Source: a virus. From it: DNA of 64,000 nucleotides. Location: positions 1 through 64,000 of IMG/VR virus record IMGVR_UViG_3300042452_000984; one strand, written 5' to 3'. A program made the position numbers and the translations under genes. Under the pieces are notes generated by a model. The model saw only the letters and a program-made list of their open reading frames with translations. It was not told where the DNA came from and did no database searches. This document shows, piece by piece, positions 1-64,000 of the stretch (position 1 is its first letter; every line of letters begins with the position of its first letter).

Positions 1-1
1 C

Positions 2-418
2 TTGGGTGCACTCACTAACGCTACCCACCTGGGTAACGGTATCTGGCGAGCGGTGGTGCAACTACCGGACGCTGGCGGCGAAGTGCGCTGGTTTGCCAAC
101 GCTGGGGCGGTGCCGCTGGGGATTGATGTGGTGGATGCGGCGCCATCCGTTAGTGTCGGTGAAAACATTGCCCAGTCAATTTGGACCTACAACCAAGGCG
201 ATCGCTCCCTTTCTGGCAGCCAAGCCAATCTATTTTCTAACCTTCTATCCTTGGTGCAGGCCTTCACCCTGGGGCGCCACCGCATCGACTTTGCTGCTAG
301 TACAACCACCCAGTACAACATAGATGGCACCGTGCGACAGGTATTCAACCTCAGGGACAAGGACGGCAGCCCCGCCACCAATGCTCAGACCGCCGTTGAT
401 CGGGTGCCCCAGCCATGA
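2..418 (+). CDS. Phage protein of unknown function, 5' end outside the window
   Basis: Open from the first base of the window to TGA at 416-418, so only the C-terminal part (about 138 residues) is visible and the true start lies upstream. The segment has a predicted beta-rich character and ends in a stretch with NIDGTVRQVFNLRDKDGSP, a pattern I associate with phage tail or virion accessory proteins, though I cannot name a family. Codon use (frequent CTA leucine, GCGATCGC) matches the neighbours. It is followed by a 247-base stretch with tandem repeats and then by rightward phage genes. Confidence 0.7.
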   Translation: MGALTNATHLGNGIWRAVVQLPDAGGEVRWFANAGAVPLGIDVVDAAPSVSVGENIAQSIWTYNQGDRSLSGSQANLFSNLLSLVQAFTLGRHRIDFAASTTTQYNIDGTVRQVFNLRDKDGSPATNAQTAVDRVPQP

Positions 419-460
419 GCCATCTTCCCGACGTCAGCAAAAAGGTAGGGAGCTAACCCC

Positions 461-685
461 ATGCTCTACCCCCTTGGGCTAACCGGCACCCTTTACCCCC
501 TTGGGCTACACCCTGGCTTGGCAGCCATGCTGATCAAATTTTGCCTAAACCGCCTAGCGATCGCGCCATCGCCCGCCCTTGCCCTTGCCTTGATGCCATC
601 GCCCGCCCTTGCCCTTGCCTTGATGCCATCGCCGGCCCTCGATCTAGTCCTGGAGCAATGCGACCATGCTGTTGATACCTACTGA
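461..685 (+). CDS. Doubtful small ORF over repeats
   Basis: A 74-codon frame with a weak AGGGAG ribosome site 8 bases upstream. Most of the product is the translation of the 30-bp tandem repeat (PSPALALALM twice) and of a short duplicated TACCCCCTTGGGCTA stretch, and its 3' end overlaps the better supported gene at 666. It may simply be an open frame across repetitive spacer DNA. No domain is visible. Confidence 0.2.
   Translation: MLYPLGLTGTLYPLGLHPGLAAMLIKFCLNRLAIAPSPALALALMPSPALALALMPSPALDLVLEQCDHAVDTY
565..640. repeat. 30-bp tandem repeat, two full units and a partial third
   Basis: The unit starts GCCATCGCCCGCCCTTGCCC and is present at 565-594 and 595-624, with a diverged partial copy from 625. 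Units abut directly with no spacer. It fills most of the only stretch near the left end that lacks a convincing gene (419-665). Confidence 0.85.
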
Positions 686-1121
686 TAGCGCCCTGGTTCT
701 ATCGGGCGATCGCTTGTACATTGGCGATACTTTTACCCTTAGCTTTAGCCTATCAGTGGAAAGCATGGAGGCTAGCTTTCGACCTAACTTGAGCCAGGTC
801 AACCTCCGCATGATCGGCAAGCGTAACCCAGGCGACCCGGACGAGAAGGCGTTATTTGATAGCGCTCGGGCGACTAATCCCTACTGCACGATCGCCACTG
901 ATCCACCGGTAGGCACCACCTTGAGCGGACGCATCACCATCAACGGCGCGGCGACCGCCAGCCTAAAAACCTTCAAGCCCCAACCAGAGCTAGCCAGCCC
1001 AACGACCCAGCAAGCGGTGTTGCACTTCGCCTTTACCGCCCTCTACCAAGGCGAAAGCCGCCGCAAGGTGTTAGAGACTGGTGAAATTGTATTGCGCCGC
1101 GATCGCATCGAAGATCCATGA
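666..1121 (+). CDS. Unrecognised phage protein, 151 residues
   Basis: ATG at 666 has GGAG about 10 bases upstream. The stop overlaps the next start in an ATGA arrangement (1118-1121), so it is translationally coupled to the following gene. The sequence is mainly short beta-type segments with no transmembrane stretch or known motif; the size and position would suit a virion accessory protein. I do not recognise the family. Confidence 0.75.
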   Translation: MLLIPTDSALVLSGDRLYIGDTFTLSFSLSVESMEASFRPNLSQVNLRMIGKRNPGDPDEKALFDSARATNPYCTIATDPPVGTTLSGRITINGAATASLKTFKPQPELASPTTQQAVLHFAFTALYQGESRRKVLETGEIVLRRDRIEDP

Positions 1122-1843
1122 TTTACTACCGTTTCTATGGATGTTTGTACGAGCACCGGGGTGATCGCCTGTGCAAGGTAGCGGTCGGCACGATGCAGAC
1201 CCGTAATGGTGTCCAGTACCAGCTAAACCAAAACCATCGCTGGCAACGGATCAAAGATTTTGCTGTCCATGAGGGTGATGAGGTAGGGCGCAATGTGGCG
1301 GCATGGAAAGCGGGTAAGGTAATTGGCGGAGCGGTCGCTAACCACGCGATCGCCATGGGTGCTGACCCGATGGCCGCCCAATTGATTTCAGAAACCGTGG
1401 TGCAGGCAGGTACGGCAACAGCGCTATGGGTCGCCCAGCAAGCCCGTAAAGGCACCCTTACCGCCGAAGGGTTAGCGGCTTACTTTGTCCAACAATCAGC
1501 GGCGGCAGCCCTTGGCAAGATGGCCCACCACGAGGCAGAACATTGGTTGCATACCTACAATGCCCAAGCGATCGCCCAGCAGGTAGGACCGATCCTAGCG
1601 GGCAAGGGGGCAGGGTTAGGGACGGTTGCCACGACCGCTAAGACCAAAGCCCATACCGCCTTGGTAGACTGGGTGGTTAGCCGCGGCAAGCATGACCTAG
1701 CGATGCTGGGCAAGGTGTTTGGCCATGACCTAGCCAAGGCGGCTGACCCGCAGGCGATCGCATTGTTGTGGCAATTGCACCAGGCTGGTATTGCCATGGC
1801 CGCTATGCAGTTGAGGTATGCCCATGATGAACATCAGCCCTGA
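1118..1843 (+). CDS. Protein with recurrent RW-type module, 241 residues
   Basis: Residues about 27-45 contain TRNGVQYQLNQNHRW, the same short module seen in the protease extension (24711), the Dps fusion (12889) and, in diverged form, the proteins at 9922 and 43964. The rest is alanine-rich and helical with many His residues (for example AHHEAEHWLH near residue 135) and no recognisable catalytic signature. It is coupled by ATGA to the upstream gene and overlaps a small ORF at its 3' end. I infer a virion-associated or internal head protein only from the shared module. Confidence 0.75.
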   Translation: MIYYRFYGCLYEHRGDRLCKVAVGTMQTRNGVQYQLNQNHRWQRIKDFAVHEGDEVGRNVAAWKAGKVIGGAVANHAIAMGADPMAAQLISETVVQAGTATALWVAQQARKGTLTAEGLAAYFVQQSAAAALGKMAHHEAEHWLHTYNAQAIAQQVGPILAGKGAGLGTVATTAKTKAHTALVDWVVSRGKHDLAMLGKVFGHDLAKAADPQAIALLWQLHQAGIAMAAMQLRYAHDEHQP

Positions 1844-1973
1844 ACGCGCCGAACTATTGAAGCTAAAGGCCATGAGCGACGAGGAGCGGCTTAGTTACTT
1901 GCTAGCCCGCCACGCGCTTATCCCCCTTGGCAGCCCATTGCCGCCCATCCATCAAGTGCTATGCGAACCCTAA
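1824..1973 (+). CDS. Small 49-residue protein between coupled genes
   Basis: ATG at 1824 (a second ATG follows at 1827), stop TAA at 1971-1973. It overlaps the upstream stop by 20 bases and the following helicase start by 13, the same dense packing seen elsewhere here. The product is a short amphipathic protein (SPERAELLKLKAMSDEERL near the N-terminus). Function unknown; it may serve mainly to couple translation into the giant gene. Confidence 0.55.
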   Translation: MMNISPERAELLKLKAMSDEERLSYLLARHALIPLGSPLPPIHQVLCEP

Positions 1974-4900
1974 CGCCAAAGTCTAAACGCAAGCCATTGC
2001 GCCCCAAGGGTGTGTTTGATCTGGAGATCCAGCCCGGCGATCGCCTGTACTTTGTCGGCGATGACTGCGAGCTGTACCGCGGCGAGCAATGCTTGGGGCG
2101 CTACGGCTACCACTGGGAGGATGAGCTAACCAAGGCGGTACAGCGCACCCAACTAGCCCTGGTGGAGGGCGAAGAAAAGCCGGTCAAAGGTCCTAATGTC
2201 ACCAGCATGAAGCCGGAGGCAAAGGCACCCAGGGCACCCAAGGCACCGCCTAAACCTGAGGAACAACCCCAAACCGGCGAACGATGGATTACTATCCACC
2301 CCAATAAGGACAACCCGGACTCCTACGTCAGGGTAAAGATCCGTCAGCACTCAGACGGCACCGCCAGTGTCATTGCAGGTGCCGGGGGCAAACTGAACCA
2401 GTTGCGCCTGACCAAGCTACGCAGCCCGGAGGAATGGAAAGAACGCGCCGCTGAACGCAAGCAAAAACGCCTGGAGAAAGAAGAAAAGCGCCGGGCGGAG
2501 CTAAGTGAGGGCGATCGCCAAGCAGAAGACGACGAAACCACCCAAGCCCGGGAGTACCACCGGGGCGAACGGCACCGTAATGCCAAGGCTACTTTAGACG
2601 CCTACCAGGAGGCAGGGCTAGACCACGGGCTAACGCCGGAGCACCTAGCCGCCCTCGATACCCCCGCCAGCGCTGACACCGACCCGGAGGAAGCTAAGCA
2701 GGTTGAAGCCTTGGCACGAGAGGCGGTCCAAAAGGCGGCAACTATCCAAAAAGCCTACGAACAACGCCTTGTCCAAGACCACGATGCCCGGGCCGCCGCC
2801 AAGCTTGGTGATGAATCCTTGGAGGGGCTAGGCAACCCCCTGCAGCAGGACATTGACCATAGCGCCTATGGCACCGACGGCAATACCATCTCTAACCTCA
2901 CCCAACTGCCTAATGGGCAATGGCTAGTCACCGGCGGCGATAAGGCGGATGCTACCTTTGACACCTGGCAGGAGGCGGCTAAGTATCACCTGGGTAATGT
3001 CAACGAGTACGACGGCACCGCCGGCGATCGCAGCCAGCCCGATGATTTCTATAACCCGAAGCTATGGGTGGCTAACCCGGATGGCGTTGACTTCTCCCCC
3101 CAACTAGCTGGGCAGATGGCAGCCCTGGCCCTGCAGCGCAAAGAGATTGATCGCTCTGATAAAGCAGCCGGTAAGGCTATCAAAAAGAAAATGCCATGGA
3201 AGCGAGAACAGGGGTTTGACATTGGTGGGGTCAGCGGCATCGACGACCAAGCCGCGATCGCTCAGTTGGACCAGGATGCCAAAACCATCGAGGATGCCCT
3301 CACCCACGGCAAGCTATTGGATATGGCGGGGCTGTTGGACCCCCAAGCGATGGCCAAACACCTGCAGACCGGTGGCATGGCCCAACTTGGGGAAATCGCC
3401 TCTGACGTGCTCAAAGTTGCCCAGGTTGATCCGGCAATCATCGCCCAGATGGGCCACGATGAAGCGGCCAAGCTGATTGCCTACCAGATCCGTCAGGCGG
3501 TGGGGGATAGGGAGTATCAGGCGATCGCCGCAGCCCAGGCGGCCCACCACGGCCAATGGTCCACCGAGTACGCTAACCAAGTGATTGCCGAAAATCAACC
3601 CCGCCTGGACGCCCTGCGCGACATCCACCGCCGTATGCAGGAAATCGAAGCGGCCAAGGACGGCGACTATACCCCCGACCAATTGATTGAATTGGATACC
3701 CTCTCCTACCAGTCGGAAACATTGCAGAAGTCGTTGCAGCAATCCATCGGCACCGCCCTGGGGCAATTACAGGCCAGTGCGGCCATGACCCTGGCGCTAG
3801 AGTCTAAGCCCCGTAGTTTGCGCTTTGCCGTCAAGGGTAGCCATGGCGATGTGGCCGACGTGCCCGGGCTATTGTCTACCGATGACAGCCCATCAATCTG
3901 GAGCAGCTACGGACTAACCGCTGAAGACTTTAGCCTGGAGGATGGCCCGGACGGGCAACTGGTATCCATCCAGCCCAGCGGCATGGAAAAGCTTGCCAGC
4001 GCCACCTATAACCCGGAAGACCGGGACGCCTACGAGGACGCGATCGCCATCAAACGCGGTGCCTACGATGAGGACGGGTTCACCCCCGCCGGGTTTGCCT
4101 ATCGGCCTGAGTCCACCTTCACCGATGTGCGGGCCGAGGCACAGCAGTTTGATACCACCTTCAACTACCAGCCGGAGATGGATGATGCCGGTGTGGAGCA
4201 GGCAATTAAACAATACCTGGGTGCCCGGGTTGCCAATGGCGACGATCCGTTGTCAGTACGCCGGGATTTATTTTCGCCGGAGCTTTACCTAAACCTTGGG
4301 CTGAACCAGGATGATGCCCTGCGGGTTAATGGGGCGGTGCAGGCGATGGACCTGAAGCTATTCGGCAAGGATGCCCCCGGGCAAGCCCAGATCCGCAGCG
4401 CCTACCAAGAGCTAGGCGACCAAGCCGCCGCCGCCCAGCGTAGCGCCCGGGCGACCGATGACCTGCAAGCGCTCCACAGCCAAAACCTCAACACCGATAC
4501 CGCCAAGGAAGCCGCCCACCGTGCCCTAGCCGCTATGCCCATGGCAAGGGCTGTCCTCAAGCCCATGGACCAGCTTTCTACCCAGGAACGCAAATACTTG
4601 AGGGACTATGCCATCACCGAAGTGATGGGCGAAACGCTGGAGGCACCAGCCAAGAAAGAAGCTACCCCCGAGGAGGACGTACCTCAGACCGGCTCCCTAT
4701 TCGACCTAGGCAGCTACGACGAACCCGGCGACAAGCCCACCAACGACTACCGCGAACCATCCCAGTGGGATCGGTTTTGCCGCATCATGGGCGGTGAGCA
4801 GAAAGCCTATGATGCCATCCGCGATCGCCTTAAGGGTAATTTCTATAGCCGTTTTGCTAGTGCCTATAGCGCCATCGAAGGCAAGCCATTGCTGACTGGC

Positions 4901-6958
4901 AGCCAAACCCTCACCCATGTAGATCGCTTGGCCGCCGCTAGCCTGCCGCCAGCGGAGCGGGATGAACTACTGGCCCACCTGCGATCGCTGGACCAGTCCG
5001 AAATGGCTCAAGCCCGTAACCGCCAGGGGGGTAAGTTTGCCGTTGAGATGGATGACTGGCTGGACAAGTATCACGAACTAAAGGGCAAGGACCGGCAGCT
5101 AGGGCTACTCACCACCGAGACAGAACGGCAGGGCGTCGATAATACTCAATGGCAACGCACCACCCTAGGCACCCAGGCGGAGCAGGACTTAAACGATGCC
5201 CTCCAAAGCGTCCTGCCGGGCTTTGAGCAAGTCAACTCAGCGGTAAACATCTACCCCGAAGTACGCTGGAATGGTGGCTTTGTCGCCCATCAGCGCGGGC
5301 TAAAGCTACTAGAACGCCAAAAGAAGATCGGCATGCACTATAGTGCTGGATCTGGAAAAACTGCGGGAATGCTCGGTGCTTTCACCCATTTGCAAAACCA
5401 GGGTAAAGTCACTCGCACCCTGGTAGCGGTGCCCTCCGGCATTCTGGGGCAGGCGGTGGGGGAATGTGCCACCTTCCTAGAACCTGGCAAATACAATTAC
5501 TCCGCCAATATTGGCTGGGACCGGGAGAAGCGCATCGAGGCACTGCGTAACCCCGATATGCACCTCCATTTTACCACCCGGGAATCCCTAGCCGGTGATC
5601 TATTGCACCTGGTGGAAAAACACACTGGCATCGGGGCGGAGGACTTTCAAAATACCGATGCTCGCAGTGAGGACGATCGCCGATCGCTCCTCCTAACCGC
5701 CCTACAGCAAGAAGGCATCGACCCCAGCAGCCTGCTATTCAGTGTTGATGAAGCCCACGACCTATCCCGCCGTCAGGGTGTATCACCGTCCCGGCGATCG
5801 CTGGTCCTTGATGCCCTGGCCCACCATAGCGCCTACCATATCAGCGCCACCGGCACGCCCTTAAAGAATGATGCTTCTGAGATTGCCGACTTCCTGCAAA
5901 AGGTGGGGGCACCTGAAGTAAAGGACGTTGGCGCCTTTATGGCCCGCTATGGCAAAAATACCCAGGCCAGCCGCCGTAGCTTACAGCGATTGGTAGCTAA
6001 GTACGCCTACGCGATCGCCGTCAAGCCTACCACCAAGGACGGGCAGGAGTTATCCATGCGGATGGAGCAGCCTAAGATCGCCCTGTCTGACCACCAAAAG
6101 ACTCAGCGGGCAGAACTACTAAAGCACTACGACACCCTACAAGCCTGGCGGGAGCAGGAACTACCCAAGATAATGGCGGCTAAGCGAGAGCGGGGCGATA
6201 ACTCACCCCTCAATGCCAAAGACCTTGCCCATGCCTGGGAGGATGAGGGCGTTAGAGCCGCGATCGCCGCCCTATCGCCTGAGTCCTACGGCAAGCTAGA
6301 CGATGCCACCAAGCAAGCCAAGGCAGGCGGGCAATTGCTAGGCGCCTCCGCGCTTAAGTACGCCGCCCTATCGCGGCTCTACCACCAGACTGACTACGCC
6401 AACAACGGCAAGGCGCAGCACGTCGTTAAAATGGCCGCCCAAGCCAAGGCAGGCGGTAAACCCATGGTGATCTTTGCCGCCTCCGCCCAGGCCGCCCAGA
6501 TGTTGCGGAACCAGCTTGCCAAGGAGGGGCACCGGGTTGGCTATATCGACGGCAACCTAGGGCCAGAGGAGAAGGACAAAGAACGCCTACGGTTCTCCCC
6601 TGTTGCGGACGAACAGGCGGAGACCGACATTCTAGTGACCACCGACGCCGCCCAGACCGGGCTTAACCTGCAACGGGGTAAGTTACTAGTCCACTACGAT
6701 ATTCCCCTTACCCAAAAATCATGGGACCAGCGCTCAGCCCGTATCTACCGCCGGGGCCAGACTGAGGACGTTGACGTTCATACTTTGGTCGCTGATGCCC
6801 CGGAGGACGCGATCGCCCTGGCCCGGATGCAGCGCAAAGGTAGTGACAGCGAACTATTCCAGGGTGCTGATGCCACCCAGGGCCATGCTGAACTACTAGA
6901 CGATACTGGACTAGCCGCCGCGATCGCGGAGTTTATGCAAGAGGATGATCCGGGTTGA
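1961..6958 (+). CDS. Giant DarB-like SF2 helicase polyvalent protein
   Basis: 1665 residues. Residues about 106-150 hold a small domain (ERWITIHPNKD, then VIAGAGGKLNQLRLTKL) of a kind found in phage polyvalent proteins, followed by long charged helical stretches. The helicase core is C-terminal: Walker A AGSGKT near 1128, DEAH box (VDEAHDLSRR) near 1262, motif III ISATGTP, then a C-lobe with TDAAQTGLNLQ and the arginine-finger region SARIYRRGQTED near 1592, the pattern of SNF2/DarB-type SF2 enzymes. P1 DarB, a large packaged protein of this kind, is injected with DNA and protects it from type I restriction; the same role is inferred here. The start follows a coupled small ORF and has no good ribosome site of its own. 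QTGSLF near residue 902 is a possible weak clamp-type motif. Confidence 0.85.
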   Translation: MRTLTPKSKRKPLRPKGVFDLEIQPGDRLYFVGDDCELYRGEQCLGRYGYHWEDELTKAVQRTQLALVEGEEKPVKGPNVTSMKPEAKAPRAPKAPPKPEEQPQTGERWITIHPNKDNPDSYVRVKIRQHSDGTASVIAGAGGKLNQLRLTKLRSPEEWKERAAERKQKRLEKEEKRRAELSEGDRQAEDDETTQAREYHRGERHRNAKATLDAYQEAGLDHGLTPEHLAALDTPASADTDPEEAKQVEALAREAVQKAATIQKAYEQRLVQDHDARAAAKLGDESLEGLGNPLQQDIDHSAYGTDGNTISNLTQLPNGQWLVTGGDKADATFDTWQEAAKYHLGNVNEYDGTAGDRSQPDDFYNPKLWVANPDGVDFSPQLAGQMAALALQRKEIDRSDKAAGKAIKKKMPWKREQGFDIGGVSGIDDQAAIAQLDQDAKTIEDALTHGKLLDMAGLLDPQAMAKHLQTGGMAQLGEIASDVLKVAQVDPAIIAQMGHDEAAKLIAYQIRQAVGDREYQAIAAAQAAHHGQWSTEYANQVIAENQPRLDALRDIHRRMQEIEAAKDGDYTPDQLIELDTLSYQSETLQKSLQQSIGTALGQLQASAAMTLALESKPRSLRFAVKGSHGDVADVPGLLSTDDSPSIWSSYGLTAEDFSLEDGPDGQLVSIQPSGMEKLASATYNPEDRDAYEDAIAIKRGAYDEDGFTPAGFAYRPESTFTDVRAEAQQFDTTFNYQPEMDDAGVEQAIKQYLGARVANGDDPLSVRRDLFSPELYLNLGLNQDDALRVNGAVQAMDLKLFGKDAPGQAQIRSAYQELGDQAAAAQRSARATDDLQALHSQNLNTDTAKEAAHRALAAMPMARAVLKPMDQLSTQERKYLRDYAITEVMGETLEAPAKKEATPEEDVPQTGSLFDLGSYDEPGDKPTNDYREPSQWDRFCRIMGGEQKAYDAIRDRLKGNFYSRFASAYSAIEGKPLLTGSQTLTHVDRLAAASLPPAERDELLAHLRSLDQSEMAQARNRQGGKFAVEMDDWLDKYHELKGKDRQLGLLTTETERQGVDNTQWQRTTLGTQAEQDLNDALQSVLPGFEQVNSAVNIYPEVRWNGGFVAHQRGLKLLERQKKIGMHYSAGSGKTAGMLGAFTHLQNQGKVTRTLVAVPSGILGQAVGECATFLEPGKYNYSANIGWDREKRIEALRNPDMHLHFTTRESLAGDLLHLVEKHTGIGAEDFQNTDARSEDDRRSLLLTALQQEGIDPSSLLFSVDEAHDLSRRQGVSPSRRSLVLDALAHHSAYHISATGTPLKNDASEIADFLQKVGAPEVKDVGAFMARYGKNTQASRRSLQRLVAKYAYAIAVKPTTKDGQELSMRMEQPKIALSDHQKTQRAELLKHYDTLQAWREQELPKIMAAKRERGDNSPLNAKDLAHAWEDEGVRAAIAALSPESYGKLDDATKQAKAGGQLLGASALKYAALSRLYHQTDYANNGKAQHVVKMAAQAKAGGKPMVIFAASAQAAQMLRNQLAKEGHRVGYIDGNLGPEEKDKERLRFSPVADEQAETDILVTTDAAQTGLNLQRGKLLVHYDIPLTQKSWDQRSARIYRRGQTEDVDVHTLVADAPEDAIALARMQRKGSDSELFQGADATQGHAELLDDTGLAAAIAEFMQEDDPG

Positions 6959-7004
6959 CAAAGCATATACGCTACAGACAAAGCTAAAGCATATATGCTA
7001 TAAA
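6955..7004 (+). promoter_or_regulatory. Promoter region with two AGCATATA(C/T)GCT dyads
   Basis: TTGACA (6955-6960) overlaps the end of the helicase gene. Two copies of AAAGCATATA(C/T)GCTA lie at 6960-6974 and 6986-7000, 26 bases apart; the second contains the perfect 12-bp palindrome AGCATATATGCT. TATAAA at 6999-7004 is the best -10. The dyads look like operators for the gene at 7030. Confidence 0.55.
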
Positions 7005-7029
7005 TAAATTATTGCGCACGGAGCGATCT

Positions 7030-7230
7030 ATGAGAACTGTAGAAATCAAGGACTTGGACTCCGGGAAAATAGTGTGGAGAGGACATTACTGGTTCTTTTA
7101 TCAAGCTAAGGAGCGCGCGAAACTACACTTACCCCCTGGGTCCTACGCTATTCAAGGCACCAATAGCTCTGCCTGTAATCCGCGAATCACCCACCGTCAA
7201 TGGCTAAGTGCGGAAACCTTCGAAATATAA
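7030..7230 (+). CDS. Small unrecognised protein, 66 residues
   Basis: I chose ATG 7030 over an upstream TTG (7012) because GGAG sits 9 bases before it and the AT-rich promoter region ends just upstream. The product (MRTVEIKDLDSGKIVWRG at the N-terminus) is rich in aromatic residues and looks like a small folded domain; no family recognised. It is the first of three small genes, each with its own regulatory region, between two large polyvalent genes, typical of accessory phage cargo. Confidence 0.65.
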   Translation: MRTVEIKDLDSGKIVWRGHYWFFYQAKERAKLHLPPGSYAIQGTNSSACNPRITHRQWLSAETFEI

Positions 7231-7233
7231 GCC

Positions 7234-7257
7234 TTGACCAAAAGAGCATATATACTA
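7234..7257 (+). promoter_or_regulatory. Third AGCATATA-type site with TTGACC
   Basis: TTGACC at 7234-7239 is followed by AGCATATATACTA (7245-7257), a near copy of the dyads at 6960 and 6986. Spacing to TATACT is too short for a standard sigma-70 promoter, so the exact start is unclear, but the repeated pairing of TTGAC with this motif suggests common control of the genes at 7030 and 7283. Confidence 0.45.
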
Positions 7258-7282
7258 AAGGGGTCGTGTTGGAGATACCCCG

Positions 7283-7420
7283 ATGACTGTTGAGCAAATT
7301 ATCACTGAACTAGAAGATATTGCCGCTGTCCTGCGCAGCGATGCCGCTGTTGACCAGGAGGCGATCGTGGCCAGGGCGGAGCGGGTAAGGGACGAAATGC
7401 TGGCGGCAAGCCAGGAATGA
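7283..7420 (+). CDS. Small acidic helical protein, 45 residues
   Basis: ATG 7283 has GGAG 8 bases upstream. The product begins MTVEQIITELEDIAAVLR and is a single predicted long amphipathic, mostly acidic helix ending in ASQE. It is followed at once by a strong intrinsic terminator (7443), so it forms an independent promoter-gene-terminator unit. Function unknown; size, charge and autonomy fit accessory phage proteins such as host or defence modulators, which is inference only. Confidence 0.6.
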   Translation: MTVEQIITELEDIAAVLRSDAAVDQEAIVARAERVRDEMLAASQE

Positions 7421-7442
7421 TTTAGCGTTAGGCGTTGGCAGA

Positions 7443-7466
7443 CCCCCAGCGATCGCTGGGGGTTTT
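7443..7466 (+). terminator. Intrinsic terminator built on a HIP1 palindrome
   Basis: A perfect 20-bp palindrome, CCCCCAGCGATCGCTGGGGG, is followed by TTTTGCTTT. The 36-base block from 7438 to 7473 is repeated exactly at 8662-8697. Confidence 0.85.
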
Positions 7467-7475
7467 GCTTTGGGG

Positions 7476-7550
7476 GGCTATTGCAAATAGCCTATCGGAA
7501 AGTGTTGACGATTCGATAGGCAGAAGGTATATTGAAATTGTTGAACCACT
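7476..7550 (+). promoter_or_regulatory. Strong promoter with flanking dyads, copy 1
   Basis: TTGACG (7505-7510) and TATATT (7528-7533) are 17 bases apart. Upstream is the inverted repeat GGCTATTGCAAATAGCC (7476-7492). TATCG (7493-7497) and CGATA (7514-7518) flank the -35 symmetrically with 16 bases between. The transcript leader TTGAAATTGTTGAACCACT (7532-7550) is identical to the leader of the gene at 24528. Confidence 0.8.
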
Positions 7551-7566
7551 CAGAGAGGACCGACCA

Positions 7567-7845
7567 ATGGTTGCTACACTTTCTTTTGACGATTTCCTAG
7601 CTACTGTCCAGGCTGAAGAGAATTTCCCTGAAGAGCGGGTTACAGCCCGCAATTTTCTTGCTCAGTACCCGCATTGGCAAGCATCTACTACTAAACCTTG
7701 GTACGAGCTAGAGTACCGGGGGTGGGCTGTGACCTACAGCAGCGTTGGGTGGGAGTACTCATTCAATGGGATCACCTGCCAAGGTGATTCCTTGGTGGAT
7801 GCTAAGTTGCGCCACCACGCTAAATATCAAGCGCACTTGGCTTAG
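7567..7845 (+). CDS. Small protein under a duplicated promoter, 92 residues
   Basis: The frame is open from 7435, but the consensus promoter at 7505-7533 and ribosome site GAGAGGA place the start at ATG 7567. The product is aromatic-rich (EYRGWAVTYSSVGWEYSF near residues 48-65) and soluble, with no recognised family. It stands alone between two terminators. Its promoter and leader are near-identical to those of the gene at 24528, whose product is unrelated, so the two are probably co-regulated, likely early, accessory genes. Confidence 0.7.
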   Translation: MVATLSFDDFLATVQAEENFPEERVTARNFLAQYPHWQASTTKPWYELEYRGWAVTYSSVGWEYSFNGITCQGDSLVDAKLRHHAKYQAHLA

Positions 7846-7869
7846 TTTAACCCACCGCTTTCCCGCAGA

Positions 7870-7892
7870 CCCCCGGCTTAGCTGGGGGTTTT
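7870..7892 (+). terminator. Intrinsic terminator after the 92-residue gene
   Basis: Stem CCCCCGGC / GCTGGGGG with a TTA loop, followed by TTTTG. Its flanks (GCAGACCCCC, GGGGGTTTTG) are those of the terminators at 7443 and 8667, so the three are diverged copies. Confidence 0.8.
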
Positions 7893-7953
7893 GTTCTGGG
7901 GTCGACCAGGGCTCTCCCCTGCTTTATCACGCTTAAATTGTTGAGGTGAAGTT

Positions 7954-8643
7954 ATGGCTACTGGAATTGAATGGACTAACGAAACCTGGAACCCTACCAC
8001 GGGATGCAACAAAGTTTCTCCCGGCTGCGCTCATTGCTACGCCGAGGAAATGACCCGACGATTCCCCCATGCCTGGCCAGAGGGGTTTGCTTTCACTCTC
8101 AAGCCAGAACGGTTACAGCAGCCTCTGAAGTGGCGAAAGCCTAAGCGGGTGTTTGTCAACTCCATGTCTGACCTGTTTCATAAAGAGATGCCTTTGGACT
8201 ATCTGAAACAGATTTTTGCCGTCATGGAGTCCACCCCCAGGCATAGCTACCAAGTCTTGACTAAGCGGGCTGAGCGGCTAGCTGAGCTGGCCCCTGGGCT
8301 TCCTTGGCCAGACAACGTATGGATGGGTGTATCGGTTGAAAGTCAGGACTACACTAGCCGGATAGACTTTCTGCGAATGGTTCCGGCTGCGGTGCGGTTT
8401 TTGTCTTGTGAGCCATTGCTAGGGCCGCTGGAGCTTGACTTAAGTGGCATCCACTGGGTGATCGTTGGTGGCGAGTCTGGCCTAAAGCATAGGCCCATTG
8501 ATCCGGCCTGGGTCCGATCCATCCGTGACCAGTGCCAAGCTCAGGGAGTCGCGTTTTTCTTTAAGCAGTGGGGTGGCAGGACTAGCAAGGCTAACGGGCG
8601 CTTGCTTGACGGACAAGTATGGGAACAATACCCAGCAGCCTAA
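7954..8643 (+). CDS. DUF5131 family (phage Gp37/Gp68) cysteine-motif protein
   Basis: 229 residues. The N-terminus has the family signature: EWTNETWNPTTGCNKVS, then PGCAHCYAEEMTRRF, a CxxxxxxxCxxC arrangement like an iron-sulfur site, followed by FVNSMSDLFH, VLTKR, WMGVSVESQ and a C-terminal VGGESG and FFFKQWGG. These are hallmarks of the Gp37/Gp68 family, common in phages and related to the N-terminal part of three-Cys-motif proteins; a radical-SAM-like chemistry is suspected but not established. It is a free-standing unit between two related terminators. Its reaction in this phage is unknown; nucleic-acid modification is one guess. Confidence 0.85.
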   Translation: MATGIEWTNETWNPTTGCNKVSPGCAHCYAEEMTRRFPHAWPEGFAFTLKPERLQQPLKWRKPKRVFVNSMSDLFHKEMPLDYLKQIFAVMESTPRHSYQVLTKRAERLAELAPGLPWPDNVWMGVSVESQDYTSRIDFLRMVPAAVRFLSCEPLLGPLELDLSGIHWVIVGGESGLKHRPIDPAWVRSIRDQCQAQGVAFFFKQWGGRTSKANGRLLDGQVWEQYPAA

Positions 8644-8666
8644 GCCCACCACCGTCTTCCCGCAGA

Positions 8667-8690
8667 CCCCCAGCGATCGCTGGGGGTTTT
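8667..8690 (+). terminator. Intrinsic terminator, exact copy of that at 7443
   Basis: Same 20-bp HIP1 palindrome and T-tract as at 7443-7466, within a 36-base identical block (8662-8697). Confidence 0.85.
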
Positions 8691-8767
8691 GCTTTGGCAT
8701 TTCTCCGTAGCAAAAACGCTATAGACGTGTTAAAAATACACTTGTGTTTTATTTTTGCTACACGCCT

Positions 8768-9880
8768 ATGCCTGGCATTCGCACTTTATACCCCCGTGGC
8801 AGTAAAGAGGACGGTCTAGGCGTATTCCTAGCCAAAATGGGCAAGCACAAGCTTCTCACCCCTGCCCAGGAGATAGAGCTAGGGCGCCAAGTGCAGGAGG
8901 GGCTATGGGCGGCGGCAACGGTCCTAAGCGATCGCGATCGCCGTCAGCCACTACAAGAAGATTTTGAACGCCAGCACCGTAGCGAACACGGTGAACTACC
9001 AACCCAGGTGGAAATTGACACCTACTTTGACGAGGCACGGCAGCGGTTAATTGATACCTACCGCCAGGGCCACCCGGAGGCGACAGAGGCGGAGATGCGA
9101 CGCCATTTTGAACGGGTAGCCCGGCAGGGTAAGAAAGCTTGCGACCAGATGGTGATTCGTAACCTGCGCCTAGTAGTGAGTGTGGCCCACAAATATTCCA
9201 AGCACGGGCTAGAGCTAGGGGATTTAATCCAGGAGGGCGTCGTTGGATTAGTGCGAGGGGTGGAAAAGTTTGACCCGGCCAAGGGCTATAAATTTTCGAC
9301 CTATGCCTACTGGTGGATTCGTCAGGCGATCACCCGGGCCATCAGCAACAAGGCAAAGTCGATCCGCCTACCGATCCACGTCGTTGACGTACTCAATAAG
9401 GTGCGCCGCTATGGGCATGTTTTCCGGGCTCAGCACGGACGCTACCCAAGCGATCGCGAAGTGGCCGAGCATTTCTCCTCCCGCAATGGTGTCTCCGTCG
9501 ATGAATGGATGAGGCGGCTACAGCAGTTCAAGGCGATGAATATCGCGCCGACTAGCCTGGACCATGTGGTGGATAACGGCGATCGCGCTAAAAGCACAAT
9601 CCACGACCTTGTAGGGGGTATCGATGATAGTTCTGTCAGTTTGTTTGGAGATCAGGTTATCGAGGAATTGGGCGCCGCTGTGGTGGGCTTGCCGACCCGG
9701 GAGCGGCAGGTGGTGGAGCTAAAGTACGGGCTGCTCAGCGGCACACCCAAATCCCTCAGTGAAGTAGCCAGGGAGATGGATGCACCACTGGCGACGGTAC
9801 GAACGATCCACGTCAGGGCATTACGACGATTGTCTAGGGAGCGGCGAGGCTTGCGATCGCTGCTCGAAGGACTGGAGTGA
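8768..9880 (+). CDS. Phage-encoded RNA polymerase sigma-70 factor
   Basis: 370 residues from ATG 8768; an in-frame GTG at 8744 is less likely. Region 1.2 ([16 protein letters not shown]) comes first, then a charged insertion of about 60 residues, then the core: [16 protein letters not shown] and [20 protein letters not shown] (region 2.1-2.2), [19 protein letters not shown] (2.3-2.4), [15 protein letters not shown] (3.0), and a C-terminal [16 protein letters not shown] with [19 protein letters not shown] (region 4.2 HTH). This layout is that of primary-like (group 1/2) sigma factors rather than small ECF types. It probably redirects host polymerase to phage promoters. The downstream gene can start by a GTGA overlap at 9877. 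Confidence 0.93.
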
Positions 9881-9887
9881 ACCTCGG

Positions 9888-9915
9888 TAGAATGGGGAGT
9901 AAATTACCCCTCCCC
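9888..9915 (+). promoter_or_regulatory. Possible promoter -10 and leader hairpin
   Basis: TAGAAT (9888-9893) is followed by the inverted repeat GGGGAG (9894-9899) / CTCCCC (9910-9915) just before the ATG at 9922. The pattern TAGAAT-GGGGAGTAAATT resembles TAAAATAGGCAGTAAATT at 51172-51189, upstream of another late gene, so both may be promoters of one class. Confidence 0.4.
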
Positions 9916-9921
9916 TACCCC

Positions 9922-12879
9922 ATGGCTATTACTACCCTGCGCCCGCTGCGCCCCCGGCGGGCTATTTTATTGCGCAAAGACGCCCAGCTAGGTTTATTTG
10001 GCGGTGAGACTGAGGTTAAACCGACAGCGGCGGCCAAGCGTCGGGAGCGAATGCTGCAGCCCAAGGCACCGCCTAAGCCACCCAAGCCCAGCACCAGGGC
10101 GACAGCACCCAAAGAGGGTGACACCCGTATCAACCGGGCAGGCAATGAGGAGGTATTGCGGGCAGGGCGGTGGCGATTGGCTAGTAACCCTAAGGTGGTT
10201 GCCAAGGATAGGGGAAGCGCTGCGATCGTCCCGGTGGTGGAGGCGGAAAAGCCTATGCCTGAAATGGACGAGGACGCGATCGGCCCGGCTGTGGAAGAAC
10301 CCATGGTGGAGGCGAAACAAAACGTCAGCGCTGAAGAGGCAATGATGCAGCGCTATGCTGCACCTGATGTCACCTACACCTCAGATGGTCCGACGCAAGG
10401 CTTTCCTGGAGGCTACGACGAATCCTTTGCGCGAAAAACCGTTAGAAGCCTCAAGACGCGACTAGATCTTCTGCGTTCGAGCGAAGCGATCGCAAGGCGG
10501 AATGCCAAATATTCTCCGAAAGCTTATGCTGAAAGCTATGAAAAGCATCAAAGAACCAAGCAAGCATTTTTGTCAAGCTTGACGCCTTTAGATGACAGGC
10601 TAATAGACCTATTGCCGCCAGAAAATACTAAAAGGCAAGTTGAAATAGACAAAAAAATAGTAGAAGAGTGGATGGACTTGAACCCTGTCCGTGTTTCTGC
10701 TGACTACGTTCGAGTGCTAGCTGCAATGACTCCCGAGGAAGTCATAAAAAGGAACATGAGATCTGTTCCAAATCAAACCTTGTCTGACGAGTTTGCCAAG
10801 TATGCCGTAAGAAGCGGGCTGTATTGGACAGACTCCCGAACGGGAGGCAGCTTTCAGCTAGGGCCAGATTTAACTCGAGAACTTAAGCTAGCCGACAGAG
10901 CTAAGCGAATTTTTGGAATCAGTGTGGCGGAAACTCCAGACGACAGGGGGCAGATAAACAAACCTGCCGCCAAACCCAAAAGCCGACGCAAACCAGTAGA
11001 ACCGGAACCCACCGCCGTCCCCGCCGAGGTGATTGACGATGCACCCAAACCTACCAAGCTAGGCGATCGCATCCGAGCGATCGCCAATGACCTGCGTGAC
11101 GAAAATGATGAGCAGAAAAAGATCGCGGCCCGCATCCTAGGCGCAGCGGCCCAGATGGCACAGAACTACGACAACTTAGTGGGTGAAGTTGTGGATATGG
11201 TGGGCGAGGACTTGGGTGAGGACATCAGAAGCCTTAACCCAGACGCCACCCAGGCGGACGTAGAGATGGTAGCCAGAGACGGCGGCAACGAGCCACCCCC
11301 CACCCGACTGGCTGACAAAATGAAGGCGATCGCTAATGACCTGCGCAACGAAACCAACGAGCAGGTTAAGGCAACCGCCCGCATCCTTGACGCTGCCGCC
11401 CAAATCGCTCAGAACTACGACAACCTAGTCGATGAAGTGGCGGAGATGGTTGGCGAAGACCTTGAGGCGGGAGGGGGTGCGATCTCGCCTGCTGTGGAGG
11501 AACCCATGGTGGAGGCGGAGGAATCCCAGAAAGAAAAATTTGAGCGCATATACAGCCTTAGCACAGGCAAAAGGCTTAGAGCCTTAAATGAACTACCAAA
11601 CGATGAATGGCAAGCCTATTCAGAATGGGAAAAAAACAAAGGAAATGAGACCGCTTCTCCGCCAGAACCTCAAGAAAAAAGTGAGCCTGTAGCGGAAGAA
11701 GAAAAAGACGATCTTTTGTCCGATCCCTTCGCCGCCGACATTTCGCTATCTATGGCGCGACAGGCTCATGCAGGCACCTCTTTTGATCCAGACAAGCGCG
11801 GAGAAGATGAGGTCCGCGATTATGTGCAGCATTTACGCGCTGTCCAGAATAGCTTAAACAATATTGCCGAGACTCCAGAACAGCAAGCACTGGCGGCGGC
11901 GGAGTTTGATCGCTATCGGCAAGGCTACCAACGTCGCTACACCGACAGCCTAGCCCGCCGTGGTCGGATCGTATCTCCGATGATAGTTGGCCCAGCACGG
12001 TTCCCCGTTGACCAGATGGAAAAACGGCGTAGCTCCTACGAGCGATCTATCAATGAACTACTGGAATGGAGCGATCGCGCCCAAAACGCAGCCAAGAAGG
12101 CAGTCCTTGCCGCCGCCCCTGGCGGTGACCCGACCGCGCCAATATCCAGCGATGACCCTGACGCTATAAAAAAATTGCAGGCTCAGATTGATGCTGCTGA
12201 AAAGCGACAGGCGGCAATGAAGGCTGGCAATAAGATCGTGGTCGATAAGACTCTGACCGATGGTCAGAAACTTGCCAAGTTGATCGAGCTAGGCATTGAA
12301 AAATCTGATGCAGAATATGCACTTAGACGAGATGGTACTGACTCTCGCCCATACGGGTTCCAACGCTTTCAATTCTCTAATAACAGCGCCAACATTCGCC
12401 GGATGAAGCAGCGGATCGTCACATTAGAAAAAAAGCGTAGTCAATCAACTCGTTCCATCACTGTTGGCGACATCAAAATCACTGACGATGTAGAGGCAAA
12501 TCGTTTGCGGTTAGTATTCCCTGGTAAACCGTCAAGCGAGGTACGCGACAAGCTAAAGCGATCCGGCTTTAGGTGGTCTCCGAAAGAAGGCGCATGGCAA
12601 CGGATGAGAAGCAATGACGCTATTTATGCCGCAGAGCAAGCACTAGGGATCAAGCTCACCAAATCCTTGCCCCCTGGCCCCGTCTTCACCCTAATGGGCG
12701 CGCCCTATATCTTCGACCCTAACCGCGCCGTCCTACGCAAGGCTGGCACCAGTTGGGAGCAATTTGTGGCTGACCTCAGCAAGGAAGCTGATGACGACCC
12801 ATGCTGGAAGGGCTACGAGGCTGTAGGTATGAAAAAGAAACGCGGCAAGATGGTTCCGAATTGCGTCCCCATTAACTAA
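9922..12879 (+). CDS. Mosaic polyvalent protein with clamp motif, 985 residues
   Basis: I prefer ATG 9922 (a GTG at 9877 overlaps the sigma stop). The N-terminus has the recurrent module: ILLRK, then QLGLFGG at residues 22-28 (identical to the clamp-binding peptide of E. coli Pol II), then GDTRINRAGNEEVL and GRWRLA. Two copies of a roughly 55-residue helical repeat (RAIANDLRDE, AQNYDNLVGEV, MVGEDL) lie near 380 and 464. Near 860-905 is a compact domain (RLRLVFPGKPSSEVR, GFRWSPKEGAWQR) that I know from phage and plasmid polyvalent proteins. The C-terminus repeats the module (FTLMGAPYIF, VLRKAG) and ends in CWKGYEAVGMKKK and PNCVP, a short tail seen in other phage head-region proteins. Segments at 10330-10960 and 11510-11740 look markedly more A+T-rich. 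Probably a virion or injected protein. Confidence 0.8.
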   Translation: MAITTLRPLRPRRAILLRKDAQLGLFGGETEVKPTAAAKRRERMLQPKAPPKPPKPSTRATAPKEGDTRINRAGNEEVLRAGRWRLASNPKVVAKDRGSAAIVPVVEAEKPMPEMDEDAIGPAVEEPMVEAKQNVSAEEAMMQRYAAPDVTYTSDGPTQGFPGGYDESFARKTVRSLKTRLDLLRSSEAIARRNAKYSPKAYAESYEKHQRTKQAFLSSLTPLDDRLIDLLPPENTKRQVEIDKKIVEEWMDLNPVRVSADYVRVLAAMTPEEVIKRNMRSVPNQTLSDEFAKYAVRSGLYWTDSRTGGSFQLGPDLTRELKLADRAKRIFGISVAETPDDRGQINKPAAKPKSRRKPVEPEPTAVPAEVIDDAPKPTKLGDRIRAIANDLRDENDEQKKIAARILGAAAQMAQNYDNLVGEVVDMVGEDLGEDIRSLNPDATQADVEMVARDGGNEPPPTRLADKMKAIANDLRNETNEQVKATARILDAAAQIAQNYDNLVDEVAEMVGEDLEAGGGAISPAVEEPMVEAEESQKEKFERIYSLSTGKRLRALNELPNDEWQAYSEWEKNKGNETASPPEPQEKSEPVAEEEKDDLLSDPFAADISLSMARQAHAGTSFDPDKRGEDEVRDYVQHLRAVQNSLNNIAETPEQQALAAAEFDRYRQGYQRRYTDSLARRGRIVSPMIVGPARFPVDQMEKRRSSYERSINELLEWSDRAQNAAKKAVLAAAPGGDPTAPISSDDPDAIKKLQAQIDAAEKRQAAMKAGNKIVVDKTLTDGQKLAKLIELGIEKSDAEYALRRDGTDSRPYGFQRFQFSNNSANIRRMKQRIVTLEKKRSQSTRSITVGDIKITDDVEANRLRLVFPGKPSSEVRDKLKRSGFRWSPKEGAWQRMRSNDAIYAAEQALGIKLTKSLPPGPVFTLMGAPYIFDPNRAVLRKAGTSWEQFVADLSKEADDDPCWKGYEAVGMKKKRGKMVPNCVPIN

Positions 12880-12888
12880 CACTCCACC

Positions 12889-14541
12889 ATGAAAACTTTT
12901 ACCCTTGCAGGCGATCGCTACACCGCGATCGCGTCCCCCCGTGGCATCGTCTTTCGCAAAGCGGCGGACTTTGACACCCGGCTACCGATGGATGCTGAAC
13001 AGCGGGGCAGCATTGGCGCCGACCTGAATGCCTTGCTGTGTTCGCTAATAGACCTACGCCTATCGCTGCAACTAGCCCACTGGAATGTGAAGGGCATTAA
13101 TTTCCAGCAATTGCATGAACTTTTCGATAAGTTGCAAAAAAGCCTATTGCCCCACATTGACCTGGTGGCTGAGAATGTAGCCACCCTGGGGATGGTGGTG
13201 GTAGGCACTGCGGACGATATCGGCGATCGCACCATCCTGATGCCCTACAGCAATGGCAGCGACCAGTACGCCATCCTAGACGAACTAGCGGACCGCTACG
13301 CTTACCTAATCCGCCACATGATGGACTTGGTTGAGGAGCTACTGGCTGATGGCATCCAGGGGATTGCTGACGTACTGATAGGCATCCACATGGACATGGA
13401 ACGCAACGGCCTTTATTTTCTAGAATCCCATATCCCTAGCGCTAACCTACAGAAGGCAGCCAGGCGATCCATGCTGGAGGAGGGCGCTACCAAGGAACAC
13501 AACGGCGTCACCTACCGGCTCAATAAAAACCGTCGCTGGGAACGGAGCGATCGAGGCAGTAAGCCAGCCAGGAGCAGAAAGCCAAAGCCTCCCGGTGGTG
13601 TAGTGCCCGTCATCGCTATGGATGGCGCTAAAGCAAAAGGTAAGCCGAAAGCAATGCGCTTTGACAGCCGTCCCCCGGGCGGCGCCCAGGCGATGCAGCA
13701 GGGCAAGTTAAACGCTAAGGCACAGCGGGCGGCGGCCAAGGTAACGCCCAAAGCATCCCCCGCGAGTAAGCCTGCTAAGGCGAAAGCGGCCCCGGCGGAT
13801 AAGGTAAAGCCGAAGACGAAAAGAGCTGAGGTAAAGCCGAAGGCAGAGAAAGCCCAGCCAAAGGCAAAAGCGATCGCGTCCTATGGTGAGTTCAAAAACG
13901 AAGTTGCTAGGATCTACGACAAGCTCAACACTGAAGAAAACCTAGGCAACATGGTGCCTATCTATCGCATTCGCCGCGAGCTAGGCGATCGCGTCTCCCG
14001 TGCGCAATTCAGAGAATGGTTGCTTGACGTGCAAGCGGAGGACAAGATCCAAATGATGGGCGGTGTTACGGAGGGCTCAACCGACGATCAACGAGCCGAT
14101 GGCATTATGATGCCGGGCGGCAGAATTAGGTTTTACGTCAAAAAGCTAAAGGACTTTGACGGCAACGACGAGGCAGATTCATCTAACGCTCGCCAGCAGC
14201 CTAAGCCATCAACGCCGTTGCAACCTAAGGCGAAAACAACGCCCATCAAGTCCTACGACGACTTTAAGAGCGAAGTAGCCAGCACCTATGACAGGCTGAA
14301 CAAGGACTACAACCTAGGCGGTTTAGTTCCTATCCACCGCATCCGCCGCGAGCTAGGCAACCGTGTCTCACGCAAGCAGTTTGATAACTGGTTGATCGAT
14401 GTCCAGGTCGACGATCATGTGCAGCTGATGGGCGGCGCCTTGCCCAACGCTACCCAGGCAGACAAAGATGATGCCCTGCAGATAATGGGAAATCTCCGCT
14501 TCTACGTCAAAAAGTTGAGAGACTTTGGCGGTAAGCCTTAA
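12889..14541 (+). CDS. dps: Dps ferritin fused to two winged-helix-like repeats
   Basis: 550 residues. Residues 1-25 carry the module FTLAGDRY and GIVFRKA. Residues about 43-185 are a complete Dps domain: LNALLCSLIDLRL, AHWNVKG, LHELFD and HIDLVAENV. The five ferroxidase ligands are all present (H64, H76, D80, D91, E95) with exactly the spacing of E. coli Dps (H51, H63, D67, D78, E82). After Dps comes NGVTYRLNKNRRWER, then a Lys/Ala/Pro-rich linker like histone tails, then two copies of a roughly 95-residue domain (from about 331 and 455) with MVPIYRIRRELGDRVSR / LVPIHRIRRELGNRVSR and ending RFYVKKL. I judge these to be winged-helix DNA-binding domains. The protein would bind DNA and detoxify Fe(II)/peroxide, perhaps inside the head. 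Confidence 0.88.
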   Translation: MKTFTLAGDRYTAIASPRGIVFRKAADFDTRLPMDAEQRGSIGADLNALLCSLIDLRLSLQLAHWNVKGINFQQLHELFDKLQKSLLPHIDLVAENVATLGMVVVGTADDIGDRTILMPYSNGSDQYAILDELADRYAYLIRHMMDLVEELLADGIQGIADVLIGIHMDMERNGLYFLESHIPSANLQKAARRSMLEEGATKEHNGVTYRLNKNRRWERSDRGSKPARSRKPKPPGGVVPVIAMDGAKAKGKPKAMRFDSRPPGGAQAMQQGKLNAKAQRAAAKVTPKASPASKPAKAKAAPADKVKPKTKRAEVKPKAEKAQPKAKAIASYGEFKNEVARIYDKLNTEENLGNMVPIYRIRRELGDRVSRAQFREWLLDVQAEDKIQMMGGVTEGSTDDQRADGIMMPGGRIRFYVKKLKDFDGNDEADSSNARQQPKPSTPLQPKAKTTPIKSYDDFKSEVASTYDRLNKDYNLGGLVPIHRIRRELGNRVSRKQFDNWLIDVQVDDHVQLMGGALPNATQADKDDALQIMGNLRFYVKKLRDFGGKP

Positions 14542-14547
14542 CTAACG

Positions 14548-14579
14548 CTTATTTGCAATAAGTAACCCCAGGCTATACT
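14548..14579 (+). promoter_or_regulatory. Promoter with CTTATTTGCAATAAG dyad
   Basis: The inverted repeat CTTATTTGCAATAAG (14548-14562) contains TTGCAA as -35; TATACT (14574-14579) follows after 15 bases. The same core occurs at 7476, 19952 and, inside a gene, 60695. Confidence 0.55.
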
Positions 14580-14605
14580 GAGGCTGTCCTCCTTCTTTAG
14601 GCACC

Positions 14606-15046
14606 ATGGGCACTCAACAGGACCTCTACAAAATGCTGGCGGAAGGCGGCACCCGCCTTAGGGATACCCGACGCATCCACCAGCAGGCGATCGCAGGCAT
14701 CGCCGCTCAGCAACAGCAAACCCTATCCGAGCTATCGCGGCTGCGCGATCGCATCGAGTCAGCCGGTATCGGCAACGACCCGGAGGCGGAGGCGCAATAC
14801 CTGAAATTGCTGGCCACCAAGCGCAAGCTGGAGCAAGTACACCAGATGAACCCGGTGCTCGCCTCCATGCCACCTGTGGCCCTCCAGAAGGCGTTGGACT
14901 ATGGCTTATTTCTATTGCAGGTCTACAGCGGCGGACGGCTTTCTAAGGCATCTGGCGGCGACATAGAGGCCCATATCCTGCGGCTAAAGCGCTACCGTCA
15001 CCCGGCAGCAGTAGCCCAAATCAACGCACTGGAGCAATTACTGTGA
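14606..15046 (+). CDS. Unrecognised helical phage protein, 146 residues
   Basis: Starts shortly after the promoter at 14548-14579 and overlaps the next gene by GTGA (15043-15046). The first 85 residues are a probable coiled coil (IAGIAAQQQQTLSELSRLRD, then ATKRKLEQVHQM), followed by a helical C-terminal half. It opens the head-gene region, where small terminase subunits or head accessory proteins are common, but I see no HTH and cannot assign it. Confidence 0.75.
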   Translation: MGTQQDLYKMLAEGGTRLRDTRRIHQQAIAGIAAQQQQTLSELSRLRDRIESAGIGNDPEAEAQYLKLLATKRKLEQVHQMNPVLASMPPVALQKALDYGLFLLQVYSGGRLSKASGGDIEAHILRLKRYRHPAAVAQINALEQLL

Positions 15047-15909
15047 ACCACCCGATCCTTGACGATGGGCTATGCACGCCAGACGGGCGATCGCTAGCCT
15101 GGACGGACAATGCCTACCTGCTAACCTGGCCCGGTGAACTGGTCTACGGTGAACCCTTGCCGGTGGCAACCGACCAGCCCGAGCAATTTGAAGACCGTAA
15201 GAAAGAGTGGGACTATGACAGCGATCGCGGGCGTCCCCGCCGGCGGGAGAAGCGATCGCCGGTGGATGTACCGGACCAACCGCTGAACCGACTCAGGCGA
15301 CTACTGAGCAATGGCAGGCCGGAGACGGTTGAACCGGGGCCACGCTTTGCACGACCGGACCAAGCCTCTGCCTTTGCCATGCAGCAGGGCCACCTATCGC
15401 GTAGTGCGCTCCTAGACGAGCTAGAATGCCGTGTGCTGCTAGGGGATTGGCCGATGGGTGGTGAGACACCCCTAACCTTCTATGCAGGCGCTCAGACGGT
15501 CCTAGATGCCCTGGCGACCGACTTCTTTAATGAACCGATTATCCCGCCGGTGCTATTGAATGCGATCGGGCCTAGGCGGGCGGGGGAGGTGTTAGCGGGC
15601 TATATGGGTAGCCCCCATGCCCAGGAGATTGTTAGGCGTTGGCGGGATGGCACCTGGCGCACTATCGACCAACGGCTAGACGAAAAGTTGCAGCTGTGCC
15701 AGGAGTCCATGTTCAGTTGGGCGGCGGCGGGGCAAAAGCCTGTCCTATCCCCTGAGGGTGAGCCAGACGCTATCCTTATCCTGGCTAGTGCAGCAACGGC
15801 AACGGTCGCGGTTTATCACCTAGCCAACCTGGGGCAAGCGTTGAAGGATTTTCAGAAGAGCGGTAGGGATGCGATCGCGGGGGTGTTAGATGGGTTGGCT
15901 GGCGATTAA
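15043..15909 (+). CDS. Unrecognised phage protein, 288 residues
   Basis: GTG start coupled to the upstream stop. N-terminal part (to about 110) is polar and Arg/Pro-rich (DRGRPRRREKRSP); the C-terminal part is alanine-rich and probably helical, with a hydrophobic ILILASAATATVAVYHL near residue 245 that is marginal as a membrane segment. Position suggests a head-assembly role; no family recognised. Confidence 0.7.
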   Translation: MNHPILDDGLCTPDGRSLAWTDNAYLLTWPGELVYGEPLPVATDQPEQFEDRKKEWDYDSDRGRPRRREKRSPVDVPDQPLNRLRRLLSNGRPETVEPGPRFARPDQASAFAMQQGHLSRSALLDELECRVLLGDWPMGGETPLTFYAGAQTVLDALATDFFNEPIIPPVLLNAIGPRRAGEVLAGYMGSPHAQEIVRRWRDGTWRTIDQRLDEKLQLCQESMFSWAAAGQKPVLSPEGEPDAILILASAATATVAVYHLANLGQALKDFQKSGRDAIAGVLDGLAGD

Positions 15910-15940
15910 TTAAAACAGGAACGTAATTCCGCCGTCACAG

Positions 15941-15973
15941 CGCTTATATGCTTTAAGCAATGTGCGCTAACAT
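15941..15973 (+). promoter_or_regulatory. Possible promoter of the CoiA-like gene
   Basis: CGCTTATATGCTTT (15941-15954), the reverse of the AAAGCATATA-type motif at 6986, lies just upstream of TAACAT (15968-15973), a plausible -10. The whole 100-base gap before 16010 is A+T-rich. Confidence 0.4.
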
Positions 15974-16009
15974 AAGTCTGTATGAACTCATGTTGAGATA
16001 GGCGGGCGC

Positions 16010-17485
16010 ATGGTTACTACGAGTTTTGAAATACGTCCTGAAACAAGGTTTGATGAGCAAGTCATTAAACCATCAGTGATTGGCGACCTTGAGAATTTTT
16101 CGGCGGCGATTCTGGAGCGGCAATCACAGGAAAAGGAGCTATTTAAGCCTGGGCTTCATGTGTGTTCATCTTGCGCTGCTGCTGTGTTGGCAAAAATGGG
16201 GGATTCAGAGGCTTGGCGGTTTAGAGACCGATCTGTATTAGAACAGTGTGATAGAGAGGGGCACAGCGATCGGGTCGAAGGTGGGCAAGCGATCTTGCAC
16301 AAAAATCGCCTAATCAGCGACGGCAGAGTTCACCCTAAAATTGCCACCCGGTTTGTTGCTTGCTCAGACAAACACTTGAAAGCGCCTGATGGTCGCCGGG
16401 CAAGCTACCGCCACTTGCCCGGTCACGGTGAAAACTGCAGGGCAGACACCGAACACGAAAGAATAACCGATCGATTGAGATCCGTTTTCACCAACGAGCT
16501 AAAAGCGCTTTACCCTGACTGTAATATCACCGACCAGCTAAACCTAAAAGCCTCAGACGACCTCAACCAGCGACCGGATATTAAATTCACCATCAAGGGG
16601 GATACCCCGTCAGGGCCGGTCGATTTCGCGATCGCCGTCGAAGTGCAGCAGTCTAAAATCGCCTTTGATGCCTGGGAAAATCGCAACCAAGGGCTATTGA
16701 CTGTTGCTACCCCTGTAGTGTGGGTCTTCAAGCAAAGCAGGTCTGGGGGCTCATTCAAGCCTATTCTAACTTCTATGGTGGAGGGCGACTTGCCTGCCTG
16801 GGTTTACCACATTGAAGGTGAGCCCGGCAGTGATGATGGCAACTTGATATTGACGCCCGCAAAAGATGGCTACCCTAATTTTTGGGGTGGGTTCGATACA
16901 CCGAATCAGCCCAAAGAAAATCTAGTCTGCCAAAACGCTTACCATCGGAGACGCAAAGAGATCGCTGAAACCTATCGGGTTGGAGTATCAGGCAGATCCG
17001 AAGTGACTTTGATCGGTGGACTTGCCCAGCTTAGAAGTATTTTGCCAGGGCTAGCTGCGCCCCAATCTGTTCATCCGACACCGGCGGCGCTAGATGCAGC
17101 TCCGGCAGAAACCACAACCCCGACGAGGCATTGGAAAGGTGGGTTGGTGTGGTGGGATTTCAGTGTAGGATCTTATGTTGCGCTTGAGGGAGGACTCTAT
17201 GGAATCCTTGTCCCTAAGCCGCGAGAATGGTGCCTCAGTCAAACATTTCCCAGCCCTGATCCGCTTCTTTATGTGCGATACAAAGGTAGATGCACGTTTC
17301 ACCCCGCTCTTTTCAATAAATCAGAATCGGAGTTGTCTTCAGGCTTTTATCGGCTGAAGAACGGCAAAGTCATTGAAATTCTTACAGAGTGCCATTCTGA
17401 GGCGCAATCAAACGCAGTTACAGCGCATCGGCTCAGTCAGCTTACCTTTTTCGAGAACCCTATAAACGGAATATCTCGGCTTTAA
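16010..17485 (+). CDS. CoiA-like PD-(D/E)XK nuclease with zinc-type motif
   Basis: 491 residues. An N-terminal CSSC pair and further Cys/His residues resemble a zinc site. The middle has the competence-protein CoiA-like nuclease signature: RPDIKFTI, then AIAVEVQQSK, then ENRNQGLLTVATPVVWVFK; the D and the E-x-Q pair are the expected catalytic residues. CoiA-type proteins act on incoming DNA in natural transformation, and related nucleases occur on mobile elements. The C-terminal 100 residues are unassigned but include QLTFF near the end (17438-17452), a near match to clamp-binding peptides. Base composition is visibly lower in G+C than the neighbours, and the gene has its own promoter region, so it looks like an acquired cassette. 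Converges with a minus-strand gene, overlapping by 4 bases. Confidence 0.8.
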   Translation: MVTTSFEIRPETRFDEQVIKPSVIGDLENFSAAILERQSQEKELFKPGLHVCSSCAAAVLAKMGDSEAWRFRDRSVLEQCDREGHSDRVEGGQAILHKNRLISDGRVHPKIATRFVACSDKHLKAPDGRRASYRHLPGHGENCRADTEHERITDRLRSVFTNELKALYPDCNITDQLNLKASDDLNQRPDIKFTIKGDTPSGPVDFAIAVEVQQSKIAFDAWENRNQGLLTVATPVVWVFKQSRSGGSFKPILTSMVEGDLPAWVYHIEGEPGSDDGNLILTPAKDGYPNFWGGFDTPNQPKENLVCQNAYHRRRKEIAETYRVGVSGRSEVTLIGGLAQLRSILPGLAAPQSVHPTPAALDAAPAETTTPTRHWKGGLVWWDFSVGSYVALEGGLYGILVPKPREWCLSQTFPSPDPLLYVRYKGRCTFHPALFNKSESELSSGFYRLKNGKVIEILTECHSEAQSNAVTAHRLSQLTFFENPINGISRL

Positions 17486-18180
17486 CCCGCCTCCCGTCGC
17501 CATCTAGCCTCTAACAATTCCCGATAGCCGATCGCATCAATCAGCACCCGTGGCTCATTCTGTAGGTTCCATTCCGCATCATCTAGCCCGGGGCAACGGT
17601 AGCGGTAGATCGTCTCGCAGGTGATATTCTTCTCCCGCAGGTATAGGTCCTCCGGGTTGGCGGGGTGGGTAAGGTGAATCAGGCGTTTAACGCTCATCGC
17701 CTCACCGGTGGGTTCGCTCAAGGGTAGGGCACCCTCTAGGGGCACCTGAAGCACATTGGCGCCATAGACAACGGTTTGATGGGCGATGATGTCCCCCTGC
17801 ACCGTGGCACGAATAATCCGCAGCCGTACCGATCGCCGTAGTGACTGCAATTCATCAATCAACTCCCGACGCCGATCGCGATCGTCACCCGCCTCCTCCA
17901 TCAATTTGATAAACCGCGCCTGGTAGCCTAGTAGCTTATGGTTGGCCCAGGGCGGCACCGGCAGGCACCGGTCTAAGCGAATGCAACGCTTAGGCGTCTC
18001 TGGCGGTAGCTCCGGTTGTCGTTGACGGCGGTATGTCTGTACCAGACGATCAATAGACTCGTCTAAAATATGGACGGTGGCATCAAGCTCGACGCTAGCG
18101 CCCTGGCCCGCTTTGATGCCTAGCCTATCTAAGGTATTGAAGGCAGACTGTAAATTATCATGGGGGATCGTGATGGCCAT
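17482..18180 (-). CDS. Unrecognised minus-strand protein, 232 residues
   Basis: Start ATG 18180 was chosen over longer frames because it forms an 8-base start-start overlap with the plus gene at 18173 and has GGGAAAAG upstream. The product is Arg-rich with a helical middle (DRDRRRELIDELQSLRRSVR) and a C-terminal IGYRELLEARWRRE. No family recognised. It is one of three leftward genes inside the otherwise rightward left and centre of the window and may be expressed at another stage than the head genes. Confidence 0.7.
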   Translation of the reverse strand: MAITIPHDNLQSAFNTLDRLGIKAGQGASVELDATVHILDESIDRLVQTYRRQRQPELPPETPKRCIRLDRCLPVPPWANHKLLGYQARFIKLMEEAGDDRDRRRELIDELQSLRRSVRLRIIRATVQGDIIAHQTVVYGANVLQVPLEGALPLSEPTGEAMSVKRLIHLTHPANPEDLYLREKNITCETIYRYRCPGLDDAEWNLQNEPRVLIDAIGYRELLEARWRREAG

Positions 18181-18421
18181 AGTAGACTTTTCCCAGGTGG
18201 CGGCAGCAGCCTTTAGCGATATGCTGATCCTACGCGATCGCGTCCTGCACGAACGCGAAACCTTCCGCAATGAGTCTGCCAACTGGCAAGAGCTAACCAA
18301 GCTCGATGAACCCGCCCTCCAGGACCGGCTGATGCGCTGTGAAATCCTAAACCGCACCGAGGCGTTGATCCGCACCACAGACCTACGCTGTCACCCCCTG
18401 GAGGTGCTGAACTGTGATTAA
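18173..18421 (+). CDS. Small helical protein, 82 residues
   Basis: ATG 18173 with GGGGGA 5-6 bases upstream; that ribosome site lies within the opposite-strand gene. The product is a charged helical protein (MLILRDRVLHERETFRNES) that could form a coiled coil. It overlaps the next start by 8 bases, so it belongs to the head operon that continues to 19657. Confidence 0.7.
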   Translation: MAIVDFSQVAAAAFSDMLILRDRVLHERETFRNESANWQELTKLDEPALQDRLMRCEILNRTEALIRTTDLRCHPLEVLNCD

Positions 18422-18626
18422 TTGGCGTTCCTACCTAGAAGGCGTCCGGGATGCGCTGTGCGCCTTTGATAAGCCTACCGCGTTCGATATTCTGGAACTA
18501 GCGATGCGCTTTAACGAGACCGGCGATCGCGCTGACATTTACCAAGCCTGGCGCTCCATGTTTCCCCATTGGCGACCAACACGGGATATGGAGCGTCAAA
18601 GCTTCCAGCGTTGGGGCGTCGAATAA
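18414..18626 (+). CDS. Small protein before the minor head gene, 70 residues
   Basis: GTG start at 18414 overlapping the upstream stop; its TAA (18624-18626) overlaps the ATG of the minor head gene. Aromatic and acidic small protein (WRSYLEGVRDAL, AWRSMFPHW). Unrecognised; translational coupling argues it is real. Confidence 0.65.
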   Translation: MINWRSYLEGVRDALCAFDKPTAFDILELAMRFNETGDRADIYQAWRSMFPHWRPTRDMERQSFQRWGVE

Positions 18627-19657
18627 TGTGGTCCCCCCTTGCCCCCGATGACTTCAGCCAGTTTGAACCGACCGATATTATCGCGTTCCTGGATTGGTTT
18701 GAGCGACAGTACGAGGACGCGATCGCGCTTGGCATTGTCGATGGCTATGTGGAGGGGGTAACCGAACCCTATTTGGTGAATATCTCCACCGGCCAACCGA
18801 TACCGGAGTGGGTAGCGACCGTCCTCAAGGTACGAGAGGTGGCCCAGTGGGCGTACCAACAACAGGAACCGATTGCCGCCCGCCTGCGCCGCAACTTGGC
18901 CGCCATCATCCCGGATGACCAGGTGGCAGGCTACGCCGCCCGGTTCAGGGTGACACCGCAGGACATTGCTAACGTCCCCCCGGCGGTGAGGGAAAGCTTT
19001 AACCAGGGCGCTCGCTTTTCATTGGACTGGGTGAAACGCCTATCCGATGACGCCCGGGGCATGATGCGCGATGTGCTGGCGGTGGAGTCGCTAAAGAACC
19101 GTAACCCCGCCGGGGCCGTACCCATCCTTGAAAACCTATTGCGCCGCGATCTAATCGCCCAGGAGCTAGGCGCTGACCCTAGCGCTGTCACCCCGGCCAT
19201 GGTGCAGGAGTGGTTGATTAATACCGAGTCACGGTTGTTAAATGCGATCGCGTCCCGGGCGCAGACCATCTCCCGCACCGAATCTATGCGGATGATGAAC
19301 CTAGGCATCCTGGCCACGCTAGAGGCAAGCGAACAACGGTTGGCCTACGTCATGCCCCACGCGGGCTCCTGCGAGCATTGCCGCCGGTTGATTGACGGTC
19401 GCGTTTTTACAATAGAGGTGCTAAAGCGCAACCTATTTGCTAATTTTGGCGTTCGCCCTGATGCTTGGGTAGCCAGCCTACCTCAGCACCCTAACTGTCG
19501 CCATTCGGCTGGCAAGATACCGGTTAAATTCAGGCGCAAGCTTGTCAACCTGGACATCCCACCAGAGGGGCTGGTGCTGCAATACTACGGCTTGCCTGGC
19601 GGTAAAACATCCATGGATGCCTTGGAACTGCCAGAGGTGGAATGGCTAGAGCCCTAG
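18626..19657 (+). CDS. Minor head protein, MuF/SPP1 gp7-like
   Basis: 343 residues from ATG 18626 (TAATG overlap). The C-terminal half carries the phage head-morphogenesis signature: SRTESMRMMNLGILATLE, then GSCEHCRRLIDGRVF and LPQHPNCRHS, with the two Cys pairs and His typical of the MuF-type domain. Such proteins sit at the portal, act in head assembly and can enter the host with DNA. The N-terminal half is helical and unassigned. It ends 4 bases into a convergent minus-strand gene. Confidence 0.85.
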   Translation: MWSPLAPDDFSQFEPTDIIAFLDWFERQYEDAIALGIVDGYVEGVTEPYLVNISTGQPIPEWVATVLKVREVAQWAYQQQEPIAARLRRNLAAIIPDDQVAGYAARFRVTPQDIANVPPAVRESFNQGARFSLDWVKRLSDDARGMMRDVLAVESLKNRNPAGAVPILENLLRRDLIAQELGADPSAVTPAMVQEWLINTESRLLNAIASRAQTISRTESMRMMNLGILATLEASEQRLAYVMPHAGSCEHCRRLIDGRVFTIEVLKRNLFANFGVRPDAWVASLPQHPNCRHSAGKIPVKFRRKLVNLDIPPEGLVLQYYGLPGGKTSMDALELPEVEWLEP

Positions 19658-19896
19658 CTAAGTCCCAGGATCGTCAGCCTGTCTTGATCGTAATCCTCTA
19701 ATACTAGAACGCACTCCGCTCCATTGCAGATGAAGTTGAGCGTGATCTGGGTATCTACATGACTCTTTAGCCATCGGGCTGCCACCGCCCCGCAGGCGCC
19801 ATCCACGCCCTTAAAACGCAAGCGATCGCCATCGCTGACAATGTACAGCGCATTTTCTCCGGGAACATACCGAAAACTTTTGAGCGTCATGTGCAT
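19654..19896 (-). CDS. Small minus-strand protein, 80 residues
   Basis: ATG 19896 with AGGGG six bases upstream on the minus strand; a second in-frame ATG is two codons on. The product is a compact mixed alpha/beta protein (MTLKSFRYVPGENALYI, GDRLRFKG). Unrecognised. It overlaps the minor head gene by 4 bases tail to tail. Confidence 0.6.
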   Translation of the reverse strand: MHMTLKSFRYVPGENALYIVSDGDRLRFKGVDGACGAVAARWLKSHVDTQITLNFICNGAECVLVLEDYDQDRLTILGLS

Positions 19897-19941
19897 GGCT
19901 AGCCCCTTCTCCGTGAAATCACTAGATTATTGCATATTTGC

Positions 19942-19968
19942 TTGACCATTGCTTATTTGCAATATACT
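19942..19968 (+). promoter_or_regulatory. Promoter with TTATTTGCAATA motif
   Basis: TTGACC (19942-19947) and TATACT (19963-19968), 15 bases apart, with CTTATTTGCAATA (19952-19964) lying across the spacer. It would drive the secreted-protein gene at 20035 and perhaps the DNA-metabolism operon after it. Confidence 0.6.
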
Positions 19969-19998
19969 ATTTGAAATGTGAGCCACGGGGTTCACGAC

Positions 19999-20022
19999 AC
20001 TCAAAAGACCACTCAAAAGACC
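19999..20022 (+). repeat. 12-bp tandem repeat in the leader
   Basis: ACTCAAAAGACC occurs twice in direct tandem (19999-20010, 20011-20022) between promoter and ribosome site. The same 12-mer is in the leader of the minus-strand gene at 59374 (59376-59387). Confidence 0.8.
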
Positions 20023-20034
20023 ACGGAGAAGACT

Positions 20035-20343
20035 ATGAAAAGCTTTATTGTTGCCACCCTGATCGCTACCCTGCTCCCCACCGCTGCCATGGCCACCACC
20101 GGGATGCCCGGGCGAGGCGGGGATGGGCACTGCCCCATCAAGGAGTTGGCCACAGACCCCGACTGCGCCCGCGAGGGCGCCCAATGGCGGGGCACTGGCC
20201 GGGAGCAAGCCAAGTCTAAGCGGGACGAATTCCCCCAGTGCCGAGCTAGCGGTGGCGGTCAGCAGACCGTCTACACCTGCAAGGGTAACCCCCGCAATGA
20301 GTTCCCTGGCGATCGCCCCCGGCAACCCCGCCACCTTGGCTAA
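20035..20343 (+). CDS. Small secreted protein with signal peptide, 102 residues
   Basis: ATG 20035 has CGGAGA upstream. The first 20 residues are a clear Sec signal peptide (KSF, hydrophobic VATLIATLLPTAA, then AMA cleavage before TTG). The mature part has four cysteines (CPIKEL, DPDCA, PQCRA, YTCKG), suggesting two disulfides in the periplasm, and is Gly/Arg-rich. No family recognised. A secreted phage product with its own promoter could serve lysis, superinfection exclusion or protection from periplasmic enzymes. Confidence 0.75.
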   Translation: MKSFIVATLIATLLPTAAMATTGMPGRGGDGHCPIKELATDPDCAREGAQWRGTGREQAKSKRDEFPQCRASGGGQQTVYTCKGNPRNEFPGDRPRQPRHLG

Positions 20344-20357
20344 TTGACTGACCCTTT

Positions 20358-20384
20358 GGGGCTGGCTTCGGCTGGCCCCCATTT
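20358..20384 (+). terminator. Intrinsic terminator with UUCG loop
   Basis: GGGGCTGGC (20358-20366), TTCG, GCTGGCCCC (20371-20379); two G-U pairs complete a 9-bp stem, followed by ATTTCGTTTATTT. Confidence 0.65.
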
Positions 20385-20410
20385 CGTTTATTTAGGAGAA
20401 CCAGGCAACT

Positions 20411-21181
20411 ATGGCAGACATTGATCCAAATTTGGCGATCGCACTCGCGTTAGAGGAGATCGCGGCATCCTTGAAGGCGATTGCGCTATCGGCAATACCC
20501 AAAAGTACTCAGCCCCTAGGCTTCCAGGCGGACGCCGGGCGGCCAGAGTTTATCTTTGCCAACCTTGTCAAAGGGAATGGCGATGGCTGGTATCGGCTAC
20601 TGGAAAATAACCAACAGGAAACCATGCCCCCTGCGTTCTGGGGTTTGGTGAAGGATTTGCGGTTTGTCCAGCGGGAACGGCGAGGCGAAGACGTTACCAA
20701 ACTCGACTTGGTGATGGAGGGTGAAGACGGCAAGACTTATATTTTCGAGTCTGGCGCCCAGTCATTTTTTAGCCGCTCCCTACTGACCGCCTTAAGCCTA
20801 TGCCCTGTAGCTGACTTACAGCAACCCATTCGATTGTTTAGCTACATTTCAGAGCTACAGACCGGCGACAAAACTCTAAACGTCAGCATCACCTCGCAAT
20901 CCGGCAAGCTCCAGGCTAGCTGGAAGGCGGATGACGACTGGCGGGCGATCGCTACCGAGGCAAAAACCAGGGTTTACAAAGCCTTGGGCAAAGAAGCGCC
21001 AGCACCGGAACCCACCACCCAACCAGCGGCACCGCCACCAACCCGCAATAGTCCCCCGGCAGGTAATCCACCTGGCGGAGCCCGCGATCGCATTGCCCAA
21101 CGTGCCAACGCTAAGCCCGTCGCCGCTAAAGTGACAGACTCGCGGGCGGCAACTGATTGGGATGAAGAGATACCGTTCTAG
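20411..21181 (+). CDS. SSB-like single-stranded DNA-binding protein
   Basis: 256 residues. The decisive feature is the C-terminus: a long Pro/Ala-rich disordered linker (from about 195) ending in ATDWDEEIPF, the acidic tip by which bacterial SSBs recruit partner proteins. The N-terminal 190 residues are probably OB-type beta structure (TLNVSITSQSGKLQASWK) but diverged from ordinary SSB and longer. AGGAGAACC precedes the ATG. It heads the operon with the sliding clamp and DpdA. Alternatives: a recombination mediator that copied the SSB tip. Confidence 0.7.
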   Translation: MADIDPNLAIALALEEIAASLKAIALSAIPKSTQPLGFQADAGRPEFIFANLVKGNGDGWYRLLENNQQETMPPAFWGLVKDLRFVQRERRGEDVTKLDLVMEGEDGKTYIFESGAQSFFSRSLLTALSLCPVADLQQPIRLFSYISELQTGDKTLNVSITSQSGKLQASWKADDDWRAIATEAKTRVYKALGKEAPAPEPTTQPAAPPPTRNSPPAGNPPGGARDRIAQRANAKPVAAKVTDSRAATDWDEEIPF

Positions 21182-21189
21182 GAGTAGTT

Positions 21190-21387
21190 ATGAACCAACC
21201 TATTCAGCTATCGACTGAGGCAGAGTTTGCGATCGCCCAATTTCAGCGATCGCTAGAAAGCCTGGAGTTTACCCGGGAAAACTTCAACGAACTCAAGACC
21301 ATCGCCCTTGGCTTAAAGCGTCTGGAGGCGGCCCAACGGGCGTTTCTGGTAGCTCAGGTAAAAGAGTCCTGGGGGAGGCCATTATGA
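21190..21387 (+). CDS. Small helical protein, 65 residues
   Basis: ATG 21190 with AGGAG upstream; overlaps the next start by ATGA. Two predicted amphipathic helices (EFAIAQFQRSLESLEF, ELKTIALGLKRLEAAQ). Unrecognised; its place between the SSB-like protein and the clamp suggests a replication accessory role, which is only inference. Confidence 0.65.
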   Translation: MNQPIQLSTEAEFAIAQFQRSLESLEFTRENFNELKTIALGLKRLEAAQRAFLVAQVKESWGRPL

Positions 21388-21617
21388 CCAACCTCAACCG
21401 CCTAGTTGACTTAATGCGACAAGCCCGACAGCGGGCAGTATCGGAGCGATCGCTAGTCATGCCCACTAGCTACTCATCGCGCCGTGGCGTTTCCCATGCT
21501 TTTCTCTGTTTGAACTGCAAGTTCTACAACCCTACCACCCAAGCTTACTTGCGGTGTGCGGTTCACCCTGAAGGGCCGAAGAGCGATACCTTCTGCACTG
21601 ACAAGGAGGAGCGATGA
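21384..21617 (+). CDS. Cysteine-motif protein of cyanobacterial type, 77 residues
   Basis: A four-cysteine arrangement, CLNCKFY, LRCAVHP and DTFC, follows a basic N-terminal helix. Small proteins with a CxxCKxF...CAVHP pattern are familiar from cyanobacterial genomes and probably bind zinc or an iron-sulfur cluster. Coupled on both sides by 4-base overlaps. Confidence 0.7.
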   Translation: MTNLNRLVDLMRQARQRAVSERSLVMPTSYSSRRGVSHAFLCLNCKFYNPTTQAYLRCAVHPEGPKSDTFCTDKEER

Positions 21618-22156
21618 GGAGACTGTTATTGCTCGACCACACCGCCCTGGTGCAGCACCGGAATGGCCCCGGTGTCTACATCAACAACCGGGACAATATG
21701 ACATTGGTTCCAGGCATTCTAGGCGCCCTGGAGCCCTACGTTGACAGGAACTACAACGTCGCCATCTGTAGCAACCAGGGCGGCGTCGAGAAAGGCCACC
21801 TAGCGTTCGGTGCTTGCCAAAACCTATTCGGTGAAATGTTCAAGCTGTCCAACTATTGGGTTCAGGCCATTTGGTTTTGCCCCCTAGCCCGGGGCAGCAC
21901 CGGCAGTTATGCCATTCAAATGACGATGCCCTACGAACCCAAGACCTATACCAAATGCCAAAAGTATGCCACCACCGGCTACCGGATGCCCCAGGCGGGC
22001 ATGATTTTGGCCGCCATGGACTGGTTTGGGGTAACGCCTGAGCAGACCACCATGGTGGGCTTACAGCCGGAGGCTTACTATGCCGCCGCTGATGCAGGCG
22101 TCAAAAAGTTTGTCCACAGTTCGTACTTTGTTGAAAAAGCGGGAGTATTGCAATGA
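21614..22156 (+). CDS. HAD-superfamily phosphatase-like protein
   Basis: 180 residues with the fold signature of HisB/PNKP-type HAD phosphatases: LLLLDHTALV at the N-terminus (Asp8 as nucleophile, but His-Thr-Ala in place of the usual DxDGT), VAICSNQGGVEKGH as motif II, YRMPQAGMILAAMDWFGV in place of the Lys-Pro motif III, and TTMVGLQPEAYYAAADAGVKKF where motif IV normally has GD. Loss of the acid in motifs I and IV suggests weak or no phosphatase activity. Polynucleotide 3'-phosphatase ancestry would suit its place beside the clamp. Coupled to dnaN by ATGA. Confidence 0.7.
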   Translation: MRRLLLLDHTALVQHRNGPGVYINNRDNMTLVPGILGALEPYVDRNYNVAICSNQGGVEKGHLAFGACQNLFGEMFKLSNYWVQAIWFCPLARGSTGSYAIQMTMPYEPKTYTKCQKYATTGYRMPQAGMILAAMDWFGVTPEQTTMVGLQPEAYYAAADAGVKKFVHSSYFVEKAGVLQ

Positions 22157-23271
22157 AATTTACAGTAGATGCGGGTGATCTGGCAGAGGCGATCGCGCTG
22201 TGCGATCGCGCTATCCCTAAGCGCCCTAGCCGCCCTATCCTGGGCCACATGCTAATGCAGCTAGACAATGGCAGCCTTACCCTAAAAGGGTTTGACGAGG
22301 CGCTAGGGATTAGCTTCTCGTTGCCAGTGGATATGGAGCAATCCGGTGATTGTTGCATATCCCCAACCTACCTAAAGCCCATCCTGGAGCGCCTATCCGG
22401 GCAGGTGGCCTTAGACCTGCAATACCCTGTCCTGGTGCTAACCACCCTGGGCGCCGAGTACCGGATTAACACCCTCCTGGCTGAGGACTACCCCAACTTG
22501 CCCGAGGTGGACGGTACCCCGGTGGAGTTGTCTATCTCGTCAGAGGAACTACGAGCCGCGATCGCGGCTACGGTGTTCTGCGCCAGTACTGACGAAAGCA
22601 AGCAGGTACTTACCGGCGTTCACTTCTCCGTTACCCCCGGCGAAGGGGGGGAGGCAGGGGTGATGGAGTTAGCGGCCACCGATGGCCATCGGATGATCGC
22701 CTACCCGCTACCCGGTAGCGTTGTCATCCCCGATGACTATCGCCCCGTCACCCTGCCCGGGAAGAGCCTGCGGGAACTGCTAACCGTCCTGAAGGGCGAG
22801 GGTGCCGTCAAGCTGACGTTTGATGACGTGTCTGTGCGTGCCCTATGCGGGGACACCGAGCTCTATAGCCGGGTTATCGAGGGGCAATACCCCAACTACC
22901 GGCAGCTATTCCCCAAGGTGTTCTCTAAGGTGGCGACCTGCGATCGCAAGCCATTCTTAGCCGCCCTCGATCGCACCTTGGTGGTGGCCGGTGAAAACAA
23001 GGACATCGTTAAGCTGGAGTTTGACACCACTGGGCTGGTGATGAGTGCAGAGGCAAAAGAAGCGGCCAAAGCTCAGGAACATGTCGAGGGCGTAACCTGT
23101 AGCGAACCCATCACCCTAGCGGGGAACGGTAAGTACATCAAGGAGGCGCTAACCAATGCGATCGTGGGTGAAACCTTCACTATGGAAATGAATAAGCCAG
23201 AAAGCCCAGTGGTTTTTACAGATGGGTCCCCGGCGACCTATTTAATGATGCCCATTCAGATTAGGGGTTAA
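22153..23271 (+). CDS. dnaN: DNA polymerase III beta sliding clamp
   Basis: 372 residues, the normal length of bacterial DnaN. Three-domain pattern is intact: MKFTVDAGDLAEAIALCDRA, SRPILGHMLMQL and TLKGFDEALGIS in domain I; LRAAIAATVFCASTDESKQVLTG-type start of domain II followed by ELAATDGHRMIAYPL; IEGQYPNYRQLFP leading into domain III; and a C-terminal YLMMPIQIRG matching the ...MP(M/V)R-type end that lines the binding pocket. It is a bacterial-type beta clamp, not the T4 gp45 type. Within a coupled operon with SSB-like, HAD and DpdA genes. It could replace or compete with the host clamp at phage forks. Confidence 0.96.
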   Translation: MKFTVDAGDLAEAIALCDRAIPKRPSRPILGHMLMQLDNGSLTLKGFDEALGISFSLPVDMEQSGDCCISPTYLKPILERLSGQVALDLQYPVLVLTTLGAEYRINTLLAEDYPNLPEVDGTPVELSISSEELRAAIAATVFCASTDESKQVLTGVHFSVTPGEGGEAGVMELAATDGHRMIAYPLPGSVVIPDDYRPVTLPGKSLRELLTVLKGEGAVKLTFDDVSVRALCGDTELYSRVIEGQYPNYRQLFPKVFSKVATCDRKPFLAALDRTLVVAGENKDIVKLEFDTTGLVMSAEAKEAAKAQEHVEGVTCSEPITLAGNGKYIKEALTNAIVGETFTMEMNKPESPVVFTDGSPATYLMMPIQIRG

Positions 23272-23273
23272 CC

Positions 23274-23453
23274 ATGGACCTACAGCCCGGTTACGCGATC
23301 GCCTATCGTCCATCCACGGAAGAGCCCTGGCAGCAAGCGTCTGTCTTTGCGGTCATTGGCGACAAGGTGATGGTTAAGTTGCCCCTGGGCGGCAACACGT
23401 CCAGAATCGTCACGGTGGACATTGACAGTGGTTTGATAGGGCCACCGTTCTGA
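23274..23453 (+). CDS. Small beta-rich protein, 59 residues
   Basis: ATG 23274 two bases after the clamp stop; TGA overlaps the DpdA start (TGATG, 23451-23455). The product reads as a small beta barrel (QASVFAVIGDKVMVKLPL, RIVTVDIDSG). Unrecognised, but its coupling between clamp and DpdA argues that it is real. Confidence 0.65.
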   Translation: MDLQPGYAIAYRPSTEEPWQQASVFAVIGDKVMVKLPLGGNTSRIVTVDIDSGLIGPPF

Positions 23454-24193
23454 TGCAGGAGTTTTACATAGGCTGGCATCAGCCCGTCAACGGCCTGTCT
23501 GGCTGCGGGGATTTTCCCCGGTGCATGGTGTCAGTCAATCGACTTCTAAGGCGTCGCTCTCCCTTCCCGGTTCAGTCCTGGATATTGGATAGCGGCGCTT
23601 TTACTCGCATTGCTGGCGGACAAGGGCACCTGCCATTAGAAGACTATGCCAAAGAGATCCGGCGATGGGCAAAAAACGGCAACCTTGTGGCAGCTGTGGC
23701 ACAGGACTATATGTGTGAACCATTTATCCTTGGCAAGACCGGGCTAACAATCCAAGACCACCAACGGCTAACCATAGAGAACTACGATCGCCTGCTTGCC
23801 CTAAATACCGGCGTCTATATCATGCCAGTATTACAGGGCTACTCTCCCGCTGACTACGTTAGACACCTGCACGATTACGGCGATCGCTTGCACCATGGAC
23901 AATGGGTAGGGGTGGGTTCTGTCTGCAAGCGAAACAGCAACCCTGGGGCAATTGAAGCCGTCTTGATGGCGATTAAGGCGGCCCGCCCCGATCTGAGGTT
24001 GCACGGGTTTGGCGTTAAGAAGACCGCCCTAGAATCTTCAATTGTGTGGGACTTACTTTACTCAGCAGACAGCCAAGCCCATAGCTTTGCAGCACGGATG
24101 GAGAACCGAAACGCCAATTGCCCAAAGGTTGCGCTTAATTACGCCAAAGGCATCGGCAGCCCCTTGCAGGCATCCATATTTTCAGCGTTCTGA
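23453..24193 (+). CDS. dpdA: DpdA-family DNA 7-deazaguanine transglycosylase
   Basis: 246 residues. Matches the phage DpdA (TGT-like) family along its length: FYIGWHQ, WILDSGAFT (Asp46, first catalytic Asp region), YAKEIRRW, AVAQDYMCEPF with LGKTGLTIQDHQRLTIENY, MPVLQGYSPADYVRHL, VGVGSVCKR, LRLHGFGVK and a late LLYSADSQAHSF. DpdA enzymes exchange guanine in DNA for a 7-deazaguanine such as preQ0, which protects phage DNA from restriction. No preQ0 synthesis gene (folE, queD, queE, queC) is visible, so the base would come from the host queuosine pathway or from genes outside the window. Last gene of the clamp operon, followed by a strong terminator. Confidence 0.85.
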   Translation: MQEFYIGWHQPVNGLSGCGDFPRCMVSVNRLLRRRSPFPVQSWILDSGAFTRIAGGQGHLPLEDYAKEIRRWAKNGNLVAAVAQDYMCEPFILGKTGLTIQDHQRLTIENYDRLLALNTGVYIMPVLQGYSPADYVRHLHDYGDRLHHGQWVGVGSVCKRNSNPGAIEAVLMAIKAARPDLRLHGFGVKKTALESSIVWDLLYSADSQAHSFAARMENRNANCPKVALNYAKGIGSPLQASIFSAF

Positions 24194-24207
24194 TGCCGCA
24201 CCCAAAA

Positions 24208-24244
24208 CAAAACACCCCGGCCAAATGACGACCGGGGTGTTTTG
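24208..24244. terminator. Bidirectional intrinsic terminator
   Basis: A 13-bp perfect stem, CAAAACACCCCGG (24208-24220) and CCGGGGTGTTTTG (24232-24244), with A- and T-rich flanks on both sides. It separates the convergent dpdA operon and the leftward gene at 24259-24528. Confidence 0.9.
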
Positions 24245-24258
24245 TTGCTTGGATGACG

Positions 24259-24528
24259 CTATTCAACCTCAGCCTTCCTAAGAGCTTGCCAAATGTCTTG
24301 AAAATCAGTCTCTTCCTCAAGGTTAATAGGCTCGCACTCTTCTAACGCGGCTAAAGCTTGGGCGGCATAATACTCGCCAGAGGCGTAATCGTCAAAGATT
24401 TTGATAACAGTAGGGCTTACGTTTTCGGCCATTAACCCAGAATAGGGATTAACGTTTGTGTCAGCATTTAACCGAGAAAAAGCTTGATTGATTTGAGTGG
24501 CATAGTCAGCAGCAGTAGCAGTAGTCAT
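24259..24528 (-). CDS. Small acidic protein under duplicated promoter, 89 residues
   Basis: Start at ATG 24528 (minus strand), downstream of a near-consensus promoter; a longer frame from 24561 would begin inside the -10. The product is very acidic and helical (LAALEECEPINLEEETDF) with a Tyr-rich middle, of a DNA-mimic-like composition. It is a one-gene cassette: promoter, gene, bidirectional terminator. Unrecognised; its promoter twin at 7505 drives another orphan small gene. An anti-defence role is a reasonable but untested guess. Confidence 0.7.
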   Translation of the reverse strand: MTTATAADYATQINQAFSRLNADTNVNPYSGLMAENVSPTVIKIFDDYASGEYYAAQALAALEECEPINLEEETDFQDIWQALRKAEVE

Positions 24529-24542
24529 AATTGGTAACTCCA

Positions 24543-24600
24543 AGTGGTTCAACAATTTCAATAGTAAAAGACCTTTATCGTATTGTCAACACTTTTCGAT
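24543..24600 (-). promoter_or_regulatory. Strong promoter with flanking dyads, copy 2
   Basis: On the minus strand: TTGACA (24584-24589), 17 bases, TACTAT (24561-24566). The leader TTGAAATTGTTGAACCACT (24543-24561) is identical to that at 7532-7550, and the -35 is again flanked by TATCG and CGATA with 16 bases between, with shared AAAGTGTTGAC. Confidence 0.85.
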
Positions 24601-24649
24601 AAATTAGTTAAACCGTCGCGATCGCGTGTCAACCCAACCATTTCTCGAA

Positions 24650-24676
24650 CCTACGCTAAGATAGGCATAGCGTAGG
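24650..24676 (+). promoter_or_regulatory. Inverted repeat upstream of the prohead protease
   Basis: CCTACGCT (24650-24657) and AGCGTAGG (24669-24676), 11-base loop, containing TAAGAT as possible -10. It lies 35 bases before the protease ATG in a 180-base intergenic stretch and may mark the head-gene promoter. Confidence 0.45.
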
Positions 24677-24710
24677 CATAATTTATTTTTTCCTAGTCCG
24701 TATCTCCTCC

Positions 24711-27700
24711 ATGGTTCTTCCTCTGGAGGCTATCCTGTCCAAGTCAGCCGATATGGTTGTGGGCGGGGTAGCCTCCAATTTTTTTAGAGATCTTGACGGC
24801 GATGCCATTTGCCCGGACGCGATTCAACGCGCTATTCCTGGCTTCATGGCAACCCGTGGCCCGGACGGGCTAAAGGGTGGCCCCATTCGCCTGCACCATG
24901 GTTTTTGGGAGCGATTTCTAAAGCAGTCCATCTCTGCCCTTAATATTCCCTACGACCAGCAAGTGGGGCTACTTGCCGCGATCGCGCTCCCCCTGGGCCG
25001 GGTGACTGAGATGAGCGTTGATAGCGATGGCACTACGCGTTGGCGGGGTGTTCTATCTGGCGCTAACCCCATCGCCCGGGTGGTGTGGAATATGCTCAAA
25101 GAGGGCATGGTTCACCTTGGCGTTAGCGTTGGCGGCAAGATCAACGGTGTACGCCCCGGTAGAGATGCGATCGGGCGGACCTGTAACCTAATTACCGACG
25201 TGCGGCTCGATGAGCTCAGCATCACTGACAACCCAGCCAATCGATTAATTGAGTCCGAGACCCCCGACAATGGCGCGTACATTACCGCGCTTGCTAAATC
25301 TGTGGGTAATACCATGCTCGCTCAGAAACAACAGCCTTACATCTACCTGAATGGCATCGCCTATACCGCTCACCCTAGCGAGGAACATGGCATTGTCCTA
25401 CGCAAGGCAGGACGGCGGCGGGCACCCTCCCCGGGCCAGCTAGGCTTGTTTGGTGGGCACAATGAGGGCGATACCAAGGTAGAGGACGGTGTTACCTATC
25501 GGCTAAATAGCAATAGCCGGTGGGAGCGGATGGATAAACCCAAGGCCAGCGGTAAGCCGTCTGGCGGGAAGAAGAAGGCGGAAAAGCCTGCGATCGTCCC
25601 GGTGGTGGAGGCGGAGAAACGAGCAGAGACACCAGCAAAGGCAAAAGCGGCTAAGCCGAAGGCAAGACGACAAAAGGAGCCAAAACCATATCTAGAAGAT
25701 CAAAGCCCTTCATTATTGGCGGCAGAGCTAGACAAAATTAAGAATTTTCTGGCATTGGCTGATGCTGGACTTGTAAGCATAACTCCCAGAAAGCGCAAGC
25801 AAACCGAGGCTTACCTGAAGCAGGTCAAAGACGCACTTTTTGAAATAACCAAGCCTGACGACGACGCGCCAAGCATGTCTGACAACGATCTCCTGCAGGA
25901 GCTAGGCGTAGCAGGCATGTCTGACGACGACCTTATGCGAGAGCTAGGCGTTGAACCCGCCGCCCAGAACCCCGAACCCACCGTTGGCGAAATGCTGGAA
26001 CAGCAGCAAGCGGAGATAGCTGAGTCGAAACCAGTTATCTCAGGCAGGCAATTTGTCGAAGAGTTTATTTCCGCCTGGAATGACACCCATGGTTCAGAGT
26101 GGAACCGCGATGCTGCGGGGTACACAAAGGCCAAAATATGGGACAAAAAAGACGGGGAGATCCGGGTTTACTTTGGCTCCGTTAAGCAGCCATTGGTTTT
26201 CAGAAAGCAAGATAATGGCGAATACGTCGCCGCTGTAACCCCTGGTAAGTATGGACTTGACGAACAAATCGCCCCTATCCTTGACGATCTAAATTCACGG
26301 TTTTCTACCAAGCCTGAAAGCACTAAGGCTGACCAAGGCTCTGCCGGAACCCAGCAACGAGTATTGATGCAAGAAGACGAAGACGGCGTTGTTGCACCTG
26401 CAGGACAACACGAACGTGGCGTCCATATCGTGCGGGAATGGTACGAGTCAGAACCATCTCCCAAGCCCACCGTTGGCGAAATGCTGGAACAGCAGCAAGC
26501 CGCGATCGCGGATGAGCCTATGCCTGAGAGTGAGGCGATGGAGGGGGCGGAGGATGGTGCGGCACCCACATGGGAAGACGTGCCTCAACTTTTTGAAAGC
26601 GGTGACTACGAAAAAATCCCTCAAGCCCTAGGAGTAGATCCTAGATATGGGCTGTCCCCGAGTCAGGCGTCTAGGTTTCTAAACATCCTTGGAATAAAAG
26701 AAGCTAAAGCCAAAAAGATTCTTGGGCAGGGCTACCTAGAGCAAGAGCGAAAAGAATACCCAAGCATTCAACCCGATCCCGATCCTAAACGCTACTACGA
26801 TCTTGATAAGCTCGTTGACGCCATTAACGAGGCAAAGGCGTTTAAGGGAGTCAAGGCGCTGCAAAAACCTAAGGCAGAGCGCCCTAAGCGCGAACTAAAA
26901 GAAGAAGAGCTTACGCTAACGGATAATGACTGGAAGAGGCTAGCCAAGCTAAAAGGCGCCATGCCTTTCTCACCAAATTTTCTAGGTGATGGAGTTGGTG
27001 CGGAAACCTACTATTGGGTGCCAAATCATGCAATAAAAGACGCCGAATACCTAAAAAGAAAGTTAGGTTTTTATATAAAGCGCGATTTTAGCTGGAACAG
27101 AATAGAAGGCGCCAACTTTGTTATGCGGGAAGACGTCATTGATAATGTACTTGGCTACATTATTAAACCTAAATCCGAGCCCGCCGCCCAGGACCCCGAA
27201 CCCACTCTCACCAAATCTCTCACCCCCTCACTCCCCATGACTATCGATAACTTCCTCCGCAAAGCCCTGGGTAATCCTGGGCGTGAGTTTGGTTCTGGCT
27301 CATGGCGGGATACGGGCATCCCGGCGATGGGCCGTAAAGTTGACGCCAAAAGCCCGCAGCCCAAGGGCGGCAAAAAGGTACAAATGGATGAGTCCGGTAG
27401 TGCCCATGCCGGTAAGGGTATCGGTGGCAAACAACCCAAGGCCCATCGCCCCTACTCTTCCGGCGGCATGCCCCCCACCGATGTATTTGGTATCACCATC
27501 ACCCAACTAACCCGCAACTTGGCCAAAGCCTGCTACATGGACAAAGATGCCTGGGGTAGCCCGGAGACCGTTTCTTTCTTGACCGACAGCGCCAGGGCGA
27601 TCGCGGGCATGACTGACACCCCGACCGACCCGATGGTGAACTTTGTCCGGTTTTTGCAATACTGCACCCGTTTCGCCCAAGAATTGCCGTTTATGAACGA

Positions 27701-27875
27701 CTACCAGGCGGCGGGGACGGTGAAGGCGATGAATGCCGACCTAACCAAAGCGCTGGACGAATTCGTAGAGAAGATGCCTGAGGAGCTAAAGGGAAAACCT
27801 TTGCGCCCTGCCGGTTCACCCGGCGTTGTGGGCATCGACGTTCAGTTTCCCCAACAGTACGTTATTTACTCCTAG
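24711..27875 (+). CDS. Prohead serine protease with long modular extension
   Basis: 1054 residues, far longer than the usual 200-300 of the family. Residues 1-190 are an XkdF/S78-type prohead protease: FFRDLDGDAICPDAI, IRLHHGFW (His62/63), GRVTEMSVDSDG, MVHLGVSVGGKI (Ser139, nucleophile position) and VRLDELSITDNPANR. Then the recurrent module: YIYLNGIAYTAHPSEEHG, IVLRKAGRRRAPSPGQ, clamp-type QLGLFGG (243-249), GVTYRLNSNSRWER. The rest is a mosaic: Lys/Ala-rich linker with VVEAEK as in the 9922 protein, duplicated MSDNDLLQELGV / MSDDDLMRELGV, two PTVGEMLEQQQA repeats, and A+T-richer inserts at 25680-26400 and 26570-27170. The last 200 residues (ITQLTRNLAKACYMDKDAW) are a separate helical domain, possibly a scaffold. 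It immediately precedes scaffold and capsid genes. Confidence 0.85.
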   Translation: MVLPLEAILSKSADMVVGGVASNFFRDLDGDAICPDAIQRAIPGFMATRGPDGLKGGPIRLHHGFWERFLKQSISALNIPYDQQVGLLAAIALPLGRVTEMSVDSDGTTRWRGVLSGANPIARVVWNMLKEGMVHLGVSVGGKINGVRPGRDAIGRTCNLITDVRLDELSITDNPANRLIESETPDNGAYITALAKSVGNTMLAQKQQPYIYLNGIAYTAHPSEEHGIVLRKAGRRRAPSPGQLGLFGGHNEGDTKVEDGVTYRLNSNSRWERMDKPKASGKPSGGKKKAEKPAIVPVVEAEKRAETPAKAKAAKPKARRQKEPKPYLEDQSPSLLAAELDKIKNFLALADAGLVSITPRKRKQTEAYLKQVKDALFEITKPDDDAPSMSDNDLLQELGVAGMSDDDLMRELGVEPAAQNPEPTVGEMLEQQQAEIAESKPVISGRQFVEEFISAWNDTHGSEWNRDAAGYTKAKIWDKKDGEIRVYFGSVKQPLVFRKQDNGEYVAAVTPGKYGLDEQIAPILDDLNSRFSTKPESTKADQGSAGTQQRVLMQEDEDGVVAPAGQHERGVHIVREWYESEPSPKPTVGEMLEQQQAAIADEPMPESEAMEGAEDGAAPTWEDVPQLFESGDYEKIPQALGVDPRYGLSPSQASRFLNILGIKEAKAKKILGQGYLEQERKEYPSIQPDPDPKRYYDLDKLVDAINEAKAFKGVKALQKPKAERPKRELKEEELTLTDNDWKRLAKLKGAMPFSPNFLGDGVGAETYYWVPNHAIKDAEYLKRKLGFYIKRDFSWNRIEGANFVMREDVIDNVLGYIIKPKSEPAAQDPEPTLTKSLTPSLPMTIDNFLRKALGNPGREFGSGSWRDTGIPAMGRKVDAKSPQPKGGKKVQMDESGSAHAGKGIGGKQPKAHRPYSSGGMPPTDVFGITITQLTRNLAKACYMDKDAWGSPETVSFLTDSARAIAGMTDTPTDPMVNFVRFLQYCTRFAQELPFMNDYQAAGTVKAMNADLTKALDEFVEKMPEELKGKPLRPAGSPGVVGIDVQFPQQYVIYS

Positions 27876-27890
27876 CTAGGTAACTAGAAA

Positions 27891-28715
27891 ATGGACCCAC
27901 AAACCCTACAAGCCTTGATGGGAGTATTCCAACAAGGCTTACAAATTCTGCAATCTGCCCAGGCGGGTGCCGGCGCGCCCCCTACCGCTGGTGCCCCCGC
28001 CGCCAATGGTGCCCCCGCCGCCAATGGTGCGCCACCCATGGCCGCCGGTGCCCCTCCCGCCATGGACCCCGACGACGAGGACATGGAAGAGGATGACGAG
28101 GACATGGATGCCCCCGATGCCATGGATGCTGATGATGACGAAGACGACATGGACGACAGCGGCATGGGTGGTTCCTCCCTGCACGATCGCGTCAGTCAGC
28201 TAGAAAACCACACCGGCCTTAAGAAAAGCGCCCGGGGTGGCTCCTTACTTGATGCCGTCGCTGCCCTCGAAGAAACTATCCTTGGCACCGAATACGAAGG
28301 TCCCCTAGTAGATCGCGTCAACCAATTAGAGAAAGCGGCAGGTATCAGCCAACGCGCCCAGGACCAAGCACCGGACGAAATCCCGCTAGAAAACTTGATC
28401 AAAAGCGCGATCGAATCCGGCATCCAACAAGCCATGGCAACCCGTGACCCGGAGGCCAACGAAGACCCGGACGCTATCCCCGACCTACGCCAGATGCGCA
28501 AAGCAGCCAAGGGCCAGCGTTATGGCAGTCGTAAGGGCGTCGCTGGCGCGATCGTCAGTGATGAGGACCTGGTAAAGAGTGCTGCCAGCCTTGGCTGGGA
28601 CGGCGATGACCTGGACCGCCCCGTGTCCTTCGGTGATGCGCTGTTGCTGCAATACCATTCACAACAAGCGGGTGAGCCACTGCCATTTTCAGCCGATGAG
28701 GCTGACGACGATTAA
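27891..28715 (+). CDS. Probable capsid scaffolding protein
   Basis: 274 residues between prohead protease and major capsid, the standard scaffold position. An N-terminal helix is followed by a low-complexity Gly/Ala/Pro tract and a strongly acidic Asp/Met/Glu stretch (DPDDEDMEEDDEDMD). Two coiled-coil-like units follow (HDRVSQLENHTGL and VDRVNQLEKAAGI), and a basic segment lies near residue 205. Such acidic, coiled-coil proteins with no fold signature are typical scaffolds that the protease removes from the prohead. Confidence 0.75.
   Translation: MDPQTLQALMGVFQQGLQILQSAQAGAGAPPTAGAPAANGAPAANGAPPMAAGAPPAMDPDDEDMEEDDEDMDAPDAMDADDDEDDMDDSGMGGSSLHDRVSQLENHTGLKKSARGGSLLDAVAALEETILGTEYEGPLVDRVNQLEKAAGISQRAQDQAPDEIPLENLIKSAIESGIQQAMATRDPEANEDPDAIPDLRQMRKAAKGQRYGSRKGVAGAIVSDEDLVKSAASLGWDGDDLDRPVSFGDALLLQYHSQQAGEPLPFSADEADDD
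27990..28025 (+). repeat. 18-bp direct repeat in the scaffold gene
   Basis: GGTGCCCCCGCCGCCAAT at 27990-28007 is repeated at 28008-28025, encoding GAPAAN twice within the low-complexity tract. Confidence 0.85.
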
Positions 28716-28743
28716 TTTAGCTACGACATAAGGACCCCAAACC

Positions 28744-29733
28744 ATGACAAACGCTGCGCTTACCCGTCGGGCGCTACTGAAATCGCTAGGCATTAGCGAT
28801 GGCGGTGGTGCCGAGGTTACCCTCCAAACCACGATCGCCTCCGAGGTGATCCCCCTGATCCGGCAACAATGCTTCATGCGGCAGATCGCTGACCGCAGCA
28901 AGAGCCTGATCAATATGACCAAGCCCAAGATCCGCATCCCCAAGCTGGTACGCGCCCAAGGTGCCTACAGCGTCAAAGCGGGCCAACCGGCGCCGGAATT
29001 TAAGGCACGACTCGACAGCATCGACCTAGTGCCCGAGAAGCTGATGACCTGGCTACCCGTGGACCAGGAAGTATTCGAGGACAGCACTATTCGAGATATT
29101 GAAGGGATGCTCAAAGAGGAAATGGCACGGGAATTTGCCCAGGCGGAAGAACTTGCCTTCCTGCTAGGGGATACCACCGTCGACCATGGCCCCGGCGACC
29201 CTAAGAATGTTTTTAATGGGTTATTCGCCCAAGCTGGAGCAACGCCCTACACCTACGACGCCTCCCTTGACACCAGCGCTAACGCTGTTGAGGCCGGTAC
29301 TGTCACCAGCAACCTGGTACGCGCCATGCGCTACCTAGGCATCTACGGACGCAATAAGCGCGACGTAGTGGTGATGGTGGGCCTAGCCTGGGAGGAAGCC
29401 CTCCTGCGTAACCGTAGCTTCCAAACCATGAGCAGCTACGCCTATGGCTCTGGCGCTGGTATCTTCACCGGTGAGATCGGACGCCTAGCCGGTGCCCCGG
29501 TCATTGCTACCACCTTCCTGGATGCGCAACCCGGTGAAACCTACGGAAAAGCCCTGGTAATGAACCAATCAGCCTTTGCTATTGGGGACTGGCAGCGATT
29601 TAACATCAGGGTATACAACGAGATCCTGAGCCAGACAGACCAAACTGCAATCAGGGCAAGGGAACGTTTAGCCTTTACCGTTCGCTACCCTGAAGCTATT
29701 GTTGAAATTCTCAACGTTCCGTCTCAACCGTAG
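28744..29733 (+). CDS. Major capsid protein, HK97 fold
   Basis: 329 residues; AAGGA precedes the ATG. The order of elements fits HK97-type capsid proteins: an N-terminal arm (ALTRRALLKSLGIS), SEVIPLIRQQCFMRQIADRS, KPKIRIPKLVRAQGAYSV and AGQPAPEFKARLDSIDLVPEKL (E-loop region), the spine helix MLKEEMAREFAQAEELAFL, then FNGLFAQAG, a P-domain with NRSFQTMSSYAYGSG and LAGAPVIAT, and a C-terminal ERLAFTVRYPEAIVEI. Position after protease and scaffold confirms it. Confidence 0.92.
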   Translation: MTNAALTRRALLKSLGISDGGGAEVTLQTTIASEVIPLIRQQCFMRQIADRSKSLINMTKPKIRIPKLVRAQGAYSVKAGQPAPEFKARLDSIDLVPEKLMTWLPVDQEVFEDSTIRDIEGMLKEEMAREFAQAEELAFLLGDTTVDHGPGDPKNVFNGLFAQAGATPYTYDASLDTSANAVEAGTVTSNLVRAMRYLGIYGRNKRDVVVMVGLAWEEALLRNRSFQTMSSYAYGSGAGIFTGEIGRLAGAPVIATTFLDAQPGETYGKALVMNQSAFAIGDWQRFNIRVYNEILSQTDQTAIRARERLAFTVRYPEAIVEILNVPSQP

Positions 29734-29735
29734 TC

Positions 29736-30239
29736 ATGAAACAGTTAACCCTACATAGCGATCGCTTCCCTGGGCTAGGCGCACCGGTTCCACAGGTGCC
29801 GGGCGGCAAGCCTGGGGAGAAGGGTTCATTCACCTTTGCGGTGGATGTGCCCTACGAGGTAAGCGATGACACCGCCGCCGCGATCGCTGCCTTGCTTGAG
29901 TCCTTCGAGCCGCGCATCCAACGCCATTTCCGCCTATCGCTGGTGGACCTGAGTACGGATGCGGTAGCGATCGCCGCCCCGGTTGAGCCGGAGGCAACAC
30001 CAGAACCGGTGGCAGAACCCTTTGTCCTATCTACCGATGACCTGGAGTTAATCCAGGTGGAGGTAGAAAAGTTGAAGGGACTAACGATCGCCCAATCGAC
30101 GCCCATCGTTGAAAATACGGCTCTCAATGAAACCTTGCCGGTTGAACTGCGCCGCGCCTACCTACAGGCGGTAATCGACGCGGATACAAGCAAGGGTGTT
30201 GAAAAAAAGGCACAGGAACTCCTTAGCATCCTTAGCTAA
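29736..30239 (+). CDS. Head-region protein, unrecognised, 167 residues
   Basis: Starts 3 bases after the capsid stop and overlaps the next gene by one base (TAATG). N-terminal beta-rich part (KGSFTFAVDVPYEVSDD), a Pro/Glu linker near 85-100 and a helical C-terminal domain (IQVEVEKLKGLTI). Resembles head-tail connector or capsid accessory genes by position only. Confidence 0.7.
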   Translation: MKQLTLHSDRFPGLGAPVPQVPGGKPGEKGSFTFAVDVPYEVSDDTAAAIAALLESFEPRIQRHFRLSLVDLSTDAVAIAAPVEPEATPEPVAEPFVLSTDDLELIQVEVEKLKGLTIAQSTPIVENTALNETLPVELRRAYLQAVIDADTSKGVEKKAQELLSILS

Positions 30240-31576
30240 TGCCTGTCACCTATGGCACCTCGTTCGAGTATCCCTGGTTGGATAATTGGCCCATTGACAT
30301 ACAGTTGTGGGCCAACTCCAACCGGGGACCGGGCGATGAACTCGACCTAACACCGGCTACTATTACCGTCCTGGGGGTAAGTGTCCCCAGGGCATTGACG
30401 GTACGCTGGCGGGATGGCAACAATGCGATCGCGGTCAGTAGCACGACGGTAATTAGCATCCGCCATGCCAAACGGGGCGTGGTGCGGGTGGTGCCAGACC
30501 AAAGCATCTGGGACAAGATCAAACTTGACCAGGGCTATACGCTGGAGGTAATCGCCTATGGCACCCTTCAGCATAGTGAACCCTTCACCACCGCTACGCC
30601 GCCCAAGGCGACTAGCTACTGTGTCAACGGTGCTCTAGTCTATGCCGCCCCTAGGGAGGTGCTAGAGGTGCTAGGAAGCGTCCCTGGCGCATCGGTTCAG
30701 ATTGCCGTCCCCCTGGTGGGGCTGGACTGGGAACTAAATGCCCTAGGTTACTGGGAGGCGGAACTAGCCGACGACCAGGTGTTGTATGGGCTATGGGTGG
30801 ATGACCAACACGCTGCCCAGGTGGATTACAAAGACTTGGCTACCCGCTACGAACGGAGCTGGGCCAGGGTAGGCAGCACCCTTTACTACAACGGCCCGGA
30901 GAACCTAACGACAACCTACGTGGAAACCGCCTATAGCCGCTATGTACTGCGATGCCTGGAGGAAGCGACGGCTGAAGCAGAGCGCCGCACCGGTAGACGG
31001 TTTGCCAAATGGCGATACATCCGTCAGGCGTACAATGGCCTTAGCCGTCAGCGACAGGTCCACCTGCGCGAACGTCCTTTGGTTATTGATGAATTTTTTA
31101 GGATAGATGCCCTCAGCTATAGCCGCACCCTATTTAGGCGCTATACCGAAAAGGACTTTAACCCGCTCAATATTCGCAGCAGCGGCGCCCAATTGCTCCA
31201 CGGCGACGCCGAGACCGGTGTAGTCACCATCAACCAAAATATTTGGGACTATTGGGACTGGGGCTATGCCGTTGGCGCTGATATTGGCATTGGTACGTTT
31301 GCTACCCTACCGCCCGGTATGAACAACGTAGAACTTACCTACACCGCCGGGTGGGACAAGATCCCCACCGACATTGCTGAGGCGATCGCCAACATGGCCG
31401 CCGTCCGGCAAGCAATTTTCTGGCAACAAGCGCTCACCCAGGGGATGCAGGCGCTTTCGATTGGTTGTGTGAATTTGAACTTTGGACAACTGTTCACCCA
31501 GTTTTCACCAAGCTGGCAACTATCGGCCAACTTGATACTAGATAGCTACGCTCGACTTGACCTAGACATTTTGTAA
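30239..31576 (+). CDS. Probable head-tail connector protein
   Basis: 445 residues. The N-terminal half is beta-rich; the C-terminal half has RYVLRCLEEATAEAERRTGRRF and RPLVIDEFFRIDALSY, then VELTYTAGWDKIPTDIAEAIANMAAVRQA, a pattern like phage head-completion (gp6-type) proteins in which TYxAGW-IP-I-A is characteristic. The family assignment is by pattern and position after the capsid gene. Confidence 0.65.
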   Translation: MPVTYGTSFEYPWLDNWPIDIQLWANSNRGPGDELDLTPATITVLGVSVPRALTVRWRDGNNAIAVSSTTVISIRHAKRGVVRVVPDQSIWDKIKLDQGYTLEVIAYGTLQHSEPFTTATPPKATSYCVNGALVYAAPREVLEVLGSVPGASVQIAVPLVGLDWELNALGYWEAELADDQVLYGLWVDDQHAAQVDYKDLATRYERSWARVGSTLYYNGPENLTTTYVETAYSRYVLRCLEEATAEAERRTGRRFAKWRYIRQAYNGLSRQRQVHLRERPLVIDEFFRIDALSYSRTLFRRYTEKDFNPLNIRSSGAQLLHGDAETGVVTINQNIWDYWDWGYAVGADIGIGTFATLPPGMNNVELTYTAGWDKIPTDIAEAIANMAAVRQAIFWQQALTQGMQALSIGCVNLNFGQLFTQFSPSWQLSANLILDSYARLDLDIL

Positions 31577-31586
31577 GGAAACGACC

Positions 31587-32405
31587 ATGCCTCTCAATCC
31601 CCAAACCTCCCCCTTTCCCCCCATCTCTCAGCCCGAGCAAGGCTGGGAGCATAGCCTACGCAAAAGCCTGGAATACCTACAACCCGGTGAAGGCATCCGC
31701 GCCGGGCTAGAGCTAGGCTTGCCGCTCAGTAGCGGTGCGGTAACGACCGGGCTCACCCCTACCCTTACCTCTGGCGTGATCGTCGAGGGCGACAAGATCA
31801 TTGGCCCCTACGGCCCCAAGGTGACCGCTGCGGCTGCCAAAAACCTGAGCAACAAAAATATCTACTTCGGGCTCCAAGGGCTCACCTACGGCGATACCAA
31901 CAACGCCGCGCCCCTAGTCAGCGATGTGCTAATCGGTAGCCTTTCTACCGACAATGAAGCCACCGCCTCAATCCTGCACATTGGCCAGCAGTACAACTAT
32001 GGCGCCTGTCGCTTTGGCGTGCGGGGTGTCGTTAACCTAGCCAAATGCGCCAAGGGTTCAGACGTTACCTTTTTCACCTGGAGCGTCCCTGCTATCGGGC
32101 TTAAGAATGTACGGCTGACCTATGCCCATGCCCGAGTCGCGATCGCGGCTACCGCTGGCAATACTACAGGCGACGACTTTCTGTTGAAGGTGAAGCAAGG
32201 CGCCGCTAGCGCTGAAACTTTGGTGACCATTGCTGCCGCTTCCTTGGTAACCGCTGGCACCGTCGTTCGAGATGTGGCTGCTAGTGCTGACGCCCTGTCC
32301 TGGTACGATGTACCTTCTCTGACCTTCCAGTACAACCAGACCGACACCTCCACCGTGATCGCCGGTGGGGCTATCGAGGTGATGGCTATCCTGGAAATGT
32401 TCTAG
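31587..32405 (+). CDS. Possible capsid decoration or virion surface protein
   Basis: 272 residues with AAGGA ribosome site. Largely Ala/Thr/Gly beta-type sequence (TPTLTSGVIVEGDKIIGPYG; RLTYAHARVAIAATAGNTT) like phage decoration or beta-sandwich proteins. Lies between connector genes. No catalytic motif; assignment tentative. Confidence 0.55.
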   Translation: MPLNPQTSPFPPISQPEQGWEHSLRKSLEYLQPGEGIRAGLELGLPLSSGAVTTGLTPTLTSGVIVEGDKIIGPYGPKVTAAAAKNLSNKNIYFGLQGLTYGDTNNAAPLVSDVLIGSLSTDNEATASILHIGQQYNYGACRFGVRGVVNLAKCAKGSDVTFFTWSVPAIGLKNVRLTYAHARVAIAATAGNTTGDDFLLKVKQGAASAETLVTIAAASLVTAGTVVRDVAASADALSWYDVPSLTFQYNQTDTSTVIAGGAIEVMAILEMF

Positions 32406-32407
32406 TC

Positions 32408-32917
32408 ATGCAGCCTAGCCTCGGTTTTACAGAGACACCGCAAGGCATCTTCATTCGCCAGGCGATCGCCGCGATCGCGTCCAATCCAATGGTTGGCACC
32501 ACTGTCTACCATTGGAAGGCGGTGGAGGCCAAGCAGGCGACCTACAACGAGGCTGGGCAGCCTGACTATTTAGCGCCTGCAAGCGGGTTGTTTGACTCCG
32601 GCATCGACTACCGGCCCAACCCAAACAACCCACTGAAGGGCATTTTCTGCAGGCCCAAACAAACGCCATTCCAGGACAAGGGCGGCATCTACTACCAGGG
32701 CGAGGCAAGCCTTTACCTGGCGCAAGATCCGGGTGAGGTATTTGTGGTGGTCAACGATCGCCCAAAGCGTCAGGACCGATTTCAGATAGCAGGCGGCATC
32801 TATTACGCCACCGCGCCGGTGATGCCGTGCCAGATGGGTGATACCGTTGCCGCCTTTCAAGTTTTTCTATCCCGCGAACGGTTTGGAGTAAAAGAAGATG
32901 GGTTATCGCGTTATTGA
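32408..32917 (+). CDS. Neck or connector-region protein, 169 residues
   Basis: Starts 3 bases after the upstream stop and overlaps the next gene by 20 bases. Contains GIYYQGEASLYLAQDPGEVF and QDRFQIAGGIYYATAPV, a beta-rich pattern like head-closure proteins. No family firmly recognised. Confidence 0.6.
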   Translation: MQPSLGFTETPQGIFIRQAIAAIASNPMVGTTVYHWKAVEAKQATYNEAGQPDYLAPASGLFDSGIDYRPNPNNPLKGIFCRPKQTPFQDKGGIYYQGEASLYLAQDPGEVFVVVNDRPKRQDRFQIAGGIYYATAPVMPCQMGDTVAAFQVFLSRERFGVKEDGLSRY

Positions 32918-33104
32918 TACCACCGGCGAGATTAAGCAAGGTTCCATCTACCTACCGGTAGCTAAGCTGGTAGCGATCGGGGAGCCGGTGGTGGGTGTGC
33001 AGGTAGTCGCCCTCCAGGAGGAGTTAAGCGCTATCTATGGCGATCGCTTCAAGGTAGAAGAAATCACCGCCCCCAAGCCCGCTAAGGAAGCCGCAGCTAA
33101 ATAA
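32898..33104 (+). CDS. Small neck-region protein, 68 residues
   Basis: ATG 32898 with GGAG; overlaps the upstream gene by 20 bases in another frame and the next by one base. Beta-rich N-terminus (VIDTTGEIKQGSIYLPVA) and an Ala/Lys tail (KPAKEAAAK). Unrecognised. Confidence 0.65.
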   Translation: MGYRVIDTTGEIKQGSIYLPVAKLVAIGEPVVGVQVVALQEELSAIYGDRFKVEEITAPKPAKEAAAK

Positions 33105-33697
33105 TGGCTTACCGCTATGCCATCAACCTGAAGTCTGGCCAGTTTGGGCTGGGCCAGGTGAAGGAGCTGATCCCTGAGATCGCCAAGGTAGCGATCCAGG
33201 ATGCCTCCGACCTAATTACCACCTACGGCAAAGAGCACCTAAGCGGGGTGCCCTTCAGCAGCCGTACTGGCGGCCATGTCATTCAAAAACGCACCGGACG
33301 CGGTGCCGCTAGCGTCCAGGCGGAGTATCCCTACGGTTCTCCCTTTCGCTCTCGCATCTATGCCTCTGCGATGACCCGCTACGCGGACAACCCGGAGGAA
33401 TGGAACTACCTTGCCATCCTGGAGACAGGCCGGGGTGAGGTGCGCCCTAAGTACACCCCTAGCGCTAAGGCTGGCTATGCGTCCAAAGCACGACTTACGA
33501 TCCCAGGCGGCAATCATCAGCTTGTCAATGGCGAGAACGGCTTTAGGGGCATTAGTGGCCGTTATTTCTTTGCCAAGACGTTACCGCCAATGGCTGGTAA
33601 GTACTGGTTCGAGTCAGCCGTCAACCGGGCGGACCCGGAAATCCAACAGGCGATCGCGGCGGCGGTTCAAGACGTTCTAAAGGAGCATGGCTTCTGA
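33104..33697 (+). CDS. Probable tail completion protein, HK97 gp10-like
   Basis: 197 residues coupled by TAATG. The N-terminal helix (VKELIPEIAKVAIQDASDLI) is followed by YLAILETGRGEVRPKYTPS and a C-terminal FFAKTLPPMAGKYWFESAVN, the general order of gp10-type minor tail proteins at the neck. Confidence rests on gene order and this pattern. Confidence 0.6.
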   Translation: MAYRYAINLKSGQFGLGQVKELIPEIAKVAIQDASDLITTYGKEHLSGVPFSSRTGGHVIQKRTGRGAASVQAEYPYGSPFRSRIYASAMTRYADNPEEWNYLAILETGRGEVRPKYTPSAKAGYASKARLTIPGGNHQLVNGENGFRGISGRYFFAKTLPPMAGKYWFESAVNRADPEIQQAIAAAVQDVLKEHGF

Positions 33698-33765
33698 TGC
33701 TATGGTTTATCGCGATCGCCGCTTTCTTGATCATTCTCCTCTTCGAGATTGCCATCAATGGATAG
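33697..33765 (+). CDS. Possible 22-residue membrane peptide
   Basis: ATG 33697 overlaps the upstream TGA (TGATG), and the TAG (33763-33765) overlaps the next start region at 33758. The product is one hydrophobic segment, LWFIAIAAFLIILLFEIAI. Coupling on both sides supports translation; chance cannot be excluded for so short a frame. Confidence 0.4.
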   Translation: MLWFIAIAAFLIILLFEIAING

Positions 33766-34504
33766 CAACCTAGCGGGAGGTGAAAGCGCCCTTTTCGGGG
33801 AACGGTTCCCCTACCCCTGTGATGGAAAAACCGTCCTACTAGACATTGCCCGACAATTTGCCAAGGACGTTAATGAGGCGGCCATCAAGCGCCTTAAAAC
33901 AGACCATGGGGATAGTCGCGCTAGCCAATGGCTACCATTGGATGTGACTAGCGCCTATCCGACCGCCCGTCAACACTGCCCGCGCATCGCTATCCTCCGG
34001 CTCGGCTCAACCAATAAACCCACCGGGGTGGACTTGGACTGGCATGAAGAGCCCGTACAACTGCCCGGGCGTGGGTTGACGGTTCGTAAATTTTCAGGGC
34101 TACTGGTTAACGACCAACTAGAGGCGGCCATCTGTTGTACTAATGAACGCCTACGCGATGACCTGCATATCTGGTTCCAGCAATATTGCCTAGACGCGAC
34201 GCTGTGGGCACTTCCACAACTGAGGACACTCGGCTTTTATCAACTGAACTGTACTAATGCCGCCGATGACCAGGTGGAGTACCAAGGCACCCAGAGTCAG
34301 CCAGGGTTTGAGTTTTACGTGTCCCGCCTAACCTTTGCTGCCACCTACGACCTATCGGTAGTGACTGATGTGGATCAGTTGCAGCACATTTTCAGTTGGG
34401 AAAATTTCACCGCCGGTGGCCAATGGTCTGGTGCAGCAGGCGAAGGGTTGAACCAACTTAACGACATCACTCCCCCGGATAGACTCTATGCCGATAACGC
34501 TTGA
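33758..34504 (+). CDS. Tail-region protein, possible tail terminator, 248 residues
   Basis: I chose ATG 33758, where ATGGATAG overlaps the upstream TAG, over an in-frame TTG at 33749. A mixed alpha/beta protein placed directly before the sheath gene, the usual place of tail terminator or neck proteins. Segments such as RTLGFYQLNCTNAADDQVEYQ and FEFYVSRLTFAATYDLSVV suggest a beta sheet like that of terminator proteins. Not firmly recognised. Confidence 0.6.
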   Translation: MDSNLAGGESALFGERFPYPCDGKTVLLDIARQFAKDVNEAAIKRLKTDHGDSRASQWLPLDVTSAYPTARQHCPRIAILRLGSTNKPTGVDLDWHEEPVQLPGRGLTVRKFSGLLVNDQLEAAICCTNERLRDDLHIWFQQYCLDATLWALPQLRTLGFYQLNCTNAADDQVEYQGTQSQPGFEFYVSRLTFAATYDLSVVTDVDQLQHIFSWENFTAGGQWSGAAGEGLNQLNDITPPDRLYADNA

Positions 34505-34640
34505 ATTATTCGCTAATCAATACCTGTCAGACCATCAACGCGCCGCCGCCCTGGCAACGCTGGCAGACTACACCGAGCCGCGATCGCTAGACGAATGGCG
34601 ACGGCTATGGCAACGGGCATTACTCACTCCAGTTCAATAG
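34488..34640 (+). CDS. Small 50-residue protein before the sheath
   Basis: ATG 34488 lies within the end of the upstream gene in another frame; stop TAG at 34638-34640, 9 bases before the sheath ATG. The product (LFANQYLSDHQRAAALATLA, then SLDEWRRLWQRALL) is helical. Codon choice matches neighbours and the overlap suggests coupling. Confidence 0.6.
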   Translation: MPITLELFANQYLSDHQRAAALATLADYTEPRSLDEWRRLWQRALLTPVQ

Positions 34641-34649
34641 GAAACTCCC

Positions 34650-37064
34650 ATGGCTTCTAGTGTTGTTTTCGGTCGGCCCGTCAGCCGTATTTTGCAACCC
34701 GGTGCCTACACCCAGGTGGATGCCTCCGCCCTGGAGTTGGCCCAGGAATTTGCCCCCAATGTTGTTTGTGTGCTAGGTGCAGCCCTAGGTGGCACGCCCC
34801 TGACCACCTACGCATTCAAAAATGCTAACCAAGCCCAGCAGGTATTTGGTGCTGGTTCACCCTTGGCTGATGCCATCACCCTTACCTTTCGCGGTGGCGT
34901 CAAGGGCGGTGCGCCCCTAGTGCTAGGGGTACGGGCGGACAATTCCGCCAAAGCCTCCGGCACCCTCACCAACAATGGCACCACCCTAGTGGGTGAATTT
35001 AAGGACTTTGGCGGCTACGGCAATACCTTCAGTGTTCAGTTTTTACCCGGCTCCATCCAGGGTACCCAGGCGGTGATTGCTGGCACCCAACTCAATGGGA
35101 CAGCCTATAAGCAGACCATTGACAATGTCCCCTCTGTCTCCCAGTTGCTTGAGCGCTTAAATGCTGAGTCACCGGTATCGGTGCGGGCCACCGCTGGCGG
35201 CACCAAGGCAACCCAGACCCTAACGATCGCTACTTCCACCAGTGACGGCAAGGCAACACTGACCGGCGCTAGTGAGATTACCAATGCCGCATTCTTCTAC
35301 CAATACCCGGCTAGCTTGCGGGTGAATACCACCGACTCGCTCGCCTTCTCCTGGGATGGGACTAACCTAACCCCAACGCCTGCCACCGTGACGGTATCAG
35401 CGGCCCTGCCCGCCACTGTCAACGGCACCTACAACGTTGTCCGCAAGGAGAACGTTTACACCCAAGCGGTTACTAACATGGCGGTCACCACCACCGCCTA
35501 TGGTGCTAATATCTACCGCTTTGCCCTGCCTAGTGGCCAAACCTGGCAGCATGCCACCAACAAAGGTATTATTGGCTCTACCTTTACCATCGCCTCCGGT
35601 GACTACGCCGGCACCTATCAGATTGTTCATTACGAATGGGATGGCACCGGCTTAGACCGGGTGCGCACGGTGCAAAAGCTAGACGCTGGCACCATTGCCG
35701 CTGGCACCGCCGCTAGTGCGTCCCTAGTGTTCCGGCAAACCCTGGTGGTAGATCCGCCCTCCCAGCCTGCCACTGAAGCGATCGAGACCCAGCTACCCGC
35801 CAATGGCATCCTGCAACGGGGTGGCCAATACCTGAGCCTGTCGCTTACCCCCAGCGATCGCGCCGAAGGCCCCCTAACGGTGTTCTACTCCACCCTGCCT
35901 GGCGATACCATCCAGGCGGTAGGCATCGAGCTAGCCCGACTAATTAACGAGTCCAATGACTGGAGCGCCTACGCTGTTGCCAGCGCCGCCTACAATGCAG
36001 GCACCTACACCAGCACCATCACCCTGACCGCCGTGCCCCCGGGCATCAGCGCCAATGGCTGGAAGACTAATATCCTGGTTAACACCCAGACGACGGTGCT
36101 GGTGGCCGCCGGTGGTGTTGCCCTGGCCGGTGGCATTGACCCATTGCCGCCCAGCGGTTCCATTATCCTTAGCGGTGGCTTCGACTCTGTTCCTACCCTG
36201 CAACGATGGCTGGAAGCCCTCGATAAGGTGAAATATACGCCCCTGCGCTACTTGGTGCCCGCTGGCGTCACCGATGCAGGCGTCCAAGCGGCCTTTGCCG
36301 ACCATTGTCGATTGATGTCTACCACCGCCCAACGGCGGGAACGCATCTGCATCCTAGGCCACGCCCTAGGCTGGACTCAATCACAAATCCGGGCCAGGGC
36401 GGAAACCTTTAACAGCGAGCGGGTAGTATTTGTCTCCCCCGGACTGCGCATGGCGGACCTGGTGACCGGCAGCCAACGTACCTACTCCTCTGCCTATGCC
36501 ACTACCGCGATCGTGGCGGGGATGCTAGCGGCTGAAGGGAATGGCGTCTCTGACCCGATTACCCATACCTTCCTAACCAATATCACCGCTGCTGAATTTG
36601 AGTACCAACCCGGTAGCACCGAGCTAGATGATGCGATCGTCTCCGGCATTCTAACCATCGAGCGGGACCCTACCCTGGTGCGGGAGTCCCGGGGCTTCCG
36701 GGTGACCCGGGCCATTACCACCGCCCGTTCCTCTGTGGTATTTGAGCAAATCTCGATCATCAACCAGAGCGACTACGTGGCTCAGACGGTACGCGACCTG
36801 GAGGAAACCCTATTTATCGGCAAGGCGCTAGACGGCACCACCCTGGGGCTTATCCGCGAGGCGGTGAACCTGACTCTAGATCGGCTCAGCGGCCAAGCCA
36901 TTATCTATGGCTACGACCCTAGCTTTACGGTGGCGACGCTCAACCAAACCAACCGCAGCGCGATCGACGTGACCTACAAGATCTACCCGGCCCCCGCGAT
37001 CGACTTTATCCTGAACTCGCAAATCCTGGCGCCGGTGCCAGATACCGCCACCGTGGCCGCGTAA
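34650..37064 (+). CDS. Contractile tail sheath protein
   Basis: 804 residues. The N-terminal part has the usual sheath opening (FGRPVSRILQPGAYTQVD; QVFGAGSPLADAI; FRGGVKGGAPLVLGVRADN). The C-terminal domain is diagnostic: RVVFVSPGLR, YATTAIVAGMLAAEGNGV, GFRVTRAITTARSSVVFEQ, TVRDLEETLFIGKALDGTT and DVTYKIYPAPAIDFI. A large Thr/Ala-rich insertion (about 190-500) makes it longer than typical sheaths and would be exposed on the outer tail surface. It is followed by the tube gene, as in all myoviruses. Confidence 0.9.
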   Translation: MASSVVFGRPVSRILQPGAYTQVDASALELAQEFAPNVVCVLGAALGGTPLTTYAFKNANQAQQVFGAGSPLADAITLTFRGGVKGGAPLVLGVRADNSAKASGTLTNNGTTLVGEFKDFGGYGNTFSVQFLPGSIQGTQAVIAGTQLNGTAYKQTIDNVPSVSQLLERLNAESPVSVRATAGGTKATQTLTIATSTSDGKATLTGASEITNAAFFYQYPASLRVNTTDSLAFSWDGTNLTPTPATVTVSAALPATVNGTYNVVRKENVYTQAVTNMAVTTTAYGANIYRFALPSGQTWQHATNKGIIGSTFTIASGDYAGTYQIVHYEWDGTGLDRVRTVQKLDAGTIAAGTAASASLVFRQTLVVDPPSQPATEAIETQLPANGILQRGGQYLSLSLTPSDRAEGPLTVFYSTLPGDTIQAVGIELARLINESNDWSAYAVASAAYNAGTYTSTITLTAVPPGISANGWKTNILVNTQTTVLVAAGGVALAGGIDPLPPSGSIILSGGFDSVPTLQRWLEALDKVKYTPLRYLVPAGVTDAGVQAAFADHCRLMSTTAQRRERICILGHALGWTQSQIRARAETFNSERVVFVSPGLRMADLVTGSQRTYSSAYATTAIVAGMLAAEGNGVSDPITHTFLTNITAAEFEYQPGSTELDDAIVSGILTIERDPTLVRESRGFRVTRAITTARSSVVFEQISIINQSDYVAQTVRDLEETLFIGKALDGTTLGLIREAVNLTLDRLSGQAIIYGYDPSFTVATLNQTNRSAIDVTYKIYPAPAIDFILNSQILAPVPDTATVAA

Positions 37065-37100
37065 GCCTAACCAACCTTATTCACCCCAGGAGGTGTTATT

Positions 37101-37667
37101 TTGGCCTTCCGTACCCAATACAGCAGGGTTGAAAATTCTGTCCTTGCTAGGGCTGAATACAGCCTTGACATTGCTCTAGTCATCAACGGGTTACGCCTAG
37201 GGCGAATCCAGTCGATTTCGATCTCCGCCCAAACCCAGGCAAGACCCGCTATCGAAATTGGCAGCGATCGCGCTGTCGAATTTGTCCCTGGCATCAAACA
37301 ATACCAAGGGCGAATCAGCTCCATGCTGCTCAAGTATGGCGACTTGATGAAACGCTTGGCATCGGTGTCTGGTGGCATCATCGATCGCACCAGCCGAGCG
37401 GCGACCATCACCAACATGCCCGAGTTCGACATTGTGATTGCCCGTCGGGGCAGTGCCGGGGTAGGCGTCCCTCAGCTCTATGCCCCCACCCAAGGCCCCC
37501 AGGACCTATCCGGTGGTGGCGGCATCATTGGCACGATCTTTGGTTGTGTGATCAACTCCTGGGAGTGTAATTTCACCGCCCAGGACACCTTGATCATGGA
37601 AAACGTGTCCTTCTCAGCGATTGACCAAACCCTAAGCGATGGCGGCGGGTTGATCGCGCTTCCCTAG
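37101..37667 (+). CDS. Tail tube protein
   Basis: 188 residues. The start is TTG at 37101, decided by a perfect AGGAGG seven bases upstream and no ATG in the right place. Position between sheath and tail chaperone, plus a beta-rich sequence with LVINGLRLGRIQSISISAQ, GIKQYQGRISSMLLKYGD and NSWECNFTAQDTLIMENVSFSA, fits tail tube proteins of contractile phages. Confidence 0.8.
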   Translation: MAFRTQYSRVENSVLARAEYSLDIALVINGLRLGRIQSISISAQTQARPAIEIGSDRAVEFVPGIKQYQGRISSMLLKYGDLMKRLASVSGGIIDRTSRAATITNMPEFDIVIARRGSAGVGVPQLYAPTQGPQDLSGGGGIIGTIFGCVINSWECNFTAQDTLIMENVSFSAIDQTLSDGGGLIALP

Positions 37668-37687
37668 TTCTTTAATGCGAGTGCAAA

Positions 37688-38125
37688 ATGACGACCGTAA
37701 CAATGACCGTGACGGGGTTTGAGCGGCTAGGCACCTTAGTCGTTCGACCCCGCACCTTTAACGACTCCATGTTTTTAATTCCTGCTTGCCAGGACCGGTT
37801 CATTAACCGTGCCCTGGCGGAGGCAGGCATTGAGGGGGTAGACGCAGGCGACCAGCTACGGTATAACGCCCTGGTGGTAGCGATCGCCCAGGCGGTGATT
37901 GTAGAACCAGTCGGGTTTGTGGAGCAGTTGCTAACCTCTACCAATTCAGAGGACTTTCAATTTTTTGGCAAATTTGCTGAGGAGTATTCCGCCTGGTTGG
38001 ACCAGCAGGTTGAGGATGCCCAAGCAAAAAAATCTGGGACGGTAGCGACAGCGGACGATGGGAAAAAATCTGTTTCATCCTCCGCGATCGCTACCGACTC
38101 CTCCCAACTGACCCTCGATGGTTAG
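37688..38125 (+). CDS. Tail assembly chaperone, in-frame product
   Basis: 145 residues directly between tube and tape-measure genes, where lambda gpG-like or P2 gpE-like chaperones lie. TVTGFERLGTLVVRPRTFND is followed by a helical domain with QLLTSTNSEDFQFFGKFAEE. The 3' end holds two AAA AAA slippery sites, and the -1 frame stays open from them into the next small ORF, so a longer -1 frameshift form is predicted. The in-frame form ends SSQLTLDG. Confidence 0.85.
   Translation: MTTVTMTVTGFERLGTLVVRPRTFNDSMFLIPACQDRFINRALAEAGIEGVDAGDQLRYNALVVAIAQAVIVEPVGFVEQLLTSTNSEDFQFFGKFAEEYSAWLDQQVEDAQAKKSGTVATADDGKKSVSSSAIATDSSQLTLDG
38026..38068 (+). other. Tandem -1 ribosomal slippery heptamers
   Basis: A AAA AAA at 38026-38032 and G AAA AAA at 38062-38068, both in the zero frame of the chaperone gene as X XXY YYZ heptamers and both followed by TCTG. 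From either, the -1 frame has no stop until 38296. Confidence 0.8.
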
Positions 38126-38127
38126 CA

Positions 38128-38298
38128 ATGACAGAGGCTCAGGTGATCCTAGAGTATCGGCAAGTGATTGAGCTAGAGCAAGAACGCAATGCCGACGGCA
38201 ATCCAGACAATAACGAATTCCACGACGATAGCTACCAGCAAGAGCTAAGGGAACTTGGGGTAACGCCTGAGATGCTCGACCAGATGCGTGGGAAATAG
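38128..38298 (+). CDS. Tail chaperone frameshift extension
   Basis: In the -1 frame relative to 37688. The frame is open all the way from the slippery site at 38026, through a stretch encoding LRDRYRLLPTDPRWLAM, to TAG 38296-38298. It also has its own ATG at 38128, giving a 56-residue free product, so expression could be by frameshift, by independent start, or both. Acidic helical sequence (VIELEQERNADGNPDNNE) as in the T domain of other phages, which contacts the tape measure. Confidence 0.75.
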   Translation: MTEAQVILEYRQVIELEQERNADGNPDNNEFHDDSYQQELRELGVTPEMLDQMRGK

Positions 38299-38320
38299 CT
38301 TTAAGTTGCACCCGCAAGAT

Positions 38321-38359
38321 GCCCCCGTTGTTACCTCCCTCGTAACGACGGGGGCTTTT
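38321..38359 (+). terminator. Intrinsic terminator before the tape measure gene
   Basis: GCCCCCGTTGTTAC (38321-38334) pairs with GTAACGACGGGGGC (38342-38355), one mismatch, 7-base loop, followed by TTTTCTTATTT. It lies 14 bases before the tape-measure ATG, so it would limit how much chaperone transcript runs on. Confidence 0.85.
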
Positions 38360-38372
38360 CTTATTTACGGCC

Positions 38373-41300
38373 ATGGCTGACCAAGAACATAAGTTAGAGT
38401 ACGTCCTAAACCTAGACCCGAGTGGCTTCATTGAAGGGGCAGAACGCGCCATCAATAAGCAACAGGACCTAGAACGCCATTTCAGCACCGGTGCGCCCTC
38501 AGCGGCGGCAGCCTCAGCGGCAGGTGGTGGGGGTTCCTTTGAGCCATTGCCGCGCCCTACCACTGACACCGGTGGGGCATTGCCACCGCCCCCGCAGCCA
38601 ACCACCGACAGGGGCACCCTAGGCGACTTCCAGCAACGAGTGCAAGCGGTACAGGCGATCGCGCCCAATGCGCCGGACGTGGCCAATATGGCCGCCTCCC
38701 GCCTGCAAACCTCGATCCTCCATGCGTCGTTGAAGGACCCGGATAGCGCTAAGGACTATCAAGACCTAATCAACTCCCTGCGGGAACTACGCAATTCATT
38801 GCAGGAGGACGGCAAAAAGAAGGACGGCACTAACGACTTGCTTGGCTGGATGAAAAATCTAGCCATCATGCAAACCGCCGTCAACGTAGGCTCATCGGTA
38901 GCTGGCAATGCCATGCAGGGCAATATCGGCGCCGCCGCTGGTGGTGCGGTGGGGGCAGGCATCGGCGGACTGCTTGGCATGTTGGGCGGCCCTGCCGGGA
39001 TGATGACCGGGCTAGGGGTAGGTGCTTCCATCGGTAGCGGCATCGGCGGCATGGTGGATCGCCTTGTCCGAGGCGCTGATCAATCCCTCGCCTACGAAAC
39101 CCAGATCGCGGACATTAACCAGCGCTTTGGCGTAGGCAACGTTGGCAGGCTGCGTAATTTTGAACTAGGCACCCAGAACGGGTTTAGGGTAGAAGAAACC
39201 GCCGGGCTGATTGACCAGCTACGGGAAAACCGAGCCCTGAGTAACCCGGCCATGGCTGGACCCCTGGTAAATACCATCCAGGAGCTTACCCGGGCGCTAG
39301 GGCTCAACGTAGAGGCTACCGCCAATATGGCTGGCATCTACTCTCGCACTGGCGGCGAGAAGGGTGCTGAAGGCGTTCGTGGCTACCTATCCGACGTGGT
39401 AGGTGGTGCCATCCGCGCCGGGTTCGAGTCCAACATTCAGCAGTACGCTGACATGATGGGTAGCGCCCGCATGCAGGCGGTGCAGCAGACCGGCCAGGGG
39501 ATGAGCGATCGCGCCTTTGGCTTGCTCCAGGACGTAATGGCAGGGCTAACCGGTGGCAATTCCCGCACCTCCGCCCTGTTTAGGGATAATGTCCAGATGG
39601 CTGGGGCGGGCTTGCAAAGCTTCCTGTCCTACGGTGGCACCGCTGACCCCTATAGCACCTCAGCAGCCTACCTGAGGCTAGCAGGCGTCGATGAGGCGGC
39701 CCTAGACTCGCGGTTTAATTCACCTGAGCAGATGATGGCCAATGCGCAGCGGGTGCTGCGGATGACCACCAACCGGGTGCAGGGCATCTCCGGGATGGGT
39801 GCCGATGAATTTAGGGCGGCGGCGGCTAGTGATCCGAATTTCGTCCAGAACTTAATTGCTGGCAATTCAGGGCTACAGCGGCAAACCTCAACCACACTGC
39901 AGGGCATCCTAGGACGACAAGCGACCGCCCAGGACCTCCGCACCTTTGAAGAGCTCGCCAATATCAGCGCTGCCAATGGCGGACGGCTGCCAACCGGCCC
40001 GGGCGGTGATGGCGGACGGGTGGAGCAATTGCTAGCCCAGCTACAGGAAAGCCCAGGCGACCAAGCGCGGAAATTAGAGGCGGAGGCGCATAACCTGACC
40101 ATCAAAGCGATGTCTAACCTCAATGAGGCGTCGCTGAAGATGAAGGAAACCCAGGTGGAGCTATTGAAGCAGCTCAATGGGTTACCCCTTGAAGAGATCG
40201 GCGAAGGACTTACGGCAGCCATAGACGGAATACTTAAATTCATTCGTGAGGCGGGACCACAGATCGCCAACCTAGTTAAAGAAGGCATATCCGCCTTCCA
40301 TAAACTCAGGGATACGATGAATGATTTTAGGAATAGCGCGATCGGTAGGCTGATCTTTGGGGGTGACACCAATTCAAGGGAAATTGGGGAACAGGTTGGC
40401 AGCGCCATCTCTAGCCCAGTAGGGCGATCCGCAGCACTTTCTTTTGCCGCCGGATTGCCCGGACCTATTGGCTCCATAGCAACGGCGGCCAATATCGTTC
40501 GGACTATCGAGGAGAACCCTGAAGCCATAAGTGTTGAAAATGCGCAGCAAGGCGCTGAGTACATTCGGCGCCATGGACCCTTTGGCGAACCCGCTAGGCG
40601 GATAATCCCTAGGGCTTTGAGAAGTGCTACAAACTACATTGGCGGCTTGATTGATGGTGCTTTCAACGACACCCCCGGCAGCGTTACCGCTGGACCTGGC
40701 TACAACGTTTTTGAGTTCGCCCCAGGGGATGTTGTCTCCGCCCGCATGGGTGGCACCAGCGGCGGTGCATCTCTGACTGACATCTTCCAGGTGCTTCGAG
40801 AGTCCAACCTGATGGATATTCAGGCGTACCAAACCGCCAGCGAACAGCGTAAGCTGCTGCAAGACGTAACCAACGACATCCTGAAGACCGACCTATTGAT
40901 TCACGTCAACTCTGAAATCAATACCCAGCGGCAATTGCCCAGCATCATTCAAATGATGCAAGCCTTTTTCCCTCAGCTTATTTCAGCGGTGGACTCCGTA
41001 CGGGAAGCATTGGTGTCAACGCTTAATTCAGTGATGGGTGGAGCAGGCGGTGGTGGTGGTGGGGCCAGTGGCGCTTTTGCTTCCGGGTTGTTCACTGGCC
41101 CTAGTCAATTTATCGGCGGCAGCACATCTAACCATATTGACAGCAAATTCAGAACAACCCTGTCCTGGGAGGAAATTGACGGTTATTTCATGCAAATGGC
41201 GCAAGCCTACACTGAGCAAGGGCGACGGATAGAATTTAGCAATGATGCTGTTTCTGGGCAGGTTTACGATCCAAGCGCTCCACAAGCTGAACGCATTCGG

Positions 41301-42326
41301 TTATTGCAACGCGCCGCCGCCGCTCATAGCCATAGTCAACATGAAGGCTGGTACAGCTTTGACTACTTCATCCCTATGGGTAATGATGCCCGCAGCACTG
41401 CGCCCGGAAGCAGCTCCGCCGGTGCTGAAATTTACCTGCCTACTGTGCCAGACGGGCGGGTAAATTATGGCACTACAGGGAATTATGGGAACTATGCCAA
41501 TATCTACGACGAGAACGGCAACTTAATTATTAAAACCGGACATGGGGATAACCGCCGCGATCGCCCCCAAGGCAGGACGTTCCCCAGTCAGCCAGCGGCA
41601 GCGGGTGGCGGTGGTGTCAACCTCAGCACTGGCTACGAGTCCCTAGAGCAGCTAAGCGGACAGCTAACCAGCCTAGACCCCCGGTTTAATACCAGTACCC
41701 CAGACGGACGGGCCGCACTCGCGATCGCTTTGGCGATCGGCGGGACTGAGGTTTATGGGCGCGGAGCAACAGGCACCGACTTCTTTACTCGACGCGGCGG
41801 AACAGGCAACAACATGCTGGGGTTTGCTCAATTTAACCTTGGCTTTCACCGAGCTAACACCGACACCCCAGGCGAATATACCGACTTTCTGGCGGACATC
41901 CTGACCGGCGATCGCGCCCAACCGAATGGACGCCAAGGGCGAAACTGGAGCGCCGAACTATCCAGGGCAGTACAGAGCGGGCAAATTGGCAGCGGAGCGG
42001 AGCTGCAGCAGTGGCTAAGGCGGAGCGGGCTAGGCGGTAGTAACTGGCAGGGCATTGACGACGGCTGGAGTCGAGTGCCTGGACTACCTGATCGACTGTT
42101 TCAAATGCTTCGGAGTGGCGGCGACAACCGCCAAGCCTCCAACAACCGCACTACCAACATCACCGTCAACATCGCCAGCGCCACCGACCCCGCTCGCACT
42201 CGGCAGGAGGTAACCAACGCCATCCACGCCGCCCGGCCCTACCTGGACGAATTTGAGCAAACCCGCCAAGGTAGCCGCGATCGCAACCCGCGCAATAGCG
42301 GCAACCTATCGCCGGTGTATGGGTAA
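38373..42326 (+). CDS. Tail tape measure protein with lysozyme-like end
   Basis: 1317 residues, the longest gene of the tail module. Polar N-terminus with PPPPQPT, then hydrophobic Gly-rich segments near 185-230 (AAAGGAVGAGIGGLLGMLGG; GLGVGASIGSGIGGMV), long helical stretches, and another hydrophobic patch near 680. From about 1085 there is a separate domain: ALAIALAIGGTEVYG, DFFTRRGGTGNNMLGFAQFN, YTDFLADILTG and WQGIDDGWSRVPGLPDRLF, which I read as a muramidase-like domain with Glu in GGTE as candidate acid. Length predicts a tail of the order of 200 nm by the usual rule of about 0.15 nm per residue, somewhat less if the C-terminal domain is not part of the ruler. Confidence 0.85.
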   Translation: MADQEHKLEYVLNLDPSGFIEGAERAINKQQDLERHFSTGAPSAAAASAAGGGGSFEPLPRPTTDTGGALPPPPQPTTDRGTLGDFQQRVQAVQAIAPNAPDVANMAASRLQTSILHASLKDPDSAKDYQDLINSLRELRNSLQEDGKKKDGTNDLLGWMKNLAIMQTAVNVGSSVAGNAMQGNIGAAAGGAVGAGIGGLLGMLGGPAGMMTGLGVGASIGSGIGGMVDRLVRGADQSLAYETQIADINQRFGVGNVGRLRNFELGTQNGFRVEETAGLIDQLRENRALSNPAMAGPLVNTIQELTRALGLNVEATANMAGIYSRTGGEKGAEGVRGYLSDVVGGAIRAGFESNIQQYADMMGSARMQAVQQTGQGMSDRAFGLLQDVMAGLTGGNSRTSALFRDNVQMAGAGLQSFLSYGGTADPYSTSAAYLRLAGVDEAALDSRFNSPEQMMANAQRVLRMTTNRVQGISGMGADEFRAAAASDPNFVQNLIAGNSGLQRQTSTTLQGILGRQATAQDLRTFEELANISAANGGRLPTGPGGDGGRVEQLLAQLQESPGDQARKLEAEAHNLTIKAMSNLNEASLKMKETQVELLKQLNGLPLEEIGEGLTAAIDGILKFIREAGPQIANLVKEGISAFHKLRDTMNDFRNSAIGRLIFGGDTNSREIGEQVGSAISSPVGRSAALSFAAGLPGPIGSIATAANIVRTIEENPEAISVENAQQGAEYIRRHGPFGEPARRIIPRALRSATNYIGGLIDGAFNDTPGSVTAGPGYNVFEFAPGDVVSARMGGTSGGASLTDIFQVLRESNLMDIQAYQTASEQRKLLQDVTNDILKTDLLIHVNSEINTQRQLPSIIQMMQAFFPQLISAVDSVREALVSTLNSVMGGAGGGGGGASGAFASGLFTGPSQFIGGSTSNHIDSKFRTTLSWEEIDGYFMQMAQAYTEQGRRIEFSNDAVSGQVYDPSAPQAERIRLLQRAAAAHSHSQHEGWYSFDYFIPMGNDARSTAPGSSSAGAEIYLPTVPDGRVNYGTTGNYGNYANIYDENGNLIIKTGHGDNRRDRPQGRTFPSQPAAAGGGGVNLSTGYESLEQLSGQLTSLDPRFNTSTPDGRAALAIALAIGGTEVYGRGATGTDFFTRRGGTGNNMLGFAQFNLGFHRANTDTPGEYTDFLADILTGDRAQPNGRQGRNWSAELSRAVQSGQIGSGAELQQWLRRSGLGGSNWQGIDDGWSRVPGLPDRLFQMLRSGGDNRQASNNRTTNITVNIASATDPARTRQEVTNAIHAARPYLDEFEQTRQGSRDRNPRNSGNLSPVYG

Positions 42327-42327
42327 A

Positions 42328-42371
42328 GCAAATTTGCAACCCTATCGCCAATCTGCGCGAACCGATAGTAT
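42328..42371 (+). promoter_or_regulatory. Possible promoter/operator of the methyltransferase
   Basis: In the 99-base gap: palindrome GCAAATTTGC (42328-42337), inverted CTATCG (42342-42347) / CGATAG (42363-42368) with 15 bases between, and TAGTAT (42366-42371) as -10. The TATCG/CGATA arms match those around the duplicated promoters at 7493 and 24575, but without their TTGAC centre. Confidence 0.45.
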
Positions 42372-42425
42372 CCTAGAACTAGGGTGGGCATCGTCTAATC
42401 AATAGCCCTACAGCTTTCCAGAAAA

Positions 42426-43217
42426 ATGCACCAGCTAGCCCTGTTCAATACCATTGACAATAAGCCAATGGCCGACGATCGCATCCGGTTCTACCGTGGC
42501 GACGCGATCGCGGTCCTGAAGCAACGGCTAGCGGCAGGCGATCGCTGGGACTATTGCCTTACCTCCCCTCCCTATTACGGCCAGATAGACTATGGCCACG
42601 AAGGGCAACACGGGCTAGAGGATAGCCTAGACGCCTACCTGGATACGTTGCAGCAGGTTTTTAGGCTGGTATACCAGGGGTTAGCCGAGGGCGGGGTGTG
42701 CTGGATTGTGATAGGCGATACCAGCAACAACTACAGCCCGATACGCGCCAAGGGACAACGGCGACAAGCAGGAGAATGGCTCTACCGCCGTAGCCTGGAG
42801 GACGACTACCGCGAGAAAGAACCCTTACTGGTGCCTATCCGCCTGGCGGAGCGACTACGGGCTGATGGCTGGGTAATGCGGAAGATATTGATCTGGGATA
42901 AGGGTCAAAGTAGCCAGGTGGGCAAGGGTGACGCGCCACCGGAAACCCATGAATATGTCCTGATGCTGGGCAAAAGCGGCAAAAACGGGCGGCCGATGCT
43001 GAACGCCAAGCCACTGCGATCGTCGGTGTTGGTACATCGCCCCTGTGGCCATCCTAGCCACCCCTGCCCATTCCCTGACTCGTTAGTCCACGAACTATTG
43101 TCTAGCGCCACAGTGGCCGGGGCGACGGTGCTAGATCCTTACTTTGGCACCGGCACCACCGGACGGGTAGCGTCCCTGCTTGGCATAAAGTCTATCGGCA
43201 TTGACCTAGGAGCATAA
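42426..43217 (+). CDS. DNA methyltransferase (beta-type N4C/N6A) with clamp motif
   Basis: 263 residues. Catalytic motif IV TSPPYYGQ at 46-53 comes first and the SAM-binding motif I (LDPYFGTGTTGRVA, about 236-249) last, the order of beta-class amino-methyltransferases; SPPY is typical of N4-cytosine enzymes, though some N6-adenine enzymes share it. Supporting motifs: VCWIVIGDTSNN, RLRADGWVMRKILIWDKG and HEYVLMLGK. The N-terminus is MHQLALFN: residues 3-7 QLALF are a canonical clamp-binding pentapeptide, suggesting tethering to DnaN at the fork. No restriction partner is next to it, so it probably protects phage DNA. Target sequence unknown. Confidence 0.92.
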   Translation: MHQLALFNTIDNKPMADDRIRFYRGDAIAVLKQRLAAGDRWDYCLTSPPYYGQIDYGHEGQHGLEDSLDAYLDTLQQVFRLVYQGLAEGGVCWIVIGDTSNNYSPIRAKGQRRQAGEWLYRRSLEDDYREKEPLLVPIRLAERLRADGWVMRKILIWDKGQSSQVGKGDAPPETHEYVLMLGKSGKNGRPMLNAKPLRSSVLVHRPCGHPSHPCPFPDSLVHELLSSATVAGATVLDPYFGTGTTGRVASLLGIKSIGIDLGA

Positions 43218-43961
43218 ATGCTAGTCCTTGAAATTACTGAGAACACGGTCCTAAAGCCAGGGCCGGAGCAAGCGATCGCCTACGATAAGGCAGCGACAGT
43301 GAATATCGGCAAAAGGCGATCGTTCCCGCTGTTGGCTTATCAGTTATTGCACGGCCATGTGCATTTCACCATCGACCCAAAACGGTTTGACTTGGTGAGC
43401 CTGCACCCGAGCGGCAGAAATACTTGGTGGGTATATGCGGGACACGCCAGCGATCCATCAGGGTTTGGTTCAGGCAATGATCCCAAGGATGAACCCCCGA
43501 CTCGCCGGGACGGCCATCGAATTATCCTACCAGGGTTTGAGAACGACTGCTCCAGTACTCAGCCGATCTCGTCAAAAGCGCCTAACTTCACCTGGGGTGA
43601 AGCGCTCCATGTTGCCGCCGATGGTAGCTACCGGCACCCTGAAAATGCCTCCGTGGTGTACGGCATCATTCGGGTGGCGGAGGTGATGCAGGACATTCGG
43701 GAGCGGTTTAAGCGGCCCATCAAGATCAACTCTTGGTATCGGGACCCGGCTACTAATGCCCGCGTGGGGGGCGCTCGTTTTTCTACCCACATGAAAGGCC
43801 ATGCGGTGGACTTTAATATCCCTGGGCTGTCCCTGGCGGACATTTATAACGAGTTGGATCATTGGTGGGGTGGCCAAGGTGGGCTTGCCCGGGGTAATGG
43901 GTTTATTCATATCGACTGCCGTGGCAGCCGTGCCCGGTGGGACTACCCTGGGGTTAGGTAG
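43218..43961 (+). CDS. Endolysin, M15-type peptidase
   Basis: 247 residues with AGGAG upstream. The C-terminal domain has the M15 (D-Ala-D-Ala carboxypeptidase / L,D-endopeptidase) zinc signature: INSWYRDPATNARVGGA, STHMKGHAVDFNIP (first His and Asp ligands) and NGFIHIDCRG (last His). This cuts cross-link peptides of peptidoglycan. The N-terminal 120 residues hold a separate domain, possibly cell-wall binding. It sits in the tail module rather than next to an obvious holin, so it may act as endolysin or as a tail-associated lysin. Confidence 0.85.
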   Translation: MLVLEITENTVLKPGPEQAIAYDKAATVNIGKRRSFPLLAYQLLHGHVHFTIDPKRFDLVSLHPSGRNTWWVYAGHASDPSGFGSGNDPKDEPPTRRDGHRIILPGFENDCSSTQPISSKAPNFTWGEALHVAADGSYRHPENASVVYGIIRVAEVMQDIRERFKRPIKINSWYRDPATNARVGGARFSTHMKGHAVDFNIPGLSLADIYNELDHWWGGQGGLARGNGFIHIDCRGSRARWDYPGVR

Positions 43962-43963
43962 CT

Positions 43964-44767
43964 ATGAAAATTTATACCCTTGCCGGGGTGCCCTATATCC
44001 CAGTGGTGACCGCTGGGGGCATTGTCCTAAGGAAAGCGGGACGACGGCACCAAGTGTCGCCAGGGCAGTTAGAGTTATTTGACACCCAACACCAGCAGGG
44101 CGAAACCCGCACCAACCAAGCGGGCCACCAGGAGGTGCTGCAAGAGGGGCGGTGGCACCTCGCTAACAGGACTGGACAGCCACAGCAGCAGCCAACAAAG
44201 AATCCTGCCACAATGCGATGGCACGTTACAGCGGCAGGAGATTTAATCCGGGAGAAAGGCTTTCAAGTTGGGCTTGGCGGTGGAGCGGGCGGTCCTCTGT
44301 CCGGCAAAGGCATTTCAGTTTGGAAAGACAAACAAAAGGCAGATCAATTTCACAAGCAAATGCAAGAACTTGAAGACATAAGGTCTTCGGGTGATCCATT
44401 AAAAGCGGCAGAAGCTGCCACCAACCAGCCAATTAGCTTAACTGACGGTATGGCAGGGCTGTGGGCTGGAAAGTTAGGACGCGCACTAGACTCCCGAGAA
44501 CGTGCAATCATTCATGCTCAGTCGCTACTCAGCCCATACATACCGCCTGACTCGTTCTTTGGAGATGGGCCAAGGAGAAAATTTGAAAATCTCGCCGTCC
44601 ATGTTTCCTCTGAGTCGCAAGAAAATAGCGATGGATGGGTTAATGATGACGAAGAATTGCATAGTCCTGAAAAGGTAAAGCTGGCACAACCGCAGCAGCC
44701 AACGCTCACCATAGAAGGACTCCATGCTCTACGCCAACAAGTTGCCCAGGAGTTAGCTAGTGGATAA
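43964..44767 (+). CDS. Module-bearing protein with clamp motif, 267 residues
   Basis: The first 70 residues are the clearest copy of the recurrent module: IYTLAGVPYIPV, GGIVLRKAGRRHQVSPGQ, QLELF at 35-39 (clamp-type pentapeptide), GETRTNQAGHQEVL and GRWHLAN. The remainder (from about residue 85) is unrelated to the other module proteins, more A+T-rich in DNA, and has helical KDKQKADQFHKQMQELEDI and a C-terminal IEGLHALRQQVAQEL. Payload function unknown. GTG of the next gene overlaps its end by 8 bases. Confidence 0.75.
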   Translation: MKIYTLAGVPYIPVVTAGGIVLRKAGRRHQVSPGQLELFDTQHQQGETRTNQAGHQEVLQEGRWHLANRTGQPQQQPTKNPATMRWHVTAAGDLIREKGFQVGLGGGAGGPLSGKGISVWKDKQKADQFHKQMQELEDIRSSGDPLKAAEAATNQPISLTDGMAGLWAGKLGRALDSRERAIIHAQSLLSPYIPPDSFFGDGPRRKFENLAVHVSSESQENSDGWVNDDEELHSPEKVKLAQPQQPTLTIEGLHALRQQVAQELASG

Positions 44768-45017
44768 ATCCCACATCGATCGCGCCTGTCAGTGGTACAT
44801 CGACAACCGCGACCTCATCCGCACCATGCTACCGCTGGAGTTGCGCCACCCCAATGGCCAAAGCCTTAGCCTATACCCGGCCAATTGGGATATTACCTAC
44901 TGGGTAACCCGTTGGCAGGAGAACCGGCTAGCTACCAGCGACGCGGAGCAACTTATCTGTGCCCAGTTGCGACCCTTGTTTGACGTGGTGCGCGATCGCC
45001 GGGTGAGCCATGGTTAG
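44760..45017 (+). CDS. Small tail-module protein, 85 residues
   Basis: GTG start at 44760 overlapping the upstream gene, and its stop overlaps the hub gene start by 8 bases. Trp-rich, mostly helical (ACQWYIDNRDLIRTML, WDITYWVTRWQENRL). Unrecognised. Confidence 0.65.
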   Translation: MDKSHIDRACQWYIDNRDLIRTMLPLELRHPNGQSLSLYPANWDITYWVTRWQENRLATSDAEQLICAQLRPLFDVVRDRRVSHG

Positions 45018-46740
45018 AACCATTGGCATTTACAATCCCGCTGGCATGGGTGTCACCTCTGGCCATGAGTCCACGGTGCGTTTTGACCTGCGGATTATGA
45101 CCCGCACCGGGGAGACCGTGGTGGACTTTGGCGAGTTTAAGGACTTGCTCAGCTACAACGACACCCTGAGCGTCGAAAGCCCTGCCGGTAGCTGGAACCT
45201 AAAGATGCGATCGCGGCTTGACAATGAAACGCTCCTAAAGCGCATCCATCCAGGCATGGTGATCGAAGTCTACGCCTCTCGCAACCAGGACCCGTTGACC
45301 AACGTAGAAGCATTTGTCCCCCAGGACCCGGACACTAACCCGGTGGTATTCCAGACCGCTGATGGCAGTGGCTCTAACTTGAGTGATGCCTACGCGCCTG
45401 CCAATGGCCAACCTAAGCCACCCCCTGAGCCCGACTGGGAAGATTACCTAGACAAGGCACCCTACCTACTGATGCGTGGCATTACTAGCGCCTACGGACG
45501 GTCCTCAGCGGTAATGGGAGGCGGTGGGGCGGAGACTACCCTAACCTTATCGGGTGAGTCCTACGGCGCCATCTACCGCAATGCCCAAGTACTTACCGAC
45601 ACCAACGCGCCTACGTCCCTAGGGCGATCGCTGGAGGTACGGTTCCAGACCGTTGATGTCAATACTGTCGTTCCCATCTATTACGGCATCCTGCGCCACT
45701 GGGTAGAACAATTCTGGTTTGACCCAAGCGACGGGCAAGGTGAAACCGGCTGGGAGGCTAGAACCCGACCAATCCCGATCCCGCCGGACGTATTCGCCAG
45801 GATTGCCAACGAGGGCAGCGCCTGGAGTGCGCTTCAGTACCTAACCGTCAATGGCATCTTTCAAATGTTTGTGGACCATACCGGCGCGATCGTGTGGGAA
45901 AAGCTACCTTACTCCGGCAAGTGTCAGACGGTGCTGGATTCGGAATACCTGAAATGGAGCGATCGCCCGCTACGCAACTGGGAAGACCTACCCTTTGTCC
46001 AGTGTCCATCGTCTAGCATCATCGCCTGGGCGGACAGGCTATCCTGCGATCGCATTGCTAACTATGTTCGTTGTACCCTCCAGGGGCAGATGGGCGCCTC
46101 CGCCGGTGATACCGCCATGGATGCAGGCCAGTGCTACAACATGGGCAGCATCAAGCAGTATGGCGGGCCGCGCAAGATGGAAATCGCTATCCCTGCTAGG
46201 CTTGCCAATAGCGGTAACAAAGATATTGACATAGAGCGAGACGGACGGGCTAGCACGTTTATGGACCTGATCGCCCTCGAAGTCATCCGCTGGTACGATC
46301 GCCCGGTGCAGCGTTGCACCCTATCGGTACGGGGTGAGCCGGGCTGGCGCATTAATACCTGTGTGGAGGTGACAGAGAACTGGCATAACCCCGAGGCGGT
46401 GCCAGGACAGTACTTAATCCTTAGCCGTAGCCATAGCATCGAGCTAGCTACTGGCAGCTGGACAACTCAACTAGAATGTATCCGCGATCGGCGCAATCGT
46501 TACCTGGGCGCCGGGCTAACCGAAGACCGGGACCAGCTAGGCGGCGAGGGGGAGGTAAACCCAGAACGCGCCTCCGGGCCAGTATCGACCGATGAGGAGC
46601 TAGAGGACTTTATCAGCCCCATCGAGCCTGACTTTTACTACTGGTATAACCGCAAGGGCAACAAGATGGAAGCGATCGGCGGGGCGGAAGAGTATAACGC
46701 GCTGATTCAGGAGTATTTGCCGGAAGAATGCAAGAGCTAA
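45010..46740 (+). CDS. Baseplate hub protein, gpD/XkdQ-like
   Basis: 576 residues. Opens with a beta-barrel pattern typical of hub proteins (FGEFKDLLSYNDTLSVESPAGSWNLKM) and HPGMVIEVYASR, then YLLMRGITSAYGRSSAVMG and LTLSGESYGAIY, the order found in XkdQ/gp27-type hubs. A second barrel, WRINTCVEVTENW and GQYLILSRSHSIELATGSW, is near the C-terminus. It lies directly before the spike gene, with a 13-base overlap. Confidence 0.8.
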   Translation: MVRTIGIYNPAGMGVTSGHESTVRFDLRIMTRTGETVVDFGEFKDLLSYNDTLSVESPAGSWNLKMRSRLDNETLLKRIHPGMVIEVYASRNQDPLTNVEAFVPQDPDTNPVVFQTADGSGSNLSDAYAPANGQPKPPPEPDWEDYLDKAPYLLMRGITSAYGRSSAVMGGGGAETTLTLSGESYGAIYRNAQVLTDTNAPTSLGRSLEVRFQTVDVNTVVPIYYGILRHWVEQFWFDPSDGQGETGWEARTRPIPIPPDVFARIANEGSAWSALQYLTVNGIFQMFVDHTGAIVWEKLPYSGKCQTVLDSEYLKWSDRPLRNWEDLPFVQCPSSSIIAWADRLSCDRIANYVRCTLQGQMGASAGDTAMDAGQCYNMGSIKQYGGPRKMEIAIPARLANSGNKDIDIERDGRASTFMDLIALEVIRWYDRPVQRCTLSVRGEPGWRINTCVEVTENWHNPEAVPGQYLILSRSHSIELATGSWTTQLECIRDRRNRYLGAGLTEDRDQLGGEGEVNPERASGPVSTDEELEDFISPIEPDFYYWYNRKGNKMEAIGGAEEYNALIQEYLPEECKS

Positions 46741-47378
46741 ATCGCTGGTATCGGGTGCTAACCTATGACCCGATCGCTCAGACCTGTGTGCTAGCGCCTG
46801 CTAGTCAGCATCAGTCAGGCATCATCTATGACGTACCCATCCTAGCCTGGGGCGGCAATTGGCAGGACCAAAAGCGCGTCCCATTGCAGCTTACCCAACC
46901 GGTTGACCCGGGCGCCTGGGGCAGTAGCGACCAGGGGCCACGCTGGGGGGTAGCCTTCCCGGTGCAGCAGGGCGACCTAGCCAAGGTGGAGTACCTAGAC
47001 GGCGCCGCCGTAGTGACGGGCTTTGCCAAAGGTATTCTTGGTAGCCAAGGACCGGCGATCGCGGCTGAGGAGCAGGGCGAATCCATCGAGGACCGCTTTG
47101 ACCTATTGCTACCCTCCGGCGCATGGGCGCGATCGCTAGGCGATGGTAGCTGGGTGCTAAGTACTGGCCCGGTGGGTAACCCCGCCGCCCAAATTACCCT
47201 AGCCGCTGATGGGACGATCACCCTAAACGGCAGCGCCTTGGTGATCAATACGCCCACTATCACCGTCAATGGCCAGACCAACTTTACTGAGGCAGGGCAG
47301 GCGATCAACGGCAAGGAGATCGCGGTGGTTGGTGCTGTTGATAGCGCTGGGCACCCGCTGACGGGCTCTAATCAATAA
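46728..47378 (+). CDS. Baseplate spike protein, gpV-like
   Basis: 216 residues. An N-terminal OB-type barrel (RWGVAFPVQQGDLAKVEYLDGAAV) is followed by LPSGAWARSLGDGSWVLSTG and short beta repeats TLAADGTITLNGSALVI, NTPTITVNGQTNF, as in P2 gpV/Mu gp45-like membrane-piercing spikes. No HxH iron-binding tip is visible, so the tip may be another protein. Confidence 0.8.
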   Translation: MQELNRWYRVLTYDPIAQTCVLAPASQHQSGIIYDVPILAWGGNWQDQKRVPLQLTQPVDPGAWGSSDQGPRWGVAFPVQQGDLAKVEYLDGAAVVTGFAKGILGSQGPAIAAEEQGESIEDRFDLLLPSGAWARSLGDGSWVLSTGPVGNPAAQITLAADGTITLNGSALVINTPTITVNGQTNFTEAGQAINGKEIAVVGAVDSAGHPLTGSNQ

Positions 47379-47390
47379 AAAAGCCCAGCG
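47345..47390 (+). terminator. Weak terminator-like inverted repeat
   Basis: CGCTGGGC (47345-47352) pairs with GCCCAGCG (47383-47390) around a 30-base loop at the end of the spike gene; A-run 47377-47382 precedes the right arm. Not a typical intrinsic terminator. Confidence 0.3.
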
Positions 47391-47451
47391 TTTAGCCGGG
47401 CCACTGTCCTCTTTTCCAATCATGCTGCCCCCACTATAGCCGAGGTATTCC

Positions 47452-47850
47452 ATGCTCAAATCATTCCTGATCGGACTACTCAAGACCGTCATCAATACCG
47501 ATGAATTTCGCGCTGTCATTGCCGATGGCGTCAAAAGCGCGATCGCATCTAGCCGCACCACTGCTAGCTTTGCCGACAAGGCAAACGAGATCGTTGGCGT
47601 GACCTCCGTCCGCTATGACGCGCTAGGGCTCAAGGGTAAATTGCTGAAGGGCTACCTGCTGCAATTGCTAAAAGAGCTTGCCAACGAAAGCCCTGCGATC
47701 GCGACGGGGTTACGCCATGGTGAGCCTTACCTAAAAGCAGTGCTTGACGGCATCAGCCCGGACGAGATCGCCACCGTCAGCATGTCGTTGTATAGCTTTC
47801 TGAAAATCCAGGCGATCAAGGTGGCTAAGGAGCAAGGGTTAGCTGAGTGA
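47452..47850 (+). CDS. Unrecognised helical protein, 132 residues
   Basis: Begins after a 73-base gap and overlaps the next GTG start by 4 bases. Helical throughout with a hydrophobic N-terminus (LKSFLIGLLKTVI) and KLLKGYLLQLLKELA. Some similarity in character to phage tail tip or baseplate accessory proteins; no family recognised. Confidence 0.7.
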   Translation: MLKSFLIGLLKTVINTDEFRAVIADGVKSAIASSRTTASFADKANEIVGVTSVRYDALGLKGKLLKGYLLQLLKELANESPAIATGLRHGEPYLKAVLDGISPDEIATVSMSLYSFLKIQAIKVAKEQGLAE

Positions 47851-49040
47851 GTAAGAGCGATCGCGCCCGTTATGCCAGGGCAAACCATATTTTCTTTCGG
47901 CACGTTGGCCAGGAAACCAAGGACGTTTACTTTCGCGTAAACCCCCAGGCGATCCGTGTGCAACAGCAAAGTAAGGGTTCAGTAGTTGATACCCTGGGCG
48001 GGTACTTCAGAGAAATTCTGTACTCTGAAGACCCGCAGCGTAATGGGTTGATGCTACCGGACCTGACGATTGAATGTGACACCGGCGCGGGCTACCGCAA
48101 GGAGTTACAAAAGCTGGAATGGATATGGCGCAACCACGGCACGCCCAAGGAGGATGGCTCCCCGGCGGATACCTACTTTATGGACATGGCGGACGAGGAT
48201 ACGCTTTGGTTTGATGGGGCAACGCCCACTAACCCGTGGACCGATGGCGGCATTGGTGCAGGGCTCCCCCAGGGGACTGACCCAACGCCGCCCACCAACC
48301 CCGGGCTAACCCAGGCGCAACTACAAAAGGCGGTGGACCTAAAGCGGCAGTACAAGAGCAGCATCGCCAAGACCCTCAAGGGTAGTCGCTTTGTACCCCG
48401 GTGCTATCGCATTGAAATCCTTAGCTTTGCCTGGGATGAATCGGTGCAAGACCCTTACCGCATTCGGTTTAACTTTCGGTGCAAGATCCTCAAGGATGAA
48501 TTTTGGCAAGTAGATCAACCCCTGGCTGAAGGCACCGCAGTACAACCGCTCGAAGAATGGACTGATGGCGGCATCGGGCCGACCAAAGCGCCCATTGGCG
48601 ACAAGGGCAAAATGGTAGAAGAGGCGCTTAAGAAAAGTACCGACTTCCCCCTGAACCCCGCCGCCCAGGTAGCATTGATCCGAACCACCCTAGGCTTGCT
48701 GCCTGGCAACGTAGGCGCGATCGTGACGCCCTTAATCAATACGGTGATGGACTCCGTTGGACTAGGGGAAACCCAGATGCTTGCCAATGCCATGGAGCAG
48801 GGCTGGAGCGCCTATGACCCCGAGTTAGGGCAACGGCTCTATTGGCGCTCTGAATTTTCAGGTGTTCAGGCCACCCAAAATATGACTGAGCAACTAAAAA
48901 ATGTTTACCCGGCCCTCCCCGCCTCCGTGCAGGCGGTACTGAGTCAGACGGGGATGCAGGTGGGGCCATGGTCGCCGGCGGCGGTGGATGGGCTATCAGC
49001 AGCGGTGCAGACGCTTAGCATTTTGGGAGTCAAAATCTAA
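47847..49040 (+). CDS. Baseplate/tail protein, 397 residues
   Basis: GTG start in a GTGA overlap; its stop overlaps the LysM gene by TAATG. Contains VYFRVNPQAIRVQQQSKGS, YFREILYSEDPQRNGLMLPDLTIE and RIEILSFAWDESVQDPYRIRFNF, a pattern of phage baseplate proteins that feed into LysM-type adaptors. A duplicated WTDGGIG near 131 and 233 flanks an insertion. Exact role uncertain. Confidence 0.65.
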   Translation: MSKSDRARYARANHIFFRHVGQETKDVYFRVNPQAIRVQQQSKGSVVDTLGGYFREILYSEDPQRNGLMLPDLTIECDTGAGYRKELQKLEWIWRNHGTPKEDGSPADTYFMDMADEDTLWFDGATPTNPWTDGGIGAGLPQGTDPTPPTNPGLTQAQLQKAVDLKRQYKSSIAKTLKGSRFVPRCYRIEILSFAWDESVQDPYRIRFNFRCKILKDEFWQVDQPLAEGTAVQPLEEWTDGGIGPTKAPIGDKGKMVEEALKKSTDFPLNPAAQVALIRTTLGLLPGNVGAIVTPLINTVMDSVGLGETQMLANAMEQGWSAYDPELGQRLYWRSEFSGVQATQNMTEQLKNVYPALPASVQAVLSQTGMQVGPWSPAAVDGLSAAVQTLSILGVKI

Positions 49041-49369
49041 TGCCCCTCCTTCTCCCTAGCGAATATTCCCCGGAAGCCTTGATGGCCGATATACCTTTGC
49101 AACGGGCCGCCGTAAACCAGCTAACCATGCAGGTAGTCGCCCTTGATGAAGGCATCAACCTACCCATCTCGCCCACCGTTGGCCCAACCCGCCAGGGTGT
49201 ACGCCAGTACGAGGTAGGCACCTTTGAAACGCTCCCCACGATCGCGGCTAAGGTGTACGGTTCCCCCGACCGATGGACTGCGATCGCGGCGGCGAATGGG
49301 CTTAGCTATCCGTACATTGTCACCCCTGGCCAGTTGCTAACCCTACCGGAGCTACCCGTCGATGGCTGA
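49040..49369 (+). CDS. LysM-like baseplate wedge protein (gp53/gpX type)
   Basis: 109 residues. The C-terminal half is a LysM-like unit: YEVGTFETLPTIAAKVYGS, PDRWTAIAAANGLSYPYIV, TPGQLLTLPEL. Small LysM proteins before the gp25-like gene are standard in contractile baseplates, where they join hub and wedge. Confidence 0.85.
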   Translation: MPLLLPSEYSPEALMADIPLQRAAVNQLTMQVVALDEGINLPISPTVGPTRQGVRQYEVGTFETLPTIAAKVYGSPDRWTAIAAANGLSYPYIVTPGQLLTLPELPVDG

Positions 49370-49796
49370 TGTGATTGAGTCGATCTTTGGCAGCGACATT
49401 GCCTTTGATGCTTCGCCCGGGCTAACCGATGCGATCGCCAGTAGCACGGAGACGGACCTAGCCTACCGGGTGGGGGTACTGAGCCTGCGGGAGGAGATCG
49501 AGCGGCTATTTATGACCCCCAAAGGTAGCTTTGTCGATGATCCGACCTACGGCATCGACTGGGGGTTAATTGGCACCAACTTTGACCCACGGGTAAGCCT
49601 GGGGATGGCCCGACTAGCGGCCCTCAATGCACTCCAACACCCTAGCTTTAGAACCCGCTTTAGGGTGCGGCAACTGGAGACCGACTATAGCTTCCAGACG
49701 CCTAATGCTATCTACGTCTACGGACTACTAGAGGTATTTGGCTTTAGCGGTGCCGCATTTCAGTTCGGACCGATCGCCCTTCAACTCATGGGATAG
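49362..49796 (+). CDS. Baseplate wedge protein, gp25/GPW-like
   Basis: 144 residues. VGVLSLREEIERLFMTPKGSF and DPTYGIDWGLIGTNFD are the conserved gp25 core (the EIERL...KG-F-DP-YG pattern), followed by a helix-strand end. gp25-like proteins start sheath polymerisation. Overlaps the upstream gene by 8 bases. Confidence 0.88.
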   Translation: MADVIESIFGSDIAFDASPGLTDAIASSTETDLAYRVGVLSLREEIERLFMTPKGSFVDDPTYGIDWGLIGTNFDPRVSLGMARLAALNALQHPSFRTRFRVRQLETDYSFQTPNAIYVYGLLEVFGFSGAAFQFGPIALQLMG

Positions 49797-49798
49797 CT

Positions 49799-51154
49799 AT
49801 GGCTGACAATGTACGGTTTCTCACCTGGCAGGAAGTATTGGACCAGATGCTATCCTTCCTGCCACCCCAATGGCGTGCCAACTTTACCGGCAAGCTATTT
49901 AAGCGCCTCCTGGTGGCCTTCAGCCTATCGATGGAGGGATTATATGGGTTTCTCTCCCACGTGCTGCGGATGAGCATCCTAGCCACCAGTGAAGGGCAGT
50001 GGCTCAGGCAATTGGTAGCAGGCTTTGGCATGAGCGCCAATGCGGGCATTGCAGCGGTGGCGGCGGTGCGCTTTGAACGCTACGGGGCGACAACAACCGC
50101 GGTTACCATCCCTGTGGGGACGGCGGTACAAACCAGTGGTGGGCTTGTCTTTACCACCAATTCATCGGCAACGCTGGCGATCGCTCAAAGCTCGACCTTG
50201 GTAATTTGCACCTGTAGCCAGCCAGGGACGGTGGGCAATGTGGTTGGGGGCAGCATCAACGCGCTGCGATCGCCGATTGTGGGTATTGACAACGTGATAA
50301 ACCTGGACCCGGCGGTGGGTGGTGCCGACCCGGAGGCGGACGCGTCGATTAAGGCCAGGGTGCCCCAGCATTTAGCAATGTTGCACCGGGCCACCATACC
50401 AGCCACCGAGGCGGCAATCCTGGGCCAGCCCGCGTTATTCCCGTCGGTGGTGAGCTTTATCACTGAACGGCGATCGGACCTACCCGGCTACGTGCGAGGG
50501 GTGCTAGCCGATGCCAGCGGCGGCGACCTATTTCGCCCAGGCACCTGGCAAACGACGGACCTACCCGGCACCTATTACGTGGTGACCAGTCAAACGCCCC
50601 AGGGGTTAATCGAGGCGGGTTGGCCCTGCAAGCGCTTTGGTGTGGTTAGCCAAACCACCGACGGCAGGGAGCAATGGAACCCGTCTGACTCAGCGGTGAC
50701 CGTCTCCCAGGGTAATTACCGATGGTTCTATGACACCAGTAACAGCCGCCTCTATGCCCGGGGAAATGGCGGCAACTTGAATAGCCTGGAGATGGTGATC
50801 TACGCGGGGGTGGTATGGCAGGCGGTGCAGGAGCTAGAAACCAAATGGGTAGCGGCAGGGGTTGGGGTTGATGTGATCGTCCCCACCACCAGCCGGGTTG
50901 CCTTTATCCTGTCCTATGCCCTAGAACCTGGCTACACCGCCAGCACCGTAGAGGCTGCCCTGGCCGCTGCGGTCAATAGCTACGTTGGCACCCTGCGGAT
51001 GGGCCAAACCTTAGAGGTAGAGGCACTCTATGGTGTCCTAGGCGGCGTCCCCGGTGCCGGTGGCATATTGCTGATCTCGCCTGCCACCAACGTGACGGTG
51101 GAGCGCGGCTACATTATCCGGGTGGCATCGGTGCAAGTTATCAGACGAGGTTAA
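49799..51154 (+). CDS. Baseplate J-like protein
   Basis: 451 residues. ATSEGQWLRQLVAGFGM, then RFERYGATTTAVTIPVGTAVQT, ACxQPGTVGNV-like CTCSQPGTVGNVVGG and ADPEADASIKARVPQ are the conserved blocks of Baseplate_J proteins; RATIPATEAAIL follows. Forms the inner baseplate wedge with gp25- and I-like neighbours. Confidence 0.9.
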   Translation: MADNVRFLTWQEVLDQMLSFLPPQWRANFTGKLFKRLLVAFSLSMEGLYGFLSHVLRMSILATSEGQWLRQLVAGFGMSANAGIAAVAAVRFERYGATTTAVTIPVGTAVQTSGGLVFTTNSSATLAIAQSSTLVICTCSQPGTVGNVVGGSINALRSPIVGIDNVINLDPAVGGADPEADASIKARVPQHLAMLHRATIPATEAAILGQPALFPSVVSFITERRSDLPGYVRGVLADASGGDLFRPGTWQTTDLPGTYYVVTSQTPQGLIEAGWPCKRFGVVSQTTDGREQWNPSDSAVTVSQGNYRWFYDTSNSRLYARGNGGNLNSLEMVIYAGVVWQAVQELETKWVAAGVGVDVIVPTTSRVAFILSYALEPGYTASTVEAALAAAVNSYVGTLRMGQTLEVEALYGVLGGVPGAGGILLISPATNVTVERGYIIRVASVQVIRRG

Positions 51155-51206
51155 CCACCGCGAACCCCGTTAAAATAGGCAGTAAATTGCGCTCTTTATC
51201 TCCTTC

Positions 51207-51235
51207 GGGTTCTGCCATTGGCGGAACCCATTTTT
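51207..51235 (+). terminator. Terminator-like hairpin abutting a start codon
   Basis: GGGTTCTGCC (51207-51216), ATT loop, GGCGGAACCC (51220-51229), then ATTTTT directly followed by the ATG at 51236. It may end transcripts of the J gene or control entry into the fibre genes; the sequence TAAAATAGGCAGTAAATT (51172-51189) upstream may be a promoter element. Confidence 0.6.
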
Positions 51236-52720
51236 ATGGCAACCCCTGTTAACCCTGCCTACCAATTAGACGCCTTCCAGGAATTTGAGCGGCACCTACC
51301 GCCCACCTGGTTTCGGCAATTGCACCAGCGACAGGGACCGCTTTACCCAGTGGTATGGGCATTGTGTGGCGCGATCGCGGGCGCCCGGGAATCTATCGAC
51401 TCAGCGCGATCGATGGCGATACCGCAAACCTCAGAAGGCTTTTGGCTATCGCTACACCTGCTAGGGCTAGGGCTAACCCGCCGTAGTGCTGAGAGCGACG
51501 CTCAAGCCCGCACCCGATACCGCCTTGAATTTAGCCAGTCTCGCAATACCCGCCAAGGACTCCAGCTATCGCTGACCACCTTCAGTGGACTATCCGCCAA
51601 TGAGCTACGGCTAGAGACAGCCTTTTCAGAAAGGCGCTACGGTGAATTATCCTTAGTCGTTGATACCACCGACCCGTGGTTTGATATTGATTGGTGGTGG
51701 CTAGAGGATCTATTTACTAAGCGCGTTGCCAATGGCATCAACTACAAAGCATCTATAACCGCCCAGGGGCTAGAGACGGTCGCCCTGCCGCCCTGGGACT
51801 ATTACACCCGTTTCCCTACCTCCACGGACCTATTAGCGCCCTTTTGGCAGCGACCCGCCTTCATTAATGAGCTGCGCATCATTGACAGTGACTTGTTGCT
51901 CGAAGAGGTAGTTAGCCTTTCGCTAGGTAGCTATAGCCTACCGGCTAGCGCTGATGCCCTGGACCTACCCGCCAGTGCCGATAGCTACGACCTGCCGGTG
52001 ACCATCACCGCGATCGCGCTCACCCCGACCGCTATCAGCAATAGTCCCTTCTCTCGTAATGTGCTGGGCTTCATTTGCCGCACCAATTGGAATAACCATA
52101 GCCTGCGGTTAGCGGAGCTATGGCGCAACCTAGCCTATACCCAACAGCCGGGGCAACCCTTTTTCTATGTCGGTGAGGATAACGATTGTTCTCACCTAGT
52201 GGTTGATACCATCACCCTACCGACGCCTCCCTTTGTGGGCGATACCGCTGATGACCTATTTGGTTACGGGCCATGGCGATTGGCGCTAGGCAATAGCACC
52301 GCGGTAGCAACCACTATCACAAGCCCGATCGCGACTTTACCCCTAGCTGGACAATGGTGGACCGATGGCGACGTGGAGGAGCGATCGCCGACACCAATCA
52401 TCGAGGCGGGTGTCCGTTACTTGATGCTGGAATTTTTGTTGCCTAAGACCAGCACCGGGACAACCATTCGACAGTTAGAACTACTCCTAGGCTATGACCA
52501 AACTAACTATGACGTCGTACTGGACTGGAGTTTGCCAAGTAGTGCAGATGAATGGCTAGTGTCCCTCGAAAACCAATGGTTTCTGACAGCCGGCGAGGAC
52601 AATGATGCCTTGACGCCTAACCTGCCTAGCCGTAGCAGCATCCATTACCGCACTGTCAACTTGACGGTGCCACCTGATGTGAATACAGCCTTTTTATTGT
52701 TGCTGGAGTATAGCCCGTGA
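51236..52720 (+). CDS. Tail protein I-like, 494 residues
   Basis: Start ATG 51236, since a longer frame from TTG 51218 would run through the hairpin. N-terminal blocks FERHLPPTWFRQLHQRQGPL, TSEGFWLSLHLLGLGLTRR and ARTRYRLEFSQSRNTRQGL resemble P2 gpI-like proteins that follow J. The C-terminal half, with the repeats SLPASADALDLPASADS, is an extra beta-rich part, perhaps a fibre attachment region. Ends with a GTGA overlap into the next gene. Confidence 0.65.
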   Translation: MATPVNPAYQLDAFQEFERHLPPTWFRQLHQRQGPLYPVVWALCGAIAGARESIDSARSMAIPQTSEGFWLSLHLLGLGLTRRSAESDAQARTRYRLEFSQSRNTRQGLQLSLTTFSGLSANELRLETAFSERRYGELSLVVDTTDPWFDIDWWWLEDLFTKRVANGINYKASITAQGLETVALPPWDYYTRFPTSTDLLAPFWQRPAFINELRIIDSDLLLEEVVSLSLGSYSLPASADALDLPASADSYDLPVTITAIALTPTAISNSPFSRNVLGFICRTNWNNHSLRLAELWRNLAYTQQPGQPFFYVGEDNDCSHLVVDTITLPTPPFVGDTADDLFGYGPWRLALGNSTAVATTITSPIATLPLAGQWWTDGDVEERSPTPIIEAGVRYLMLEFLLPKTSTGTTIRQLELLLGYDQTNYDVVLDWSLPSSADEWLVSLENQWFLTAGEDNDALTPNLPSRSSIHYRTVNLTVPPDVNTAFLLLLEYSP

Positions 52721-54918
52721 GCCTGAATGTTTACCGTCATGCCCGGGACTTAGCGATCCTTTGGCTGGGGCAGCAGTCTGATACCGATAGCCGGGTGCCG
52801 ACCGCCGAGGAATTGGCGGCGACCGAGGATATTATCCGCAGCCATGTCAGTGCTACCCGGCGATCGCGTCCCAATGGGTTACTGAACCGTCCTACCTTCA
52901 CTGGCGGCAGCCAGACGGTGACCCTATCCTCCCTATCGCCTTGGCTCCATAGCCACCCTGGGTTAGCTACTATCCCATCGACGGCGGTGGAGCTACCACC
53001 TTTAACCAGTGGCGCTGTTGTCAACCGCTACGACTACCTTTACCTGGTGGCCATGGCGGTACAGGTGGGCGCCGCCCAGGATGCTAACGTAGCGCTTACG
53101 TTTCAATGGCGCAGCGGCAACCTATTGCAGTCAGTCACCCGTGAAAATACGGCACGACTGCGTTCTGTCTATGGCATTTGGGTATCCCAGGGGGAGATGA
53201 GTGCCGCTGCGATCGCAACGGCGATCGGCAACAGCATTGCTGTCTCCACCTCAGCACCGCTTATCTATGGCAACAGTCGCCTTTACCTGAGTGATACCGC
53301 CCTGGCTGATGGCGTCACCTACGCTATCAATGGCACGCCGGAGGTAATTAGCCTATTGCGAGCATGGCGGGTACAGGGCAATACCATTGACGGATGGCAA
53401 TGGGGGCCAACGGAGCAACCGCTCGAGGCCGCCATTCACTTGCAGCCAACCTATCGCTATGTGGGCGACGGGTGGGACAATTGGCGCGATCGCTTGCAAG
53501 AAAGCGTCTATCGACTAATGCGCGGTGAACCCTTGCAGAACGCACCAACCCAGGCAAGAGGTGTTTATAACTTGCTCAACGGGCAAGTGGGCAGCAATAC
53601 GGCAGCGCCAGGGGTGGCAACCACCTCCCCCAATGGCTCGACGATGCTGGCCAATGAGCAGCGCATTACCTTCACCAATGAGGCGATCATTCAGACCACC
53701 TACGCGATCGCGCTAACCACGACCAGTGATGGCAGCAGCCCAGCTAAGGCACAGGCGACCATTAACTTTGCTGGCAATTCACCCACCGGGGCCACCTTTG
53801 CCAGTAGCGGCCATGCCATCTTTGATGGCACCGGCGCTAATATCAGCGCCAATGGCAGCTTTACCGGCGGTGGTGGCACCGCCGCCCTAACCTGGACGGC
53901 AACGACAGCCGGCACACCTGCAGTTGGCACAACGCTTTACTTGGTTCCCGCCATCTCCTACCCAGCAGGTTCAGGGTTACCCATCTGTGGAGCAATTGAA
54001 AAAGTCTACCTAAATGGCACCGCCCTGAGCCCTGCCAACGTGCGGGAGGCAGACATTACCGGCTATACCAACCCGGCAGCGGCGGAAAGCTACATTGTGG
54101 TGATGAACCGCAACAATGCAGCCGTTCAGTGGATTTACCGCAAATTTACAGTTACCTCCAGCGGCTCCGGCATCGTCACCCTACCCAGTGGCGCCCGGGG
54201 TGAAATCGCCTGGATTAGTGGCACCAATGCCCCCACGACGCGCCAGGATGCGCCGGTCATCACCGGGCTAGCCAATAGCAGCGAGTATTCTATCCTGTGC
54301 TACCACGCACCGCCCGCTAGTGAGCAATGGCAATTTCAGCTATTGTCTCCCGCCTATGCTGGCACCTTAGATCGGGCTTGGCTGAATGGCGCACGGGTGA
54401 CGACGGCCCCCATGGCGATCGCTCACTCGCTTGGCGGTGGCACCACCTTTAACCCCCCTAGCCGCCCATTGCCGGACGGAGAGGTGCTGGGCCATTGTGT
54501 CGCGTGGCGGTTGCCGCGCAATAGTGAAGCGTTAGCGGTGGCTGACCATACCCTTAATGCTGAAATTAACCTGGGTGGGTTATTTAGCCGCAATGCGCCC
54601 TTTGTTGTTTTCCCCGTCTCTACGCCAGAGGCAGGTTTAGCTGGGCTACGGCCCGGGCAGGTGGTAAGCGTCACCAACTTAGTTGCCACCTACCCGCGAT
54701 CTATGGCGGCAACGCTAACTGCCAGAGGCACTGCGATCGGGGTATTTAAGCCAACCCTTAGCAATAGCAAGGCGTACCAATTGGTGATCTTTTGCGGGTT
54801 AGAAAAGGACGGCGACCATCGGTTTTTGGTGCTTACCTTCAACGGTAGCGGCAACAGCCTAGCGGCAAGCACCGATAGCACTGGCTATGCCGGGATTGAT
54901 GTTTTTAGGTATTACTAA
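52717..54918 (+). CDS. Tail fibre or baseplate fibre protein, 733 residues
   Basis: GTG start coupled to the upstream gene. N-terminal 300 residues are helical then mixed (ELAATEDIIRSHVSATRRSRP; YLYLVAMAVQVGAAQDANV; WRDRLQESVYRLMRGEP). A Ser/Thr/Gly-rich beta section follows (GATFASSGHAIFDGTGANIS), and a C-terminal domain has LEKDGDHRFLVLTFNGSGN. Architecture fits a fibre anchored by its N-terminus. Receptor unknown. Confidence 0.65.
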   Translation: MSLNVYRHARDLAILWLGQQSDTDSRVPTAEELAATEDIIRSHVSATRRSRPNGLLNRPTFTGGSQTVTLSSLSPWLHSHPGLATIPSTAVELPPLTSGAVVNRYDYLYLVAMAVQVGAAQDANVALTFQWRSGNLLQSVTRENTARLRSVYGIWVSQGEMSAAAIATAIGNSIAVSTSAPLIYGNSRLYLSDTALADGVTYAINGTPEVISLLRAWRVQGNTIDGWQWGPTEQPLEAAIHLQPTYRYVGDGWDNWRDRLQESVYRLMRGEPLQNAPTQARGVYNLLNGQVGSNTAAPGVATTSPNGSTMLANEQRITFTNEAIIQTTYAIALTTTSDGSSPAKAQATINFAGNSPTGATFASSGHAIFDGTGANISANGSFTGGGGTAALTWTATTAGTPAVGTTLYLVPAISYPAGSGLPICGAIEKVYLNGTALSPANVREADITGYTNPAAAESYIVVMNRNNAAVQWIYRKFTVTSSGSGIVTLPSGARGEIAWISGTNAPTTRQDAPVITGLANSSEYSILCYHAPPASEQWQFQLLSPAYAGTLDRAWLNGARVTTAPMAIAHSLGGGTTFNPPSRPLPDGEVLGHCVAWRLPRNSEALAVADHTLNAEINLGGLFSRNAPFVVFPVSTPEAGLAGLRPGQVVSVTNLVATYPRSMAATLTARGTAIGVFKPTLSNSKAYQLVIFCGLEKDGDHRFLVLTFNGSGNSLAASTDSTGYAGIDVFRYY

Positions 54919-55298
54919 TGGCCACATACACTGTCGAAAATGGTTACAAAAAGCTGGTCCTGGACGATGCGTCCAAGGTGGATGTTGTCGCTCCCTTGTC
55001 GCTCGACGAAGGACAATTTGTCCGACTTATCCCAGCTCAGCTAACGGTCCTCAACAATATCAAGACCGGCGTTGATACCCTCAACGCGGCAACCGGTGCC
55101 AACGATGCCCAGCTTGTCCTTAATGCTGAAGACCTGGCGATCGCCTACACCTACAACGACCCTGGCACCGCCAACCAACGCATTGCCACCGTCGTCTATA
55201 CCAGCACCAGTGCGGGGCATACGGTGACCGATACCTACGCCTATGCCGGTAGTGCCCCCAACTATTACCTGACCTCTATCACCCGAGTAACCACCTAA
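54918..55298 (+). CDS. Small fibre-region protein, 126 residues
   Basis: TAATG overlap with the upstream gene. Beta-rich, YKKLVLDDASKVDVVAPLSL and a C-terminal TVTDTYAYAGSAPNYYLTSI. Probably a fibre or decoration subunit; family not recognised. Confidence 0.65.
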   Translation: MATYTVENGYKKLVLDDASKVDVVAPLSLDEGQFVRLIPAQLTVLNNIKTGVDTLNAATGANDAQLVLNAEDLAIAYTYNDPGTANQRIATVVYTSTSAGHTVTDTYAYAGSAPNYYLTSITRVTT

Positions 55299-55300
55299 CC

Positions 55301-56590
55301 ATGGCTTTTAACTTTGGGGATATTCCCCTAATCCTGCAAGAACTACGGCGTTATTTCGCTAGCAAAGCCCAGGGGACACTGGCCGATAGTGCTCTCCAAC
55401 CCGGCGCGATCGGCTCTACCGTTCAAGGCTATGATGCGGACCTCGCCGCCGTTGCCGCTATCACCACCACCGGAGGCATTAAACGCACCGGCGCTAATAC
55501 TTGGACCACGTTCCCCCTCACCAATGCCGGGGAGGCGGTGACAGGGGCCGCTGATGCCGCCGCCCAACGGACCGCCCTGGGGTTAACTATTGGCTCTAAT
55601 GTTCAAGCCTGGGATGCGGACCTGGATGCGATCGCTGCCATCTCAGCCACCGGACCCATAGAACGGACTGGGGCAGGTACTTGGGCGGTCAGCGATCGGG
55701 TGAGGTTGTTTGGGGGTAATGGGCAGGGCGCCAATACAGACTTTAGTACTACTGGTAATACAACCCTTGGTGACGGGTTGTATTATTTTCGCGATTTCAC
55801 CGTCAATACGGGCCACACCGTTACCATTAGCCGATTTGCTCGCATCTATTGCAGTGGCACCTTTACGGTACAAAGTGGAGCGACTATTACAGTTACTCAA
55901 GCAGCAAGGGCTCAAGGTGCTGGCCACGGCATGAGTGGCGCAGATCAACGCATTTTAGAAATTGGCAACCTGGGAGGCGTTGGAGCTATTTACAACCCGT
56001 TTGTGTTTCCCTTTGGTTCACCGGGTGCTGGTGGTTCGTGTCGGACAGAGCCCGGCGGCGTTATTCAAAACGTTCCTCAAGGCGGCGATGGAGGTGGCGC
56101 TATTTGGGTAGAAGCCAACGGCGCTATTTCAATAAGTGGCACTATTACAGCGATCGGCGACAATGGCAGTGCGGCAAATAGCCCTAGCGGCAATTACATT
56201 TCAACTGGTGGCGGTGGAGGCAGCGGCGGGGCTATTATGCTGACCAGTCTTGCCAGTATTACTATCGCCTCCACCGCCACCCTATCAGTCAGGGGCGGCA
56301 ATGGTGCAAATGGTACGGCGGGAGGTATAGCTAACGCCCGTGGCTATGGCGGCAGTGGTGGCGGCGGTGGATGGGTATGGCTAACCGCACCTACTGTAAC
56401 AACGACAGGTGCCACCATTACCCTATCCGGCGGCACCGTCGGCTCCCAAGGTAGCACCGGCGGAACTGCTACGACCACGGAAGGAATCGCCTGGGGTGGA
56501 TCATTCGCAGGAGCAGGTGGGACGGGTGCCATTGGAGCATCCGGCGGATCAGGCACCCTGGTTACTCGCACCTATAAGGCGGTGGCATAA
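55301..56590 (+). CDS. Tail fibre with glycine-rich tip, 429 residues
   Basis: Starts 3 bases after the previous stop. Two N-terminal repeats of the tail-fibre type: GYDADLAAVAAITTTGGIKRTG and AWDADLDAIAAISATGPIERTG, each with TGxxTW after. The C-terminal 280 residues are Gly/Ser/Thr-rich with runs such as GGGGGSGGAIML and SGGGGGWVWL, like polyglycine-loop receptor-binding tips. TAATG coupling to the next gene. Confidence 0.75.
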   Translation: MAFNFGDIPLILQELRRYFASKAQGTLADSALQPGAIGSTVQGYDADLAAVAAITTTGGIKRTGANTWTTFPLTNAGEAVTGAADAAAQRTALGLTIGSNVQAWDADLDAIAAISATGPIERTGAGTWAVSDRVRLFGGNGQGANTDFSTTGNTTLGDGLYYFRDFTVNTGHTVTISRFARIYCSGTFTVQSGATITVTQAARAQGAGHGMSGADQRILEIGNLGGVGAIYNPFVFPFGSPGAGGSCRTEPGGVIQNVPQGGDGGGAIWVEANGAISISGTITAIGDNGSAANSPSGNYISTGGGGGSGGAIMLTSLASITIASTATLSVRGGNGANGTAGGIANARGYGGSGGGGGWVWLTAPTVTTTGATITLSGGTVGSQGSTGGTATTTEGIAWGGSFAGAGGTGAIGASGGSGTLVTRTYKAVA

Positions 56591-57096
56591 TGTTTTTCTT
56601 CATTGACCAAGACAATCAAATTGTTGGCTATTGCAACGACGAAAGCGTCGGCACTCCCTCCGGCTTTACCTTAGTCGAAGGGCCAGACGCTAGCCGCGAC
56701 GACCTCTATTACGACGGCACCGCCATTCAGCTAAAGCCCGATCGCCCCAGCGATACCGCCTATTGGGACAACACCACCAACACCTGGCAGGAGCCACCCC
56801 CGCCTCCACCCGCGCCAGTGCTGCCCAACTGGGGCAACCTCGCCGATCGCTTGGTGGCTGACATCGACATCCTCGCCATCTTGGCCACTAACCCGTTATT
56901 CCCTGCCTTGGTGGGCCGCCTGCAAACCCTGCGCAATGGTGGCGCCATGGGTGACCCGGAACCTTTGATAGCGCTCTGGAACCACCAGTCCTATAGCTTC
57001 ACTGAGGCACAGCTAGATACCCTCAACCTGATGGCCGAAGAGGAGCATATCCCGCTAGCGATCACGCCGGAGGGGACGTTAGCGGCTACGTCTTGA
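56590..57096 (+). CDS. Probable tail fibre assembly or fibre-linked protein
   Basis: 168 residues coupled to the fibre gene. FFFIDQDNQIVGYCNDESV at the N-terminus and DGTAIQLKPDRPSDTAYWDN, then a polyproline hinge (EPPPPPPAPV) and a helical C-terminal domain. Resembles fibre assembly chaperones by position and by this order. It is the last rightward gene of the late cluster. Confidence 0.65.
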   Translation: MFFFIDQDNQIVGYCNDESVGTPSGFTLVEGPDASRDDLYYDGTAIQLKPDRPSDTAYWDNTTNTWQEPPPPPPAPVLPNWGNLADRLVADIDILAILATNPLFPALVGRLQTLRNGGAMGDPEPLIALWNHQSYSFTEAQLDTLNLMAEEEHIPLAITPEGTLAATS

Positions 57097-57280
57097 AGTA
57101 GCGCCAAGTGCCGATCGCACCCCCCGCGATCGCGGCTAGGCCAGCGGCAAGCATAATTACATCCCCAGCGCGAATTTGCGCCAGTATCACTAAAAAGACC
57201 CCATAGCCTAGGCTGTGGGGTCTTTGCTTTGACCATTCAAAAGCCGCCTGGATGGCGGCCAACACCCGCATTAAAGTCAT
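57086..57280 (-). CDS. Small membrane protein, possible holin, 64 residues
   Basis: Minus-strand ATG overlaps the stop of 57277-57852 by 4 bases (ATGA). Hydrophobic segments GYGVFLVILAQIRAGDVI and MLAAGLAAIAGGAIGTW suggest one or two membrane passes and a short charged tail, holin-like in size. An intrinsic terminator hairpin (57194-57225) lies inside its reading frame. It overlaps the end of the late plus-strand operon by 11 bases. Confidence 0.55.
   Translation of the reverse strand: MTLMRVLAAIQAAFEWSKQRPHSLGYGVFLVILAQIRAGDVIMLAAGLAAIAGGAIGTWRYFKT
57194..57225. terminator. Bidirectional terminator inside a minus-strand ORF
   Basis: AAAGACCCCA (57194-57203) / TGGGGTCTTT (57216-57225) plus AGCC/GGCT inside, 14 paired bases around a 2-base gap. 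T-runs flank both sides (TTTTTA on the minus strand). About 100 bases after the last late gene, so it fits as the end of the plus transcript. Confidence 0.8.
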
Positions 57281-57852
57281 TGAGCAAGCGACCTAGGAGA
57301 ACTGCCTGTCATACTAGCATTATTGCTACTGGCTAGCAGGCGACCGTAGAAATGGGTGCCGTGGAAGAAGGCTTCTGGCCCCACCACGTTCAGCCAAACT
57401 GGAAAGGCGCTAATCGCCCAGAGCGATGGCACGCCAAAAGCAAGCATCGACGTTCTCAGGTTGTACGAGTACGCCCAGAAGCCGCCATAACCCAGGGCCA
57501 GTACCACCGCTATAGTAACCACGGTCCCCAAGGACCGGCTGACCACGTTGTCCGAGCTGAGCCGCTTGATTTCGCCATAGGCCAGCGGTAGCCCCTGGGG
57601 GTGGAAGGCAATGCCACTGATCACCAAGCACAGCAAGTCAGTCGCGATCGCACTACCGTAGCGAGCGATCATCCCCTCCATGCCCGCCCGGGCGGCCACT
57701 GGGGTAAAGTCTACCGTCGCCGCCGCCTTGGCGACTGCACCAATCCCCACTGCCGAATAGTGGATATTGGTGGCCATCAACAGGGCAGCGATCGCCAGGG
57801 CGCCGTAGTTCAGGCTACGGCTAATCATTGGGTTGCGGCCTATCGCGGTCAT
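57277..57852 (-). CDS. Multi-pass membrane protein, 191 residues
   Basis: Four probable transmembrane segments: ALAIAALLMATNIHYSAV, TDLLCLVISGIAF, GTVVTIAVVLALGYGGFWA and LWAISAFPVWLNVV. ATGA overlaps on both sides place it in a leftward operon with other membrane proteins. No family recognised; holin, lysis regulator or superinfection-exclusion protein are possible. Confidence 0.75.
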   Translation of the reverse strand: MTAIGRNPMISRSLNYGALAIAALLMATNIHYSAVGIGAVAKAAATVDFTPVAARAGMEGMIARYGSAIATDLLCLVISGIAFHPQGLPLAYGEIKRLSSDNVVSRSLGTVVTIAVVLALGYGGFWAYSYNLRTSMLAFGVPSLWAISAFPVWLNVVGPEAFFHGTHFYGRLLASSNNASMTGSSPRSLAQ

Positions 57853-58496
57853 GATTTTACGTCCTTTATCAACGAAATAATCCGGTTATACTTTTCAGTC
57901 CCTTTGGACTGACCAAACACCACAGTGACGATCTTGTTTTGACTAACCCCTGCTGTTATCGCCCGCTCCACCCAAACAGACGCATTAACCAACGCCTTGC
58001 GATCGCGATAATTAGTAACCTGAGCAGGCGGTAAATGCACTGGAAAAAAGCATTTGTTTTGCTCCAACCATTCGTTAGGCGGTAGTGTTTCCACCTCACT
58101 ACAACCGGTTGCTCCACCGGTTGTACAACCAGTTGCTACAACCGGTTGTAATGCTGGTTGCACCAAGGTTTCAGGGGCATGTGAGGGGGTAGGCTCAGGG
58201 GCGGTTGCAGGTGAGTCTATGCCTACCCAGGGGTAACGCTCGATCGCTTCTATTTCTTCTTTTGAATACTTACGATCTAACTCATCCCAAAATTGCTTAG
58301 ACGCCGTTGCCCGCACTGGCGGCTTCTCCACTTCAACCCTAGCAGTAGCCATGGCTGGACTTGCTAGCCAGGGTGAACCCTCCCCGCCTGTTCTCGCCAC
58401 CAATTCCAGCTGCTCCCGCTCGTTGTCCCATTGCGCAAGCTTAGCGGCGCCAACACCTAGAGCAAGGAAGAAAAAGAAAGCGATCGCGTTACCCAT
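57849..58496 (-). CDS. Membrane-anchored protein, 215 residues
   Basis: Start ATG 58496 chosen for the GGAGGG ribosome site seven bases upstream. An N-terminal membrane segment (AIAFFFFLALGVGAA) is followed by a soluble, Pro-rich region whose middle is encoded by a repetitive CAACCGGTTG stretch, and a C-terminal domain with KALVNASVWVERAITAGVS. Orientation like a spanin or periplasmic adaptor. Unrecognised. Confidence 0.7.
   Translation of the reverse strand: MGNAIAFFFFLALGVGAAKLAQWDNEREQLELVARTGGEGSPWLASPAMATARVEVEKPPVRATASKQFWDELDRKYSKEEIEAIERYPWVGIDSPATAPEPTPSHAPETLVQPALQPVVATGCTTGGATGCSEVETLPPNEWLEQNKCFFPVHLPPAQVTNYRDRKALVNASVWVERAITAGVSQNKIVTVVFGQSKGTEKYNRIISLIKDVKS
58101..58149. repeat. 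Cluster of CAACCGGTTG-type dyads
   Basis: ACAACCGGTTG (58101-58111), CCACCGGTTGT (58114-58124), ACAACCAGTTG (58125-58135) and ACAACCGGTTGT (58138-58149) lie within 49 bases, with a further half-site GCTGGTTG at 58153. Four near-palindromes at 11-13 base steps inside a coding region. Confidence 0.8.
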
Positions 58497-58512
58497 ATGC
58501 ACCCTCCAACCC

Positions 58513-59067
58513 TTAACTACCGGCAATCACCGCCACCAACACACCGAAAAACAATCCGGCAATAATCATTACCCCGCCGCCCTCGCCTGCCGTCTGGCTG
58601 ACGGTGATATTAGGGTTTGACTCAACGTAGATATGCTGTGGCTGTTGGGGCTGCTGCTGTTGGGCCATCATGGCCGCCAACAACGCATCAGAACGCTGTT
58701 GCTGTTGAGCCATTAACGCCATCATCTCAGAGACACCTGTAGGTGCCTCCTGAGGGCGTTGGGCGGCCTGGACGATAGCTAGGACATCAGCGGCGGTTAA
58801 GCCGCCTTCCTGGGCCGCAGAAGCGCCGGGAGTGCCGTGGTAATGGTTGTGGGTTTCATTGTGAACATTAACCACCATGACTGGCAGCCCTGCCTCTTTG
58901 CACAGCCGCACAAAGTCAGGCGGATCGTGAGTGATCGCATCCTGCAGGGTAGCCAAGTTATCAGGGCGACGCTGCACGGGCGGCAATGCCTCCCACGCAT
59001 GGCGCGCGATCGCCGCCTTTTGTCGTGGGTCAGCAAGCGCGATCGCTCTCACATCAACGGTTTCCAT
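58513..59067 (-). CDS. Tail-anchored membrane protein, 184 residues
   Basis: ATG 59067 has AAGGAGG upstream on the minus strand. The N-terminal part is helical and His-rich (NVHNETHNHYHG), followed by Gln-rich runs (MMAQQQQPQQPQ), and one C-terminal transmembrane segment (MIIAGLFFGVLVAVIA). Unrecognised; overlaps the upstream gene by 14 bases. Confidence 0.7.
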   Translation of the reverse strand: METVDVRAIALADPRQKAAIARHAWEALPPVQRRPDNLATLQDAITHDPPDFVRLCKEAGLPVMVVNVHNETHNHYHGTPGASAAQEGGLTAADVLAIVQAAQRPQEAPTGVSEMMALMAQQQQRSDALLAAMMAQQQQPQQPQHIYVESNPNITVSQTAGEGGGVMIIAGLFFGVLVAVIAGS

Positions 59068-59374
59068 TCTTCGCCTCCTTCTGCTTGGTGCGAGACATGG
59101 CGACAAGTGCCGCCACCGTGAGCCCAGCGCCAGCGGCCAGAATGCCAGGATCTAACACCGGCCCTGCCATTGGCGTATCAACCGCTGTAGTGCCCTGGGG
59201 AATACCTAGCACCTCCGCCTGGCGAGGTTCTTGCCCGGCGCAGTAGGTTGCACCATCTACCTGCACGTGGCTATCGCACTCGCGTAATTTCCGTTGCTCA
59301 ATGTCTATTGCGGACAGGCACTCACTGGTCGTGCCGTCCTCGTATTCAAACTCCGTGCATTGGTTATCTTCCAT
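59054..59374 (-). CDS. Tail-anchored small protein, 106 residues
   Basis: Starts ATG 59374, 1 base downstream of the 12-mer ACTCAAAAGACC in its leader. Acidic, Cys-containing N-terminal part (ECLSAIDIEQRKLRECDS) and one membrane segment near the end (GILAAGAGLTVAALVAM) with a basic tail. Four Cys suggest an extracytoplasmic N-terminus. Confidence 0.7.
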   Translation of the reverse strand: MEDNQCTEFEYEDGTTSECLSAIDIEQRKLRECDSHVQVDGATYCAGQEPRQAEVLGIPQGTTAVDTPMAGPVLDPGILAAGAGLTVAALVAMSRTKQKEAKNGNR

Positions 59375-59375
59375 C

Positions 59376-59387
59376 GGTCTTTTGAGT
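59376..59387 (-). promoter_or_regulatory. Leader copy of ACTCAAAAGACC
   Basis: Exact match on the minus strand to the tandem 12-mers in the leader at 19999-20022. It lies between a HIP1 hairpin and the start codon, so it is in the mRNA leader if the operon is read through from 60165. Confidence 0.6.
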
Positions 59388-59399
59388 GGTGGTTAGGAA

Positions 59400-59435
59400 A
59401 GGCGATCGCATAACGAAGGCGCTACGCGATCGCCT
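59400..59435. repeat. Inverted repeat with HIP1 arms
   Basis: AGGCGATCGC (59400-59409) and GCGATCGCCT (59426-59435) with a 16-base loop, in the 68-base gap between two minus-strand genes. No T-run follows, so more likely an RNA-processing or pause structure than a terminator. Confidence 0.6.
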
Positions 59436-59442
59436 GGAGCAG

Positions 59443-59856
59443 TCATTCAGCCTTGCAATCCACCGATGAGGCGGAGGAAGGGCTCAAAGTTGCCTTGCTT
59501 GGCTGCCAAGACAACGCGGGCAGTGGTTCTAGGTCCAGGGCCACTGCCGCCGTGGACTTTGGGAGCGTTTCCAATTCCTCCTGAAGCAACTGCGCTGTGC
59601 GCCCCCACATCAGCTGTCCGCTCATAGCAGCGGCCAAAAACTGAGCGTTCTGATGGGCCACCCGGTCAATAGCCGCGATCGCGGCCTCCTGGATGCCTGC
59701 AGCATGGTCCCGCTGTTCTTTTAGCGCTAGCTGGAGAGGGTGAGAAACAGAAAGGCTGCTTGCCTCATTGGGTACACCCGGACCCGACTGGGTACAGTTG
59801 GGTACAGTCGCCCCCGGATTGCGGGGTTGGTTGAGCTTGTCGGTATTTAGAGCCAT
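59443..59856 (-). CDS. Unrecognised soluble protein, 137 residues
   Basis: Start ATG 59856 with AGGAGAAAA upstream; it overlaps the end of the HTH gene by 92 bases in another frame. Polar N-terminus, then a helical middle (ALKEQRDHAAGIQEAAIAAI; AAAMSGQLMWGRTAQLLQEEL). No family recognised. Confidence 0.7.
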   Translation of the reverse strand: MALNTDKLNQPRNPGATVPNCTQSGPGVPNEASSLSVSHPLQLALKEQRDHAAGIQEAAIAAIDRVAHQNAQFLAAAMSGQLMWGRTAQLLQEELETLPKSTAAVALDLEPLPALSWQPSKATLSPSSASSVDCKAE

Positions 59857-60127
59857 TAGTTTTCTCCTGACGATATTTTTCAACTTGCCTGAGGGTGTAG
59901 TCCAACGCCTCTTGGTGGGTGTAACCCCAGCTCATGCACTGCCCGTAACAAACCAGCGCTAGGGCATCCTCCTGATCCCACTGCCGCCGGCGGCCAGGCT
60001 GACCAGGTTCATAGCCCAGTTTTGCCATCCACCGGGATAGCGTGGAAGTAGGAATACTTCCACGGCTCAAACTCTCTGCCAGCAAGGCTTTGAGTTCAGT
60101 GTAGGTGTAGGTGACGGTTACTTCCAT
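59765..60127 (-). CDS. Helix-turn-helix regulator, MerR-like, 120 residues
   Basis: ATG 60127 preferred to a GTG at 60148 that lies in the operator. TYTELKALLAESLSRGSIPTS and TLSRWMAKLGYEP form a probable winged HTH with a GRRRQWDQEDALALVCYG segment after it, as in MerR-type or phage Cox-like regulators. First gene of the leftward membrane operon. CGTGGAA/TTCCACG palindromes in its leader and inside its own HTH codons suggest autoregulation. The overlapping 3' end carries three GGGTACA repeats (59768-59808). Confidence 0.75.
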   Translation of the reverse strand: MEVTVTYTYTELKALLAESLSRGSIPTSTLSRWMAKLGYEPGQPGRRRQWDQEDALALVCYGQCMSWGYTHQEALDYTLRQVEKYRQEKTNGSKYRQAQPTPQSGGDCTQLYPVGSGCTQ

Positions 60128-60134
60128 GGAACTT

Positions 60135-60211
60135 CGTGGAACTTCCACGCTCTAGGACTCTTGTACTGTAGTTCCGCTATATCCTCCCTGTCAACCCCCT
60201 ATCTAGGGGTT
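60135..60211 (-). promoter_or_regulatory. Promoter and operators of the leftward operon
   Basis: Minus strand TTGACA (60189-60194), 18 bases, TACAGT (60165-60170). The palindrome CGTGGAACTTCCACG (60135-60149) covers the early transcribed region, and AACCCC/GGGGTT (60193-60198, 60206-60211) overlaps the -35. A perfect inverted repeat with the same CGTGGAA half-sites occurs at 60042-60065 inside the gene. A rightward -10, TAAAAT (60229-60234), is just beyond. Confidence 0.75.
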
Positions 60212-60264
60212 AAGTAGGGAGAAAGCGCTAAAATGGGCGCACTACCTCGATGGAGTAAAATCAG

Positions 60265-60513
60265 ATGTTCCCCATCACAGAACCGATGCCTGCTAGCAAG
60301 CGGAGACTGAAAGAAATCAAGATCAACGTCCCCGAGGATTTACTGGAAGACGCCCAGCGATTGTTTGAAGCGATCGGGGTTACTGATGGCGATGGCCACC
60401 GCGACGTATGGATGGATGGAGTCTATCGCCTTGCGGAACGGTACAACAAAATTTTAGTTAGCAGGAAATTACTTAGGGATTCTGTCAAGGCAGACGAAAC
60501 TGGTGATAATTAA
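60265..60513 (+). CDS. Small regulator-like protein, 82 residues
   Basis: ATG 60265 with GGAG 9 bases upstream, divergent from the HTH gene. KRRLKEIKINVPEDLLEDAQ followed by RLFEAIGVTD is a ribbon-helix-helix-like pattern (short beta strand, then two helices), but other small DNA-binding folds are possible. Its position opposite the HTH regulator suggests a role in the same switch. Confidence 0.65.
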   Translation: MFPITEPMPASKRRLKEIKINVPEDLLEDAQRLFEAIGVTDGDGHRDVWMDGVYRLAERYNKILVSRKLLRDSVKADETGDN

Positions 60514-60535
60514 TTCAGTACTTCTACTTACTTCC

Positions 60536-60889
60536 ATGGCATTTTTACCACCGCCTCCATTAAGCGCGATCGCGCAACTGATAGCGGCTAACCTTGGCCC
60601 GCTTGTGCCCGCTGGCTGTGATATGCAGCTAAAGCGCCACCCCAAAGGGGGATATGTAATTTACTTTTATGTAGCTAACGCTACCATCGGCGCTCTTATT
60701 GCAAATAATCTTTTATCTGTTATTGGTATTGCTAAAAACATAATTCCCCTAACCTCTGTCGAAGTCAGGGGAGGGTTTGAGCTGAAGGTAGATGCAGCAC
60801 GGCTAGAAAAGCTATACCCTGATGAGACGAAACTGGTGGACGGAAGGATTGACCTTGCTCTTAGGGGTTGTGGTTTGCCTCCTTCCTGA
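60536..60889 (+). CDS. Unrecognised protein, 117 residues
   Basis: Start uncertain: ATG 60536, or GTG 60503 overlapping the upstream gene. Contains GGYVIYFYVANATIGALIANNLL and ELKVDAARLEKLYPD, alternating strands and helices. A TTATTTGCAATAAG-type site (60695-60709, reverse) lies inside it. A few bases overlap a convergent gene. Confidence 0.6.
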   Translation: MAFLPPPPLSAIAQLIAANLGPLVPAGCDMQLKRHPKGGYVIYFYVANATIGALIANNLLSVIGIAKNIIPLTSVEVRGGFELKVDAARLEKLYPDETKLVDGRIDLALRGCGLPPS

Positions 60890-61205
60890 TGGTATGTCCG
60901 TAAACGTCCATCTCGCCAAGCAGCACTTTGGTCAGGTCATCTATTGATGGACGAGCCGTGCTTTCAAAAAAGGTAAATTCCGGCACCCTCGATAATGCCA
61001 CTAGCACAATCCAGGCCGGAGTTTTTGCCAACCGTCCCCCACGGTACAGAATGTCCTTGCTTAGCGGGATGCCAGAGCGATCGCTTATCCACTGGGTAAA
61101 ATCTGTCCAGGGTAAATTGTCGCGTTTTGCTCTTAAAGCATCGACTAACCGCTTAAAGTTGCGGTTGCCCTCATCCGTCACGTAGCTTCTTCGTTCATCA
61201 GCCAT
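60861..61205 (-). CDS. Probable repressor-type DNA-binding protein, 114 residues
   Basis: Start ATG 61205, divergent from 61321. NFKRLVDALRAKRDNLPW, FTQWISDRSGIPLSKDILY and TPAWIVLVALSRVPEF have the length and order of an XRE-like HTH domain followed by a short C-terminal part. Expressed from a promoter whose -35 is shared with the opposite gene, so it is a candidate phage repressor. Assignment is by pattern and context. Confidence 0.65.
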   Translation of the reverse strand: MADERRSYVTDEGNRNFKRLVDALRAKRDNLPWTDFTQWISDRSGIPLSKDILYRGGRLAKTPAWIVLVALSRVPEFTFFESTARPSIDDLTKVLLGEMDVYGHTIRKEANHNP

Positions 61206-61213
61206 TTTCAACT

Positions 61214-61314
61214 ACCTACAAGTAACACCCGGTCTATCGCAATTCTAAACCCCAGTTGCAAAAATGTGAAAACTAGCACATTTGCACTACAATGAGGCGC
61301 AGTTAGTTGTAGGT
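61214..61314. promoter_or_regulatory. Divergent promoter pair sharing one -35 element
   Basis: Rightward: TGTGAA (61265-61270), 17 bases, TACAAT (61288-61293). Leftward: TTCACA (the same 61265-61270, other strand), 17 bases, TAGAAT (61242-61247). An inverted repeat, TGCAAAAATGTG (61257-61268) / CACATTTGCA (61277-61286), covers the shared hexamer. ACCTACAA (61214-61221) / TTGTAGGT (61307-61314) are the two ribosome-site regions in mirror order. Confidence 0.75.
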
Positions 61315-61320
61315 GATGAT

Positions 61321-61680
61321 ATGGCCGAGTACAGACGGATTGCATTGCCCCGGCGCTATACCCGGGTAGTAATGGGCGCTGCCGCCCTAAAGAACATGAA
61401 GCCGATCGCTTACCAGGAGAAAATCCTGGTGGCAGCGGCAAAGAAGGTGATTGAAGCGGGGCCGGACGGTAAAGGATTTAAGGCGATCGCCCGCAAGCCC
61501 GGCGAGCCGAATTTAGCCTTAATCTTTACCAAGGAAGGCTACGATACAATCAGGGCAGCCGTTCAGATCGAGGGGTTGAACCCTCCACAATTTGCCGTGA
61601 AGCATTTATTGCCCAGGGCGTTCAAGGACATTGAAGCTGGCTTCAGAGCCATTAAGGCTACCTACGACGGAGCAGCGTAA
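61321..61680 (+). CDS. Small protein, possible Cro-like partner, 119 residues
   Basis: ATG 61321 with TAGGTGAT upstream; a TTG at 61282 lies in the promoter. EYRRIALPRRYTRVVMGAAAL is basic, followed by KILVAAAKKVIEAGPDGKGF and a longer helical part. It is transcribed alone, opposite the candidate repressor, and ends at a strong terminator. No family recognised; regulator inferred from context. Confidence 0.65.
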   Translation: MAEYRRIALPRRYTRVVMGAAALKNMKPIAYQEKILVAAAKKVIEAGPDGKGFKAIARKPGEPNLALIFTKEGYDTIRAAVQIEGLNPPQFAVKHLLPRAFKDIEAGFRAIKATYDGAA

Positions 61681-61682
61681 TA

Positions 61683-61717
61683 AAAAAGGCGATCGCCGGT
61701 TATGCGATCGCCTTTTT
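61683..61717. terminator. Intrinsic terminator with HIP1 stem
   Basis: AAAAAGGCGATCGC (61683-61696) / GCGATCGCCTTTTT (61704-61717), 14-bp perfect stem, 7-base loop; works in both directions. Confidence 0.9.
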
Positions 61718-61820
61718 GTTGTTTATTGCCAATAACCACCAGTAAAGGCAATAGAGGTTTAATCGATGAGAGTAACACCTACCAGAGTATTACCAACAGA
61801 ATCATTGAGGTAATTTTACC

Positions 61821-62342
61821 ATGAAATATTTCAAGCACGACCTTTTATCCCGCGAGGATGATAAAATTTGGGAACTCATTGACAGCCACGGGATGCAGGG
61901 GTATGGCATCTGGTGGGTCATCCTAGAAGAGCTTTACAAGACAGAGGCTACAGACTTCCAGGTGGAAGCAACCGATATTTGGCTAAAACGCCTTAGCCGC
62001 CAGCTAGGGTTAAGCGATTGGCTGACCATGGTGCGAACCCTCGATAGGCTTGCTGAACTAAACCTGATTGATGGGCAACTGTGGCGCGATCGCGTGATCT
62101 ATGCCCACGGCATCGCCAAGCTGCACAGGGACGGAGCGTACAGGAGACACAGAGATGCTGTTTTCGAGCGCGATAGGTATTGCTGTGTTTACTGCAGCGC
62201 GACGGAGGATTTAACCCTTGACCATGTGATTCCCTACAGCAAGGGTGGTTCTGATGAGCCAGACAATTTGGCCACCTGCTGCCGCTCCTGCAACAGCAGA
62301 AAACACGCTCGCACACCACAAGAATGGCTAGGAGGTCTGTAA
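61821..62342 (+). CDS. DUF4373-type replication protein fused to HNH nuclease
   Basis: 173 residues. Residues 1-95 match the N-terminal domain of phage replication-initiation proteins (KYFKHDLLSREDDKIWELID, then QGYGIWWVILEELY). Residues about 112-165 are a complete HNH nuclease: FERDRYCCVYCSATEDLTLD, HVIPYSKGG, NLATCCRSCNSRK, with the two CxxC pairs and the central His. The usual C-terminal part of the replication protein is absent and replaced by HNH. It may be a homing-type insertion or a nicking initiator. No overlap with the next gene, which starts 1 base on. Confidence 0.8.
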   Translation: MKYFKHDLLSREDDKIWELIDSHGMQGYGIWWVILEELYKTEATDFQVEATDIWLKRLSRQLGLSDWLTMVRTLDRLAELNLIDGQLWRDRVIYAHGIAKLHRDGAYRRHRDAVFERDRYCCVYCSATEDLTLDHVIPYSKGGSDEPDNLATCCRSCNSRKHARTPQEWLGGL

Positions 62343-62343
62343 C

Positions 62344-63531
62344 ATGCAATGGTTTCGTTTTTACAGTGAATTTAGATGCGACCCCAAGTTGTCATTGATG
62401 ACCCCTCACCACCAGTGGGCTTTCATCATCCTCCTATGCCTTGCTTCAGACAATTCAGAACGAGGAAGGATTGACAACCTGACCGACGAAGAAATTGCCT
62501 ACCAAATCAGAATGCCGGTCGAGGACTGGCAAACCTTAAAAGCTAAATTCAAAGTAAAAGGCATGATCGATTGGGATGAGACGGGAATCAAGATCACCCA
62601 TTGGGCAAGACGCCAGTTTGAATCTGACAACTCCACCGAAAGAGTGCGAAAGCACCGTGAACAAAAGCGTTTAGCTACAGCTACGACAAAAGAAACGGGA
62701 GTGAAACGTTTCAGTAACGTTAATGCAACGCCCCCAGATACAGATACAGATCCAGATTCAGATCCGGAGATCGTTAAAAATCTATTAGAAAGTTCTATAC
62801 CTAAGTGTCCGGAACCGAACATCGAGCCGCTTTGTAGCGCTGACGCGCTACGCGATCGCGTTTCTGAAGAAAAACATTCAGAACCCGAACCGGCTAAACA
62901 GGAAACAGCCGATACCTTTCCCCCTCTGGATAGCCAGGTAGAAAAACCTGGGGCTCAACCAAAACCCCGGACAAGAAAAAAATCTGGCGGCAGCGCGCGA
63001 AAAATTAGCACACCCAAAAACCATCCCGAGCAGTTTGATGCTGCATGGGATTCCTACCGCAAGTTTTGCATAGCCGTAGAGAGCACTGTCGCCCTCTCTC
63101 AGGCGCGCAAAGAGGCTGTTAGGGAGTGGGACAAGCTAATAGAGGGCGGAGACGCCTTAGAGGCGATTCTGGACGGGCTGAACTTCTACATGGAGGTAAA
63201 GCGGGTTGAGCATCAACGCAAAGGGGAAGCGTTTGGCATTTCCCACTTTTGCCGGTTTCTGTCTAACCGCAAATGGGAGGCCGCGATCGCCTACCGCGAG
63301 CAAAAGCGATCGCAGCCCGCCCCCGCCAAAGACATCACTGCCAACGTCCACGCGGACCTGCAGGACATCACCGTCCTGCTACGTCAATTAGGCCGCTCCG
63401 CTGTGCTGCCCCCCGAGTGGCAGGAACGCACCGGCAAAACCTTTACCCGCCAGTTGGACGCCGTTGAAAGCGACGACTATGTCGCCTACCTCAAGGGCGA
63501 ACTAGAGCGTCTTGCTGTGGCCAATCCGTAG
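62344..63531 (+). CDS. Phage replication initiator / replisome organiser
   Basis: 395 residues. FRFYSEFRCDPKLSLMTPHH and AYQIRMPVEDWQTLKAKF form the winged-helix N-terminal domain of replisome-organiser proteins. A long polar linker follows, with Asp-rich TDTDPDSDP encoded by CAGAT(A/C)-type hexamer repeats (62738-62770), and a C-terminal helical domain with AFGISHFCRFLSNRKWEAAI. Repeats inside the initiator gene recall lambda O, where the origin lies in the gene. Starts right after the HNH fusion gene. Confidence 0.75.
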   Translation: MQWFRFYSEFRCDPKLSLMTPHHQWAFIILLCLASDNSERGRIDNLTDEEIAYQIRMPVEDWQTLKAKFKVKGMIDWDETGIKITHWARRQFESDNSTERVRKHREQKRLATATTKETGVKRFSNVNATPPDTDTDPDSDPEIVKNLLESSIPKCPEPNIEPLCSADALRDRVSEEKHSEPEPAKQETADTFPPLDSQVEKPGAQPKPRTRKKSGGSARKISTPKNHPEQFDAAWDSYRKFCIAVESTVALSQARKEAVREWDKLIEGGDALEAILDGLNFYMEVKRVEHQRKGEAFGISHFCRFLSNRKWEAAIAYREQKRSQPAPAKDITANVHADLQDITVLLRQLGRSAVLPPEWQERTGKTFTRQLDAVESDDYVAYLKGELERLAVANP

Positions 63532-63553
63532 CAAATTTAATATAACTTTGCTG

Positions 63554-63582
63554 TTGCATATTTGCTTTATGCAGCGTATGGT
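63554..63582 (+). promoter_or_regulatory. Promoter of the last gene
   Basis: TTGCAT (63554-63559), 17 bases, TATGGT (63577-63582), followed by a perfect AGGAGGTGAT ribosome site at 63590-63599. Confidence 0.55.
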
Positions 63583-63602
63583 TGTGTTAGGAGGTGATAC
63601 CG

Positions 63603-64000
63603 ATGAACCATAATCCGTTGGAGCCCGAAGAGCTGCGATCGCTGATGGCGACGCTGTGCGAAGCTCAGGGCTGGCGCCCTATTAGTGATGAGCTTTTGCA
63701 GCAATTTTGGCGGGAGGTTAAGGATATTTCTGGGCATGAGGTTATCCGCATGTTCGGGAACTCTATGGCAACGCCATACCTGAAGCCTGCCATGTTGCTA
63801 GATGGGCTTAAGCAAGAGCGCCGCCGACTGCTTGAGGAGCAGGTGGCTAGTGTCCCTAGTGGGCACAAACGTTACGCGGACATGTCGCCTAAAGAGCAGG
63901 CTGCCTATATGGCGGCTCAAAAGCTGGCAAGGGACAAGCTTAAGGCTGATTTGGCTAGTTTGTACCAACAAGGCAAAATCCCTACTACTCGTGTAGGAGG
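63603..64000 (+). CDS. Replication-region protein, 3' end outside the window
   Basis: ATG 63603 follows an unusually complete AGGAGGTGAT ribosome site 3-12 bases upstream. Open to the end of the window (132 codons). ELRSLMATLCEAQGWRP and LLQQFWREVKDISGHEVI are helical; a middle segment, KLARDKLKADLASL, follows. Position after the initiator suggests a helicase loader or accessory factor, but I do not recognise it. Confidence 0.7.
   Translation, partial: MNHNPLEPEELRSLMATLCEAQGWRPISDELLQQFWREVKDISGHEVIRMFGNSMATPYLKPAMLLDGLKQERRRLLEEQVASVPSGHKRYADMSPKEQAAYMAAQKLARDKLKADLASLYQQGKIPTTRVG

Follow-up and report, generated by a model that had tools for sequence, protein, structure and literature searches.

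The window, i.e. the whole stretch of 64,000 nucleotides analyzed here (positions 1–64000 of an 82,631-base virus record), carries on the + strand a gene (12889–14541, ATG start) coding for a 550-aa protein in which a Dps ferritin is combined with two phage tags, a basic linker, and two winged-helix arm modules. On the evidence of homology, the arm modules derive from a cyanobacterial three-gene operon, designated operon A: both copy the C-terminal domain of its first subunit. The fusion is tentatively interpreted as a modular protein that bears tags, is probably associated with the virion, and has arms that could serve as decoys against host ATPase–nuclease systems, gathered on a Dps hub. We infer its packaging in the virion, the decoy action, and a defence role of the host operons; the fusion may be a decoy shielding incoming viral DNA more than a DNA-packing protein.

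Structure of the fusion gene and its Dps domain

The protein begins with an N-terminal tag of 28 residues (MKTFTLAGDRY...GIVFRKA; 12889–12972, tag HMM 7e-15), followed by the Dps ferritin domain (residues 34–186; 12988–13446), the second tag EGATKEHNGVTYRLNKNRRWER (residues 198–219; 13480–13545, tag HMM 4e-12), a basic histone-like linker with a net charge of +24 and a pI of 11.3 (residues 220–330; 13546–13878), and the two arm modules (residues 331–424 at 13879–14160 and residues 454–548 at 14248–14532), all on the + strand. The tag motif, basic linker, and two winged-helix repeats that the initial annotation had described as fused were thus all located behind the Dps domain. The linker is a good candidate for DNA contact. 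The same fusion is encoded by two sister phages, in loci L003 (669 aa) and L004 (872 aa).

The Dps domain passes the curated threshold of Pfam Ferritin (4e-12; 46.7 bits vs a cut-off of 24.5), matches E. coli Dps over residues 34–182 of the phage protein (1e-17) as well as the phage Dps family phrog_3636 (7e-16), and misses the NCBIfam threshold for the E. coli Dps equivalog (102.6 vs 114 bits). By these profile matches the phage protein is a member of the wider Dps family, outside the E. coli Dps equivalog. All five ferroxidase ligands, H64 (13078), H76 (13114), D80 (13126), D91 (13159), and E95 (13171), align to those of E. coli Dps, which bears out the claim that their E. coli order and spacing are kept. 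Within the first 219 residues three related phages show 3–5 nonsynonymous vs 25–31 synonymous changes (dN/dS 0.03–0.05), which means strong purifying selection on the Dps part. A host-derived remnant, the possibility against which the initial annotation had been hedged, is ruled out, because this selection maintains the fusion gene in three phages. The most likely role of the Dps part would be to multimerise the protein and to remove iron, and it may also give protection against peroxide or iron.

Arm modules and their host origin

Modules 1 and 2, of 94–95 aa each, belong to the same family and are 56% identical to each other; their conservation across five phage contigs, together with this identity, led to the rejection of a chance repeat as their origin. 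The structure prediction advised for both repeats gave a winged-helix topology in each (AlphaFold2, mean pLDDT 72). Foldseek searches with the arm and host models returned compact matches that were mostly winged helices, none of them at E<0.001, and the arm profile matched no sequence in the PDB.

The best identity of the winged-helix modules to host proteins is 56–58% in the window phage, 58–62% in L003, and 62–64% in L004 (overall about 55–64%). A Phormidesmis priestleyi protein (L019) is 56% identical to module 1 (E 1e-37) and 58% identical to module 2, and at 33 of the 37 host-conserved positions the phage consensus is the host residue. In a tree of 51 domains, calculated from few columns and with many forks unresolved, phage modules branch inside the host family in two positions that starred branches separate, the group of the window phage joining Leptolyngbya and Phormidesmis sequences; by this tree the winged-helix domain has been captured by phages at least twice. 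Homology to a part of a host system and nesting within the host family, two properties expected of a host-mimic decoy, were both found.

The initial annotation spoke of DNA-binding arms. The modules are, however, near neutral (net charge −1 for module 1 and +1 for module 2), and they are captured host C-terminal domains, not generic DNA binders. The host C-terminal domains have net charges of −1 to −8 and the host N-terminal parts are positive in 13 of 14 proteins; the basic N-terminal winged helix of the host protein is absent from the phage copy. The neutral or acidic character of the modules argues for a protein partner over DNA.

Host operons

The host protein consists of about 220 aa with two winged helices (AF2 model). 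A module-alignment scan of one genome per species, covering 84,980 bacterial and archaeal species, yielded 78 loci, all cyanobacterial by title. Operon A, with the winged-helix protein gene first, followed by those for an AAA/KAP-like P-loop ATPase and a DUF1802 protein, is intact in 68 of the 68 loci with enough sequence (L025, 7620–11774, and 67 further loci within L019–L096). The DUF1802 protein of L025 gives a borderline match to Mrr_cat (19.6 bits vs a cut-off of 21), while those of L065 and L098 have no nuclease match. The winged-helix protein is patchily distributed, being encoded in 75 of 291 cyanobacterial genomes. The neighbourhood of operon A is shared in about 25–32 loci, mainly of Nostocales, as expected of an inherited gene, and this fits an inherited housekeeping locus and an inherited defence locus equally. 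PADLOC found nothing beyond weak matches in operon A, one copy of which lies close to Septu ptuAB. None of its three genes codes for a HerA component, which places operon A outside the HerA/Orc-type systems.

The arms comprise two to four modules over the three phages: the winged-helix pair is constant and the extra modules differ, with one in L003 and two in L004. The extra module of L003/L004 shares 51–76% identity with the C-terminal end of a second, rarer host protein (5 of 194 genomes). This identity marks it as copied from the C-terminal domain of that protein, which is the counterpart, in another operon (B), of the operon A winged-helix protein. The largest L004 insert had no match among 281 cyanobacterial genomes. 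Operon B codes for a winged-helix-type protein (without a Pfam match, its class being read from the sequence pattern), an ATPase with AAA_16 and HerA_C whose PADLOC match is mad8 (HerA, 6e-22), and a DUF559 nuclease. An AAA ATPase, HerA, a restriction-type nuclease, and a winged-helix-type protein thus occur together, as in HerA/Orc-type systems; the combination of the first three is an anti-invader pattern known from comparative genomics (PMC10853773, PMC12839542). A homologue of the operon-B-type module is also found among many other regions of a 2044-aa phage protein (L129, 3729–9863).

Neither operon was found described in the literature, and a search for DUF1802 gave only unrelated work. 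Both are regarded as candidate defence systems because one and the same part of one operon has been copied by phages repeatedly.

The phage genome and the tagged proteins

HIP1 (GCGATCGC) occurs 135 times vs 1.08 expected; its over-representation is a known bias of cyanobacterial genomes, and the host is therefore taken to be a cyanobacterium. A contractile sheath and baseplate genes are present alongside the major capsid protein (28744–29733, +; phrog_10, 2e-30), a MuF-type minor head protein is encoded at 18569–19657 (+; phrog_581, 5e-7), and a serine-type integrase, the large terminase, and the portal are located in the 64–82.6 kb part of the record. The best explanation of the data includes a tailed phage of filamentous cyanobacteria. 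An ORF reads across from the last bases of the record to the first (end of L014 and window 1–418), and in a sister record the portal lies at the opposite end; therefore the genome, classified in IMG/VR as linear, is probably circular or permuted. No long terminal repeat was found at the record ends. If the genome is circular, the Dps gene lies ca. 14 kb after the portal, on the same strand, before the MuF gene, the tagged gene at 24711, and the capsid gene.

The N-terminal tag of the Dps fusion is common to the proteins encoded at 43964 and 24711 and to the C-terminal part of that encoded at 9877 (tag HMM 2e-14 to 9e-12 on the others), and the second tag is common to the fusion and the proteins at 1118, 9877, 24711, and 43964, the E-values expressing mutual similarity and not independent detection, as the profiles were built from these very tag sequences. 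In the adjacent tagged gene (9877–12879, +) the N- and C-terminal tags are conserved in the sister phages while the middle is swapped—in the L003 counterpart the exchanged middle is a helicase. A stretch resembling the tag (YVFNANNRWQRY) was seen by eye in a portal-adjacent protein of 499 aa. The tagged 1054-aa protein encoded directly upstream of the capsid genes (24711–27875, +; tag HMM) has no Pfam or PDB match; a phrog_9427 match (E 0.006), the sole lead, hints weakly at a head maturation protease, and the searches gave no confirmation of a prohead protease. A head link of the Dps fusion is plausible.

Some further features of this region may be listed. The tag regions of the genes at 9877–12879, 24711–27875, and 43964–44767 contain QLGLFGG or QLELF, which resemble the beta-clamp binding motif, and the phage encodes its own DnaN (22153–23271). 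A phage sigma-70 factor gene (8744–9880) stands immediately upstream of the tagged genes. The product of 9877–12879 ends with CWKGYEAVGMKKKRGKMVPNCVPIN, an ending also present in L009 (10430–12400); the motif turns up again in several PHROG families without an assigned function.

Dps and winged-helix doublets in other phages

The initial annotation considered a viral Dps with DNA-binding arms unusual. A phage Dps itself is not, as it forms the family phrog_3636 and is annotated in Proteus, Salmonella, and Synechococcus phages; stand-alone phage Dps proteins have already been reported (PMC8008677, PMC6669764). It is the fusion of a Dps with tags, a linker, and captured host-derived arms for which no description was found in the published literature. 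The suggested search for other phage Dps fusions led, besides the same fusion in L003 and L004, to an independent one in L007 (308–2578), where Dps is joined to a HAD-like region and to a prohead protease of the Caudovirus type (Peptidase_S78, 5e-46). Dps adjoins head genes in the phage loci L005 and L008, but in Proteus phage Privateer and Escherichia phage Bas88 its neighbours are genes for nucleotide metabolism, so that the notion of phage Dps as always head-linked was rejected. In plasmids, the matches among the ten records listed were Dps-only. The Dps gene of L012 is flanked by two genes (8714–9652 and 10372–10797) whose products both carry a KANPYRDGxxGRF tag, one of them with a zeta-toxin domain, so that this phage Dps, too, is surrounded by a tag system.

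In unrelated cyanophages the winged-helix doublet occurs without Dps: in ORF078R of Planktothrix phage PaV-LD and inside the head-gene clusters of the Mu-like phages L017/L018 and L124, where, as in PaV-LD, it sits on other tags. It is also found, with an N-terminal Rho_N domain, in the probable prophage contig L097, and L125 contains a single diverged copy of the module. The gene next to the L017 doublet has the same N-terminal tag and codes for a domain resembling an ADP-ribosyltransferase, whose PF03496 match (5e-4) reaches 19.8 bits against a cut-off of 23.4. In PaV-LD, ORFs 061, 065, 079, 080, and 081 carry all or part of the N-terminal tag of ORF078R, as judged by eye.

These comparisons bear on two other explanations. 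According to the first, which we consider rather unlikely, a Dps with DNA-binding arms condenses phage DNA and shields it, whether in the head or inside the host, with the winged helices borrowed as plain DNA binders. The intact ligands, the charge of the linker, the fold of the arms, the head-linked genes near Dps in L005 and L008, and the prohead protease fusion in L007 all agree with it, but the modules are neutral or acidic, the basic N-terminal winged helix of the host was left uncopied, and the doublet exists without Dps in Mu-like phages and PaV-LD. Moreover, each of the two module families traces back to an ATPase operon, with a clear nuclease match in one case and a borderline one in the other; generic DNA binders would give no reason to expect this. 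The second, an ordinary auxiliary Dps limiting iron and peroxide damage in the infected photosynthetic cell, with the tags and arms merely localising it, appears more doubtful still. It draws on the wide occurrence of stand-alone phage Dps, that of cyanophage S-SRM01 included, and on a proposal that gut-phage Dps limits such damage during infection (PMC8008677), yet it leaves unexplained the repeated capture and tandem duplication of one host domain on unrelated tags, as well as the swapping of the extra modules.

Proposed mechanism

In the preferred decoy interpretation the tags would direct the protein to the head, into it or onto its surface, together with the rest of the tagged payload, for action early in the next infection. 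Dps would multimerise it, possibly into 12 copies that together show at least 24 modules, with the linker holding the multimer on DNA. The copied domains would be a dominant-negative decoy, in competition with the host subunit for the ATPase or nuclease that it partners, and would keep the host system away from phage DNA, while the ferroxidase would remove iron and peroxide.

Repeated capture of one domain, its tandem duplication, and the different tags fit a decoy occupying the partner of the host subunit. The recurrence of the tags on the 24711 and 9877 proteins, the position of the portal and Dps genes in one same-strand block if the record is circular, the patchiness of the host protein, the defence-like composition of operon B, and the operon A copy near Septu ptuAB also speak for this interpretation. 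Against it stand the inherited-looking neighbourhood of operon A and its at most weak PADLOC matches, the Dps genes of other phages among nucleotide-metabolism genes, the weak protease reading of 24711, and a circularity that is deduced for a record classified as linear; a winged helix may also bind DNA despite a neutral charge. At about 9 nm, a Dps dodecamer in its folded state is too large for a tail tube, so the protein would have to be unfolded for injection or else be synthesised anew. The fullest form of the decoy interpretation, with a Dps cage displaying dozens of domains from the adaptors of two host ATPase–nuclease systems as a DNA-bound, virion-delivered, multi-target decoy, and with the DUF1802 operon truly antiviral, is unlikely. 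The weakest explanation, that the arms recruit the host ATPase–nuclease complex for the phage, e.g. against host or rival DNA, is in keeping with the conserved domain surface (33 of 37 positions) but is very improbable, as the phages show no sign of keeping more than the C-terminal domain and doublets block more readily than they recruit.

If the decoy interpretation is true, a viral ferritin, a shared-tag payload, and host-mimicking domains are joined against ATPase–nuclease operons, a combination not found in the literature. The question is directly testable with laboratory cyanobacteria and the isolated phage PaV-LD.

Comparison with known systems

The fusion shares with Dps ferritins and phrog_3636 the ferritin fold, as read from its sequence, and the five ligands in their order and spacing, and adds phage tags, a basic linker, and two to four arm modules, which come from the host in every case with a traced origin. 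Its tandem doublet is of the same family as that of PaV-LD ORF078R (34–39% identity), which differs in having no Dps and another N-terminal tag, wholly or partly common to neighbouring proteins. On the host side, operon B resembles the capture systems of HerA/FtsK with Orc/Cdc6 (PMC10853773, PMC12839542) in its AAA_16, HerA, winged-helix-type protein, and restriction-type nuclease, whereas operon A has a DUF1802 protein and no HerA.

In T4, Ip1–Ip3 are delivered with the genome and block specific nuclease systems, including type IV nucleases (PMC12373910). The role proposed for the window protein, which would likewise be packaged, is alike, that of a head-delivered blocker of host nuclease systems, but that paper does not present the Ips as copied host subunits. 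Polyvalent proteins (PMC5512222; no ferritin or Dps is mentioned in the text of that paper) are likewise multi-domain, with an exchangeable payload, and belong to phages with a portal and terminase. The window phage, too, combines several exchangeable domains in one polypeptide and has a portal and terminase, and the L129 protein looks polyvalent; the window phage nevertheless differs in using a system of shared short tags, not one giant protein.
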